From positions 1 through 47,391 of the forward strand of contig JASHQB010000265.1 in NCBI GenBank assembly GCA_030037775.1: DNA of 47,391 nt. Direction: 5' to 3'. The translations under genes and the position numbers were made by a program. Source of the stretch: Candidatus Acidiferrales bacterium (GTDB taxonomy: Bacteria > Acidobacteriota > Terriglobia > Acidiferrales > UBA7541). Positions 1 to 47,391 of the stretch are shown in pieces (position 1 is the stretch's first letter; each line of letters opens with the position of its first letter). Below the pieces are notes generated by a model. It saw only the letters and a program-made list of their open reading frames with translations, ran no database searches and was not told where the DNA came from.

Positions 1-176
1 GGGACGCCGGCGACCGAGGCGACGCGGTTGCCGACGATCGGGCCGATAAAACGAAAGTGAAGGCTGTCTTCATTCGCTGCACCGAACCTGCGCTGCGCGT
101 AAGACGGAGCCGCGGCCAGCGCGATCACAGCAAGAACCAGCAGAAAAGTCCTGAAAGAAATATTTGCGATTCGCAT
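1..176 (-). CDS. secreted BNR/sortilin-like repeat protein, N-terminal fragment
   Basis: Only the first 58 codons lie in the window; the gene runs off the left edge. The ATG at 176-174 follows a GGAGAAA ribosome site about 5 bases upstream. The translation starts MRIANISFRTFLLVLAVIAL and ends its leader with AAAPSYAQ, a clear Sec signal peptide. The mature start contains FRFIGPIVGNRVASVAGVP, which resembles the opening of secreted WD40/YVTN/BNR-like (VPS10/sortilin-type) beta-propeller proteins common in Acidobacteriota, where a GP-x-x-GNR-x-x-x-x-AGVP motif precedes the first propeller blade. The role is unknown; these proteins are extracytoplasmic. The family assignment rests on a short stretch, so it is likely but not certain. 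It lies downstream of the DPP-IV-like gene on the same strand, 166 bases away. Confidence 0.65.
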   Translation of the reverse strand, partial: MRIANISFRTFLLVLAVIALAAAPSYAQRRFGAANEDSLHFRFIGPIVGNRVASVAGV

Positions 177-342
177 TTCGTTTCTCCCCGCTCGCATTGA
201 TATTGCGCGTGAGCTTCTTACCATAAAATCCATAAAAGCGTGTGCGTTGACTTACCGACCGACCCTGCTCCACGCCAAGTGATTGAGACGTACACCGGCG
301 GAGGCAGTTACAGCGAAGTCCGCCGGCGACGGGAACGGAGCG

Positions 343-2664
343 TCATTGCCGCCGCCGGACAAAGGGCGGCAGGCGTTCCTCTTTGATCTGAAAATTCTCC
401 GGAGGGGTCACGCCCAAAAGATACTGCACAAAATAGTCCCAGCGGCGGCGCGTGACGTATAAAGCGTGAGGGCCGCTATCGCCATGAAGCATGTTCGGCA
501 CAAAAAGCATGTCGAAGCTTTTGTTGGCGCTCATGAGAGCGTCGACGAGACGCATGGTTTCGACGGGGTGAACGTTGTTATCAATGTCGCCGTGGATGAG
601 AAGCAGATGGCCTTTGAGCTGGCCGGCCATGGTGACATTGGACTGATCGGCATAATCGGTACCGACGGGATAGCCCTGGTACTGTTCGTTCCACCAAGCT
701 TTGTCGAGGCGCGCGTCGTGGTCGCCGGAAGTCGAGACGCACACTTTGTAGAAATCAGGAAACTGCAAAATGGCGTGAGCGGAACCGTAGCCGCCCGCGG
801 AAGTTCCGAAGATACCGACGCGGGTGATGTCCATAAAAGGATACTTCGCGGCCATCTGTTTGATCACGGCTACGTGGTCGGCGAAAGAGCCGCCCAGGTT
901 GTGATAGGAGAATTCGTGGAAAGCGCGAGAGCGCCCCGTGGTTCCTCGTCCGTCGACCATGACGAGCACAAAGCCGAGTTCGGCCATGGACTGCAGGCGG
1001 AGAGCAGATGGAAACGTCTTCGGCACGAAGAATCCCTGCGGGCCGGTGTAGACGTACTCAACGATCGGATATTTTTTGGCGGCGTCGAAGTTCGAAGGGC
1101 GCCAGATGAGGCCGTAAAGATCGGTTTTGCCGTCCGTCGCGGTGCCTTCGAATGGCTCGGGGAATTTCCATCCGGTTGTGAGCAAAGCGCTGACATCCGT
1201 TTTTTCCAGGACGCGAACTTCTGAACCGTCGCTCGAGCGGCGAAGGACCGACTCGCCGGGAAGATCAACGCGAGAGTAGGAATCAACAAAGTATTGGCCG
1301 TCTGGCGACATGGTGACGGCATGATTGGCGTTTTCCGGCGTGAGCAGTTGCAGGCCGGAACCGTCAAAGTTCACGCGGTAGAGATGAGTCAGGTAAGGAT
1401 CTTCACCCTTCTCGCGCCCGCTGGCGAGGAAGTAAATCTGATGGTTTTTGGCATCGATGTATTCGAGTTCGCGAACGACCCATGGACCCTGAGTGACCTG
1501 GTTCTTCAGCTGGCCCTCGTCGTCGTACAAATAAAGATGATTCCAGCCGTCCTTCTCTGAGGACCAGACAATCCCGCCGTTATCAGGAATGTAGCGGAAG
1601 AAATGCTCGCCGGGATCGATGTAAAGGCCGTCTTGCTCGGAGATGATGGTCTTTTGGTCGCCGGTGGCGGCGTCGACGACGCGGAGCTCGGTTTCCTTAT
1701 TGCCGCGCGTGCCGTGTTCGTAGAAGAAATTCTTGCTATCGGGAAACCACTCGAAATAGCCGGGACCACCTTGAAAAGGAATTTCGAGCGGCTCGGTTTT
1801 AACGTCTACGCGCTCGCCGTTCAACACATCGAAAACCATGACGGACGCTTCCGGAAGGGCCTCCGCTGGGAGGGGATAAACATAGTCGTAGGCTTTAGGG
1901 CGAATCTGGCCGGGCGGAACGAACTGGAGGCTGGTGAAGCGACCGGAGTTTCGCGAATCGATGCGGAATGTGACGAGCTTGGAAGAATCTGGAGACCAGA
2001 AAACTTCGGGCGGCTGCTTCACGTCCTCCCCGCGGCTGGCTCCTTCTCGTACGAGCGCGCTGAGGTCGGGGAGCGGAGCAGAGTAGTCCCAGCCAGGGAC
2101 CCCGTCGCGAGTCAATTGGATCACTTGACCGGTGGAAGTGTCGCGCACGAATAAATTGTGATCCTGGCTGTAAGCGGCCCAGTGGCCGTCGGGCGACAGG
2201 TTCTCGAGACGACCGCCAGCAGCTGTCTCGCGCCTGCTACAGCGGTAATCAGCGAGCGTACAGCTCCAGTCGGCGCCGTCGAGTTCGAACTGGATGGCGC
2301 TCTGATTCTCGGTGAAATCAAAGTCCTCAAACGGCAGATTCCCGGCGGCGTAGGACTGCCCGGCCGCTCGCGATAGAGCCGCGGCGAGCTTCACTTGATC
2401 GAACGCCGGGCGGCTGGTGTTGCCAGCCGCGTCGACGACAATGAACTGCTTGCCGGCAGCGGTATTCTCGACGTACCAAAAGCTATCCGTCTTGCCAATC
2501 CAACTGCTCAGGCCAGCGCTGAACACCGAGTGGCGGACGTTGCCCGCCAGAAAACGCTCGGCGCGTTGGTAGTCGGCAAGAGTGCCCTGCGCGAAAACCG
2601 GCCCGGCAGAGACCAATGAGACTAAGGCAATAAGAAGAAAAGTGCGGCCACGTCTACGGAGCAT
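343..2664 (-). CDS. secreted S9 family peptidase, dipeptidyl peptidase IV-like
   Basis: 773-aa exported serine peptidase that should release N-terminal dipeptides from peptides in the periplasm or outside. Residues 1-26 form a Sec signal peptide ending GPVFAQ. Residues of about 90-500 form the DPP-IV N-terminal beta-propeller (WSPDSSKL and WFPDSKNFFY blade motifs). The C-terminal alpha/beta-hydrolase domain has the nucleophile Ser622 in FGTSAGG, Asp695 in HGDIDNNVH and His727 in MLHGDSG, so the catalytic triad is complete. The usual GWSYGG elbow is replaced by GTSAGG, a variant also seen in bacterial S9B members. Length matches the family. It is monocistronic or first of a pair with the BNR gene downstream, and a sigma70-like promoter lies about 75 bases upstream of the ATG. 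Confidence 0.93.
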   Translation of the reverse strand: MLRRRGRTFLLIALVSLVSAGPVFAQGTLADYQRAERFLAGNVRHSVFSAGLSSWIGKTDSFWYVENTAAGKQFIVVDAAGNTSRPAFDQVKLAAALSRAAGQSYAAGNLPFEDFDFTENQSAIQFELDGADWSCTLADYRCSRRETAAGGRLENLSPDGHWAAYSQDHNLFVRDTSTGQVIQLTRDGVPGWDYSAPLPDLSALVREGASRGEDVKQPPEVFWSPDSSKLVTFRIDSRNSGRFTSLQFVPPGQIRPKAYDYVYPLPAEALPEASVMVFDVLNGERVDVKTEPLEIPFQGGPGYFEWFPDSKNFFYEHGTRGNKETELRVVDAATGDQKTIISEQDGLYIDPGEHFFRYIPDNGGIVWSSEKDGWNHLYLYDDEGQLKNQVTQGPWVVRELEYIDAKNHQIYFLASGREKGEDPYLTHLYRVNFDGSGLQLLTPENANHAVTMSPDGQYFVDSYSRVDLPGESVLRRSSDGSEVRVLEKTDVSALLTTGWKFPEPFEGTATDGKTDLYGLIWRPSNFDAAKKYPIVEYVYTGPQGFFVPKTFPSALRLQSMAELGFVLVMVDGRGTTGRSRAFHEFSYHNLGGSFADHVAVIKQMAAKYPFMDITRVGIFGTSAGGYGSAHAILQFPDFYKVCVSTSGDHDARLDKAWWNEQYQGYPVGTDYADQSNVTMAGQLKGHLLLIHGDIDNNVHPVETMRLVDALMSANKSFDMLFVPNMLHGDSGPHALYVTRRRWDYFVQYLLGVTPPENFQIKEERLPPFVRRRQ

Positions 2665-2739
2665 GTGCCCTCCGGGAAAAAGCCGGCGAGATCGCGAGGC
2701 GAAAGGCGCGACGAGCCGGGAAGTAAGAGAACGGAGGGG

Positions 2740-2767
2740 AGTGTATGTATAAAATATAAAAAGTCAA
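2740..2767 (-). promoter_or_regulatory. candidate promoter of the S9 peptidase gene
   Basis: Read on the minus strand: TTGACT (2767-2762), 16-base AT-rich spacer, TACACT (2745-2740). The -35 matches 5 of 6 and the -10 matches 4 of 6. It would give a leader of about 70 bases before the ATG at 2664. Confidence 0.4.
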
Positions 2768-2940
2768 TACATTAGGTTTAGGGTTTCCGAGGAGGGAGAT
2801 GGAACACGATGGGAATGGATTGGCTGTTCTCGTACCCAGGGGGGCTGTCCGCACTGACAGTTTTTCACCAGGAATACCGGGCAACCCAAAGAACGCAAGA
2901 TTTATTAATCTGACACAGATCATTCTTATGATTACTGAGT

Positions 2941-2977
2941 TGTTCTGATTTCTGAACAGACATAGCTCTGCTATAAT
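2941..2977 (+). promoter_or_regulatory. promoter with palindromic operator for the XRE regulator
   Basis: A perfect -10 hexamer TATAAT sits at 2972-2977. No good -35 is present at 16-18 bases, but an inverted repeat TGTTC-N8-GAACA (2941-2958) covers that position. A palindrome over the -35 next to an XRE gene suggests autoregulation (inference). Confidence 0.4.
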
Positions 2978-3015
2978 CCGCCCGCGCCCTACCTTTTTTT
3001 CGGAGTTGCAGTAAA

Positions 3016-3753
3016 TTGTTTCCTGGTGCCCATCTTCGCCGAGTTCGAGAGCGGCTGGCTCTCACTTACCGCGATGTCGAACAGGCGAGCTATGAGCTCG
3101 CGCAACGACACGGCCGGCCGGAATTCATTATTCACCTCAGCCGGCTGGCGGATTTGGAAAACAGCAGTGTGGTTCCCGGCCTGCACAAACTATTCAGCCT
3201 CTGTTGCATTTATCATCTCGACCCAGACGAGGTTTGCCGTTGGTATGACGTTCCCCTTGACGACATTTTTACGGACGGAATGTCGTTCGTTGGCCCGAAG
3301 ACGCATCTTGCGGCGCCGCCGCGAACCATTCGTCTTCCGATTCATTTCGATCCGGCGTTTGATCCGCAGCGCACGACATACCTGACGCGAATGATCGAGA
3401 GCTGGGGGAACTTCGAAGCCATCTCTTTGACCCATGGACCAGGCTACCATTACGGTTACATCGGCGACGCCGATCACTGGATGGAGCCGCTGCTGCGACC
3501 GGGGGCGCTGGTTCTGGTGGATACTCGCCGGCAGAAAATCGAAGCCGGCGGATGGAGGAACGAAACGGAAAGGCCGATTTATTTGATTGATATACGCTCC
3601 GGATACCGTTGCTGCTGGTGCTTGCTGGAACGCAAACGGCTGATACTGCAGCCGCATCCACTGTCGCCGTGCGCGCCGGAAAATTATGAATTCCCGAACG
3701 AAGCGGAAGTCGTAGGAAGAGTGGTGGGCGTATCTATGCGACTGGCGTACTAA
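3016..3753 (+). CDS. XRE-type regulator with S24-like (LexA/CI) C-terminal domain
   Basis: 245-aa predicted DNA-binding regulator. Residues 1-75 form a helix-turn-helix of the XRE type (LRRVRERLALTYRDVEQAS, then LADLENSSVVP). Residues of about 120-240 resemble the S24 LexA/CI/UmuD fold, with GDADHWMEPLLRPGALVLVD aligning to the GDSM..DGDLVLVD core. The catalytic Ser that normally precedes Met is Trp here, and no clear catalytic Lys is seen, so the domain is probably a non-cleaving sensor or dimerisation module. Translation is placed at TTG 3016, with GGAG 10 bases upstream; no in-frame ATG fits the family start. The gene converges on, and overlaps by 20 bases, the unknown gene 3734-4183. The palindrome in its own promoter suggests autoregulation. 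Confidence 0.8.
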   Translation: MFPGAHLRRVRERLALTYRDVEQASYELAQRHGRPEFIIHLSRLADLENSSVVPGLHKLFSLCCIYHLDPDEVCRWYDVPLDDIFTDGMSFVGPKTHLAAPPRTIRLPIHFDPAFDPQRTTYLTRMIESWGNFEAISLTHGPGYHYGYIGDADHWMEPLLRPGALVLVDTRRQKIEAGGWRNETERPIYLIDIRSGYRCCWCLLERKRLILQPHPLSPCAPENYEFPNEAEVVGRVVGVSMRLAY

Positions 3754-4183
3754 CGGGGTCTTCCGCGGCGATCAATTGCAGCAACGTGGCAAGGTTCGAG
3801 CAGAAGAGCAGCCGGAGATAAACGGGAACACCGGAAGGAATCAGAAACCTGTAGAACTCGTGCTCGCGCCAACGCTGAGCAACTCCACTCGCACTGCTGT
3901 CAAATCCCCCCAAGCACCTGCGAATTTCGATCTCCTGATGCTCAAGCGAAGTCTCCAAAACCCTCTCGAACAGTTCTTCATGACATAGCCGCAGAGCCTG
4001 GTCGACAGCTGGCTCGGAATAAATCGCCGCCAATCCTTCGTGGCAATAACGACCAGTGGCCAGGTCGCGAAGCGTAGCAATATGCAGCAGCCGCGACACG
4101 TCGCCGGGAATGACCTCCAAAGTACGCGACGTGAAATCCTCGATCACGCGGCGATCTTGATGGAGTTGTTCCAAGCCTTCCAT
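3734..4183 (-). CDS. conserved-looking hypothetical protein
   Basis: 149-aa soluble, mostly helical protein that I do not recognise. It has no signal peptide, no clear transmembrane segment and no known catalytic motif. Its middle contains LHIATLRDLATGRYCHEGLA, then a His/Glu-rich helix (LCHEELFERVLETSLEHQEI), and the C-terminus LLFCSNLATLLQLIAAEDP is leucine-rich. The ATG at 4183 is preferred, with AAGGCGG upstream; an in-frame GTG at 4237 would add 18 residues. The 3' end overlaps the XRE regulator by 20 bases in convergent orientation, and the 5' end is divergent from the peptide-precursor gene at 4274. Position between a regulator and a secreted peptide hints at a shared function, but nothing in the sequence proves it. 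Confidence 0.65.
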   Translation of the reverse strand: MEGLEQLHQDRRVIEDFTSRTLEVIPGDVSRLLHIATLRDLATGRYCHEGLAAIYSEPAVDQALRLCHEELFERVLETSLEHQEIEIRRCLGGFDSSASGVAQRWREHEFYRFLIPSGVPVYLRLLFCSNLATLLQLIAAEDPVSTPVA

Positions 4184-4273
4184 TGTTGATGTTCCGCCTT
4201 CAGAACAGTTCGCCGGAATTCGTCTGCCCGCGGCCACCGCCTGAGAGAAGCGCGCTCCAGGAGGTGGTCGAAA

Positions 4274-4546
4274 ATGAAAGGAAAGGCAGCTTGTTTTCTG
4301 TTCGCCTGCGCGCTCCTTACGGCGATAGCAATCTCCGGTCGTTCTTACGTTAACTCCGCAGCACCGACAAACGCCAGCGTTAATTCAAGGGCCGTCTTTC
4401 TGGTCGACGGCGGGAACCCCATGCCGCCCTTCCCGCCTCCGCCGTCCGGACTGCGGTCCAACGGAGTTTCTCCCGTTCTTTTCGCTGACGGCGGCAATCC
4501 GATGCCACCGTTTCCACCACCTTCATCGAAATCGTCCAGCTCGTAG
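4274..4546 (+). CDS. small secreted precursor with two identical proline-rich peptides
   Basis: 90-aa protein with a Sec signal peptide (residues 1 to about 25-30; MKGKAACFLFACALLTAIAI core) and then two perfect copies of DGGNPMPPFPPP at residues 45-56 and 72-83, separated by a 15-residue linker, with a serine-rich tail. It has a strong ribosome site, AGGAGGTGG, 7 bases before the ATG. The two copies differ in 9 of 12 codons, all synonymously, so the peptide sequence itself appears to be under selection. I know no characterised family to assign. Layout resembles precursors that release repeated short peptides, or a secreted ligand with two binding motifs. It precedes, in the same direction, a 7-TM protein gene whose promoter carries an inverted repeat. 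Confidence 0.75.
   Translation: MKGKAACFLFACALLTAIAISGRSYVNSAAPTNASVNSRAVFLVDGGNPMPPFPPPPSGLRSNGVSPVLFADGGNPMPPFPPPSSKSSSS
4406..4522 (+). repeat. two in-frame copies of a 36-base peptide-coding repeat
   Basis: Copy 1 spans 4406-4441 and copy 2 spans 4487-4522. Both encode DGGNPMPPFPPP. Nine of 12 codons differ between copies and none changes the amino acid. Confidence 0.9.
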
Positions 4547-4574
4547 GCTGGCACAGGCCGCCGGGAGTGCCTAA

Positions 4575-4607
4575 CAGTTTACGTCACCCATAGTAAACTG
4601 CTATAGT
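4575..4607 (+). promoter_or_regulatory. promoter with perfect 8-bp inverted repeat before the 7-TM gene
   Basis: CAGTTTAC (4575-4582) and GTAAACTG (4593-4600) form a perfect inverted repeat with a 10-base centre. It overlaps a candidate -35 TTTACG (4578-4583) and abuts a -10 TATAGT (4602-4607; spacer 18). The transcript would begin about 4614, giving a nearly leaderless message for the ATG at 4621. This looks like an operator; a weak hairpin ending the precursor transcript is the alternative. Confidence 0.5.
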
Positions 4608-4620
4608 ACTCCCAGCGGAC

Positions 4621-5391
4621 ATGCAGCTATCGTTTCTGGTTTCCTTGCACTGGGGCTTGAGCGCCCTTATCGAGGCGGCAGTTTTCGTCCTCGCAATCCG
4701 CCGGGGTCTTTTTGAGCGTCTGCCCATTTTCACGGCGTATCTTCTCCTTCTTTTGGTGAACGAAGCGACAACGGCAGCGGTTTACGCGACGACGGGAATT
4801 ACCTCGCATGCTTCATTCGTGACGGCGTGGACGCTGCAGGGATTGCTGGTTTCGCTCCGGGCGGTGGTCATCTACGAGATTTGCCGAAGCCTGCTTTCGG
4901 CTCACCAAGGCGTGTGGAGGCTCTGCCGACCGATCTTGATTGGCGTAGCCGTGGTCCTCGGAGTAACGGCAGGCACTGTGGCGGGGAGGAACGTGCACTT
5001 CCTCGAACAGTTCATCCTGACAGCGGAACGGGGGCTGGAGCTGGTTGTACTCGGTATCCTGCTCTTCGGCCTCATCTTCTGCCGATATTATGGCGTTCGT
5101 ATTGAGCGCCACCTGGCATGGATCGCGCTGGGCTTGGGACTTTACTCGGCTATACAGGTCGCGAATAATACGATGCTGCAACATTGGTTGCAGTATTTTC
5201 CCCTGTGGAATGACTTGCGGAACTTTTCTTTCAACATTGCTGTGGTGATGTGGATTATCGCAATCTGGCGGCCCTTGCCGACCAAGCACGCTTCAATGGT
5301 TCTTAGCGGCGACAAATACGGAGAGCTTGCACCGCAGGTGACGGCACGGCTGCGCGAGCTGAATAGCCGCCTGCTGGAGATATGGAAATGA
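4621..5391 (+). CDS. seven-transmembrane protein of unknown function
   Basis: 256-aa integral membrane protein. Seven hydrophobic segments are visible: about residues 5-26, 35-58, 66-87, 101-119, 138-159, 165-187 and 202-218. A soluble tail of about 38 residues follows, with a helical end (TARLRELNSRLLEIWK). I recognise no transporter or enzyme signature and no fused kinase or cyclase output domain; the topology is compatible with a 7-TM sensor, but that is inference. No ribosome site is visible before the ATG, and the promoter predicts a very short leader. The stop overlaps the next gene in an ATGA arrangement, implying translational coupling and probably a complex of the two products. The upstream neighbour encodes a secreted repeat peptide. 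Confidence 0.75.
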   Translation: MQLSFLVSLHWGLSALIEAAVFVLAIRRGLFERLPIFTAYLLLLLVNEATTAAVYATTGITSHASFVTAWTLQGLLVSLRAVVIYEICRSLLSAHQGVWRLCRPILIGVAVVLGVTAGTVAGRNVHFLEQFILTAERGLELVVLGILLFGLIFCRYYGVRIERHLAWIALGLGLYSAIQVANNTMLQHWLQYFPLWNDLRNFSFNIAVVMWIIAIWRPLPTKHASMVLSGDKYGELAPQVTARLRELNSRLLEIWK

Positions 5392-5942
5392 GTGCCACGT
5401 TCGCATTCATGGTGGTGCTGTCGATTCTTGTTCTTCTGGCACTGTTGTGGCTGATTTTTGGGCGGCAAACTCCCAAGACTGACCTGGCCGCGGCCGCGTT
5501 GGAAATCAAGAGGCTTCTGCCGGTGCATTGCAGCCATTTTCCGCAAATCTGCGGCATCCTGAAGGATGAGGATGAGCGGTTCATGCGCCGGCGTGCGCCG
5601 GCAGATATCACGAAGCGATGGCGGGCGCAACGGCGGCAGATTCTGCGGCTTTACATTCAAGGACTGGCCCAGGACTTTCGCGGCCTAGAAAGGCTGGCGC
5701 GGTTGATCGCGGCGCTTTCTCCAGAGGTCAAGCGAAAGCAGGAATGGGAATGGCTCTGGCTGGGAGTGCAGTTCCGCGTGCTTTATCGAGTGACGCTGGT
5801 GCGATTGGCCGTGCACCGGTTGGAGCCGAACGAACTGGCCACGCTAACGGAGATGGTAGCTGACCTGGGCCTGATACTTGGGCGCTGGATCGACCGATTG
5901 ACGGAGGCGCTGCCCCAGGCGCAGAGGAGCACAACGCACTGA
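5388..5942 (+). CDS. single-pass membrane protein of unknown function
   Basis: 184-aa protein with one N-terminal transmembrane segment (about residues 4-24, FMVVLSILVLLALLWLIFG) and a cytoplasmic, charged, all-helical remainder (positive-inside orientation). No known domain recognised. The ATG at 5388 overlaps the stop of the 7-TM gene (ATGA) and has GGAG with 8-base spacing; the in-frame ATG at 5382 is too close to that site. Expression is therefore coupled to the 7-TM protein. Arg-rich helices (FMRRRAPADITKRWRAQRRQ) and a repeated WEWLWLGVQFRVLYR stretch suggest a partner-binding surface. It may relay or anchor whatever the 7-TM protein does. I cannot name a function. Confidence 0.72.
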   Translation: MSATFAFMVVLSILVLLALLWLIFGRQTPKTDLAAAALEIKRLLPVHCSHFPQICGILKDEDERFMRRRAPADITKRWRAQRRQILRLYIQGLAQDFRGLERLARLIAALSPEVKRKQEWEWLWLGVQFRVLYRVTLVRLAVHRLEPNELATLTEMVADLGLILGRWIDRLTEALPQAQRSTTH

Positions 5943-6167
5943 GAACACGCGCTTGCAGTTTTAACCGGATGGGAAACGCGAAACGTCCAGGCAAACCAAT
6001 CCACAATATACTCAATATATTTACTATAAGACCGAAAAAGACGCAAGTTCTTTCCCTGCATCGAAAAATCGTCCAAGGTGAAAACACGCGAGGGCACAAT
6101 TTGCGCATTGCAGTAACTTGTACGCGCCATGCACGAACTCCGCGACGAGGGCCCGTCGAGAGCCCGT

Positions 6168-6173
6168 TATAAT
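6168..6173 (+). promoter_or_regulatory. -10 element before the response-regulator gene
   Basis: Perfect TATAAT with no clear -35. Transcription would start near 6180, leaving a short leader that carries GAGGGG and the TTG start at 6197. The rest of 5943-6167 shows no gene. Confidence 0.4.
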
Positions 6174-6196
6174 GGCCTCGATTGAGGGGAAAAGGG

Positions 6197-7276
6197 TTGG
6201 CCGGGGAAAAAATACTCGTCTGCGACGACGAAGAAGCCATTCGCGAAGTGGTTTCCACACTCCTAGAAGCACAGGGCTACCGCTGCACGGTTGTTCCCGA
6301 TGGAAGTCACGCCATCCAGCAAATCAAGAACGATTCCCACGACCTGGTGCTGAGCGACATCGTGATGCCGGAGATGGACGGAATGCGTCTGCTGCGGCAG
6401 GTCCGTTCGCACGATAAGGACGTACCCGTGATTATGGTGACGGCGATGCACGATATCTCCATCGCTTTGGAGGCCATTCGCGCGGGGGCCTACGACTACA
6501 TCCTGAAGCCGTTTGAGAAGGACCAGCTCTACCACAGCGTGGGACGCGCGCTGGAGCATCGGCACCTAGTGCTGGAGAATCGGTCGTACCAACGCAACTT
6601 GGAGCATCTGGTGGCGGAGCGGACGCAACAACTCTCAGTGACGCTGCACAACCTGGAGCAATCGTACGACTACACGCTCGAGGCTTTGGGAAGCGCGTTG
6701 GACGCTAAGGATGCGGAGACGGAGGGACATTGCCAGCGCGTGACCGCGATCACCATCCTGATTGCCAGGATTATGAGAGTGGACAAAGACCGATTGCGGC
6801 ACATCGCGCGCGGCGCTTTCCTTCACGACATCGGCAAAATGGGAATACCGGACCAGGTGCTGCGCAAGCCAGGGCCGCTGACGGAGGATGAGCGCGAACT
6901 GATGAAGCGCCACTGCGACATCGGCTATACAGTGTTGAAGAAAATTCCCTTCCTCAAGGAAGCAGCGGAAATCGTGCTCTCCCACCAAGAGTTTTTCAAT
7001 GGCAGCGGCTACCCGCGCGGGCTCAAAGGCGAGGAAATTCCACTGGGGGCGCGGATTTTCGCGGTGGCGGACACTTTTGACGCAATGACGTCGGACCGCC
7101 CCTATCGAAAAGCGCTGCCGGTGAGCGCGGCGCGGGAGGAAATCCGAAAGTTCGCGGGGATACAATTCGACCCCCTGGTGGTGCAAGCATTCCTTACCAA
7201 ACCCGATATGTTCTGGGCGGACGTTCGCAAGAACATCGGAGATCCCTTCCATTACTTGCAGTTTGAAGATCCCTGA
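6197..7276 (+). CDS. response regulator with HD-GYP output domain
   Basis: 359-aa two-component regulator predicted to hydrolyse cyclic di-GMP when its receiver is phosphorylated. The receiver (about residues 4-118) has the acidic pair DD at 10-11, phospho-acceptor Asp54 in LVLSDIVMPEMDG and the conserved Lys in YDYILKPFE. A coiled-coil linker (about 120-160) leads to the HD-GYP domain with FLHDIGKMGIPD, the SHQEFFNGSGYPRGLKG signature and DTFDAMTSDRPYR. All diagnostic residues look intact. The TTG at 6197 is chosen because GAGGGG lies 7 bases upstream; an in-frame TTG at 6182 would add five residues. No cognate kinase is adjacent. The gene is followed 135 bases later by the peroxiredoxin, which has its own promoter. 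Confidence 0.9.
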   Translation: MAGEKILVCDDEEAIREVVSTLLEAQGYRCTVVPDGSHAIQQIKNDSHDLVLSDIVMPEMDGMRLLRQVRSHDKDVPVIMVTAMHDISIALEAIRAGAYDYILKPFEKDQLYHSVGRALEHRHLVLENRSYQRNLEHLVAERTQQLSVTLHNLEQSYDYTLEALGSALDAKDAETEGHCQRVTAITILIARIMRVDKDRLRHIARGAFLHDIGKMGIPDQVLRKPGPLTEDERELMKRHCDIGYTVLKKIPFLKEAAEIVLSHQEFFNGSGYPRGLKGEEIPLGARIFAVADTFDAMTSDRPYRKALPVSAAREEIRKFAGIQFDPLVVQAFLTKPDMFWADVRKNIGDPFHYLQFEDP

Positions 7277-7317
7277 AGCGGAGGCTGTGGGCGACGAAAG
7301 ACGGCCCTGCCGATGCG

Positions 7318-7329
7318 AAGTGGCCACTT
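7318..7329. promoter_or_regulatory. 12-bp perfect palindrome upstream of the peroxiredoxin promoter
   Basis: AAGTGGCCACTT is self-complementary over all 12 bases and sits about 34 bases upstream of the extended -10 of the peroxiredoxin gene, a position typical of an activator site. A redox-responsive regulator is possible but unproven. Confidence 0.3.
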
Positions 7330-7362
7330 AACTCTGTTTCCCAGTTAGCTTCCAGAAAACTC

Positions 7363-7371
7363 TGATATGAT
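7363..7371 (+). promoter_or_regulatory. extended -10 promoter of the peroxiredoxin gene
   Basis: TGATATGAT contains TGn followed by TATGAT (7366-7371), an extended -10 that can work without a -35. It predicts a leader of about 35 bases containing the strong ribosome site AAAGGAGGAG before the ATG at 7412. Confidence 0.5.
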
Positions 7372-7411
7372 TTGGGTGAGTTTGAAGTGAGTCTAAAGGA
7401 GGAGACTGCGT

Positions 7412-7993
7412 ATGAAGCGCATGGTTTCGCTCGCAAGCGCTGTGCTCCTGGCGATGGCGTTTCTGCCGCTGGCCGGCGCCGCCCAGGACCAGCAGCCGGC
7501 GATTACCACCACAAATCTGAAGGTCGGCGAAGTTGCGCCGGATTTCACGCTGCCGAGCGACCAACACGGGTCGGTGACGCTCAGTAGCTTCCGGGGCAAG
7601 AAGAACGTGATTCTGGCGTTCTACGTGCTGGCTTTCACGGGTGGCTGAACGAAGGAACTTCAGGCCTATCAGGCTGATTTGGCCAAGATTGAAGCAAGTG
7701 ACTCAGTGATATTCGGCATCAGCATCGACAGCCCTCCCGCCAATGGCGCGTTTGCAAAGCAGATCGGAGTAACGTTCCCGCTGCTGAGCGACATGACGCG
7801 CAAAGTCCTGAAAGAGTACGGAATCGTGCAAAACTTTCCCCTGAACGGCGACCAGGTAGAGTTCGCGCGGCGCACTACTTTTGTAATCGACAAGAGCGGG
7901 GCGATCAAGCATATCGAATTCGATTCAACGGCCATCGACCCGACCACCGCAGTAACGATTTGCACGGGCCTGCACGAAAAGACCGGACAGTGA
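7412..7993 (+). CDS. secreted peroxiredoxin (AhpC/TSA family), predicted selenoprotein with Sec79
   Basis: 193-aa predicted thiol/selenol peroxidase. The reading frame continues through an in-frame TGA at 7646-7648 (codon 79) to a second TGA at 7991. Residues 1-24 are a Sec signal peptide ending LAGAAQ, so it acts outside the cytoplasm. The fold follows: VGEVAPDFTLPSDQHGSVTL, then VILAFYVLAFTGG-U-TKELQAYQADL, GISIDSPPANGAFAKQIGV, FPLLSDMTRKVLKEYG and TTFVIDKSGAI. The TGA occupies exactly the peroxidatic cysteine of the TxxC motif (Thr76-Gly-Gly-Sec79); Cys-containing relatives read FTGGCTKE there. Coding character and family similarity continue for 114 codons beyond it, and a SECIS-like hairpin follows. 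One ordinary cysteine, Cys184, lies near the C-terminus. The alternatives, a nonsense mutation or a base-call error, would have to hit the catalytic codon by chance. Confidence 0.88.
7658..7694 (+). promoter_or_regulatory. candidate bacterial SECIS element
   Basis: Hairpin inside the coding sequence just after the TGA. CTTCA (7658-7662) pairs with TGAAG (7690-7694), GGCC (7663-7666) with GGCC (7681-7684), and ATCA (7668-7671) with TGAT (7675-7678), leaving an apical GGC followed by U. CTT can alternatively pair with AAG (7685-7687). The apical G lies 23 bases after the UGA, within the usual range for SelB-read bacterial elements, whose loops carry a G early in the loop. Confidence 0.7.
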
Positions 7994-8000
7994 AACTCAA

Positions 8001-8036
8001 ATGCTTTCCCGCGGGGCTCCTCCCGCGGGAAAGCAT
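8001..8036. terminator. strong hairpin between convergent genes
   Basis: Perfect 15-bp stem (8001-8015 with 8022-8036, GC-rich core CCCGCGGG) and 6-base loop GCTCCT. It sits 8 bases after the peroxiredoxin stop and 82 bases beyond the end of the oxidase operon. There is no long T tract on either side, so it may slow or end transcription from both directions. Confidence 0.65.
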
Positions 8037-8118
8037 GATTCTCCACGCACGGCCAAGCCGCGACACAAACACAGAGGCTAGACTCTCAGGTTGATTCCGG
8101 ATTGCAGCTTAATTCAGG

Positions 8119-8430
8119 TCAATTCAAGTGCAGGACAATCTCGGAGATGGGACGCGCAGAGTCGCGCGTGAAGGCGGGATGAATCGCATCGTGGTGCAGG
8201 TTGCGGCGCCGGTAAAGGACCGCAAAAATGGTCGCAAAGATGAGCATGGGGGGAATCGCGAGCGCCAAAATACCGTGGCGGAGGGCCGCCTGGGCTTGCG
8301 GGCCGGTGGCCGCGGCGTCGTTATAGCAGAGCGCGCAGCCCTGAGCGAAAGCGGAGCGCGCGCAAACGAGCGCGGCGGCGAAAGCAACGGCGACCTTTGA
8401 TAATCCCTGCCAAAACCCTCGCATCTTCAT
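8119..8430 (-). CDS. small membrane protein with CxxC motif, last gene of the oxidase operon
   Basis: 103-aa protein with a signal-like N-terminus (residues to about 30, ending SAFAQ), then GCALCYNDAAATG with a CxxC pair, and a transmembrane helix (HGILALAIPPMLIFATIFAVLY) followed by a basic stretch. Similar short CxxC membrane proteins accompany oxidase clusters in Acidobacteriota, but their function is not established; copper or redox handling during oxidase assembly is a guess based on CxxC and position. Start: ATG 8430 with AGAAGG upstream; ATG 8424 and GTG 8442 are alternatives. It begins a few bases after the subunit IV stop, so it belongs to the operon. Confidence 0.75.
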   Translation of the reverse strand: MKMRGFWQGLSKVAVAFAAALVCARSAFAQGCALCYNDAAATGPQAQAALRHGILALAIPPMLIFATIFAVLYRRRNLHHDAIHPAFTRDSARPISEIVLHLN

Positions 8431-8446
8431 CGACCTTCTCACTGTA

Positions 8447-8776
8447 TCACGGATGCAGGGTGTGCAGATTCACAATCCGCAAGCTATCCGGGAACACAAA
8501 TATCAAAATCATGATCAAACAGAAGACCAGCGACGGAACGATAATCAAGAACAGGCCAATCTTCTCGAAGCGCAAGTGCATGAAGTAAGCGACGATCAAG
8601 GCGGCCTTAATCAACGAAAGGCCGACGAGAATCGTCAGCATGAGGCGAGGCTCCAGTTGCAAGTAAGCGAGGAAGGTTTCTATGCCGGTAAGAATCAGGA
8701 GCCAAAACCAAACCCAGAGGAACAGCTTCTTCGAACCAGGTTGGTGGGTCTCTACGGCTGCTTCATGCGTGGTCAT
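8447..8776 (-). CDS. ctaF: cytochrome c oxidase subunit IV (prokaryotic type)
   Basis: 109-aa membrane protein of the small COX4/CtaF-CyoD type, which stabilises the oxidase complex in the inner membrane. Three transmembrane segments are visible (about residues 19-40, 45-66 and 74-96), and the second contains the family hallmark KAALIVAYFMHLRFE. Length is normal for the family. It follows the second subunit-III gene with a 15-base gap and precedes the CxxC protein gene by a few bases. No catalytic residue is expected in this subunit. The assignment is firm at family level; the symbol follows caa3-type naming. Confidence 0.88.
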   Translation of the reverse strand: MTTHEAAVETHQPGSKKLFLWVWFWLLILTGIETFLAYLQLEPRLMLTILVGLSLIKAALIVAYFMHLRFEKIGLFLIIVPSLVFCLIMILIFVFPDSLRIVNLHTLHP

Positions 8777-8791
8777 CGCGGGCTATGCACC

Positions 8792-9445
8792 TCATCCTTT
8801 CAGGCTGACGGACATCAAGTAGACCATCGGGAAAATAAACATCCAGACCAGGTCGACGAAGTGCCAGTAGAGGCCGCTGACTTCGACGTGGTCGGCATTG
8901 AACTTGCGGCGGCCAAAGCCATACGAAATGATGCAGAGATAAATCACGCCGATGGAAACGTGGAGCATGTGCAGGCCGGTGAGGCCGAAGAAGGTACCGC
9001 CGAAGAGCGGGTCGCCGGGCTGGCCGTTGACGACGTAATGATTGGACCAGGGCGTAACGCCTTCGGCGAACAGGCGAAACCACTCCATCAAGTGGAGCAC
9101 GACGAACAAGATTCCGCCGACGGCGGTCAACAAGATGTAAATCACGGCTTTGCGCACTTCGTCGCGGTGCGCCGCGGCAACGGCCAGAACCATGGTCAAG
9201 CTGCTGGACAGAAGGATGAAGGTAAGAAAGGTTGCGTTGATGACGGCGGGCGAAAACTCGAAGGGTCGCGGCCAATTCGAACTGGACAGGCGTACGTAGG
9301 CATAGGCGAGAATCGCCGTGGAAAACGTGAGCGAGTCAGAGAGAAGGAACAGCCACATGCCCAGTTTCTTGGTGTTCGTGGCAAAAGGAGCTACGCCACC
9401 GTCCCAGGCTGCTCCGGCAACAGCATCGATGTGCGATTCAGCCAA
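8792..9445 (-). CDS. ctaE: cytochrome c oxidase subunit III (second copy in operon)
   Basis: 217-aa heme-copper oxidase subunit III with five predicted transmembrane helices. Diagnostic stretches are FGLTGLHMLHVSIGVIYL and GLYWHFVDLVWMFIFPMVYL at the C-terminus. An N-terminal helix reads KLGMWLFLLSDSLTFSTAIL. Subunit III has no redox centre; it supports proton uptake and stability of subunit I. The start ATG lies 3 bases downstream of the preceding subunit-III-like gene, so the two are co-translated neighbours. The C-terminal WHFVDLVW motif makes this the more canonical of the two copies. Confidence 0.88.
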   Translation of the reverse strand: MAESHIDAVAGAAWDGGVAPFATNTKKLGMWLFLLSDSLTFSTAILAYAYVRLSSSNWPRPFEFSPAVINATFLTFILLSSSLTMVLAVAAAHRDEVRKAVIYILLTAVGGILFVVLHLMEWFRLFAEGVTPWSNHYVVNGQPGDPLFGGTFFGLTGLHMLHVSIGVIYLCIISYGFGRRKFNADHVEVSGLYWHFVDLVWMFIFPMVYLMSVSLKG

Positions 9446-9448
9446 GCG

Positions 9449-10099
9449 TCACCGTCCTAAGAGTAAAAGTAAGAAGAGAAAAACCCACAGCCCGTCCAAA
9501 AAGTGCCAATAATAACTGACGATCTCGGTGCCCGTTGCCAACGTTAGCTTGCGCAGCCGCCCCCAGCCGACAAATAGCAGAGCAGCGATGCCCCCCAGCA
9601 GATGGAGGCCGTGCGCTGCGGTGAGCACGTAGAAGAAGCTATTGCTCGCGTTGGAGGCGAGGTAGAAGCCGGCTGCGACCATTTGACGCCAAGCGATGAG
9701 CTGGCCAACGAGGAAAAGCAGGCCAAGCACGGTGGTTACCGCCCACCAATGGCGGAATCCGCCGCTGTCGCCGCGCTTGAAAAGGCGACGCGCCTGAATG
9801 AGCGCGCCGCTGCTGGCCAGGAGAATTCCGGTGTTCAGCCAAAGTATCCGCGGCATGCCGAATGGGAGCCAATCGCCGCCCAAGCCCTTCCTGACGATGA
9901 ACGCGCTGACCAAGGCCATGAAGAACATCAAAATGCCGCCCATGGCGATGGTGATGCCGGTGACGTAAACGCGCTGGGGGATTCCGGAAGAGCCGCCGCG
10001 GCGCCCGCCGTCTCCATCCCTACCGGAGCCCGCAGGCGGTTTTGCGCCGCCGCTGGATCCTATGATTTCGAGTTCGTCTGTGGCTGTCAGGTGCGGCAT
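9449..10099 (-). CDS. cytochrome c oxidase subunit III-like protein (first copy)
   Basis: 216-aa paralogue of subunit III. A glycine-rich hydrophilic N-terminus (about 40 residues, GGAKPPAGSGRDGDGGRRGG) precedes five transmembrane segments. Family features are AAHGLHLLGGIAALLFVGWG and SYYWHFLDGLWVFLFLLLLL, matching the C-terminal WHF-x-D-x-x-W motif. It lacks the extra residues and HEW-like segment found in longer subunit III proteins. It lies between ctaD (11-base gap) and the second subunit III gene (3-base gap). Two adjacent subunit-III genes can reflect a split or duplicated subunit III, as also seen in related oxidase operons; which copy fills the canonical site cannot be told from sequence alone. 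Confidence 0.85.
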   Translation of the reverse strand: MPHLTATDELEIIGSSGGAKPPAGSGRDGDGGRRGGSSGIPQRVYVTGITIAMGGILMFFMALVSAFIVRKGLGGDWLPFGMPRILWLNTGILLASSGALIQARRLFKRGDSGGFRHWWAVTTVLGLLFLVGQLIAWRQMVAAGFYLASNASNSFFYVLTAAHGLHLLGGIAALLFVGWGRLRKLTLATGTEIVSYYWHFLDGLWVFLFLLLLLGR

Positions 10100-10110
10100 G
10101 GGAGTTCAGG

Positions 10111-11865
10111 CTATCCGGCCTTGGCCACCTGTTCCGGGGCCAGATGCTGGGGGATGAAATCGTCAGCGGCGCCCGGAACGCTGTACTCGTAGGGGCCGCG
10201 GTAGACCGTGGGATAATCGCCGGCAAAATTATCATGCGGCACCGGGGTGCTGACGGACCACTCGAGCGTGGTGCCATGCCAGGGATTGCGCTCGGCGGGC
10301 TTGCCATGCTTGATGCTCCAGAAGAAATTGAAGTAGAAAAGCAATTGCGCGCTCATCGTGACGAACGCGGAGAAACTGATGAACATATTCACGGGATGGA
10401 GCGCAATCATGTAGTTCACCGACTCGGTGCTGGCATAACGCCGCGCTTCACCCACATACCCCAAATAGTGCATGGGCATAAAGATGCAGTAGACGCCGAT
10501 GAAGGTGAACCAGAAATGAATTTTGCCAAGCGTTTCGTTCATCATGTGGCCGAACATCTTGGGGAACCAGTAGTAGCTTGCCGCGAACATGGCAAAGATG
10601 GCGGCTACGCCCATAATCAGGTGAAAGTGGCCGATGACGTAAGACGTGTCATGCAGATAGAGGTCCAGCGCCGGTTGCGCCAGGAAAATGCCGGAAAGGC
10701 CGCCGGTAACAAAGAGAGAAACGAAACCAATGGCAAAAAGCATGGCTGCGGTGAAGTGGATCCTACCGCCCCACAGCGTGCCGAGCCAGTTGAAGGTCTT
10801 GATGGCCGATGGGACCCCGATAACCAACGTCAGAATCGAGAAGGCCAACGCGGAATAGGGGTTCATGCCGCTGATGAACATATGGTGGCCCCAAACCGTG
10901 AAGCTGAGGAAGCCGATAGCCGTGAGCGAGTAAACCATGGCCTTATAGCCGAAAACCGGCTTGCGCGAAAAAGTCGAGAGAACATGGGAGATGATGCCCA
11001 TGGCAGGAAGAATGGCGATGTAGACTTCCGGATGACCGAAGAACCAGAACAGATGCTGCCAGAGTAGAGGCGAGCCGCCCGCGTGATGCAGTACCACTCC
11101 ACTGACACTCAAGTCCGCAGGAATAAAGAAACTCGTTTGCGCCAAGCGATCGAGCAAGAGGAGGATGCAGGCCGCGAGCAGCACACCGAAGGCCAACAGA
11201 GCAAGACACGCGGTAATGAACCAACCCCATACGGTGAGGGGCATGCGCATCAGCGATAGCCCCTTCGTGCGCAGATCGATGGTCGTTCCCAGGAAATTAA
11301 TGGCAGACATGAGCGAACCGCCGCAGAACAGGGCGATGCTTACGACCCAGAGAGTCTGCCCCAACCCCAATCCCGGCCCAGCGATCTCTCCGACGGCGCT
11401 GAGCGGAGCGTAAGAGGTCCAGCCGCTGATGGTGGCTCCGCCGGGGACAAAAGCCGAGGCGAGAAGGACAATCAGGGCCAGGAAAGTGGTCCAGAAGGAA
11501 AGCATGTTGATGGTGGGAAAGGCCATGTCGGGCGCGCCGATTTGAATCGGCAGGAAATAGTTTCCGAAGCCGCTTTGCGGCACGGTGGTCAGCACGAAAA
11601 AGACCATCAGAGTTCCGTGCATGGTGATGACGCGGAGATAATCTTCCGGCGAAACGATGCCGTTGGCGAAACCCCAGATGTGCAGATTTGGCCAGACGAG
11701 ATGAAGCCGAACGATAAGCGACAGAATGACCCCGATGGTCACGGCGGACAATCCGAGGAGGATGTATTGCGTCCCGATGATTTTATGATCGAGGCTGAAA
11801 ATGTAGTGACGAATCCAGCCCTTGGGAGCTTCGGAATGATGGATGGATCCAGCATGCGCGCTCAT
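10111..11865 (-). CDS. ctaD: cytochrome c oxidase subunit I
   Basis: 584-aa catalytic subunit of an A1-type heme-copper oxidase that reduces O2 to water and pumps protons. Visible ligands are the low-spin heme His in VITMHGTLMVF, CuB His and cross-linked Tyr in WFFGHPEVYIAILP, the CuB His pair in WGHHMFISGM, and the two heme ligands in HDTSYVIGHFHLIMG. The Glu of GHPEV places it in subfamily A1. Twelve or more transmembrane helices fit the length. ATG 11865 is preferred because GGAGAG lies upstream; a GTG at 11880 would add five residues. It follows subunit II with a 46-base gap in the operon order II-I-III-III-IV. Confidence 0.96.
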   Translation of the reverse strand: MSAHAGSIHHSEAPKGWIRHYIFSLDHKIIGTQYILLGLSAVTIGVILSLIVRLHLVWPNLHIWGFANGIVSPEDYLRVITMHGTLMVFFVLTTVPQSGFGNYFLPIQIGAPDMAFPTINMLSFWTTFLALIVLLASAFVPGGATISGWTSYAPLSAVGEIAGPGLGLGQTLWVVSIALFCGGSLMSAINFLGTTIDLRTKGLSLMRMPLTVWGWFITACLALLAFGVLLAACILLLLDRLAQTSFFIPADLSVSGVVLHHAGGSPLLWQHLFWFFGHPEVYIAILPAMGIISHVLSTFSRKPVFGYKAMVYSLTAIGFLSFTVWGHHMFISGMNPYSALAFSILTLVIGVPSAIKTFNWLGTLWGGRIHFTAAMLFAIGFVSLFVTGGLSGIFLAQPALDLYLHDTSYVIGHFHLIMGVAAIFAMFAASYYWFPKMFGHMMNETLGKIHFWFTFIGVYCIFMPMHYLGYVGEARRYASTESVNYMIALHPVNMFISFSAFVTMSAQLLFYFNFFWSIKHGKPAERNPWHGTTLEWSVSTPVPHDNFAGDYPTVYRGPYEYSVPGAADDFIPQHLAPEQVAKAG

Positions 11866-11911
11866 CGGCGCTCTCTCCACCGCGGCAATAAACGAGACTG
11901 CGAGTCGTTAC

Positions 11912-12745
11912 TCATTGAGCGTTTTGCGCCTCCTGCTTTTTCTCCCACTGCTCAAAATCGGCTTCGGACATCGCGTGCATGATCGCGTGCATATGATAGT
12001 GGCCTAAGCCGCAAAGCTGATTGCATGTGACTTCATAATCGCCCGTCTTGTTGACCTCAAAATGAATCGGAATGATAAGCCCGGGGACGCAATCCTGCTT
12101 GATGCGCAGCTCGCGTACAAAAAAGCTGTGAATGACGTCCTGAGAGCGCAACATCAGCTCGATGGGACGATCGACGGGTAGATACAAGTCCGGAACGACG
12201 ATATCGTCTTTGCCGGCCGGATCACTTGCATCGAGGCCCAGAGGGTTGCCGACGGAGGCGTCGATGTCTTTGACGTTTATGCGACCGAACTTGCCGTCCG
12301 GACCTGCGTAGCGAAACTCCCATTGGAATTGCAGGCCAGTGACTTCAATCTGCAGAGCGTCAGGGGAAGGACCCCCGAAATGAACTTCGCCCCACGCATG
12401 GGCGGCCATCACTCCCAGAGCGACGAAAACCACCAGCGTGGCGGTGGTCCAAAGGACTTCGAGACCGTGATGGCCACGAACGAATGTGGCTTTGCGGCCC
12501 TGGTCCCGATAGCGAAAGACCAGCCACGCCAGTGCGATCTGGGCGAGCACGAAGACAATTCCGGTGACCACGAAAGTGGCAAAGAATTGCTGATCGATCT
12601 GATGGCCCACGGGAGTGATAGCCTCCGGGAACCACCAAGTCTTAGCAATGTGAAGGTAGAGAGTAGAAGCCACCAAAATCAAAAGAACAATGGCAAATAG
12701 GATGGCAGGAACTGCTGAGCCTGTGCTGGATTTTCGCGAGAGCAT
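11912..12745 (-). CDS. ctaC: cytochrome c oxidase subunit II
   Basis: 277-aa electron-entry subunit carrying the CuA centre on the periplasmic side. Two N-terminal transmembrane helices (about residues 12-32 and 57-77) are followed by a cupredoxin domain with IEVTGLQFQWEFRYAG, the CuA His in DVIHSFFV, and CNQLCGLGHYHM, which supplies the C-x3-C-x3-H-x2-M ligand set. There is no fused cytochrome c domain, so a separate electron donor is needed. ATG 12745 is preferred because GGAG and GGAGG lie just upstream; a GTG at 12793 would add 16 residues. It is the first gene of the oxidase operon and has a recognisable promoter about 90 bases upstream. Confidence 0.95.
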   Translation of the reverse strand: MLSRKSSTGSAVPAILFAIVLLILVASTLYLHIAKTWWFPEAITPVGHQIDQQFFATFVVTGIVFVLAQIALAWLVFRYRDQGRKATFVRGHHGLEVLWTTATLVVFVALGVMAAHAWGEVHFGGPSPDALQIEVTGLQFQWEFRYAGPDGKFGRINVKDIDASVGNPLGLDASDPAGKDDIVVPDLYLPVDRPIELMLRSQDVIHSFFVRELRIKQDCVPGLIIPIHFEVNKTGDYEVTCNQLCGLGHYHMHAIMHAMSEADFEQWEKKQEAQNAQ

Positions 12746-12834
12746 TTCCTCCGCTCCGGGAATCGGTGGCCTAGAACGCACGCGGGTGACCACAAATCCT
12801 CAGTTGTGACGATCGAATCATTCCAAGACGGTCA

Positions 12835-12864
12835 ATCATATACAGCACACAGCAAAGAATTCAA
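12835..12864 (-). promoter_or_regulatory. candidate promoter of the cytochrome oxidase operon
   Basis: Minus strand: TTGAAT (12864-12859), 18-base spacer, TATGAT (12840-12835). The -10 matches 5 of 6 and the -35 matches 4 of 6. It lies about 90 bases before the ctaC ATG. The remaining space to tRNA-Leu shows no gene. Confidence 0.5.
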
Positions 12865-12990
12865 GAAAGAATCAGAGAAATTTTGCCGTAGCCGGCGAGA
12901 GATTACGCGTGATGCAAGCGGAAATTCAAGAAGGAGGGGTCCTCGCGTCCAAAAATTAGAAAAAGCTCAGAGGCCACGAGGGACGGATTT

Positions 12991-13077
12991 TGGTGCGGTC
13001 GAGTGGATTCGAACCACCACGGTATTGCTACCGTCAGCCCCTCAAGCTGATGCGTCTGCCAGTTCCGCCACGACCGC
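12991..13077 (-). tRNA. tRNA-Leu, anticodon GAG
   Basis: Minus-strand cloverleaf: acceptor GCGGTCG pairs with CGACCGC, discriminator A, and CCA is encoded. The anticodon stem TCAGC/GCTGA encloses loop TTGAGGG with GAG at 34-36. A long variable arm (CGGTA/TACCG) confirms the class II leucine type, and the T loop reads GGTTCGAATCC. It decodes CUC and CUU. Confidence 0.96.
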
Positions 13078-13115
13078 ACAGGAAAACGGCAAAACAATTC
13101 TAGCAAAAATTGCGC

Positions 13116-13532
13116 CTATTTGTGAGGCACCGGACTCTGCGGAGCAGGCGTCTGAACAGGAGGCGCCGCTGGCTTAGAAGGAGCCGATGGCATGGTCTGT
13201 TCCAGAATGGAACTTCCCTGCGCTGTCGTGGGGGCACGCTTCAGAGACAGCGCCAGAGAACTCATCATGAAAACAATGGCGCACCAGGTGGTAGCCTTCG
13301 TCAGAAACGTTGCCGCTCCGCGAGGCCCAAATGCCGTCTGGCTGCCGGCGCCTCCGAATGCGCCCGCCAAGTCAGCGGCCGAGCCGCTTTGCAACATAAT
13401 CACGAAAATCAGCATGAGACAAACGAGGATGTGCAAGGTCACAAGCACGAAACTGAAATTCCAGCCGAGCCACACCAGGAGCACGGCAACAATCAGAGCA
13501 ATCACCCACTTCGCTGTATTCGGCATTTCCAC
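13116..13532 (-). CDS. secG: preprotein translocase subunit SecG
   Basis: 138-aa membrane protein of the SecYEG channel. Two transmembrane helices (about residues 26-47 and 79-99) flank the conserved SecG core LMLIFVIMLQSGSAADLAGAFGG and a GSQTAFGPRGAATFLTKAT segment. The tail is extended and rich in Pro and Ala (about 35 residues), as in several SecG proteins with low-complexity C-termini. It lies 28 bases downstream of tpiA and ends the gap-pgk-tpiA-secG operon; tpiA-secG adjacency is common in bacteria. Confidence 0.93.
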   Translation of the reverse strand: MEMPNTAKWVIALIVAVLLVWLGWNFSFVLVTLHILVCLMLIFVIMLQSGSAADLAGAFGGAGSQTAFGPRGAATFLTKATTWCAIVFMMSSLALSLKRAPTTAQGSSILEQTMPSAPSKPAAPPVQTPAPQSPVPHK

Positions 13533-13560
13533 TCCACCGCGGCTAACCGTTCATCAGCCG

Positions 13561-14310
13561 CTAGAAATTCACAATCGAGGAAAAAGATTGCGGATCGAGG
13601 CTGGCCCCGCCAACGAGAGCGCCATCGATTTCCTCTTGAGCCATCAAACTGCGAATATTGTCCGGTCTGACGCTCCCACCATAAAGAATGCGCAAGGACG
13701 ACGCATTCTCTTCGCCGAAATGCTCTTTTGCGAGGCACCTCAGGCACGCGTGCGATGCGCTGGCCGTTTCCGGCGTGGCCGTGCGGCCCGTACCTATCGC
13801 CCAAACTGGCTCGTAAGCAAACAGAATACGCGAGAACTCCGCGGTGGTCAACGCAGCCGTAGCACCGAGAAACTGAGTGTTCAGCACGCGTTCGGCGCGA
13901 CCGGCTTCTCTTTCTTCAAGCGTCTCGCCGACGCAGACGATGGGTTGAAGGTTCGCGGCAAGGGCGGCCTTCAGCTTGCGGTTGACGCTGGCGTCGGTTT
14001 CACCGAAGTAACGCCGCCGCTCGGAATGGCCCAAGATCACCGCGCGACAACCCACGTCGGCGATCATCTGCATGGAAACTTCGCCCGTAAACGCTCCTTC
14101 TGGCTCCCAAAAGGCATTCTGAGCAGCGATGGCGATAGCGGTTCCGCGCGCCGATTCGACCGCCGCGGCGAGCGCGGTGAACGGAGGACCGACGACGATT
14201 TCGCAGTGCTTTGTGGCGCTTACGAGAGGATTGAATACCTGGAAAAATTCGCGGGTCTCAGCCTGGGTTTTATACATCTTCCAATTGCCCGCGATAACCG
14301 GCCGTCGCAA
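13561..14310 (-). CDS. tpiA: triosephosphate isomerase
   Basis: 249-aa cytoplasmic glycolytic enzyme interconverting dihydroxyacetone phosphate and glyceraldehyde 3-phosphate. Active-site motifs are intact: NWKM near the N-terminus (substrate Lys), ILGHSERRRYFGET (catalytic His), AYEPVWAIGTGRTA (catalytic Glu, start of the flexible loop) and YGGSVRPDN (phosphate binding). Length is standard for the family. The ATG lies one base after the pgk stop, indicating translational coupling, and secG follows. Expression is expected from the promoter before gap. Confidence 0.97.
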   Translation of the reverse strand: MRRPVIAGNWKMYKTQAETREFFQVFNPLVSATKHCEIVVGPPFTALAAAVESARGTAIAIAAQNAFWEPEGAFTGEVSMQMIADVGCRAVILGHSERRRYFGETDASVNRKLKAALAANLQPIVCVGETLEEREAGRAERVLNTQFLGATAALTTAEFSRILFAYEPVWAIGTGRTATPETASASHACLRCLAKEHFGEENASSLRILYGGSVRPDNIRSLMAQEEIDGALVGGASLDPQSFSSIVNF

Positions 14311-14311
14311 T

Positions 14312-15511
14312 TCAGACCTCGCGCGAGGTCAGGGCCTCGACGCCAGGAAGCTTTTGGCCGGCCAGAAACTCCAGCGACGCCCCGCCTCCCGTGGAGATGT
14401 GCGAAATCTTCTTTGCGACTCCAACTTGCTCAACCGCCGCGACACTGTCCCCGCCGCCCACGATGGAAGTGGCTCCTGCGGCAGTCGCTTCGGCCACAGC
14501 GCGGGCGATGGCGAGGGTGCCACTCGCAAACGCGGGCTTCTCGAACATTCCCAACGGGCCGTTCCAGACGATGGTTTTTGCCGCGGCAATTTCACTGCGA
14601 AACGAGGCAATCGTCTTCGGCCCGATATCCAAGCCCATCCAATCGGCAGGAGTAGCCTCGACGCCGGCGATTTGCGTCGCAGTGTCATCGGGGCTGCGCG
14701 CCAGGACATGATCCACCGGCAGAACAATGCGAAAGCGCCGCTCGCGCGCCTCGCCGAGCAGCGTCAACGCCAGGTCGATCTTGTCCTCTTCCACCAGCGA
14801 TTTGCCGGTGGTGAATTTCTTGGCGCGAAAAAAAGTGTAAGCCATGGCGCCGCCGATCAGCATGGCATTGGCAATCTTCATCAAGTTCTCGATCACTCCA
14901 ATCTTGTCGGATACTTTGGCGCCGCCCAAAATCGCCAAGAAAGGCCGCTCCGGAACGGTCAGCGCTTTGCCGAGATAGGAAAGCTCCTGCTCCATGAGCA
15001 AGCCCGCAGCGGCCTGGGCAACAAACTTCGTGATGCCAACGACAGAGGCGTGCGCACGATGCGCCGCGCCAAAGGCATCGTTTACGAAAACATTGTCGCA
15101 CAGCGAGGCGAGCTGGCGCGAAAACTGCTCGTCGTTTTTTTCTTCCTCGGGATGGAAGCGCAAATTTTCAAGCAGGAGAAGGTCGCCATTCTTCAGCGCC
15201 TGGCTCCTGGAGAGCGCTTCCTGGCCGACGCAGTCAGAGGAGAAGACGACCGGCCGACCGAGCAGTTCTTTCAGCCGAGCGGCCACGGGCGCCAGGCTGT
15301 ACTTCGGATCCGGTTTGCCTTTTGGGCGCCCCAGATGGGAAGCGACGACCAAGCGGCCGCGACGCTCGATGGCCAGCCTGAGGGTGGGCAGAGTGGCGCG
15401 GATGCGCGTGTCGTCAGCGACTTTATTGTTCTCAAGAGGGACATTGAAATCAGCGCGAATAAACACGCGCTTGCCGGTCAGGTTCAAATCCCGAATGGAT
15501 AGTTTGTCCAT
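14312..15511 (-). CDS. pgk: phosphoglycerate kinase
   Basis: 399-aa two-domain glycolytic kinase transferring phosphate from 1,3-bisphosphoglycerate to ADP. The N-terminal domain has the signature [14 protein letters not shown], followed by [12 protein letters not shown] and a basic-patch region (ENLRFHPEE). The C-terminal nucleotide domain has [26 protein letters not shown] and the glycine-rich [13 protein letters not shown] and [12 protein letters not shown]. Length and motifs are complete. It stands between gap (45-base gap) and tpiA (1-base gap), the usual glycolytic cluster. Confidence 0.97.
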
Positions 15512-15556
15512 GCCAATTAGAGACCGGGGCGTGAACCGCCGCGGCGAAGGAGCATC

Positions 15557-16561
15557 TCAAAGCCGCTTGGCGATCATCTTGACCAAATCCACACAGCGCG
15601 ATGAGTAGCCCCATTCGTTGTCGTACCAGGCCAGTACCTTGACGCAATTCGAGCCTAGCACCCGTGTGTAGCCCGAATCCACAATTGCCGAATGTGGATT
15701 GCCGCGAAAATCCACGGAGACCAACTCCTCTTCGGTGTATTCCAGCAGGCCTCGCAAGGATCCTTCGGCGGCGGCGCGAAATGCGGCGTTGACGGCGTCC
15801 ACGGTGGCCGGCTTTTCCGTGTTCACCGTCAAATCCACGATGCTCACATCGGGAGTGGGGACACGCAAGGCATAACCATCGAGCTTGCCTTTCAGCTCAG
15901 GAATGATCAAGTGGATAGACTTGGCGGCTCCCGTGGACGTGGGAATCATGGAAAGCGCTGCGGCGCGGGCACGGCGCAAATCCTTGTGCGGCAGGTCGAG
16001 CAGGCGCTGGTCGTTCGTGTAGGAGTGGATTGTGGTCATGAATCCGGTGGTGATTCCAAACGTCTCCAGGAGAACTTTGGCAACGGGCGCCAAACAATTG
16101 GTGGTGCAGGAGGCATTGGAAATGACGTAATGCTTGGCGGGATCGTATAGCTGCGAATTCACGCCCAACACGACGGTGAAATCGGGATCGGTGGCGGGCG
16201 CCGTTATCACCACCTTCTTGACGGAGCCGCGAATGTGTTTTCGCGCTTCTGGCCCCTTGTTAAAAACGCCAGCAGACTCGACAACAATTTCGGCGCCGGT
16301 GGAAGGCCAGTCTACTTTGTCGAGCTCTTTCACCCTGAAAACGCGGACGGCTCGGCCATCGACCTGAATGGAATCTTCCGTGGATGTAATCTTGTTGCTC
16401 AAATTTCCGAGGATGGAATCGTACTTGAGCAGATGCGCGAGCGTTTTCGCGTCAGTGATGTCGTTGACCGCTACGATGTCAACCGCGGGATCGCCCAAGG
16501 CGGCGCGAAATATGTTCCGCCCGATGCGGCCGAAGCCATTGATGGCGATCTTCACTGGCAT
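15557..16561 (-). CDS. gap: type I glyceraldehyde-3-phosphate dehydrogenase
   Basis: 334-aa NAD(P)-dependent enzyme oxidising glyceraldehyde 3-phosphate to 1,3-bisphosphoglycerate. The Rossmann start INGFGRIGRNIFRAAL, the catalytic Cys in NASCTTNCLAPVAKVL, the catalytic His in HSYTNDQRLLD and the C-terminal WYDNEWGYSSRCVDL are all present. It is first of the gap-pgk-tpiA-secG unit, with a good promoter about 65 bases upstream. Asp in the AVNDITDA region (about residue 34) suggests NAD preference, the usual state for glycolytic enzymes. Confidence 0.97.
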   Translation of the reverse strand: MPVKIAINGFGRIGRNIFRAALGDPAVDIVAVNDITDAKTLAHLLKYDSILGNLSNKITSTEDSIQVDGRAVRVFRVKELDKVDWPSTGAEIVVESAGVFNKGPEARKHIRGSVKKVVITAPATDPDFTVVLGVNSQLYDPAKHYVISNASCTTNCLAPVAKVLLETFGITTGFMTTIHSYTNDQRLLDLPHKDLRRARAAALSMIPTSTGAAKSIHLIIPELKGKLDGYALRVPTPDVSIVDLTVNTEKPATVDAVNAAFRAAAEGSLRGLLEYTEEELVSVDFRGNPHSAIVDSGYTRVLGSNCVKVLAWYDNEWGYSSRCVDLVKMIAKRL

Positions 16562-16623
16562 ACGCCCTCCGAACCTGAGCCGGGGATTAACGGCCGCGAA
16601 GCGACCGGGGCATGATGAACGCG

Positions 16624-16652
16624 ATGCTAGGGTGCAAGAGAAAAAAAGTCAA
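16624..16652 (-). promoter_or_regulatory. promoter of the gap-pgk-tpiA-secG operon
   Basis: Minus strand: TTGACT (16652-16647), 17-base spacer with a T run, TAGCAT (16629-16624). Spacing is ideal; the -35 matches 5 of 6 and the -10 matches 4 of 6. It lies between the stop of the upstream gene and the gap ATG. Confidence 0.6.
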
Positions 16653-16657
16653 CGCGG

Positions 16658-17533
16658 TTAGTCGTACGACTTAACGCGAATGACTTTGTCTCCGAGAAAG
16701 GTGACGAGAACAGTCTTCTCCGGCGGACGCCCATAAATCCAATCCTCGGTTTCATGGCCGCCGTCGTCATATTCCCGAACTTTTTGGTCGGGACGCCCCA
16801 AGGCCGCGAGCACCATATCATGATTCATGCCGACAATTGCGGTGCGATCCTTGATGGCCTCCCGAAATTCGGGCGGGAGCGTGTCGACCCAGTTGATCGC
16901 GGCCGAGTGTTCACCGCCGAAATCGAGAAATGGAGACAAGTCGTGTTTCAGGTCATCGGGGGTCAAGATGGGCACTCGCTTGCCGAACGCGAGCACCAAT
17001 TCGGCTCCGACTCGAGTTGATGGCGGCGGTGCGCCGACAGGGGTCACGGTCGAAACAGGCACTCCGGTCACGCCGATCTGGAGGTGCTGCGCCAAATTCA
17101 AGTGCTTCTTGGTTCCCCCGTTAATGCTGACGATGATTTCTTTTTCGCGAAATTCGATATTGGTGATCTGTACCTGGTCACCGGGGTTTGCGGCCGAGCC
17201 GCGCATTAGGGCCATGTGAAGCTGTTTGGGATCGATGGGCCGCCCCACAGTGTAACGAAACCCATTTTTGTCCAAGGGGAGAGGCTGAACGACATGCGCG
17301 TATTCCTCGTCAACATAGCGAATAATCGCCAATTCTGATTCGGTTCGAGCCTTGTCTTTGGATTTCGCGCTGGAACTTTGGCCCACGGTCAGAAAAAGAT
17401 CCGGCGGCGAAGAGGTGGCCAGAATGGTCGCGTCCAACGGAGTTAGCGGTTCCGACCGAAGCGGATAAACGCGCGGAAAGTCCAGGCATGCCATGAGCAT
17501 CAACGCGGCGACGAGAGTGGTTAAGCGGAACAT
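16658..17533 (-). CDS. secreted hypothetical protein with BamE/SmpA-like C-terminal repeat
   Basis: 291-aa exported protein of unknown role. The N-terminus MFRLTTLVAALMLMACLDF is a signal peptide with a possible lipobox (LMAC). The body contains a basic beta-rich region (QVQITNIEFREKEIIVSING, then TKKHLNLAQHLQIGV). The C-terminus, TAIVGMNHDMVLAALGRPDQK followed by a charged stretch and EDWIYG, matches the pattern of BamE/SmpA-OmlA-like small domains (G-M-x-x-x-x-V-x-x-x-L-G-x-P). This suggests an envelope protein, possibly outer-membrane associated. It is transcribed separately from gap, with its own promoter upstream and the tdk hairpin before that. Confidence 0.75.
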   Translation of the reverse strand: MFRLTTLVAALMLMACLDFPRVYPLRSEPLTPLDATILATSSPPDLFLTVGQSSSAKSKDKARTESELAIIRYVDEEYAHVVQPLPLDKNGFRYTVGRPIDPKQLHMALMRGSAANPGDQVQITNIEFREKEIIVSINGGTKKHLNLAQHLQIGVTGVPVSTVTPVGAPPPSTRVGAELVLAFGKRVPILTPDDLKHDLSPFLDFGGEHSAAINWVDTLPPEFREAIKDRTAIVGMNHDMVLAALGRPDQKVREYDDGGHETEDWIYGRPPEKTVLVTFLGDKVIRVKSYD

Positions 17534-17598
17534 GTGAGCTTCACGATAGAGTTTCCTGCGAGTGGCATCGCAGAACGGTTCTCCCAGACCTTGCTTAA

Positions 17599-17627
17599 AT
17601 CATAGCATTTTGACGGACGCTGTTGAA
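17599..17627 (-). promoter_or_regulatory. candidate promoter of the BamE-like protein gene
   Basis: Minus strand: TTCAAC (17627-17622), 17-base spacer, TATGAT (17604-17599). The -10 is good and the -35 is poor. It lies just after the tdk hairpin, a sensible place for a new transcript. Confidence 0.4.
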
Positions 17628-17636
17628 GAACTCAAC

Positions 17637-17656
17637 CGAGCCTGAAGAAAGGCTCG
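17637..17656 (-). terminator. hairpin downstream of tdk
   Basis: CGAGCCT (17637-17643) and AGGCTCG (17650-17656) form a 7-bp stem with a 6-base loop, 29 bases beyond the tdk stop. On the minus strand it is followed by GTTGAGTTCTTC, only moderately T-rich, so it is a probable but not strong intrinsic terminator. Confidence 0.5.
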
Positions 17657-17685
17657 CCCGGTGTAAGCGAAGGGGCGTTCGGCTT

Positions 17686-18306
17686 TTAGCCCGACGCCGC
17701 TTTCGAGTTTGCCTGCAGCTTTTTCTCCTCCTCGATTTTTTCCGCGGCTAGCTGGGATTCAAAACACCGGCGGCAACGGGCTTCATACATTCCACCCGCC
17801 CCGACGACAATCAACTCCTCGGACGCGACGAGGCGCTGAGTATGAACCGCAGGATTGCCGCAGCGGGCGCATATCGCCAGCAGCTTGGTGATCTCTTCCG
17901 AAACAACGAGCAGGCGCGGCATTGGTTCAAAGGGCCGGCCCATGAAGTCCGTGTCGAGGCCCGCTACGATGACGCGCTTGCCCAAGTCGGCCAGGCGCGT
18001 GCAGCTGTCGAGGAGGCTTTCTCCGAGGAATTGTGCTTCGTCAACGCCGACGACTTCGGTGCGCGCCTGCACTTTTTCGAGAATCTCAGCGCCGTCGGCG
18101 ACCAGTTCGGAAGCGATTTCCAGACCGGAGTGCGAGACGATGCCATTCGAAGAGTAACGCCGGTCAATGGCCGGCTTGAAGATCTGCACGCGCTGCCGGG
18201 CGATCTCGGCGCGACGCAACCGGCGGATCAATTCCTCGCTCTTGCCAGAAAACATGGGACCAACGATCACTTCGATCCAACCCATGTTGCCTTTGACGAT
18301 GTCCAT
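17686..18306 (-). CDS. tdk: thymidine kinase
   Basis: 206-aa type II thymidine kinase of the salvage pathway, phosphorylating thymidine with ATP. The P-loop is [17 protein letters not shown], the Walker-B/DEAQ segment is [16 protein letters not shown], and the lasso region has the structural zinc Cys pairs CARCGNPAV and CRRCF. A lysine- and glutamate-rich tail ([12 protein letters not shown]) extends the C-terminus. ATG 18306 gives [19 protein letters not shown]; the internal ATG before GWIEV is an alternative. It lies with two other nucleotide-metabolism genes upstream on the same strand, separated by 97 bases. Confidence 0.95.
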
Positions 18307-18403
18307 GCTGGCCCTCTTTGCCGCTTGCCTATCTCACTAAGTTAACACAGCTATCAAAAAGCGTCTTGCTGCGACGACGATGGGCCCCTGTGAATATGAA
18401 GCG

Positions 18404-19006
18404 CTAGACACGCAATGGGTTGGAGGTTTCGCGATAGAGCGCAGCATTAAAAAACGGGGCAAAGGCGTTGATCACGGCGACGCGGAAGGCGTCCTGGCGC
18501 GTGATTAAGTTTCGCGTCAGCACTCCCCAAGCGCCTTGGGCGTCACGAATGCCGTGGCCGCCGGCGAACGTGTCGATGGCGATGCCAAGTTCCGTCCCTT
18601 CATCCACCACCTTCCTCGCTAGCGCATCGGGGAGCAGAACACTGCCCGACTGGCCGTATGCGCCGTATCCGCCTCCATCCGTCACATAGGCCCAATTTTC
18701 GAGAAATACGAGCCGTTGCTCGTCAATGGAAACAATTTCGAGGCCGCCTTCGAGCCCCACAAAGAAACGCCACGGAAAATTCTCGTCTCGCGCGCGGGTT
18801 GCGAGCGCCTGCGCCCGATGCTTGGCACCAGACATGATCTCCGCTCGCGACAGCGGAGTATGCGCGACGCCGCTGGAGGCTTCCTGCCCCACCACTTCGA
18901 AAGGAGCATTGGGATCAAGCGTCGGGCCTAAAATGGTGAGTGCCTCCCAGACAGCATTCAATTTGGGGCGCCGGGTGCTGCCCACGGCGACGATTGTCTT
19001 CGGCAT
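18404..19006 (-). CDS. DUF84 family inosine/xanthosine triphosphatase (YjjX-like)
   Basis: 200-aa house-cleaning NTPase of the YjjX/DUF84 family, expected to hydrolyse non-canonical ITP and XTP to limit their incorporation into nucleic acids. Family motifs are VAVGSTRRPKLNAV at the N-terminus, SSGVAHTPLSRAEIMSGAKHRA, FFVGLEGGLE (metal-binding region), and FAGGHGIRDAQGAWGVLTRN. Length is a little above the family norm of about 175. It sits 21 bases downstream of the nucleoside deoxyribosyltransferase-like gene and 97 bases upstream of tdk, forming a nucleotide-pool group. Confidence 0.88.
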   Translation of the reverse strand: MPKTIVAVGSTRRPKLNAVWEALTILGPTLDPNAPFEVVGQEASSGVAHTPLSRAEIMSGAKHRAQALATRARDENFPWRFFVGLEGGLEIVSIDEQRLVFLENWAYVTDGGGYGAYGQSGSVLLPDALARKVVDEGTELGIAIDTFAGGHGIRDAQGAWGVLTRNLITRQDAFRVAVINAFAPFFNAALYRETSNPLRV

Positions 19007-19027
19007 GGCCTGGTCGACGATGGATGG

Positions 19028-19537
19028 TCACCTGAGGCGAAGATGATTCTCTTTCCAAAGCTGGGTCTGTTTTTCACGCCCGAAACGGCTGCTTAAGAAA
19101 CTCTTCAGTTCGTCGACGGAGGAAAAGACCTGATCGGCGCAAGCGAGCATCCACCCACTGACTTGCGCGATCGAAAGCTCCGTGACCATATACACAGGGA
19201 TGCCTTTGCGATAGGCCAGCGTCAATTCCGCCGAGGTTCCGCCGCTTTGCACATTCGCATCGCTCCAAAAGCACACCACGTAATCCGCCTTGTTCTCGAT
19301 CAAGTCCAGATCGAATTGTATGATTTTTCGGACGACGCGGCGAAAGCGCTCGGTATCGGTGGTTTTCCATTCCCGAAAATGCGCGACTTCTTCGTCGGTC
19401 AGGTTCTTCTTTTCGTCCTCCGCCGGATCGTAGACACGGTGCCCCAACTGATCGCGCAAGAATGGGGTGAGTTTCTGGCGCCACATCTTGCCGCCACCGT
19501 TCGCGAATTCGATGGGTCCGCAGAGATAAGCCAGCAT
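19028..19537 (-). CDS. nucleoside 2-deoxyribosyltransferase-like protein
   Basis: 169-aa Rossmann-like protein of the nucleoside 2-deoxyribosyltransferase superfamily. It starts with MLAYLCGPIEFANGG (GPI motif), has FDLDLIENKADYVVCFWSDA and ends its core with GGTSAELTLAYRKGIPVYMVT, where the Glu aligns with the catalytic nucleophile. The substrate cannot be named; members act on nucleosides, nucleotides or base-modified compounds. The frame is open further upstream to 19660, but that would run through the tRNA-Gly gene, so ATG 19537 is the sensible start although no clear ribosome site precedes it. Adjacent to the DUF84 NTPase and tdk. Confidence 0.82.
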   Translation of the reverse strand: MLAYLCGPIEFANGGGKMWRQKLTPFLRDQLGHRVYDPAEDEKKNLTDEEVAHFREWKTTDTERFRRVVRKIIQFDLDLIENKADYVVCFWSDANVQSGGTSAELTLAYRKGIPVYMVTELSIAQVSGWMLACADQVFSSVDELKSFLSSRFGREKQTQLWKENHLRLR

Positions 19538-19616
19538 GGAGGTCTGAGCAGGTGAGACTCTAGCATGGCGGACAGAGCACCGCAAAGGCTGAGCAAGGAG
19601 AAACCCGAGGGGTAAA

Positions 19617-19690
19617 TGGAGCGGCCGAGGGGACTCGAACCCCCGCCTACAGCTTGGCAAGCTGTCGTACTACCCCTATACTACGGCCGC
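19617..19690 (-). tRNA. tRNA-Gly, anticodon GCC
   Basis: Minus-strand cloverleaf: acceptor GCGGCCG pairs with CGGCCGC, discriminator U as expected for glycine, and CCA is encoded. The anticodon stem ACAGC/GCTGT encloses TTGCCAA with GCC at 34-36. The T arm reads GGGGGTTCGAGTCCCC. Confidence 0.96.
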
Positions 19691-19823
19691 GAAACGCCAT
19701 TCTACTTACTCCACAATAGAAAGCTAACACGCGAATCGCGGCGGGACAAGAGGCACGGACGCACGCGTTCGCCGGGCACCGATCTACGCGAGCGCGAGGC
19801 CTCGCACCCCGTGTGGATGGCGG

Positions 19824-20039
19824 CTAATTCACCTCGATGATTCGAGTGGCCTTCACGACAGGAGACTTCTTCTGTCTGTCCGCGAAGCTGGTTGCGCGCT
19901 CCCGATCAATATAAACGCGCGCGAACTTTTCGCCGTCATGGTAATAGACGGTAACCTGCCAATGACGGTGCTTTCGACGCCGGTCGCTCCGGAATCGTGA
20001 GGTACTCTTTCGGGACTTTGTCTTGGACTTTTTCTTCAC
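19824..20039 (-). CDS. small basic hypothetical protein
   Basis: 71-aa very basic protein that I do not recognise. The first 25 residues are almost all Lys, Arg and Ser (KKKSKTKSRKSTSRFRSDRR), followed by a beta-like segment WQVTVYYHDGEKFARVYIDR and a tail ending ATRIIEVN. The start is GTG 20039 with AAGGA 6 bases upstream. The basic N-terminus could bind nucleic acid, but no domain is identifiable. It is transcribed on its own between tRNA-Gly and the divergent small gene at 20273. Confidence 0.6.
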   Translation of the reverse strand: MKKKSKTKSRKSTSRFRSDRRRKHRHWQVTVYYHDGEKFARVYIDRERATSFADRQKKSPVVKATRIIEVN

Positions 20040-20272
20040 TGAGCTTCCTTGTGTCGCGGGAGTATCGCAACTTCGGGGCTGCTACGCAAGTCACAAATTG
20101 ATCACCACCCGGTTCACACCCCTCGTTGAGCCCATTCCACCGGAGGGCACTCTTCTGCCAGTTCAACGAGACCTTTTCGAGGCAGTTACGTCTAATAATT
20201 CTGACAAGCCAACTGGAACTTTTAGGGGCCTTCCAGCGTATTAGAAAGTGAGAAGTAAAACGGAGACCAGCC

Positions 20273-20536
20273 ATGGTAATGAAGCTAGATCACGAAGTCT
20301 ACATCGAGGATCCGAGACACCACTCGTTTGAGCGCGTCGAGACCCTGCGCCGGTTGCTGGCCGGCGGAGCACGCGTAGAGGCCGACCCGAAGCGGTCCGA
20401 TTTCTTTGAAGTGGAAAGCGGCTCGGACGTCTACTACATCCACATTTCACCGATTACTGGAAAAATCCTTCTGCTCGCAGCGTGGCAGAAGGATTCTGTT
20501 CCGGGCGATGAGCTACACGCCACTCAGGCCGCGTAA
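20273..20536 (+). CDS. small hypothetical protein
   Basis: 87-aa soluble acidic protein without signal peptide or recognised domain. It has a beta-hairpin-like segment SGSDVYYIHISPITGKILLLAAW and an N-terminal helix with VETLRRLLAGGARVEA. ATG 20273 has GGAG with 8-base spacing; a second ATG two codons on is possible. It is convergent with the DUF4340 gene (27-base gap) and divergent from the small basic gene. The 233-base region before it holds no clear promoter or other gene. Confidence 0.62.
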   Translation: MVMKLDHEVYIEDPRHHSFERVETLRRLLAGGARVEADPKRSDFFEVESGSDVYYIHISPITGKILLLAAWQKDSVPGDELHATQAA

Positions 20537-20563
20537 GCGGTATCGACGGTCAACCCTTTCAAT

Positions 20564-21883
20564 TTAGATAAGCAAATCGGACACCTTGAAGCCGAGGTCT
20601 GTGAGGATCTGTGTTGCCGCTTCATAGACCTCGGGGCCAGCGCTCGTGCGAATGTATACCGAGTTGCCGGAGGCGGCGGAGATTTGAACCGTGGTGGTCT
20701 TGTTCGACTTGTCCGTCAGCGTAACCTGGATGGCCGGCTTTTTCAGATGGGCGAGGATGGCGGCCGAAGGCGCGTCGTAGATCTGCGTGGCGCGAATGTT
20801 CTGGAGCGGATCCAGTATTTTCCAACTCTGGACCTGCTTTCCCTTGTCGGCGAAGGGTTCTACGACCGACCACTGATCATCCTTTCCTTGCGAGCATTCG
20901 ACGGTACCGTTGGCATTCTGAAGGGTGACGGTGGCAACCGCGGAGGGGTCAAACTGAAGGATACTCTTATCGCGCAAGTCGAAGAACTTTTTGTCGAACG
21001 CCTGATAAGCTGGCGCATCCAGGCGAAAAATCATCGGCCGGGCTGGGTCACGACCGTAGTAGTTCGTGTCTTTCTTGCTCAAGAGCAAGTGGAGCTGTTT
21101 GCCGTCCTGTGTGGTGAGGTCGAGCGCCACCGCAGGATGCTGCAATCCATACTTGGCGAGATCCACGGGCGTTTCGCTGACCACATCTGTGAACTTGTTG
21201 TTCGAAAGTGAGCTGACCAGGGAGTCGACGGCGCCGGAATCGGCAAGGGTCTTGCGTGGACTAGTTATTTCCCATCCTGCCGGCCCTTTGGTCAGGGTTA
21301 GATCGCCGCTCGCGTCTTTAAGAGTCAGCGCGGCGACTTGAGAGCCGTTCAGGTCAATCAGCGAGCGGTCGCGCAACTGTGACACCGGCTTTTCTGAGTC
21401 ATCCAAAAGCGAAGTGGGCAACATATCGATTTCTTTCGAGCCGTCAATGAGCGCATAGACAGCGGTGTTCGAAAAATCGGCGTCTCCGAACTGAATGTTG
21501 TGCGAGGAGCCGTTGGTCTCTTGAAACTCGAGCTTGACCTTGGGGTCGGCCAGGCCGTACTTGGAGAGATTGTCCGTCGGCGCAAAGGAGCGCTGGATTT
21601 TTAAGCTCGTCAAATCGCTTACGAGGCCGCTGATGGCGGATTGGTCTGCGAGCGTCTCGACCGGCTGCGTCAGATCCCACTGAGAGCCCTTTTTGGAGAG
21701 CGATACGATCCCGCCGGCTTGGTGAATGGTCAGGTTGGAAATTTCCGCGGGCTTTACGGAAAACGCGGCTTTCGAAGGCTCCTCAGTTGAAGCCGGCTTT
21801 GGATTGTGTTTGCTATCGTAGAAATAAACGAAGGCGCCCAGCGCGATGGCAACAGCCAATACAATCAATGTGCTCTTCTTCAT
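20564..21883 (-). CDS. DUF4340 domain protein of the GldG-type ABC operon
   Basis: 439-aa membrane-anchored extracytoplasmic protein. An N-terminal transmembrane helix (about residues 5-23, IVLAVAIALGAFVYFY) is followed by repeated DUF4340 units: ISNLTIHQAGGIVSLSKKG and WDLTQPVETLADQSAISGLV, then a second copy VAALTLKDASGDLTLTKG, WEITSPRKTLADSGAVDSLV and a third, weaker copy (VATVTLQNANGTVECSQG). Each has the KYGL-x-x-P turn (KYGLADPK, KYGLQHPA). The biochemical role is unknown. It is the last gene of a four-gene operon, 7 bases after the GldG-like gene. Confidence 0.88.
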   Translation of the reverse strand: MKKSTLIVLAVAIALGAFVYFYDSKHNPKPASTEEPSKAAFSVKPAEISNLTIHQAGGIVSLSKKGSQWDLTQPVETLADQSAISGLVSDLTSLKIQRSFAPTDNLSKYGLADPKVKLEFQETNGSSHNIQFGDADFSNTAVYALIDGSKEIDMLPTSLLDDSEKPVSQLRDRSLIDLNGSQVAALTLKDASGDLTLTKGPAGWEITSPRKTLADSGAVDSLVSSLSNNKFTDVVSETPVDLAKYGLQHPAVALDLTTQDGKQLHLLLSKKDTNYYGRDPARPMIFRLDAPAYQAFDKKFFDLRDKSILQFDPSAVATVTLQNANGTVECSQGKDDQWSVVEPFADKGKQVQSWKILDPLQNIRATQIYDAPSAAILAHLKKPAIQVTLTDKSNKTTTVQISAASGNSVYIRTSAGPEVYEAATQILTDLGFKVSDLLI

Positions 21884-21890
21884 GGCCCGA

Positions 21891-23426
21891 CTAGCGACGC
21901 TTCAGCCAGACGATAATTCCGGCAATAATCACCAACAGCGGCACGAACACGGTGCTGGCCCACTGCAGACCTCGCTGCTGCGCTTCGGTCAAGGTCACGC
22001 GGCGATTGGACACCTGCTTTGGCCGGATCGAAATCAAGTTCGACTCTTCGGTAAGCCAATTGACGCCGTTGAAGAACAAGTCTCCATTGCGCTGCTGACC
22101 TTCCCACTGGTTCGATGCGAATTCGGAATTGCCGATCACCACGAGCCGCGAATCGGCTTTGCCAGACTTATTTTCCGCAGCAACGCCGAGCGAAAGCGGT
22201 CCGCGCTGATCCTTCTTCGGATCGTATTTCACGGTGCCGTTTCCCAAGCTGGCCACGGTGAAGCTGGCGGCGGAAGTCTTGAGCAGTTCGGTGGCCTGAG
22301 GTTCTGTTTTCGAAGTATTCGCAACCGCAACGGTGCGTGCCAAGGGGAAGAAAGTCATCGAGCCCTTAAAGTTGCTCACAATGGGATTATCGCCATAGTC
22401 GATCACCAGCGGAATCGCCGGGCCTGCCCCCAGCAAGCGCCCCACTCCGCTGACATCAATCACGTAATCGTCGCCGACTTTGATGTTCCACGGATCCATG
22501 ACCGCGCTCAGTTGCAGATCGGTTCCCGGATCGAGAAGGAACATGGCCTTCCCGCCGCTATCCAAGTACTTTTCGACCATCTGAGTTTCTTGAGGGAAGA
22601 ACGCCTTGGCCGGACCCGGATCAACCAACACACTGCAATCCGATGGGACACTCCCAGCCTGGACCAAATTCACCGACTTGACTTGATAATTCTCCTTCTG
22701 AAGTTCCGCAGCAACGGCGCTAAAGCCTTTTCCGTCTTGGGCGCTAATGGATTCCTCGCCATGGCCTTCGATGAAGCACACAGTCTTCACCGTGCTGGAA
22801 GTCGCCTTCAAGATCGCGGAGGTAATGTCCTGCTCGGTGGTATCTTCCAAATGTTCCACAGCGGTCCCGTTGGCCACCACCACTTGGCCCATGCGGGTGA
22901 TGTCATATTGCTTGGCGAGATCGGGACGCTCCTGCGGATCGACCACGGTGAAATGGATGTGGTGGTTCTCGTTTTCGTACTCCGCCATCTTGTCCTTCAT
23001 CGCCTGTATTTCTTCCTGCTCGGGGCCGGCGGCCTTCGCAAACATGTATACCTGCACGTCGGCGCGGATTGGTTCGATGATCTTCTGGGTCTGATCAGAA
23101 AGGGTGTACAGCTTTTCGCTGGTCAAATCGAAAGTCTTGTGATGGCGATAGCCCAGATAATTCAGGAAACCAAGTATGGCGAGCACGGCGATGACCAGAA
23201 CAGTCGTGTTTGTCCCCAGTTTTGAGGAGCGTTTTGAGAAGAATCCGACGATGCTGCCGAAGCCGAGAACGATCCAGGCGAGAAACAGCACGCCGCCCGC
23301 GATGAGCACAACCTTTGTCGGGATCTGAAGCTCGCCGGTGACCTGGTAACGAACGTAACCCACAATGAGAAGCGCCAAACCAATGGCGCCCGCCAGCGGC
23401 ACGATTTCCTTGCGTTCGAATTTCAT
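21891..23426 (-). CDS. GldG family ABC transport auxiliary protein
   Basis: 511-aa membrane protein of the uncharacterised ABC auxiliary family related to GldG. Two N-terminal transmembrane helices and a third near residue 75 precede a periplasmic region that opens with FDLTSEKLYTLSDQTQKII, the family hallmark, followed by VCFIEGHGEESI and a GATase-like segment (FFPQETQMVEKYLDSGGKAM). A C-terminal helix (FVPLLVIIAGIIVWLKRR) anchors the end. In gliding Bacteroidetes GldG works with GldA and GldF; elsewhere the function is unknown. It lies between the permease gene (34-base gap) and DUF4340 (7-base gap). Confidence 0.88.
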   Translation of the reverse strand: MKFERKEIVPLAGAIGLALLIVGYVRYQVTGELQIPTKVVLIAGGVLFLAWIVLGFGSIVGFFSKRSSKLGTNTTVLVIAVLAILGFLNYLGYRHHKTFDLTSEKLYTLSDQTQKIIEPIRADVQVYMFAKAAGPEQEEIQAMKDKMAEYENENHHIHFTVVDPQERPDLAKQYDITRMGQVVVANGTAVEHLEDTTEQDITSAILKATSSTVKTVCFIEGHGEESISAQDGKGFSAVAAELQKENYQVKSVNLVQAGSVPSDCSVLVDPGPAKAFFPQETQMVEKYLDSGGKAMFLLDPGTDLQLSAVMDPWNIKVGDDYVIDVSGVGRLLGAGPAIPLVIDYGDNPIVSNFKGSMTFFPLARTVAVANTSKTEPQATELLKTSAASFTVASLGNGTVKYDPKKDQRGPLSLGVAAENKSGKADSRLVVIGNSEFASNQWEGQQRNGDLFFNGVNWLTEESNLISIRPKQVSNRRVTLTEAQQRGLQWASTVFVPLLVIIAGIIVWLKRR

Positions 23427-23460
23427 CTGGCCTGAAGATTCTCCTCATTCATCGATCGTT

Positions 23461-24252
23461 TCATGCGCGCCTCCAGCGCATCGATTCCACCGAGCGCATC
23501 GTCAGGAAAATTCCGAAGAATATCCACGACCCGAAGAACACCAACCCGGTCGTGTCGATAATGCCCCGGACGAAGGGATCGTAGTGCTGCAGAACCGCTG
23601 CATATTGCAGGGACTGAGCGAGCGCGTTGTTTCCTCCTTCGGTAAAAATGTCGAGCAGCCACAAGAGCAGCGAAAGGCCAAAAATCAAGACTCCGGAAAT
23701 GATTTGGTTTTCGGTGAGCGAAGAAAGAAAAGACCCTAACGCCAAGAGCATCCCACCCAACAGCAGAATGCCAAGGTATCCTCCGGCAATCATCCGCCAG
23801 GGCGGCACTGGATCGCTGTGCCCGAACATGTAAAACACATAGAAAACAGTCGGCAGCAGCATGATGGCAAACAAGCTGAGGGACGCCAGGAACTTCCCCA
23901 GCACGATATCGGCGTCCGTGATCGGCGAGGTCATCAGCAGCTCCATGGTGCCGCGCCGGCGCTCCTCGGAAAAAACGCCCATCGCCAGAAACGGCGTCAG
24001 GAACAACACGATTGTCCCAAGGATGCTGAGGAATCCCCGCAAAACCATGCTCGGGACGTCGACGCTGAAGCCGGCGCCGCCCATCTGCATGTTTTCCATT
24101 CCCGCGTCGAAGGCATACTGGATGACCTGACGCAGGATGTAATTGAAAAACACGCCGCTCAATATCAGGAAGATGCAGAGGACGATGTAGGCGACGGGCG
24201 AAACAAAATAATGGCTCATCTCCTTGCGATAAATGGCATAAAGGCCGCGCAT
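23461..24252 (-). CDS. ABC-2 type permease subunit (GldF-like)
   Basis: 263-aa inner-membrane permease with six predicted transmembrane helices. It begins MRGLYAIYRKEMSHYFVSPVAYIVLCIFLILS, typical of ABC-2 permeases that work with GldA-like ATPases, and has the conserved cytoplasmic stretch FSEERRRGTMELLMTSPITD before helix 3. It starts 2 bases after the ATPase stop, so the two are co-translated. The substrate is unknown; the family exports polymers, lipids or proteins, or acts in membrane-associated machines. Confidence 0.9.
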   Translation of the reverse strand: MRGLYAIYRKEMSHYFVSPVAYIVLCIFLILSGVFFNYILRQVIQYAFDAGMENMQMGGAGFSVDVPSMVLRGFLSILGTIVLFLTPFLAMGVFSEERRRGTMELLMTSPITDADIVLGKFLASLSLFAIMLLPTVFYVFYMFGHSDPVPPWRMIAGGYLGILLLGGMLLALGSFLSSLTENQIISGVLIFGLSLLLWLLDIFTEGGNNALAQSLQYAAVLQHYDPFVRGIIDTTGLVFFGSWIFFGIFLTMRSVESMRWRRA

Positions 24253-24254
24253 AA

Positions 24255-25238
24255 TTACTTCGTCTCCTCCGCTTTCTTCTGCGCCGGATCTTCGGTGGTA
24301 AGTTGCAAGAAAATCTCTTCCAGGCTGAGATTTTCGCCGCGAAGTTCAAAGAGAGGCCAGCCCTGGCCGACGATCTTCGCCGCGATCTGGCTGCGCAGGT
24401 CCTGGCCCTGCCGCGCTTCCACCACCGCGGTCATTCGCCCGCCGGAACCGACCGAGTCGACCTGTACTTTCTGCGCGCCCGGAATTTTCTGCAGCGTGTC
24501 GCGCAGCGCCTGTTCCGGGGCTTGCGCCTCCACGCGGATGCGTTCCCCGCCCTTGAGCTGGAGCGTCAGGTTCTCCGGAGTGTCTACGGCAACGATCTTG
24601 CCGTTGTTGATGATGATGACGCGGTCGCAGGTCATGCTCACTTCGGGCAGAATGTGGGTGGACAAAATAATCGTATGACTCCCGGCGAGGCTCTTGATCA
24701 AGTGGCGCACTTCGATGATTTGTTTTGGATCGAGCCCGACGGTGGGCTCATCGAGGATGATGACGTCGGGATCATGAACAATCGCCTGCGCCAAGCCGAC
24801 GCGCTGCCGGTACCCGCGAGAGAGCCTCTTGATCAATTCGCCGCGCTTGTCGGCGATCTTGGCCATCTCCGTCGCGGCCTCCACTCGTTGAGCTCTCTTT
24901 TCCGCGGGCACGTTTTTAATGCGCGCCACAAAGTCGAGATAATTGGCCACGGTCATGTCGAGGTACAGCGGCGGATTCTCCGGCAGGTAACCGATGCGGC
25001 GGCGCACCTCCATCGAATCATCGAATACGTCGAAGCCAGCGATCTTTGCGGTACCCTGCGTCGCCGGCAAGTATCCGGTCAGCACGCGCATGGTGGTCGT
25101 CTTGCCCGCGCCGTTCGGGCCAAGAAACCCGAGAATTTCGCCCTTGTTGACCGAAAAAGAGATGTTATTAACTGCGGTTTTTTCGCCGTATGCCTTCGTG
25201 AGGCCCTGAACTTCGATCAATCCGTTCCCTCCAGCCAT
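24255..25238 (-). CDS. ABC transporter ATPase (GldA-like)
   Basis: 327-aa ATP-binding subunit. Walker A is GPNGAGKTTTMRVL, the Q-loop region reads RIGYLPENPPLY, the signature is LSRGYRQRVGLAQAI, Walker B is VIILDEPTVGLDP and the H-loop is STHIL. A C-terminal extension of about 100 residues (from PENLTLQLKGGE onward) is typical of GldA/YadG-like ATPases. It is first of the ATPase-permease-GldG-DUF4340 operon, and a strong-looking promoter lies about 55 bases upstream. Confidence 0.93.
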   Translation of the reverse strand: MAGGNGLIEVQGLTKAYGEKTAVNNISFSVNKGEILGFLGPNGAGKTTTMRVLTGYLPATQGTAKIAGFDVFDDSMEVRRRIGYLPENPPLYLDMTVANYLDFVARIKNVPAEKRAQRVEAATEMAKIADKRGELIKRLSRGYRQRVGLAQAIVHDPDVIILDEPTVGLDPKQIIEVRHLIKSLAGSHTIILSTHILPEVSMTCDRVIIINNGKIVAVDTPENLTLQLKGGERIRVEAQAPEQALRDTLQKIPGAQKVQVDSVGSGGRMTAVVEARQGQDLRSQIAAKIVGQGWPLFELRGENLSLEEIFLQLTTEDPAQKKAEETK

Positions 25239-25294
25239 TTACGTCGAGGACGCCATTCGCTTCGGTGCGTCGCGCACTAAGATCCAAGCCGCCT

Positions 25295-25323
25295 TTTATA
25301 CTAAATTCACGGCTCGACGCCAA
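25295..25323 (-). promoter_or_regulatory. promoter of the GldA-like ABC operon
   Basis: Minus strand: TTGGCG (25323-25318), 17-base spacer, TATAAA (25300-25295). Spacing is ideal and the -10 matches 5 of 6. The transcript would have a leader of about 50 bases. Confidence 0.6.
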
Positions 25324-25502
25324 GAGTGTCATTAAAAATGCAATGCTTTCAAAACGAGTGTCGCCGGTAGTACATCGCAAAGAATCAGTTTCTTGAAATA
25401 AGGTTGCCTCGCTTCTTCGAGAAGGTATTGTTGCGTCAGGCGTTGACTGGCGGCCGGAGAAGCATTAACGTTCGCCGCCAGCACTCGATGCATGGCTCAA
25501 CG

Positions 25503-26858
25503 ATGAAGAATCGGTTGCTCTTGGCATTTTTGCTGGCTTGCGCGGCAGCGGGAGCCCTAGCGCTGGCAAGCCACTCAGGCATTGCCCACCTATCCGCAGC
25601 ATCGCTTGGGGCGATTCGCTGGCTGGCGATTCTCCTACTCGCCATTTATGCCACAGTGCGCCGGTCGCTGACTCTGTGGATTTTGACGGGCCTGCTGGCT
25701 GGAGCTGAGCTTGGCTACGACGCGCCCAGCACCGCCGTGAAATGCCAGATTTTCGGTTCGATTTTCCTAAGGCTCATCAAGGTCATCATTGCGCCTCTGC
25801 TGTTTGGCACTTTGGTCGTGGGCATCGCGGGCCATTCGGAACTGAAAAAAGTGGGCCGCATGGCCGTAAAGGCGCTCATCTATTTTGAAGTTGTCTCCAC
25901 AATCGCGTTGATCATCGGCCTGATCGCGATCAACGTGAGCCGCGCGGGTGTCGGCGTGCATCTGCCCGCCGAGACAAATCAACAAGCATTGCCTTCTTCG
26001 ACGCAGCCAACCAGCCAGCTCATCCTGAACATTTTTCCCGAGAACATCGCCAAGTCCGTGGCCGACGGACAAGTGCTGCAAGTGGTTGTTTTCAGCATTC
26101 TGTTCGCGATAGGACTTGCATTGGTGAAGGAGCCGAAGCGCCGCCCGATGGTTGCCTTCGCGGAAAGCCTTTCCGAGGTGATGTTCAAGTTCACGAACCT
26201 CGTGATGTATACGGCGCCGCTCGGCGTGTTTGGCGCGATCGCCTATACGACGGGCCATCTGGGACTCAGCGTCATGTTTCCCTTGCTCAAACTCTTGGCG
26301 ACACTGTACGTTGCGCTGATCGCCTTTGCCCTCCTTGTGCTCTTGCCCATCGCCTTGATGGCGCGCATTCCGCTCGGTAAGTTTCTTCGCGCGATTGCCG
26401 AGCCGACGACGATCGCGTTCGGAACCAGCAGCTCCGAAGCCGCCCTGCCGAGCGCCATGGAGCAACTGGAGAAGTTCGGCGTGCCTCGGGGAATTGTCGC
26501 GTTTGTGATGCCCACGGGATACAGCTTCAATCTCGCGGGCTCCAGTCTCTATGAATCGCTGGCGGTGATTTTCATGGCTCAGGCGGCGGGCATCCACTTG
26601 GGATTCGGGCAACAATTCGTGCTGCTCATGACTTTGCTGCTGAGCAGCAAAGGCACCGCCGGAGTCGCCAGGGCTGGGCTGGTAATTGTTCTTGCCGCAG
26701 CCGTTTCCATGCATCTGCCGATGGAGCCGTTTTATCTCTTGTTTGGCGTCGACGCCCTGATGGATATGGTCCGCACCGTGGTCAACGTTGTGGGCAACTG
26801 CCTCGCGACCGTGGTCGTGGCGCGATGGGAGGGTGAGGTGCCGGCCGCGAACGACTAA
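25503..26858 (+). CDS. dicarboxylate/amino acid:cation symporter (DAACS/SDF family)
   Basis: 451-aa inner-membrane secondary transporter taking up C4-dicarboxylates or acidic amino acids with Na+ or H+. The family hallmarks are FLRLIKVIIAPLLFGTLVVG, the serine-rich hairpin TIAFGTSSSEAALPSAMEQL, and PTGYSFNLAGSSLYESLAVIF with the substrate and ion-binding region GKGTAGVARAG. Eight transmembrane segments plus two re-entrant hairpins fit the length. An extra hydrophobic segment of about 60 residues precedes the usual N-terminus. ATG 25503 is chosen; the open frame extends to a TTG at 25404 without a clear ribosome site. Transcribed alone, divergent from the ABC operon. Confidence 0.92.
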   Translation: MKNRLLLAFLLACAAAGALALASHSGIAHLSAASLGAIRWLAILLLAIYATVRRSLTLWILTGLLAGAELGYDAPSTAVKCQIFGSIFLRLIKVIIAPLLFGTLVVGIAGHSELKKVGRMAVKALIYFEVVSTIALIIGLIAINVSRAGVGVHLPAETNQQALPSSTQPTSQLILNIFPENIAKSVADGQVLQVVVFSILFAIGLALVKEPKRRPMVAFAESLSEVMFKFTNLVMYTAPLGVFGAIAYTTGHLGLSVMFPLLKLLATLYVALIAFALLVLLPIALMARIPLGKFLRAIAEPTTIAFGTSSSEAALPSAMEQLEKFGVPRGIVAFVMPTGYSFNLAGSSLYESLAVIFMAQAAGIHLGFGQQFVLLMTLLLSSKGTAGVARAGLVIVLAAAVSMHLPMEPFYLLFGVDALMDMVRTVVNVVGNCLATVVVARWEGEVPAAND

Positions 26859-26936
26859 TCGCTCCTTCGAGAGGAATTCCTGCGGGCAACATCATCCCAA
26901 GCCGACGCATCCAGAACCCTGTGACAGACAGCGTGG

Positions 26937-26956
26937 GGCGCCCCGGGGGAGGCGCC
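26937..26956 (+). terminator. weak GC-rich hairpin after the symporter
   Basis: GGCGCC (26937-26942) and GGCGCC (26951-26956) enclose an 8-base G-rich loop, 78 bases after the symporter stop. There is no T tract, so termination is only a possibility. Confidence 0.3.
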
Positions 26957-26987
26957 GTGCGGCGAAAAACCGAATACTCGTTTCAAG

Positions 26988-27029
26988 GTCAACATGCGCG
27001 TTGACACTGCGGACCGCTTTTGTTATTCA
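26988..27029 (+). promoter_or_regulatory. promoter with overlapping inverted repeat before the Ig-repeat lipoprotein
   Basis: A consensus -35 TTGACA (27001-27006), 17-base spacer and TATTCA (27024-27029). The inverted repeat GTCAAC-N6-GTTGAC (26988-27005) covers the -35, which would suit a repressor site. The leader would be about 100 bases. Confidence 0.5.
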
Positions 27030-27133
27030 ACTTGTTTGCTTTGTGGCCCAGGGGCTCACAAGTCTGTCCCACGCCGGAAATGGCCCTACCCGGTGGGTTG
27101 TGACTTCCACTGAGGAGATGGACTGCTGATACG

Positions 27134-29776
27134 ATGAAGTGTTGCCATAATCCGCTGAAATGGAAACTGGATGTAGCATTGGCCGGATTCGGCTCGGCCC
27201 TGCTGCTAGCCGTCCTGCTTACTGGCTGCGGGGGCGTGACTGGCCTCGCTGTTGAGCTTACTCCCAGCTCAAATCAAGCCGTCGATCAGAACCAGTCGGT
27301 TTCCTTCACCGCGTTCGTCCCGGGCGATACTTCGAATTCCGGCGTGACGTGGAGCTTGACCGGCGCGCACTGCAAGGGCGCAGCGTGCGGCACCTTTTCG
27401 AGCAGTACGCCGTTCGCCGCAACCTATCAGGCTCCCAAGTCGGTCGGCAACCTGCTCACTGTCACGCTGACAGCCACTTCCGTAGCCGAGAACAGTTCCT
27501 ATGCGACGCTGAATATTGTTGTTAGTCCGGCTCCCGTAATCTCCACAACGGCCTTGCCGGGCGTACTGAATGGCGCCGACTACAGCGAACAGGTGATCGC
27601 CAACGGTGGCGTGGCTCCGCTGGTGTTCACTGTTTCGTCCGGCAGCCTGCCTCCCGGCTTGAACCTCAACACCAACGGTTTCATCACCGGCCGCACAACC
27701 TCCGATGGCGGAGCGTTTACCTTCAGCGTGACGGTCACGGATCAGGGCAGCCCGCCGCTCACTGCCACGAATTCCTATACACTCGATGTTGCACCCGCAC
27801 CGCCTCTGTCTGTTGCTACTATCTCACTCCAGAACGCCGCCCAAGGCACCCCTTACAGTCTCGCGCTCGCAGCTTCGGGAGGAGTGCCGCCTCTCACTTG
27901 GAGCATTACCGCGGGCGCTTTGCCGCCCGGCTTGAGTTTGGCTCCGGCAACCGGACAGATCTCGGGCACTCCAACGACCCAGGGTACGTATCCTCTTACC
28001 GTGGAGGTTACGGACTCCTCGCTCCTGCCTCCCAGTAACCAACCTCAAACCGCAACGCAAGCGCTAAGCCTCACGGTTGGGCCGCCGAACGCCCTTGTGA
28101 TCGTCACTACGTCACTGCCGGAAGCCGAATCGGCAAGCCTGTACAGCCAAACGATTCTCGAGAGTGGCGGGGTCGGCCCGTATAACTGGACGATCACGAA
28201 CGGAATACTGCCTTCCGGAATGTCCCTCGACGCTACGACTGGGGCCATCTCCGGAACGGCGACAGCTATCGCGACCAACACGTTCACCATTCAAGTGACC
28301 GATTCGGAGAGTCCTCCTGCATCTGCTTCAGCAACGCTGACGATTTCCACGATCGCGGCGGTGAACAACAATGCCTTGCTCAACGGTAACTATGTTTTCA
28401 TCTTCAGTGGATACGATCCGAGTGGTCCCGTGGTTCTTGGTGGCGGACTGGTGGCGGACGGTGCCGGCAACGTTAACGGCACTATAGACAGCAACAATAT
28501 CAACCCGATCGGCTCCATTTACAATAACGGGCCAGGACCCACACTGGGAAACGCGCTGACAGGGACCTACACGATGGGGCCCGATGGGCGCGGCACTCTC
28601 AACGTAACGGTGAACGCTATCCAATATACTTACATATTGACGCTCGACGGGGATGGGAACGGGCAATTCATCGAAGCAGATTCATCGTCGAATGAGACGC
28701 GCGGGACAGGGATTCTACGAAAGCAGCCGACCATACCCAATTTTGTTGCTGCAAATTTCGGCGGAGGCTACGCTTTCCAGCTGGCAGGGATTGACTCGAA
28801 CGGCAAACGGGCCACGTACGCCGGCGTTTTTCAAGCTGACGGCGTAGGCCTTTTCGCAAACGGCGACGCCGACACCAATGACGCCGGCACGGTCGGCACC
28901 AACATCACCGGTGTTTCGGGGACGTTTCTGGTTGCGCAAAACGGCCGGGGAAATGCATCGATTTCCATTCCTGGCCAAGGAACGCTTAGCTTCATTTTCT
29001 ACATGGTCAGTCCTTCCGATGTCCTGTTCATGGGATTCGATTCGTTGAACTCGTCGCATCCTATGACCACAGGCGAGGCCATCCTGCAAACCCAGCCGTC
29101 CTTCGATGCCACTTCCATGATGGGTTCGAGCATCGTGACCACAACCGGCCAGAATACTTCGGGAAACTCCAGCGTTCTGCTGGCGCAGCTCTCCGGAAAC
29201 GGGACCAGCACGATAAACGCGGCCATCAACGGAAATAATGGCGGCTCGATCACGGCCACAAGCGCGAGCGGCACTTACGCGGTGGGGTCAAACGGCCGCG
29301 TCTCCATGAGCGGTCTCGGGAGTCAACTGAGCGTGCTCTATCTCATCTCTCCCAATTACGGTTTCGCGATTGGGCAAGATTCCGCGGCGTCCTCTGGTCT
29401 CGCCGAAGCGCAGGCCGCGGGTCCCTTCACGGCCGCATCCTTCGACAGTTACTTCAGCTTCGGCCCGCCTTTTGCAGGTTCCCCTGTGACCGGCGGCAGT
29501 CAGACGAATGCGTTCGTTGGTTCTATTCTCTCGAATGGCGTATCCAGCATCTCCGGCAAGATTGGCGAAGTAACAGGCGCGGACACTGTCACTACAAATT
29601 CGGCCACCCAGGGAAGCTACACGGTTGCTTCGAGCGGTAGCGGCTTTGTCAGCTTCGGCTCTCCCTCGCAGTTGCCCTCACAGTTCGTCTTTTACATCGT
29701 ATCGCCTACGGCAGTTCGAGCTATTTCTGCTGTGCCCTCCGACACCCAGCCAATGGTCTTCTTCATGAATCATTAG
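27134..29776 (+). CDS. large lipoprotein with putative-Ig (He_PIG) repeats
   Basis: 880-aa surface-type protein. The N-terminal signal peptide ends in LLTGC, a lipobox, so Cys32 is probably lipidated. A first Ig-like domain (about residues 40-130, VELTPSSNQAVDQNQSVSF) is followed by three putative-Ig domains (about 135-220, 225-315 and 320-405), each with the GG-x-x-P-x-x-x-x-x-x-G-x-LPPGL pattern (SGSLPPGLNLN, AGALPPGLSLA, NGILPSGMSLD). The C-terminal half (from about residue 410) is built of repeated LLNGNYVFIFSGYD-like and GTYTMGPDGRGTLNV-like beta units. Such proteins are common and repeat-rich in Acidobacteriota and are likely cell-surface or secreted. No catalytic domain seen. The ligand is unknown. 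Confidence 0.85.
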   Translation: MKCCHNPLKWKLDVALAGFGSALLLAVLLTGCGGVTGLAVELTPSSNQAVDQNQSVSFTAFVPGDTSNSGVTWSLTGAHCKGAACGTFSSSTPFAATYQAPKSVGNLLTVTLTATSVAENSSYATLNIVVSPAPVISTTALPGVLNGADYSEQVIANGGVAPLVFTVSSGSLPPGLNLNTNGFITGRTTSDGGAFTFSVTVTDQGSPPLTATNSYTLDVAPAPPLSVATISLQNAAQGTPYSLALAASGGVPPLTWSITAGALPPGLSLAPATGQISGTPTTQGTYPLTVEVTDSSLLPPSNQPQTATQALSLTVGPPNALVIVTTSLPEAESASLYSQTILESGGVGPYNWTITNGILPSGMSLDATTGAISGTATAIATNTFTIQVTDSESPPASASATLTISTIAAVNNNALLNGNYVFIFSGYDPSGPVVLGGGLVADGAGNVNGTIDSNNINPIGSIYNNGPGPTLGNALTGTYTMGPDGRGTLNVTVNAIQYTYILTLDGDGNGQFIEADSSSNETRGTGILRKQPTIPNFVAANFGGGYAFQLAGIDSNGKRATYAGVFQADGVGLFANGDADTNDAGTVGTNITGVSGTFLVAQNGRGNASISIPGQGTLSFIFYMVSPSDVLFMGFDSLNSSHPMTTGEAILQTQPSFDATSMMGSSIVTTTGQNTSGNSSVLLAQLSGNGTSTINAAINGNNGGSITATSASGTYAVGSNGRVSMSGLGSQLSVLYLISPNYGFAIGQDSAASSGLAEAQAAGPFTAASFDSYFSFGPPFAGSPVTGGSQTNAFVGSILSNGVSSISGKIGEVTGADTVTTNSATQGSYTVASSGSGFVSFGSPSQLPSQFVFYIVSPTAVRAISAVPSDTQPMVFFMNH

Positions 29777-29886
29777 TCGGCCCGCCCACTCGAAACTCTC
29801 GCAATGGAAGTCTTGCGCTTGAATCTGGACACATTGACGACGCGAATCGATGAGGGCCCTAAAACTGGCGGATTTTACGGCGAAGA

Positions 29887-30645
29887 CTAGAGAGCGGTTG
29901 TGACCGAGGTGCCCGCAGCGGCGAAGACCGCAGACATTTCCTTGCGAGCGAGCGGTAGGAAGTGCTGGACAATAGCCGGATCGAACTGGCTGCCGCTTGC
30001 TTCCAGCAGACGCCGCTCCGCCTCTTCGAACGGCAAGCCGTTTCGATACGGTCGTGTAGAGACCATCGCGTCGAACGAATCGATCACCGAAACAATTCGT
30101 GACCCAACCGGAATTTCCTCGCCCTTCAGGCCGCCGGGGTATCCTTTGCCGTCGAAACTCTCGTGATGGTGAAGGATCAGCAGGCTGGCTCTCTCCAGGC
30201 CGGGAATCCGCCGCAAGACCACCCAACCGTACTCGGGATGTTTTTTCATCAACTCGTATTCTTCGGCCGTCAGCCGAGACGGCTTATTGAGAATTGCATC
30301 CGGGATTCCGATTTTTCCTATGTCGTGCAGAAGCGCGGCGACTTCAATATCCGCCAACTTGCTTTCGCCCAGCCCAAGCTGCCCTGCGACATGGAGCGCC
30401 CATTCGGCCAGACGGGTGCTGTGCACGCCGGTGTTGAGGTCTTTCAGGTCGAGCAGCTGATTGAACGAACAGACCACTGAGGTGCGAAGGGCCAAAAGTT
30501 TTTCTTCGACTTGCTTGATACGCAATGGCCCGCACTGAGAATTCTGTGGAGCGCGCCCTACGAGGTTCGGGACAAAGGAAGAGCTCCCGATAGCAAGCCC
30601 TGCCGTTGTCCCGGCCACACCCATTGTCGATTCGCTGGCCAACAT
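29887..30645 (-). CDS. HD-GYP domain phosphodiesterase without receiver
   Basis: 252-aa predicted cyclic-di-GMP phosphodiesterase. An unassigned N-terminus of about 55 residues (with a short hydrophobic Gly/Ala stretch) precedes a full HD-GYP domain: VHSTRLAEWA, HD at 107-108 in ALLHDIGKIGIPD, then HHHESFDGKGYPGGLKGEE (GYP at 168-170) and DSFDAMVSTRPYR. Metal- and GYP-motif residues are intact. Unlike the protein at 6197-7276 it has no receiver domain. ATG 30645 has GGAG at 6-base spacing. It is 36 bases after the subtilase gene and probably the last gene of that run. Confidence 0.88.
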   Translation of the reverse strand: MLASESTMGVAGTTAGLAIGSSSFVPNLVGRAPQNSQCGPLRIKQVEEKLLALRTSVVCSFNQLLDLKDLNTGVHSTRLAEWALHVAGQLGLGESKLADIEVAALLHDIGKIGIPDAILNKPSRLTAEEYELMKKHPEYGWVVLRRIPGLERASLLILHHHESFDGKGYPGGLKGEEIPVGSRIVSVIDSFDAMVSTRPYRNGLPFEEAERRLLEASGSQFDPAIVQHFLPLARKEMSAVFAAAGTSVTTAL

Positions 30646-30681
30646 CGCGCACTCCGGAATCGTTGTTTCTCGCTGCTCGGG

Positions 30682-32076
30682 CTATTGCTGGAAAAGCCAG
30701 GCGAGCGCGCTGTAGACGTCGAGCTCACCGTAGCCCATGTTTGGACCAATCCAGTTTGCATTCGAGATAGCAGTTGCAGCCGTGGATTGGTTCATTTGCG
30801 GCTGATGATTAATGAGCAGAGCAACGGTGCCGGCAACCATCGGTGAGGTAAACGAAGTGCCAGACGTCACCGAGTAAGTGCCGAACGGGTACGTACTGAC
30901 GACGTTCTCGCCCGGCGCAGCCACCCACACGACCTGATCCCCATAATTGGAGAAACTCGAGCGCTGATCGACGTCATTCGTGGACGCGACGCCCATCACA
31001 TTTTGCAGACCGGCGGGATAGACGACTTCATCTTCTCCGTCGTTGCCGGACGACGCCACGCAAACCACGTTGTTTGAGTTTGCGTAGTTTATGGCATCGG
31101 CCAATTCCGTCGAACTCGTCGAGAGTTCAAAGCTCATGTTGATGACGTTCGCGTTGTTTTGCACGGCATAATAAATGCCGCTCAGAATATTGGAAAGCGT
31201 ACCGGTCCCGTTGGCGCTGAATGTTTTCACGGGCAAAAGGCGAGCCGTTGGCGCGACCAGGTGGATCATGCCCATCACTTCCGTGCCATGACCAAAGGCA
31301 GAATACGGTGAACCATCCAGCATGGCGGCCGTATGCTGATCTAGCATCGCCGCGGTATGCTGGTCCACGAAAGCTGCTTGGCACGAGCTGCACGCCGTGC
31401 CGGTCGCTCCGTTCAGGTCCGTCATTTCCGAGCCGCCGGGCTGGTTGCGCGTGAAGTCGTAGCCCAGCAGCAAGACTGGTTTGAGCGCCGGGTGGTTCGG
31501 ATCAACACCCGTGTCGATGTCAGCGACAATCCCGGAACCCGTCAAGCCGAAGGCGTTCTGCGCCTGAGGCAGGTCGATTATTCCGGTGGCGGGCTGGTTC
31601 ACATAGCCGTTCCACACGATAGAGCCGTAATAGTTCACCGGACTTTCCTGATACAAGTACGTCGGAACAGTGGTCAAAAATGGCCCGGCGTTTGAAATCA
31701 CGGGAAGAACTACTAGTTGATCCGGCTCGGCGTCTATAATGCCGTCAACCAGCTCCAGAAGATCGGCAAGGACGCTGGGAAGCAGGCCCTGAGCTGGCTG
31801 CACCAAGAAAACCTGGTTTTCGCTGCCATCGAGATTGCGCAGAACGGTGCAGCCGTTCGCCAAGCAGACGTTCTGGAGGCCGCTCAAGCCGAGGTTCGTC
31901 CGCACGATAACCGCTTGTGGCTGACCGACTAGGTCCCCGACTGTCGCGGACACGCTCTGCGTAATATCAGAAACCAGGCTTCCAAGAAGTCCCTGGGCTG
32001 CTGCTACTCTTGGGAACAGCCCCAGAGTCAGCAATGTCAGAATCAAAGTTAACCGCCTCAAAGTTAACCGCTTCAT
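30682..32076 (-). CDS. secreted S8 family subtilisin-like serine protease
   Basis: 464-aa exported subtilase. Residues 1-28 are a signal peptide ending PRVAAAQ. A propeptide-like region (about 30-170) precedes the catalytic domain with Asp188 in VADIDTGVDPNH, His263 in FGHGTEVMGMIH and Ser408 in SGTSFTSPMVAG, plus the oxyanion region ASSGNDGEDE, so the triad is complete. Just before the catalytic His lies a perfect tandem duplication of DQHTAAML (residues 238-253). ATG 32076 has AAAGGAG 9 bases upstream; a start nine residues earlier is less supported. It follows the zinc-finger protein gene by 102 bases and precedes the HD-GYP gene by 36. Confidence 0.92.
   Translation of the reverse strand: MKRLTLRRLTLILTLLTLGLFPRVAAAQGLLGSLVSDITQSVSATVGDLVGQPQAVIVRTNLGLSGLQNVCLANGCTVLRNLDGSENQVFLVQPAQGLLPSVLADLLELVDGIIDAEPDQLVVLPVISNAGPFLTTVPTYLYQESPVNYYGSIVWNGYVNQPATGIIDLPQAQNAFGLTGSGIVADIDTGVDPNHPALKPVLLLGYDFTRNQPGGSEMTDLNGATGTACSSCQAAFVDQHTAAMLDQHTAAMLDGSPYSAFGHGTEVMGMIHLVAPTARLLPVKTFSANGTGTLSNILSGIYYAVQNNANVINMSFELSTSSTELADAINYANSNNVVCVASSGNDGEDEVVYPAGLQNVMGVASTNDVDQRSSFSNYGDQVVWVAAPGENVVSTYPFGTYSVTSGTSFTSPMVAGTVALLINHQPQMNQSTAATAISNANWIGPNMGYGELDVYSALAWLFQQ
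31318..31365 (-). repeat. tandem 24-base in-frame duplication in the subtilase gene
   Basis: Two adjacent units encode DQHTAAML-DQHTAAML immediately before the catalytic-His segment. The DNA copies are similar but not identical, so this is not a fresh slippage or assembly artefact. Confidence 0.85.
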
Positions 32077-32178
32077 GGTCGCCTGCTCCTTTGGCCGAAT
32101 CACCCGCTGAGAGTTCTAGTCTGCTACAACCAACGAACCGCTCAATGGTACAGACGGACGATTTCAGCACCTGAGATA

Positions 32179-32874
32179 CTATTCACCTTTCCTAGTACTT
32201 CGGTTCTTCCGAGTCATCATTTCATTAAATATTTTAGAATCAACCGACTCCAGCTTGCCGGTCAGAGCGGATACAGAGGGTACCAGAAGGCGAATCCTGA
32301 TATCCCGCGCCCGGGGTAATGCGAGCCGCAATTGGAGTTGCCCTTCCAAGGGGCATTCCAATTGGAACTCGCCGAGCGCATTCGTCTGCGAATGAGCCAC
32401 GACCTTGCTGCCGCGCAAAAGCGTGACGGTGGCCACAGAACCGGCCTTCGCGGGATCAGCCGCGTTCAGGACCTGTCCTACCAACGATACTTTGTCTGAA
32501 TCCATTTGCGGCTCCATACGCAGGTCGATTCGATAGGTCCCGACACCGTAAAGCATTTGCCGAGCGGTAGTTGCCATCGATCGAACACCGGCCGTGACTG
32601 GATTTTGAAAGCTGTCAAATAGCAGCTGTACCACTGACGCCTTTCCCGGGCGGGCATGGATCGGCAAAAGGCCCTTCGCGGTCCGCGTGGCGCTCTCTGG
32701 TGGCTCGTAAGAGTGCTCACGCCGGGCAACTTCGCGCACGCGTACCCAGGTCCCTAGGGCCTCACTGCACTGCTTACAGCCGGCGTCAAGATGAGCTCGC
32801 ATTCTCTCTTTCCTGTTGCTATCGACGACATCTCGGGCGAAATCGGCCCACTCCGTCAACGAAAAATGTTTCAT
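32179..32874 (-). CDS. zinc-finger anti-sigma-like protein with carboxypeptidase-regulatory-like domain
   Basis: 231-aa protein. The N-terminus resembles zinc-binding anti-sigma (zf-HC2/ZAS) modules: His28-x4-Cys33-x2-Cys36 in RMRAHLDAGCKQCSEAL, with another His at residue 3. The usual spacing is H-x3-C-x2-C, so it is slightly atypical. No transmembrane helix is apparent. The C-terminal part (about 125-210) is beta-rich and looks like a carboxypeptidase-regulatory/Ig-like fold (VSLVGQVLNAADP, VTLLRGSKVVAHSQTNALGE). The ATG 32874 start is chosen because the zinc module begins there; the frame extends to 33039 across the CHAT stop region. It follows the sigma-CHAT pair and may regulate the sigma factor (inference). 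Confidence 0.75.
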   Translation of the reverse strand: MKHFSLTEWADFARDVVDSNRKERMRAHLDAGCKQCSEALGTWVRVREVARREHSYEPPESATRTAKGLLPIHARPGKASVVQLLFDSFQNPVTAGVRSMATTARQMLYGVGTYRIDLRMEPQMDSDKVSLVGQVLNAADPAKAGSVATVTLLRGSKVVAHSQTNALGEFQLECPLEGQLQLRLALPRARDIRIRLLVPSVSALTGKLESVDSKIFNEMMTRKNRSTRKGE

Positions 32875-33007
32875 CTTCGCCCCCCAAAAAGTTTGCAAAT
32901 CCAGCGCTGCCAATTGCTTGGCATGCCGCCTCCCATTCCCTGCCTGTCTATAAGGGTATTGGCCCGCCGAAAAAATATAGGGGAGGAGAAAAATACTTGT
33001 GGCGGAC

Positions 33008-35884
33008 CTAGGAGCGCGAAGCCTTGCCAATGAGGACAAAAGGCGCCCAGTAGTAAGGATGCGGGTACCGCTCGCGGAGTTCGCGCATGGCTTCGCGCAA
33101 CGCCGAGGCCTTATTCGTGCCGTCTTGATAGCGCTTGTAGAATCGACCCATGAATTCGGCGGTGCTCTGGTCGTGCACGTTCCACAGGCTCAAGAGGAGC
33201 GATTGAGCGCCTGCATACAGCAAGCCGCGAATCAACCCCAGCAGTTCGTCGCCCGCTGTGACTACATTGAGTCCCGTGGCACAACCGCTCAGCGTGACCA
33301 GTTCAGCTCCGAGCTTGAGCTGATATAAATCATAGAGACTCAAATATGCATCGCCGAGCCGGATTCCGGAAAACATTGGATTGTCCTGCCGAAACGCGCC
33401 GTGCGTGGCGATGTGAATCAAGCGGCTGTGCAATCCCTTCGTTCGCAACACCTGCTGGTTCGCTTCCCTTCCCAAAACAAGCTCGGCGTTCGCCAATATG
33501 TTTGCCACGGATTTGGCTTCATCCAAAATGAGGGGCGCCTGGGCGTCCGGAATACCCAAGACCAAAGGCGCTCCTTGTGCGGTGGATGCTTTCCGCTGGC
33601 AGAGGGCGAAAACCGTGGCGCTGGGCGCGTATGAGACCGTATGCGAGTCGATCAGGTAGCGCTCGCCTTCAAACAGCGCATGAAATGGCAAATAGTGCAG
33701 AACGCCGTGCGGCACTATGACCAAATGACGAGTGGCCAGGTGGTCGCGCAACGGAGCCATCAACTCTTCGTGCAGCTCGCTGAGATGCGCCCGGGCCGCA
33801 TCCAGCAATGGCTTTTCGAATTCCCGCGTGTACGCCGCGCCGAGTTGGAACTTGGACATCTGGAAATGGAGCATGCGGAGCAGATTCACGATGCGCGAGA
33901 CAGGCGTGAGCGAGACAATGTTTAGTTTTTCCTTGCTCAGTACGGCAGCGACAAATTCGTCCTTGATGGCGAAATACTCGACGAGCACGGTTTCCGCAGG
34001 CATGCTGGCGCGAATCGTTTCCAGAGAAGCCAATGTTTGCTGCTGGTTCAGGGCCAGCGCTGTTTCCGGGGTGGGAAGCTCCCGCACGGCGCGCAAGAGT
34101 TCATTCTCGTGCGCGAGAGCCTGGTTCTGAAGGGCCTCGATGCGTTGCGGCGAGGGATCCGTACCGCGCAATTGCTCTTGCTCCAACCGGCGGTAGTACC
34201 AATTTAACTCCTCGCGCATCTCGCGGATGCGGCGCACCAAACCGCTTTGTCCAGCATCCGTGGCGGGAATTGCTTGCGCATGGTGCACGAGCAGCTCCGC
34301 CAAGCTTCGAGATTTTGCCATCTCCATGTAACTAAAGGATTCCTCGGCGCCGCCCTCCTTTGCATCGTCATTCAAACAAAGCTCCGCCAAGCGCTCGTAC
34401 ACTTCGAGCCTGTTCTTCATGAACGCGATCTTCAGTTCTTCGCTGCGCAGAGCGCTCCGTAGGGCCTCGAGAGCGGCTCGCGCTTTTTGGTACGAGCCGT
34501 AGGCGCCCTGCCGATTGTCCGTCTCTTGCTGAAGCTCGCCCATCAGGAACTCCGCCTGGTATCGCAGTGCCGGTGTTTCCAAAGAAGCCAGGCGGCTCAG
34601 CGCTTTTTCACACTCCGCATGTGCAACCGAGAGGTCGCCCGTGCGCAGCGAAAGCCGCGCCAGAAGCAACTGGCAAAGTACCGCTTTGCCGGGAAGGAAC
34701 GAAGTATCGAAGAATCCGGCAGCCCGCGAACACAGGCGCCGCGACTCAAACAAACGCCCTTCGTTGTACAGCACCAGAGCTTCGTAGAGATCGATCAGCC
34801 ATGGCCAAATCAGATTTTTTTCGCGAACGAACTTGACGCGGGCCTGATCGAATAATTCGACGGCGCGGAGCGCCTTTCCTAACTGACTCAAAGCCATCGC
34901 TTCGTTGGCCTGGCACTTCGCCTCCTCATAGCCCATGCCGAGCTTCTGGAATCGCAAATACCCTTCGTGCGCCACTTCCTGGGCTTCTGCGCTCAGATTC
35001 AACTCGAGATAAATCTCCGACAAGTCCAAGTAACACAGCGCCAACACATGCGCGTCGCCGTTCTCTTCGCACCTCTTGCGCGTAGCGCGCAGCATCTCAA
35101 TGGAGCGGCTGTATTCTCCGCGAAGGTAATAGAGATAAGCGATGTTGTAATCTGCCTGCGTGACGAGCAACGTCATCTGGTGCTGAACGCACATCGCGCG
35201 CGCCCGCTGGTATGTCGCCAGGGCACGCGGAAAATCGTTGAGTGTAATCAGGCAAACGGACATGTTATAGAGCGCTACCGCAAGGCCCTCTGAGTCTCGA
35301 AGCGGGAGCAGCGTTTCATACGCGCGCTCGTAGCAGGCCAAGCCTTCTTCGAATCGATCTTGGCGGTGATAGATATTTCCAACGTTGATTGCTAAATGCC
35401 CGAGCCGCTGCTTGTCTCCAAGACGCTCGAGAATTGCTCTGGCGTCGCCGGCCGCGGCGAAGGCACGGTCGTATTCTCCCAGCAAAATAAATGGCTGAAT
35501 GGAGGGAATCAAAGTGCGGGCTTCTTCCTGCGCGTTGCCGATTTCGCGAAATATTTCGATGGCTTCGGCGTGAAACCCCAGCGCCCGCTGATTATCGCCA
35601 ATCATGTACAGCGCGTTCGCTTTGGAGCGCAACGTCCGCCCCAAAATCTCGCGGTCGCGCGACTTGCGCGCGATCGCAACAGCCACCTCGGCTAACGACA
35701 GGGCTTCTCGGGTGTCCGCCCGCAGCTTCGTTCGAACGATTTCATTGAGCTGCTGAGCGACGTTCGCGCTGCAGAGCTTAGGGTGGCCCGCAAGGTAGCG
35801 TGCGCGGCTTGCCTCATCGGCGAGCTTCGACAAATCCAAAACTAATTTTGCCGGAAGCGATACTGTCTTTTTTCGCTGGGCCAC
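33008..35884 (-). CDS. TPR-CHAT protease
   Basis: 958-aa cytoplasmic protein with an array of tetratricopeptide repeats (about residues 45-480; units such as ALGFHAEAIEIFREIGNAQE and GLACYERAYETLLPLRDSEG), a coiled linker (about 500-600) and a C-terminal CHAT caspase-like peptidase domain (about 680-955). The catalytic dyad is intact: His828 in HIATHGAF and Cys868 in LSGCATG; the domain ends with PHPYYWAPFVLIG. CHAT enzymes cut specific protein targets after activation through their sensor part. The start GTG overlaps the sigma-factor stop (TAGTG), so the two are translationally coupled. The target is unknown; the sigma factor, the zinc-finger protein and an unlinked protein are all possible. 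Confidence 0.9.
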   Translation of the reverse strand: MAQRKKTVSLPAKLVLDLSKLADEASRARYLAGHPKLCSANVAQQLNEIVRTKLRADTREALSLAEVAVAIARKSRDREILGRTLRSKANALYMIGDNQRALGFHAEAIEIFREIGNAQEEARTLIPSIQPFILLGEYDRAFAAAGDARAILERLGDKQRLGHLAINVGNIYHRQDRFEEGLACYERAYETLLPLRDSEGLAVALYNMSVCLITLNDFPRALATYQRARAMCVQHQMTLLVTQADYNIAYLYYLRGEYSRSIEMLRATRKRCEENGDAHVLALCYLDLSEIYLELNLSAEAQEVAHEGYLRFQKLGMGYEEAKCQANEAMALSQLGKALRAVELFDQARVKFVREKNLIWPWLIDLYEALVLYNEGRLFESRRLCSRAAGFFDTSFLPGKAVLCQLLLARLSLRTGDLSVAHAECEKALSRLASLETPALRYQAEFLMGELQQETDNRQGAYGSYQKARAALEALRSALRSEELKIAFMKNRLEVYERLAELCLNDDAKEGGAEESFSYMEMAKSRSLAELLVHHAQAIPATDAGQSGLVRRIREMREELNWYYRRLEQEQLRGTDPSPQRIEALQNQALAHENELLRAVRELPTPETALALNQQQTLASLETIRASMPAETVLVEYFAIKDEFVAAVLSKEKLNIVSLTPVSRIVNLLRMLHFQMSKFQLGAAYTREFEKPLLDAARAHLSELHEELMAPLRDHLATRHLVIVPHGVLHYLPFHALFEGERYLIDSHTVSYAPSATVFALCQRKASTAQGAPLVLGIPDAQAPLILDEAKSVANILANAELVLGREANQQVLRTKGLHSRLIHIATHGAFRQDNPMFSGIRLGDAYLSLYDLYQLKLGAELVTLSGCATGLNVVTAGDELLGLIRGLLYAGAQSLLLSLWNVHDQSTAEFMGRFYKRYQDGTNKASALREAMRELRERYPHPYYWAPFVLIGKASRS

Positions 35885-36447
35885 TAGAATCCCGTTTCAT
35901 TGAGGCGCTTGCGCAGGCGTTCCAAGCAGCGCTGCCGAATGAAACCAACTGACCCGGTGGAAAGCCCGAGCTCCGCGGCAAGCTGCTGATAGGGGCGCGG
36001 TGGCTCTTCGAAAAACAGCATATGAATCAAGCGCTGGCAGCGCGGAGGAAGCTCCGAGACGGCATCCCGCAACGATTGCTCTTTCTCTGCCTCGCGCAAG
36101 ATTCCTTCGGCGCGCGCGGGAACGCTTGCTTCAAATGTTTCATCGCCTGGGTCGCGCGCCTCTATTCTTTGCAGCTGACGTTTGTGATGCAAACACTTGT
36201 GCGCCGCAACTTGTATAATCCACTTCGGCAGGGCCTTCGGCTTCCGCAGTTTTGGGAGCTCGGAAAGAAGCTCTACGCACACCGCCTGGAAGATGTCCGT
36301 GGCGTCATCGGTGGAAAAGCCGTACTTGATGGGAATCGAAAAGATAAGGTTCTTGTACTTGTCGATCAGCGCCGACCAAGCTGCTTCGCTGCCGCGCAGA
36401 CACTCTTTCACGAGCTGCGTGTCCGCCCAAACAGAAGCGCCCTCCAT
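35884..36447 (-). CDS. ECF-like sigma-70 family factor
   Basis: 187-aa sigma factor with region 2 (about residues 20-85: WSALIDKYKNLIFSIPIKYG, DIFQAVCVELLSELPKLRK and PKWIIQVAAHKCLHHKR) and region 4 (about 125-180: SELPPRCQRLIHMLFFEEPP, then LAAELGLSTGSVGFIRQRCL helix-turn-helix), without regions 1.1 or 3. This two-domain layout is typical of extracytoplasmic-function sigma factors. ATG 36447 is used; upstream GTG codons at 36453 and 36471 are alternatives. It overlaps the CHAT gene start and lies 44 bases after the peptide-binding protein gene, so it may be read through from the transporter operon. Confidence 0.87.
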   Translation of the reverse strand: MEGASVWADTQLVKECLRGSEAAWSALIDKYKNLIFSIPIKYGFSTDDATDIFQAVCVELLSELPKLRKPKALPKWIIQVAAHKCLHHKRQLQRIEARDPGDETFEASVPARAEGILREAEKEQSLRDAVSELPPRCQRLIHMLFFEEPPRPYQQLAAELGLSTGSVGFIRQRCLERLRKRLNETGF

Positions 36448-36491
36448 CGTCACTGAGGCCTTTCGGCGCACGGCTTGCCTAGTCTCGCGCT

Positions 36492-38243
36492 CTACTGAAC
36501 ATAAAGCTCATCGACGTTCCACAGAGCATAGGGTGCAAGGATCGCCGGATGAAAATTCCCGATGCGATCCTTCGCCCCGATCAAAATATGCGGACTCGCC
36601 AGACAGATCACCGGAAGATCCTGCGCCACAATTTCCTGCACCTGATCGTAAAGATGCTTGCGTTGGACATAGTTCATGGTGACCAGTTGCTGGTTCATGA
36701 GCTGATCCATTTGCGTTTCCCAGGGCGTCGCGGGCTTCGATTCCGTCAAATCCCACAGGTGCGTGCCGCCGCTCGACAGCCAAACGTTCATCTCCGCAGT
36801 GGGGTCGGCATCGCCGCTCGCCAGGCCCATCATCGCCGCTTCGTAATCGAAGCTGTTGAGCAGCCGGTCCACCATCGCGCCAAAATCCAGCGAAACCACA
36901 TGCACATTCATTCCCAGCTGCGCGAGGTCGGCCTGAATGAGCGTGGCCATTTTCGTGCGTTCGGCATTGGACGAACTTGTCAGGATGGAAAACTCCACGG
37001 ACTGATTGTGCGAATCCATCAAGTTTCCGGCACTGTTCCACGAAAAACCCGCGTTCTTGAGTAGTTCGCGCGCGCGATCCAGCGACTGCGGCGGATGTGC
37101 GAGCGATGCGTCCACCCACATTCTGTTTCCGGGCGTCACTTGGCTCCAAAGCGGCGTTGCGCGGCCGTTGTACACCAGGCGAACGATTCCCTCACGATCG
37201 ATCGCGGCCGAAACTGCCTGGCGAAAACGCACGTCTCGGAACCACACCTGCTTTCGCGCAATCTCCGGGAGATTTTTGTCTGCCAGATTGTCCAGGTTAA
37301 AAAAAAGAAAATTGTATTCGAGCCCGGGACCCAAGTCTTCCAGCTTGTACCCTTTGGCGGCTTGTCCCCTTTGCAGCACAGCGAAATTTTGAGCGCTGAA
37401 GCGGCTCAGCAGGTCCGTATCTCCCGCCTGGAAACGAATCACCTGCGCGTCTTCGCTGGGGACAAACAGAAAAACGAGCTCGTCGATGTACGGCAGCCGG
37501 CACCCTTGGAGATCCGCCTTCCAGTAATACGGATTCCGCTCGAGAGCAATATGCTGGCCCGGTACGTATTCCTTCAAGCGAAACGGCCCGAGCCCCGCGA
37601 ACTCGCCGGCCGGCGTGGAGACACTCCATGATTGTGCGAACGTGCCGTTTTTGTACGCGTTTTCGAGAAGATGCCTGGGAAGAATGGCGAGCCCGTCAAA
37701 AATCCGTTCCGCTGCGGCGTACGGCTGTGCCAGCTGAAACCGCACGGTGTAATCATCAATCTTTTCGACGGAGATCGGCTTGCCTCCGATGATCAGCAAA
37801 TCGCGCTGCGACGAATGAATCTTTTCGTCCAAGTACAATTCAAAACTGAACACAACGTCATCGGCCGTGAAGGGCTGCCCATCGGAAAAGCGCACCCCAC
37901 TTCGAAGGCGCAGCGTATAGGTTCTGCCGTCGCGCGAAACGCTCCAGGACTTAGCCAACGCCGGCTCCGTTTGCTGCGTTTCGCGATTGATATGGATCAG
38001 GTCCGCGTTCATGCAATCGATGATTTCGCGTGTGGCCTCATCCACGGCGAGGACGGGATTCAAAGTCTTCGGGTCCGAGCGCACAGCGACGGTAATGCTT
38101 CCACCGAACCGTCCGGGGGCATTCTTCGTGACCATCAAGTCTTCTTTGCGCTGCGCTGCCCGCCCGCTCATCGTGCAGAAAGCGCAGACAATTACAGCGA
38201 AGAGACAGACAGCTCCGGGTTTCCTCAGGATGGATTCGCCCAT
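36492..38243 (-). CDS. peptide ABC transporter substrate-binding protein
   Basis: 583-aa periplasmic binding protein of the SBP_bac_5 (OppA/DppA) family. Residues 1-30 are a Sec signal peptide ending SGRAAQ; there is no good lipobox. Family motifs include YTLRLRSGVRFSDGQPFTADDVVFS, FRDVRFRQAVSAAIDREGIV and the C-terminal AHPYALWN-like end of the lobe. It should deliver oligopeptides, dipeptides or similar ligands to the permease pair upstream. It follows the second permease by 31 bases and ends 44 bases before the sigma factor. Confidence 0.92.
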   Translation of the reverse strand: MGESILRKPGAVCLFAVIVCAFCTMSGRAAQRKEDLMVTKNAPGRFGGSITVAVRSDPKTLNPVLAVDEATREIIDCMNADLIHINRETQQTEPALAKSWSVSRDGRTYTLRLRSGVRFSDGQPFTADDVVFSFELYLDEKIHSSQRDLLIIGGKPISVEKIDDYTVRFQLAQPYAAAERIFDGLAILPRHLLENAYKNGTFAQSWSVSTPAGEFAGLGPFRLKEYVPGQHIALERNPYYWKADLQGCRLPYIDELVFLFVPSEDAQVIRFQAGDTDLLSRFSAQNFAVLQRGQAAKGYKLEDLGPGLEYNFLFFNLDNLADKNLPEIARKQVWFRDVRFRQAVSAAIDREGIVRLVYNGRATPLWSQVTPGNRMWVDASLAHPPQSLDRARELLKNAGFSWNSAGNLMDSHNQSVEFSILTSSSNAERTKMATLIQADLAQLGMNVHVVSLDFGAMVDRLLNSFDYEAAMMGLASGDADPTAEMNVWLSSGGTHLWDLTESKPATPWETQMDQLMNQQLVTMNYVQRKHLYDQVQEIVAQDLPVICLASPHILIGAKDRIGNFHPAILAPYALWNVDELYVQ

Positions 38244-38274
38244 GTGAGAATTCTTAACAGAGATTCATCGGCAT

Positions 38275-39303
38275 TTACAGCGCCACGGACTTCACGCGTT
38301 CCTGCAGAGCATCGGCTGCGGCGTAGTACGTGAGAAACACGGGAATCAGCAGCACCGTCGGCAAAAACATCCACCAGTACGACGCCAGCACATAGTATTG
38401 CTGCAGAGACGCCAGCAGGCTGCCCCAGCTCGGCATTGGCTCGCCAACGCCCAAGCCGAGAAAAGTCAAAGTAACCTCGGCGAGAATATATTGCGGAACC
38501 AAGAGCGTCATCTGCGTCAGCATCACGCCATAGGCCTGCGGAAGTACGTGCCGGCGCAGCAGGTATGCGTCGGACGCGCCGAAGGCCCGCGCCGCAGTGA
38601 CGAAATTGCGTTCCTTGGCGCTCATCACAATCCCTCGAATCAGCCGCGCCGGCCGGGCCCATCCAATCAGCCCAATCACCACGACCAGCAGCAGAAAAAC
38701 TTGCCACTGTGCGACCTGCAACGGTAGCGCCGCGCGCACCGCGAAAAGAAAGTATAGCCAGGGCAACGCCAGAAAAAGTTCTCCTCCGCGCATCAAAATG
38801 TCATCCAGCCATCCACCGTAGAATCCGGCGAGACCGCCGATAATCGCCCCGAATAGAATCGAAAACGCCGCAGCAATCCAGCCCGCCGCGAGCGAGATTT
38901 GCCCGCCATAAAGCAGCCGCGAGAACTGGTCCCGTCCATAGCCGTCCGTGCCCATCAGAAAAACGTGGCCTGGCGCCGTTCCGAAACAATGCGTGCGCGA
39001 CGCCAACAGACCTGCAATTTTGTATGGCGCGCCTGTGACGAAAAACCGCAGGGGATAGATTTGCTGAAAATCCACCCGGTAGGTGCCGTAATTCTCCGGG
39101 TCATCCTTCATTCCATACACAAACGGACGAGCGTGAAAGGTTCCGTGCGAGTCGAAAAAATGAATGCGCGAAGGCGGCGCGTAAGGCGCGTCGCGGTCCT
39201 GCGCCGAAAAGCTGTATGGCGCGAGGAATCCCGCAAATAAAATCGCAGCGTGAAAGCCGGCCAGCACGGCGAAAGTCGCCCAGAGTTTGTATCGTCGCTT
39301 CAC
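38275..39303 (-). CDS. peptide ABC transporter permease (OppC/DppC-like)
   Basis: 342-aa inner-membrane permease. It has an N-terminal transmembrane helix, a periplasmic loop (about 30-125) and five further helices. The EAA-type cytoplasmic loop carries FVTAARAFGASDAYLLRRHVLPQ, and LGADGYGRDQFSRLLYGG-like text (FLMGTDGYGRDQFSRLL) marks the OppC/DppC family. The periplasmic insertion is longer than usual and includes a PYSFSAQDRDAPYAPPSRIHF stretch typical of the extended subgroup. It starts 3 bases after the OppB-like gene and pairs with it. Confidence 0.92.
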   Translation of the reverse strand: MKRRYKLWATFAVLAGFHAAILFAGFLAPYSFSAQDRDAPYAPPSRIHFFDSHGTFHARPFVYGMKDDPENYGTYRVDFQQIYPLRFFVTGAPYKIAGLLASRTHCFGTAPGHVFLMGTDGYGRDQFSRLLYGGQISLAAGWIAAAFSILFGAIIGGLAGFYGGWLDDILMRGGELFLALPWLYFLFAVRAALPLQVAQWQVFLLLVVVIGLIGWARPARLIRGIVMSAKERNFVTAARAFGASDAYLLRRHVLPQAYGVMLTQMTLLVPQYILAEVTLTFLGLGVGEPMPSWGSLLASLQQYYVLASYWWMFLPTVLLIPVFLTYYAAADALQERVKSVAL

Positions 39304-39306
39304 CGT

Positions 39307-40269
39307 TCACTCCACGCGAATCCGCGGGTCGCTCATAAAGAGCAGAACGTCCGATACAAGATTGCCCGCAACCAGAAACACGGAAGACAGCATCACCACG
39401 CCGATTACCACGTAGACGTCTCGCGCCAGAATGGCTTGAACCATCAGCGGGCCGAGCCCGGGCCAGCTCAACACGACTTCAATAATCACGGAGGCGCTCA
39501 GCATCGTGGCGATCGAAAACCCGAAAAGCGAAATCAGCGGATTTGAAGCAGCCGGAAGGGCATAACGAAACAGCAGCCGCGCCCGCGGAATTCCGTGCCC
39601 TCGCGCCGCTCCAATGAACGGCGACTCGAGCGCGTCAATCATCGCCGAGCGAATGTGCCGCACCAGAATCGGCAGGGTTGCCAATGCCAAACCCAAAGCC
39701 GGCAAGATCAAATGGCGGGCGACGTCCGCTACCCTGCTCCAAAAATCCACGCCTCCAACGCCGGCCGAAACCATTCCTCCCACCGGGAACCATCCGGTGC
39801 GCACAGCGAGCAGCAGCAAGATCAGCGCGAGCAGAAGGTCGGGAATCGTCAGCAGCGCGGACATCGTCATCCCGCACGCCCGGTCGCCCCACGTTCCTTT
39901 GCTTGCCGCACCCCAAATGCCAATTGGGATGGCAAGCAGCCATGCGAGCAACGTGGCGGAGCTGGTCAACAAGAGCGTGTTTCGCGCGCGCACGCACAGC
40001 AGCGGGCCCACCGAAGTGCCATACGCGAACGAGAAGCCCATCTCGCCTTTGAGCATGGAACTCAGCCATCGTGCATAACGCACTACGAATGGCCGGTCGA
40101 TTCCGTACTCCGCGCGCATCCCGCTCACCGTCTGCGAAGAAATGCGCGGATCGAGGCGCATCGAGTCGAAAAAACTGCCCGGCGCCCACTGCAGCAAGGC
40201 GAAGGAAAAAACCGAGATCGCCAGCAGGAGGAGTACGGCGTGAGCCGAGCGTCGTGCCAGATACCTCAT
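39307..40269 (-). CDS. peptide ABC transporter permease (OppB/DppB-like)
   Basis: 320-aa permease with six predicted transmembrane helices. It starts MRYLARRSAHAVLLLLAISVFSFALLQWAPG, and later carries ALESPFIGAARGHGIPRARLLFRYALPA, the EAA loop that docks on the ATPases, then SASVIIEVVLSWPGLGPLMVQAIL. The ATG at 40269 overlaps the stop of the OppF-like ATPase (ATGA); a TTG at 40275 is less likely. OppB and OppC together form the channel for the peptide importer. Confidence 0.92.
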   Translation of the reverse strand: MRYLARRSAHAVLLLLAISVFSFALLQWAPGSFFDSMRLDPRISSQTVSGMRAEYGIDRPFVVRYARWLSSMLKGEMGFSFAYGTSVGPLLCVRARNTLLLTSSATLLAWLLAIPIGIWGAASKGTWGDRACGMTMSALLTIPDLLLALILLLLAVRTGWFPVGGMVSAGVGGVDFWSRVADVARHLILPALGLALATLPILVRHIRSAMIDALESPFIGAARGHGIPRARLLFRYALPAASNPLISLFGFSIATMLSASVIIEVVLSWPGLGPLMVQAILARDVYVVIGVVMLSSVFLVAGNLVSDVLLFMSDPRIRVE

Positions 40270-41102
40270 CGGCAATCCCGAACGAGCCGTGCCGCTACGA
40301 TGGATTCGAGCGCCGGCGCCGCGGCCAGAAGCTCCAGCGTATAGGGATGCTCGGCCCGCGCAAACAATTCCCGCGCGTCTCTCTGCTCGACAATCCTGCC
40401 TTCATACATCACCGCGACCTCGTCGGCCAGGTCCTCGACCATACGCAGGTCGTGCACGACGTGAACGTAAGTAAGTGCGTGTGCCGCCTGCAGCTCGCGC
40501 AAGAGTCCCAATACCATTTCCTGATTCACGAGGTCGAGATTCGACAAGGCCTCGTCGAGAATCAGCAGTTTTGGCTCGAGCGCAAGCGCCCTGGCGATTG
40601 CTAGCCTCTGTCGCTGGCCGCCGCTGAATTCCATCGGCAACTTGTTTGCCCATTTCGCTGGCACGCCCACTTGCTCCATCAATTGCAAAACGCGCTGCCG
40701 TCGCTCGCTCCCCGTGCCGATGCCCTGAATCGCAAGCGGCTCTTCGATGATTTCACCGGCTGTCATTCCGGGATTCATCGCCGACGTCGGGTCTTGAAAG
40801 ATCACTTGGATTTGGCGCCGCATCGCGAAGAGATCCTTTTTCTTCAGCGCGAGCAGATTTACATCGTTCCACAATATCTCGCCCGCGGTCGGCCTTTCGA
40901 TGAGCGCGAGGCAGCGAACCAGCGTCGACTTTCCTGCCCCCGACTCGCCGACCAAAGCCAGGGTCGTTCCGCGGCGAATCGTCAGGTTTACGCTGTCCAG
41001 CGCGCGGATGGTGAACTTCGCGCGCGTGAACGGGCGGCGCTGGACGTAATCCTTACTTAAGCTGCGAACGCTCACTAGCACGCCGTTGTCCCATTCATTC
41101 AT
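40266..41102 (-). CDS. peptide ABC transporter ATPase (OppF/DppF-like)
   Basis: 278-aa ATPase. Walker A is GESGAGKSTLVRCL, the Q-loop region reads QVIFQDPTSAMNPGMTAGEI, the signature is FSGGQRQRLAIARALALEPK and Walker B LLILDEALSNLD. The C-terminus is short and lacks the long oligopeptide-transporter tail. The ATG at 41102 overlaps the stop of the preceding ATPase gene by 8 bases, and its stop overlaps the permease start. With the OppD-like protein it powers peptide import. Confidence 0.93.
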   Translation of the reverse strand: MNEWDNGVLVSVRSLSKDYVQRRPFTRAKFTIRALDSVNLTIRRGTTLALVGESGAGKSTLVRCLALIERPTAGEILWNDVNLLALKKKDLFAMRRQIQVIFQDPTSAMNPGMTAGEIIEEPLAIQGIGTGSERRQRVLQLMEQVGVPAKWANKLPMEFSGGQRQRLAIARALALEPKLLILDEALSNLDLVNQEMVLGLLRELQAAHALTYVHVVHDLRMVEDLADEVAVMYEGRIVEQRDARELFARAEHPYTLELLAAAPALESIVAARLVRDCR

Positions 41103-41940
41103 CAAATGAATTGCCCTGAAGCACCGCGTCCGCCTCCACGCGACTCTCATTCTTAACCCCATACGGGCGCCGTAACATCATCCTCGTGTATTCGTGCAGC
41201 GGATTCTCGTACAATCCCTCGAAACTGCCTTCCTCGATGATGCGGCCGTTCTTCATGACTAAGAGCCGGTCGGCAACGCTAGCCTGGAGTTCTGGGCTAT
41301 GACTGATGAGCAAAATCGAAATGCCAAATTCACTCCTTATGCCCCGCAGCAACGCAAGAAACCCCGCCTGGCTCCTCGCGTCCAATGACGCTGTGGGCTC
41401 GTCCGCCACCAAAAGAGACGGTTCGCAACACAACGCCTGCGCAAGGACCACTCGTTGCTGCTGCCCGCCGCTCAATTGATGCGGATAGGCTGAGAAAACT
41501 CGCGCAGCAGATCCTAACCCCACGCGCGCAAGAATCGTTTCCGCCTCCGCGCGGCACCGTTTCCAACTCCATTGGCGATGCGCATGAATGACTTCCGCAA
41601 CCTGATCTCCGGCGCGCATCATCGGCGACAACGCAATCCCAGGCTCCTGAAATACCAGCGAGATCTTCGACCCGCGGATTTTCTGCAGTTCGGCTTCCTT
41701 CATTCCAAGCAGTTCCTGGCCACACAGTACAATCGAGCCAGCAACCTCAGCGCGCTGCTTCGCGAACAGTCCCAGCAGAGCCAGGGCCGTGCTAGACTTG
41801 CCACATCCGGATTCACCCATCAGGCCCACTACTTCGCCCGACACGAGATCAAAGGACACATCATTCACGGCATGGTGCGGTTCCGCGCCATCCACTTGGT
41901 ATCGAATTGTTAGATTTCGAACTTGGAGCAAGCTGCCCAT
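41095..41940 (-). CDS. peptide ABC transporter ATPase (OppD/DppD-like)
   Basis: 281-aa ATPase. Walker A is GESGCGKSSTALALLGLF, signature LSGGQQQRVVLAQALCCEPS, Walker B LLVADEPTASLD and H-loop ISHSPEL. The C-terminal peptide-transporter segment (GSFEGLYENPLHEYTRMML) is present. ATG 41940 gives MGSLLQVRNLTIRYQVDG; an open frame extends to 42015. It is first of the importer run. The 285 bases upstream (41941-42225) show no gene and no clear promoter. Confidence 0.93.
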   Translation of the reverse strand: MGSLLQVRNLTIRYQVDGAEPHHAVNDVSFDLVSGEVVGLMGESGCGKSSTALALLGLFAKQRAEVAGSIVLCGQELLGMKEAELQKIRGSKISLVFQEPGIALSPMMRAGDQVAEVIHAHRQWSWKRCRAEAETILARVGLGSAARVFSAYPHQLSGGQQQRVVLAQALCCEPSLLVADEPTASLDARSQAGFLALLRGIRSEFGISILLISHSPELQASVADRLLVMKNGRIIEEGSFEGLYENPLHEYTRMMLRRPYGVKNESRVEADAVLQGNSFDE

Positions 41941-42225
41941 GGAACTCTTTGCGCTCGCTCGACATGGCTGAACAGCCCAGATGCGCGCCGCGCAAGCCCT
42001 CCCCACGATCCACACATTTTCGAGTTCGTCGTTCAGTCTAGGCGGGAGGTCGACTGGGACCGATAGGCGGACGGGTTCATCCGGCAGGACGCAAAGTACT
42101 GGTCCAAGAGTACTCGCGGTGTTCTCAAGCTATTGAAACGAATACGGTTACTTTCTCTTCCGGTAAACCCACTGAGGCTGGGAATGGGGTTAAAAACTGA
42201 GAGCGGTGACAACCATATCCTGCGA

Positions 42226-43110
42226 TCAAAACTCCGATGATGTGAAATTTACGAGCGTCAGGCCGCCCTCTGCAGCGGTCTCTGCTGTGCTTTCGGGAAC
42301 AAATCGCAGCAACATGCCCTCGGGGGAAGTCCAAATGACAAACGGAAGATGAAGCGGGACCTTCAGTTCAAATTTGTCCGCGGTCCACTTCTTCCCGGCC
42401 AGCGTGATCTCTTCCTGACCGAGGTAACCCAAGTGGCCATCCAAGGTCGACACGAAGACCGGATCCTCTCGGCTCGGTTCTTCCACCGTCACCAGTTGCA
42501 CGGGAGTCAATTTTCCCGGAATTTTCTCGGCGCGGCGCGTAATGGTGCTCAAGGAAAATGCGGATATCGGCCACAGAAAACCGTAAGCGCTCCGCATCGG
42601 AAGGTTCAGATTTACTGCATTGTTCGGGTCCCTTGCGCCGGAAGTGCAAACTAACTCCGCGGGCCGGAACTCGCAACTGAGCGGCCCGGAATCCGGCCTC
42701 CACCGTAACTTTCGGAACTCAATCATACTCAGTGCCCGGAAATCGGGCGAGAGTCGAACGGAGAATCGATCGTCATGCCGTTCGTACTTTGGCGATTCAT
42801 ATATCCTTTCGCCTTGAGCTTCCAAACTGCCATCGGGCAAACGCCATAGTGTCCACGATTCGTGCAAATCATAAATATCGGGAGCATAGGTCCCAATGGC
42901 GTCGTCATTTCCTTGCACGACCTGGTATTCCCCTCTGGCAACGAAGGTCCTCGATTCTTTCTCCTGGCTCGCGACCGTTGCGGCGGTTCGTGCGAGCTCA
43001 GCACTCGCCACTCTTTGTTGAATGCTGGCCGGCCCGTTGCCCGTGAGCAAGAACACGCTGGCGGCAACTAGCATCCACTTGGTCCGCGAGATGATTGCCG
43101 GCAATTGCAT
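42226..43110 (-). CDS. secreted hypothetical protein
   Basis: 294-aa exported protein of unknown function. Residues of about 10-28 (WMLVAASVFLLTGNGPAS) form a signal peptide or membrane anchor. The rest is beta-rich: ARGEYQVVQGNDDAIGTYAPD, LHESWTLWRLPDGSLEAQGE and LVTVEEPSREDPVFVSTLDG. This two-half layout, with a YxV-type barrel-like start and a final FVIWTSPEGMLLRFVPE, suggests an envelope protein rather than an enzyme; no catalytic motif is visible. ATG 43110 follows a GGGGGG stretch; an open frame reaches 43191. Downstream on the same strand lies the transporter run, 285 bases away. Confidence 0.72.
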   Translation of the reverse strand: MQLPAIISRTKWMLVAASVFLLTGNGPASIQQRVASAELARTAATVASQEKESRTFVARGEYQVVQGNDDAIGTYAPDIYDLHESWTLWRLPDGSLEAQGERIYESPKYERHDDRFSVRLSPDFRALSMIEFRKLRWRPDSGPLSCEFRPAELVCTSGARDPNNAVNLNLPMRSAYGFLWPISAFSLSTITRRAEKIPGKLTPVQLVTVEEPSREDPVFVSTLDGHLGYLGQEEITLAGKKWTADKFELKVPLHLPFVIWTSPEGMLLRFVPESTAETAAEGGLTLVNFTSSEF

Positions 43111-43363
43111 AAGACCCCCCGAAGCAGCATTCCGAAGCAAACTGCGAGCGCCATCTTTCGGCCGTGTGACGCACGAGAGGGAATATGACATTGGTTACAC
43201 GGCAAAGGCAATGGCATCCAGTCTGTATACTCTTTGAACCTGCGGCGGGAGTTGGCCGTTCATGAGGGCGCAAACGGGCTCGCTTGAGAGAATCCACGGT
43301 CTTGAAGAAAAGTGGAAGCCAGGCGGAATCGAGGTTAAAGTAAATCGGCATCGCAACTCCCGA

Positions 43364-43564
43364 TCAGTTTTGCGGATCGGACTCCGAGATCCCGCTCAGA
43401 CCTTCGGCCGCCGAATCGTTTTCCGAGAAGTCCATGCCAGCCAAAACGTCGTTTCCTGCTTGTTTTGCAAGCTTCTTCTGCAAGCGGCGCTCGGCCTTCG
43501 CTCGCTGTTTTTCCTGCCTCTTCATTTCCTTCTGGCGCTTCAAGAACGTGGTGGCGGCTGGCAC
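43364..43564 (-). CDS. small basic coiled-coil protein
   Basis: 66-aa protein likely starting at GTG 43564 (VPAATTFLKRQKEMKRQEKQ), with a long charged helix (KAERRLQKKLAKQAG) and an acidic tail. Similar short FLKRQKEMKRQEKQ-type proteins occur in Acidobacteriota and relatives, without a known function. The frame is open to 43729, but the upstream part overlaps the esterase end and looks non-coding. No good ribosome site is seen, so the start is uncertain. About 253 bases between this gene and the secreted protein gene at 43110 hold no clear feature. Confidence 0.58.
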   Translation of the reverse strand: MPAATTFLKRQKEMKRQEKQRAKAERRLQKKLAKQAGNDVLAGMDFSENDSAAEGLSGISESDPQN

Positions 43565-43697
43565 GGTAAAGCATCCAAGACCAAACTCCTTCGGGTTCTG
43601 CCCTTTAACTGGATACTCTCTCCGGCGACTTGACGCCCGAAGACCAAAGGAGCCTGCGCCAAACTCTGCGCAGCTGCGACGCCGCGGGGCACTGCTT

Positions 43698-45323
43698 CTA
43701 GACCAAGCCATTCCAAAGCCGCCGATCATTGCTGGCGGGGTCCGCCCCCACCTGGCTGGTTGTGTTGTAGATCATCGTTTGCCGCTTGTGGGTATCGTAG
43801 GCGGGCCATGGGGCCGCCCCGTCGCGCGCGAACGCGGCCAGGTGGTGCTGCATTTGGCGCGAGAGCGCCTGCTCTTCGGGAGTCGGGGGCCTGCCGAAAA
43901 GGAACTGAAAAACTTGTGACCGACCCATGTTTCCGAACCAGAAGGCCATGTCGGTCGCGTGGGTGCTGATACCGACGGCATCGGCCGGCGCTTGCAATTC
44001 AAACCGATACATCCATATGCGATGTTCACCAGAGCGCGCCTCCGAAATGCGAATCGAGGGCATGCGATAGAAAAAGTCCGTGCGAATCAGACCGGCAAGC
44101 TTTGCTTCCGACGCGCCGGGATGATCCTTGGCGTACCCGTCCCAGATTTCCGCAGCGCGTGCTCTAGACGTCCAATGCTGCAGCACTTCGAGCGTCACCG
44201 ATTTCTGATACCAGGCCTTCACCTGCGGCAATGCAAGGCGGAACGGCGCGCTGCCCACCTCCTCGGCTGAACCCCCGGCGAGTAAAGGCACCGCGGCACA
44301 TTCTCCGCGCTTGATCAACTCGATCGGGTCAACGGGCAGCACAGTCGCATCCCGCGCGGGGATGAAGGGAAGCTGGTCGTCTCCGAGTTGGTAGTATTTG
44401 CTTTTATGGAATTGCCCGATCGCGGATTCTTGTGCCTTCAACAGCGCCGCAGCGGGCAGTATGATAGCCCCCCGCAGCTCGCTGGCACTGAGACCAAGTG
44501 CCGCCAGGAAATTCCGCGCATGGAAGGCCTGCAGTTCCGGAGTCTGCGCCGTCATCATCGAGGCGCTCTGCGGATTGGCGCGATGAAACAGCTGCCTAGC
44601 TTCCGGAATGACCATCAGCGCCGCAACCGACCAGCCGCCGGCGGAGAGGCCGGAGATCGTGACCCGGCCGGGATCGCCGCCAAACCCTGCGATGTTCTGC
44701 TGCACCCATTCGAGCGCCGCGATCTGGTCGAGCAGGCCGAGATTGTTGGAAACCCCATCACCAAATACTCGGAATGGCGGGAACCCGAAAACACCAAGGC
44801 GATAGTTGATGGTGACGACCACCACGTCTTCGTTGCGCGCAAGATTCGTGCCGTCAAAATCGGGCGTGCTGCCGCTTCCCTGCACAAACGCGCCGCCGTG
44901 GATATAGAAAAGTACCGGCCGCTTCGCACTATCCGCGGACGGCGTCCAGACATTCAGATACAGACAGTCTTCCGCCATAGGCGGCAGATTCGACTTCAGG
45001 ATCTCATCCACGCTTTGCCAGCACATTGGACTGAAGTGCGTCGCGTCTCGCACGCCGCTCCACTGAAGCGGTTCCTCCGGAAGCCGAAAACGCAATGGTC
45101 CCACCGGCGGGGCCGCGAACGGAACGCCTTTGAAAACGAGTACACCTCTTTCGTTGACTTCACCGCGAAGCAGCCCGCATGAGGTTTTCACAACGGGAGT
45201 TGGCTTCGCGGCGAACGCGCTCCGGCTCAGCAGCGAGGCGGCCACGAAGGAAGCGGATTCAGCCAGGAACTGACGCCGGCCGATCAAGTTTGTTCCGCGA
45301 CGACTTGCAAATGGCGGACTCAA
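43698..45323 (-). CDS. exported type-B carboxylesterase
   Basis: 541-aa alpha/beta-hydrolase of the carboxylesterase type B family, acting on ester substrates outside the cytoplasm. The N-terminus RRQFLAESASFVAASLLSRS is Tat-like (twin Arg followed by a hydrophobic region). Family motifs are EDCLYLNVWTPS, YIHGGAFVQGSGS, and the nucleophile elbow GLSAGGWS, which has Leu where the classic GESAG has Glu. The His is in GISTHATDMAFWFGN and the acidic residue probably in GGSAEEVGSA. The start is a TTG at 45323. It follows the glutaminase-like gene by 43 bases on the same strand, so the two may be co-expressed. Confidence 0.9.
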   Translation of the reverse strand: MSPPFASRRGTNLIGRRQFLAESASFVAASLLSRSAFAAKPTPVVKTSCGLLRGEVNERGVLVFKGVPFAAPPVGPLRFRLPEEPLQWSGVRDATHFSPMCWQSVDEILKSNLPPMAEDCLYLNVWTPSADSAKRPVLFYIHGGAFVQGSGSTPDFDGTNLARNEDVVVVTINYRLGVFGFPPFRVFGDGVSNNLGLLDQIAALEWVQQNIAGFGGDPGRVTISGLSAGGWSVAALMVIPEARQLFHRANPQSASMMTAQTPELQAFHARNFLAALGLSASELRGAIILPAAALLKAQESAIGQFHKSKYYQLGDDQLPFIPARDATVLPVDPIELIKRGECAAVPLLAGGSAEEVGSAPFRLALPQVKAWYQKSVTLEVLQHWTSRARAAEIWDGYAKDHPGASEAKLAGLIRTDFFYRMPSIRISEARSGEHRIWMYRFELQAPADAVGISTHATDMAFWFGNMGRSQVFQFLFGRPPTPEEQALSRQMQHHLAAFARDGAAPWPAYDTHKRQTMIYNTTSQVGADPASNDRRLWNGLV

Positions 45324-45366
45324 GTTTTTTTCCGTTCTTCAATTCCGTAGAGCATACATCAGGCTT

Positions 45367-47391
45367 TTACTGAGCCGAGGAACGAGCCGATTCTGCCTTC
45401 GCCAGCGCCTGCCATTTCTGCACCAGAGTCTTGTCGGCGAGTAGCTTGATATAGACGCCGCCGACCACCGAGCGCGCCTGAAAGGCGACTTGTTTGCCTG
45501 TCTTGGTGTCGTACCAGTCGGTGAGTGGAACCCGCGACGGAGATTCGCTGGTCCAATTCACAACGGGAACAAGCAACGCGTCGAACTGCCTCTCGTCCGA
45601 TGCCAAGGTTGCGGTCCACAACTCCCAATCGAGCTTGGTGTAGTCTGCGCGGCTGTCCAGTGGCAATCCATAACGATTCAGATGGTTTTGATAAAAGGCC
45701 AATTCGTTCCGGCGCACGCTATCTGGAAAGAAATGCAGGCCGAGAATCTGATCCCACACCAGGTTGTACTTCTGGCTCCAGGTACCCGGCCGGTCGAACG
45801 CGAGTCTGTAATGATCGCCGTCCGCATCCATTTGCTGCCAGCGAAGGGCCATCTCGCGCGCGGCTGCCAAATAATCGTCGGCCACGGCAGTCCGGCCAAG
45901 GCCGCGCGCCATCAACGAATAAGCGCCCAACGCCTCGATCGCTTTGACGGAAAGATTGGCGTTGTGCGCAAGGTGCCCGGCAAAGTCGTCCGTGCATAGC
46001 TGGTTCTCCGGATCGAGTCCCTTGGCGCGTACATATTTCGCCCATTTTGTGAATTCCGGCCAGTATTGACGGGCAACGTGCCAGTCGCCTTCCGCCTGCC
46101 CGAGCGCCGCGCCCAGAATCAGCAGGTTCCCGCTTTCCTCAATCGGCATCTGGTCTTCTTCAGTCTTCTCGCCTCCACCGTATTCCTGGCCGTTGGCCAG
46201 CGGATAGCGCCCCAGATCATGCGGCGCGAAGGGAAATTTCCAGCGAGGGAGACTGGCATACTCCAGTACAGGGTGAACCTGCGCTTCGAGCAACCCAGGG
46301 TTGAGGAGCAGAAAAAACGGCGAAGAGGGATACAGCACATCGACTGTGCCAATGTCTCCGTTGGAGAAATTTTCCTTTGCGAACAGCATCGGCTGGCCGT
46401 CCGCATCGGCAACCAGCATATGCGCGCCGATCGTCTGACGATAAGCCAGCACTGCAAGTTCGGCGTAGCCCGAATCTCCCGCGCGCGTCAGGTCGGCAGT
46501 CAGCTCGCGATCATACTGGACTCCCCGCGCTTCGAGCGCTGCGTATTGCTCTTCCGCTTCGGCCAGCATGGACTCGACGCTCTGGTTGTTGCGCTGCCAA
46601 TAGGGGCGAAGTTTTCGCTCCATATACTCGATGGCAAAGCTCTGCGTGTACGCCAGCAGAACGTGCTGCGTCTGCGGATGGGCGGCTTGGCAGGCAAGCG
46701 ACAGTGCTACGGCGAGATGCGCTGCTCCGTCGTGAGGCGTGCGCGGCATACCCATATCGTCGGAAGCCGCGAGCTGACCTGACTGCACGAAATCATCGAT
46801 GGCGGAAGCCGAGGCCACGGTGACCGCTGAGTCCGACAAGGGCACGGCGAGGTGGAAGTATCCCCAATCGATGCGCAGATCGTCTCCGGATCGATTGAGC
46901 GCTTGTTGGTCGCGGGAGCCGACGTTCAGCACCGAGAGCCCGGCAACCTGCGAGCGGCCCCAGGTGACCTGCTGGTCGTCTGTATTCACGGCGATGACCG
47001 GGTCTACATCCAGAAGGACAACCACTTTGTGGCTCTGTCCGTCCTCGCTGGCAACGGTCCACGTCAAATATGTCACCGGCCGCGAAAGAAGATCCGGGTT
47101 CTGCGGAAAAGCTGGAGTGAAAAACGCCAGGGTGAGCTGCACTCCGCCAGCCTCAAACACATAGTCGGTATGAGTCGGCGTTACGGCCAGCGACACTTGC
47201 TTCATCGCGGGCGCCCCACGCGGGTCAGCGCCCATATAGCGATAGGCTTTCCCGTCGATGCGCGCCAAGCCCGTGAGCGGTTGCGCGGCGCCGGTCCAGT
47301 GGAGCGTGGGCCCATCGGTGAGCTTGTCGCTCATGGACCAGATGCTGAAATACGGATTGTGCACCACGAGGGGAACGGCCGGCGGACGCTC
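45367..47391 (-). CDS. glutaminase A-like protein (DUF4965/DUF5127), 5' end missing
   Basis: At least 675 residues; the frame continues out of the right edge, and the visible start reads ERPPAVPLVVHNPYFSIWSM. An upstream signal peptide would be expected outside the window. The N-terminal half (from DKLTDGPTLHWTGA through VVVLLDVDPVIAVNTDDQQV) matches the DUF5127 domain and the centre (from ADLTRAGDSGYAELAVLAYRQTI) the glutaminase-A DUF4965 domain; the C-terminal part (WELWTATLASDERQFDAL) fits the (alpha/alpha)6 barrel end. Relatives include fungal GtaA; bacterial substrate is not established. An in-frame GTG at 47367 is not the true start because conserved residues precede it. Confidence 0.88.
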   Translation of the reverse strand, partial: ERPPAVPLVVHNPYFSIWSMSDKLTDGPTLHWTGAAQPLTGLARIDGKAYRYMGADPRGAPAMKQVSLAVTPTHTDYVFEAGGVQLTLAFFTPAFPQNPDLLSRPVTYLTWTVASEDGQSHKVVVLLDVDPVIAVNTDDQQVTWGRSQVAGLSVLNVGSRDQQALNRSGDDLRIDWGYFHLAVPLSDSAVTVASASAIDDFVQSGQLAASDDMGMPRTPHDGAAHLAVALSLACQAAHPQTQHVLLAYTQSFAIEYMERKLRPYWQRNNQSVESMLAEAEEQYAALEARGVQYDRELTADLTRAGDSGYAELAVLAYRQTIGAHMLVADADGQPMLFAKENFSNGDIGTVDVLYPSSPFFLLLNPGLLEAQVHPVLEYASLPRWKFPFAPHDLGRYPLANGQEYGGGEKTEEDQMPIEESGNLLILGAALGQAEGDWHVARQYWPEFTKWAKYVRAKGLDPENQLCTDDFAGHLAHNANLSVKAIEALGAYSLMARGLGRTAVADDYLAAAREMALRWQQMDADGDHYRLAFDRPGTWSQKYNLVWDQILGLHFFPDSVRRNELAFYQNHLNRYGLPLDSRADYTKLDWELWTATLASDERQFDALLVPVVNWTSESPSRVPLTDWYDTKTGKQVAFQARSVVGGVYIKLLADKTLVQKWQALAKAESARSSAQ

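Follow-up and report, generated by a model that had tools for sequence, protein, structure and literature searches.

What does an acidobacterial protein do that is only 90 aa long and carries the same proline-rich unit twice? It is encoded in the window, the whole 47,391-nucleotide stretch of DNA that was analysed (contig JASHQB010000265.1 of a Candidatus Acidiferrales bacterium). A preliminary description of this DNA likened the protein to the precursor of a secreted peptide signal or a bivalent surface ligand. That reading was based on the precursor alone; most of the meaning is carried by the operon, a seven-helix (7TM) partner protein, a regulator and an operator. Taken together, the locus rather probably encodes a secreted peptide signal and a dedicated 7TM receptor that senses it, and an XRE-type regulator would provide feedback. 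The features concerned are as follows; S150 is a label for a soluble protein of about 150 aa.

2941..2958, no strand: second palindrome copy, TGTTCTGATTTCTGAACA; ends about 58 bp upstream of the XRE start codon, TATAAT just downstream
3016..3753, + strand: XRE-type regulator, 245 aa; N-terminal helix-turn-helix (HTH), C-terminal domain resembling LexA/CI
3734..4183, - strand: S150, small soluble protein of 149 aa; its gene and the peptide gene are divergent; proposed to act as a relay or modulator
4190..4207, no strand: candidate operator, palindrome TGTTCCGCCTTCAGAACA; in the S150-peptide intergenic region; kept in 31/32 loci of this architecture
4274..4546, + strand: peptide precursor gene, 90 aa; export segment at about residues 5-22, linker, two 12-residue units
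4406..4441, + strand: unit 1, DGGNPMPPFPPP, residues 45-56
4487..4522, + strand: unit 2, DGGNPMPPFPPP, residues 72-83; protein identical to unit 1, 9/12 codons different
4621..5391, + strand: 7TM protein, 256 aa; seven predicted helices, C-terminal cytoplasmic helix; proposed receptor
5382..5942, + strand: membrane protein with one helix, 186 aa; gene overlapping the 7TM gene at the latter's end; proposed to relay the signal

The precursor and its repeated unit

The peptide gene begins with ATG, and its product has the layout MKGKAACFLFACALLTAIAISGRSYVNSAAPTNASVNSRAVFLV-DGGNPMPPFPPP-PSGLRSNGVSPVLFA-DGGNPMPPFPPP-SSKSSSS. The precursor would be exported by its N-terminal segment, the export signal being judged solely by an N-terminal Lys and a hydrophobic stretch. 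The two identical tandem units with purely silent differences, as first described, are borne out: 9 of the 12 codons are changed, and every change is silent. Counted after Nei-Gojobori, the unit cores carry 9 differences over 9.0 synonymous sites and none over 27 nonsynonymous sites; with changes spread evenly over sites, nine silent changes out of nine would have a probability of (9/36)^9, about 4e-6. The flanks in the same alignment differ mostly by amino-acid changes (6.5 and 10.9 nonsynonymous vs 3.5 and 4.1 synonymous differences). The earlier claim of selection on the peptide is thus upheld, and the purifying selection on the unit is strong. Because the synonymous sites are saturated, the duplication is old, and its protein sequence has been held fixed since; it is not a fresh copy. 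The protein repeat is stronger than in composition-preserving shuffles. A DNA repeat finder reported no repeat in the peptide gene, as expected, because only the protein sequence is conserved.

A single-protein search with the precursor gave one match, in Streptomyces, which is spurious, the ORF there being unrelated. When the proteins of 95 genomes from the window's order were searched, clear relatives came up. They are small exported Pro-rich proteins with uniform units, among them three copies each of TADGGAPTPPLPPPSG, KADGGDPVPPWPKP and ADGSRPVPPPPPVQ, as well as ADGYPLPPPIPPK and others. The unit is uniform inside one precursor and different from species to species; the precursor family is large and without annotation. 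A weak match on contig C18 of the window's genome and many matches at E>0.01 were judged, by reading the ORFs, to be chance. The match on contig C101 overlaps a real 7TM gene and led to the peptide encoded there. Between the copies, pooled over 71 repeat precursors, pS is 0.47 and pN 0.03, a pN that is too low and overstates the constraint, since the stretches were picked by protein identity.

By their companion genes, the loci fall into two types. Type A has the XRE and S150 genes (84 loci were typed by XRE or S150). In type B, which has neither, a one-helix protein is present, the 7TM protein is shorter, and NGGAPQPPTPWK is an example of the units. The window's genome has one peptide locus of each type, type A in the window and type B on contig C101 (three copies of ASTGNPVPILPD). 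A second XRE and S150 pair in this genome (contig C236, 7514-8693) is accompanied by no peptide ORF or operator up to the contig end. Among 78 type-A precursors, 31 have a single unit, 22 have two and 25 have three to six, while type-B precursors mostly have three.

Reading the small ORFs of related genomes for copy number and neighbours, as had been suggested, thus reveals a family with 1-6 units and recurrent partner genes. Single-unit homologues exist, which goes halfway towards the refutation that the preliminary description had named, but the unit itself is kept. As the copy number varies from 1 to 6 within the order and reaches 8 in a distant relative, two copies are not the point, and the bivalent surface ligand is not supported. 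The secreted peptide precursor is well supported, by the uniform-unit homologues, the purifying selection and a constant membrane-protein partner. Tandem units would raise the peptide yield per precursor.

The family extends beyond the order. A 7TM profile search covered the phylum Acidobacteriota and a plasmid collection. Of 297 genomes taken from across the phylum, 40 encode a relative of the 7TM protein, a count that includes the window's own genome. Upstream of several of these 7TM genes outside the order lie repeat precursors with eight copies of SPMVVPPNPFPQPQPKGNSSKVAF, five of AANMPVFPTPPAVKT or three of AAGPWPFPDDSAGGNI. In three distant relatives (L192, L193 and L194), two tandem genes that each end in the same C-terminal peptide (such as VPVPACPPDDPNACGL) replace the in-gene repeats. 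The only relatives met that bear a name come from Acidisarcina polymorpha (Acidobacteriota, Terriglobia); two of its plasmids carry them, and the annotation calls both the small gene and the 7TM gene hypothetical.

The residues preceding the units suggest how the peptide may be released. Before the D that opens each type-A unit, Ala stands at -1 in 113 of 160 cases, against a background of 9% Ala, and Leu at -3 in 84 of 160. In the window, unit 2 fits this L-x-A pattern (LFA-D), and unit 1 has Val (FLV-D). It looks as if the chain were cut before D by an enzyme with a signal-peptidase-like taste. The precursor would then yield short Pro-rich peptides, here about DGGNPMPPFPPP, probably starting at the D after the L-x-A-like motif. 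No processing enzyme could be linked to the locus. A DPPIV-like S9 peptidase, of a Pro-preferring class by name, is encoded near the Pro-rich peptide gene (343-2664, - strand). It was rejected as a dedicated processing enzyme: among 24 long loci it is shared by the closest relative only, and its position is therefore a matter of synteny.

The 12-mer might also stay unreleased, in which case the 7TM protein of the same cell would have the whole Pro-rich tail as its tethered ligand or regulatory extension (cis envelope sensing). The export segment could remain as an anchor, and the single-unit members would fit, but the uniform repeated units, the divergent linkers and the L-x-A motif before the units suggest release, and this option is given very little credence.

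The seven-helix partner

Four partners recur around 25 peptide loci: a multi-helix membrane protein of about 256 aa in 24 of them, a one-helix protein in 22, and an XRE protein and S150 in 21 each. A survey starting from the membrane protein, with a profile built from the 7TM alignment, added about 80 further loci, which were scanned upstream for small exported ORFs. The 7TM family occurs in 92 of the 95 genomes of the window's order, with 1-6 copies each. In the full set of 133 loci, which takes in relatives from beyond the order, a candidate upstream ORF is present in 117, and 71 of those have significant tandem repeats. The same ORF finder was applied upstream of 320 other long ORFs as controls. 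A P-rich exported ORF precedes 103/133 7TM genes vs 7/320 control genes, and the upstream ORF contains repeats in 70/133 vs 3/320, two of these three being family members met again. The gap between the peptide and 7TM genes is narrow (median 102 bp in type A, 65 bp in type B). In 19 of 20 type-B loci compared, the one-helix protein follows the 7TM gene. Since type B keeps the peptide, the 7TM protein and the one-helix protein without XRE or S150, the peptide and the 7TM protein form the core of the system.

A small secreted peptide beside a polytopic membrane protein is also what a narrow-range antibacterial peptide would look like, with the adjacent 7TM protein providing immunity for the producer. 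This main rival explanation would also account for several cassettes per genome, for the divergence of both partners together and for a regulator of the LexA/CI-like repressor type; much the same pattern would be expected of an antimicrobial/immunity pair. However, the family is near-universal in the order rather than scattered, and the mature regions are not cationic (K+R 4.9% and D+E 6.4% in type A). No ABC exporter or maturation gene was seen among the conserved neighbours, and none of the five locus proteins matched the known anti-phage defence models of PADLOC. S150 and the XRE protein are hard to place in such a pair, and the conservation of regulator and operator also speaks against it. 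The antibacterial function is therefore considered unlikely.

For the 7TM protein, the AlphaFold2 model (pLDDT 91.1, pTM 0.81) has seven membrane helices and a C-terminal helix, and the topology predicted by the positive-inside rule is N-out/C-in, the arrangement of the GPCR/rhodopsin superfamily. The outer half is more variable than the inner half (entropy 2.71 vs 2.12, p=4e-9), which could partly be due to lipid-facing residues. Aromatic residues, Gly, Leu and single charged residues make up most of the conserved positions, and no conserved catalytic-looking residue set was found across 102 7TM proteins. This bears on the idea that the task of the 7TM protein is to process, export or anchor the peptide, which would itself be a surface or matrix component. 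Strict adjacency and covariation would suit a dedicated processing partner too, and structural proteins are often repetitive; against the idea stand the lack of a catalytic-looking set, the short units, the copy number down to one and the variability on the 7TM outer half. It is regarded as quite improbable. On the preferred reading as a signal, the peptide would be bound outside the cell or in the periplasm by the 7TM protein encoded just downstream.

The 7TM protein could be assigned to no family in Pfam, NCBIfam or the PDB sequences; what the 7TM and S150 profiles matched among PDB sequences was set aside as short or of low complexity. In Foldseek, the 7TM model comes closest to proteorhodopsin (4kly, E 0.063), and no match reaches E<=0.001; the yeast receptor Ste2 ranks third, far from significant (E 0.17). 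VIA gives Z scores of 10.6-12.1 to GPCRs (best: 12.1, rmsd 4.6, 215 aligned), below the 13 advised for helical bundles. Homology to GPCRs was weighed, and no claim to it is made.

The covariation of the locus proteins was compared in 69 type-A loci, where the mean distances are 0.49 for XRE, 0.58 for S150, 0.69 for 7TM and, on a different scale, 0.81 for the peptide. In partial Mantel tests that control for XRE and S150, the peptide correlates with the 7TM protein (r=0.43, p=0.001); its correlation with XRE given 7TM and S150 is negative (-0.30). At divergent loci, the peptide and S150 correlate with r=0.06 given the others (p=0.17) vs r=0.43 for the peptide and the 7TM protein, even though the S150 gene is physically nearer; at convergent loci, the values are 0.07 for S150 and 0.58 for 7TM. 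As the nearer gene is uncorrelated with the peptide, linkage alone does not explain the peptide-7TM covariation. The export segment, part of the same gene as the peptide, tracks the 7TM protein less (0.22-0.23). In pairs of loci such as L132/L110, the XRE proteins are 78% identical and the 7TM proteins 43%, and the peptides are unrelated. Shared descent of a two-gene cassette can, however, produce such covariation without binding.

The regulator and the palindrome

The XRE protein matched only HTH families. HTH_31 is found in 13/13 XRE members and lies below the Pfam cut-off in the window protein. Its C-terminal part gives weak Foldseek matches to a lambda-186 repressor hybrid (E 1.1e-3) and to LexA (E 1.7e-3), from a model with a pLDDT of 62 in which residues 81-163 are below 50. 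VIA matches of this model cover the HTH only, which superposes on PlcR, ComR and Rgg2. In an alignment with LexA by eye, the Ser position is W, R, T or another residue, and the Lys position falls in an invariant W-containing motif. S150, for which no Pfam family was found, is present in 79/95 genomes of the order.

When spaced word pairs in the regions upstream of the type-A peptide genes were counted without bias, a single palindrome stood out, GTTC-N8-GAAC. It is present in 32 of 70 such regions, where 0.5 are expected and shuffles reach at most 8 for any pattern. Its consensus is TGTTCYGNNNNCRGAACA, and it lies a median of 82 bp upstream of the peptide start codon. It is found in 31/32 loci with a divergent S150 gene, in 1/39 convergent loci and in 0/21 type-B loci, against a chance of 0.003 per locus; an operator common to all architectures is accordingly rejected. 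A further copy stands upstream of the XRE gene in 8/31 loci. From this co-occurrence, the XRE protein is inferred to bind the palindrome. Only one other exact copy of the window's operator exists in the genome, about 80 bp after a 468-aa ORF (C19:4937-4954). The direct regulon therefore looks small. Convergent type-A loci (such as L039-L043) have a different, weaker palindrome upstream of their peptide genes, TGGT-N10-ACCA / TGCT-N10-AGCA, in 9-10 of 35 loci vs at most 5 for any pattern in shuffles.

From the bound peptide, the signal would travel inward to the XRE regulator, a step in which the one-helix protein and S150 probably take part. The regulator would act at TGTTCYGNNNNCRGAACA in the S150-peptide intergenic region and, in the window, also at its own promoter, thereby closing a feedback loop. 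Against this signal reading stand the lack of a direct link from the 7TM protein to XRE, type B having no known regulator, and the convergent architecture lacking this operator.

Two further features of the window may be mentioned. A response regulator with an HD-GYP domain (6182-7276, + strand) adjoins the module and could be an output gene or plain synteny; close relatives (69-89% identity) stand beside 9 of 24 long loci, and weaker ones beside two more. At 30682-36471 (- strand), a subtilase, an unnamed protein, a TPR-CHAT protein and a sigma-70-like factor may form a caspase-like or regulatory set.

Relation to known systems and meaning

In outline, the proposed mechanism is like that of known peptide signalling. 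The locus resembles the RRNPP systems (Rap-Phr, PlcR-PapR, ComR-ComS, Rgg-SHP) in that a small exported propeptide is encoded beside an XRE-type HTH regulator, as in most type-A loci, and in that the peptide diversifies with its receptor. RRNPP_detector, which was applied to Firmicutes and viruses, defines the receptors by their peptide-binding TPRs (PMC10075063). Here, by contrast, the HTH is followed by a LexA/CI-like match, a weak one on the low-confidence model, instead of TPRs. The constant partner of the peptide is the 7TM protein, and XRE, in contrast to an RRNPP receptor, fails the coevolution test with the peptide.

In Agr-type and other peptide/histidine-kinase systems, a secreted peptide is sensed at the membrane, with autoregulation. 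Both traits are proposed for this locus, but no AgrB-like peptidase or histidine kinase occurs among its conserved neighbours, and the 7TM protein has no attached kinase domain. With microbial rhodopsins, among which its best, non-significant Foldseek match lies, the 7TM protein shares the number of helices, but there is no lysine among its conserved positions. The yeast alpha-factor precursor contains tandem copies of a short Pro-containing peptide. The likeness to alpha-factor and Ste2 thus lies in a tandem, Pro-containing precursor paired with a 7TM receptor, a role that is proposed here. Unlike for Ste2, there is no G-protein system; nothing points to common descent, and matches between helical bundles come easily.

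Family databases hold no named family for the components of the locus beyond the weak HTH match and a below-cut-off DUF match. The open literature searched contained no description of a peptide-7TM system, nor of peptide signalling in Acidobacteria. These loci may represent, with odds judged slightly short of even, a new class of bacterial cell-cell signalling that is widespread in Acidobacteriota and uses species-specific Pro-rich pheromones, tandem precursors and stand-alone seven-helix receptors, like alpha-factor and Ste2 and of separate origin. If the signal function is confirmed, the class is new; otherwise, the family is still new and the class claim falls.

Few soil bacteria are as abundant as the Acidobacteria, which are hard to grow. 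If the proposal is true, nearly every genome of the order has a private peptide and receptor, often several, which would give a handle on who talks to whom and possibly a route to growing these bacteria. Engineering would gain a collection of natural and diverse pairs of peptide and receptor. The loci would also be a bacterial example of a combination usually linked with fungi, tandem pheromone precursors and a stand-alone 7TM receptor for the peptide.
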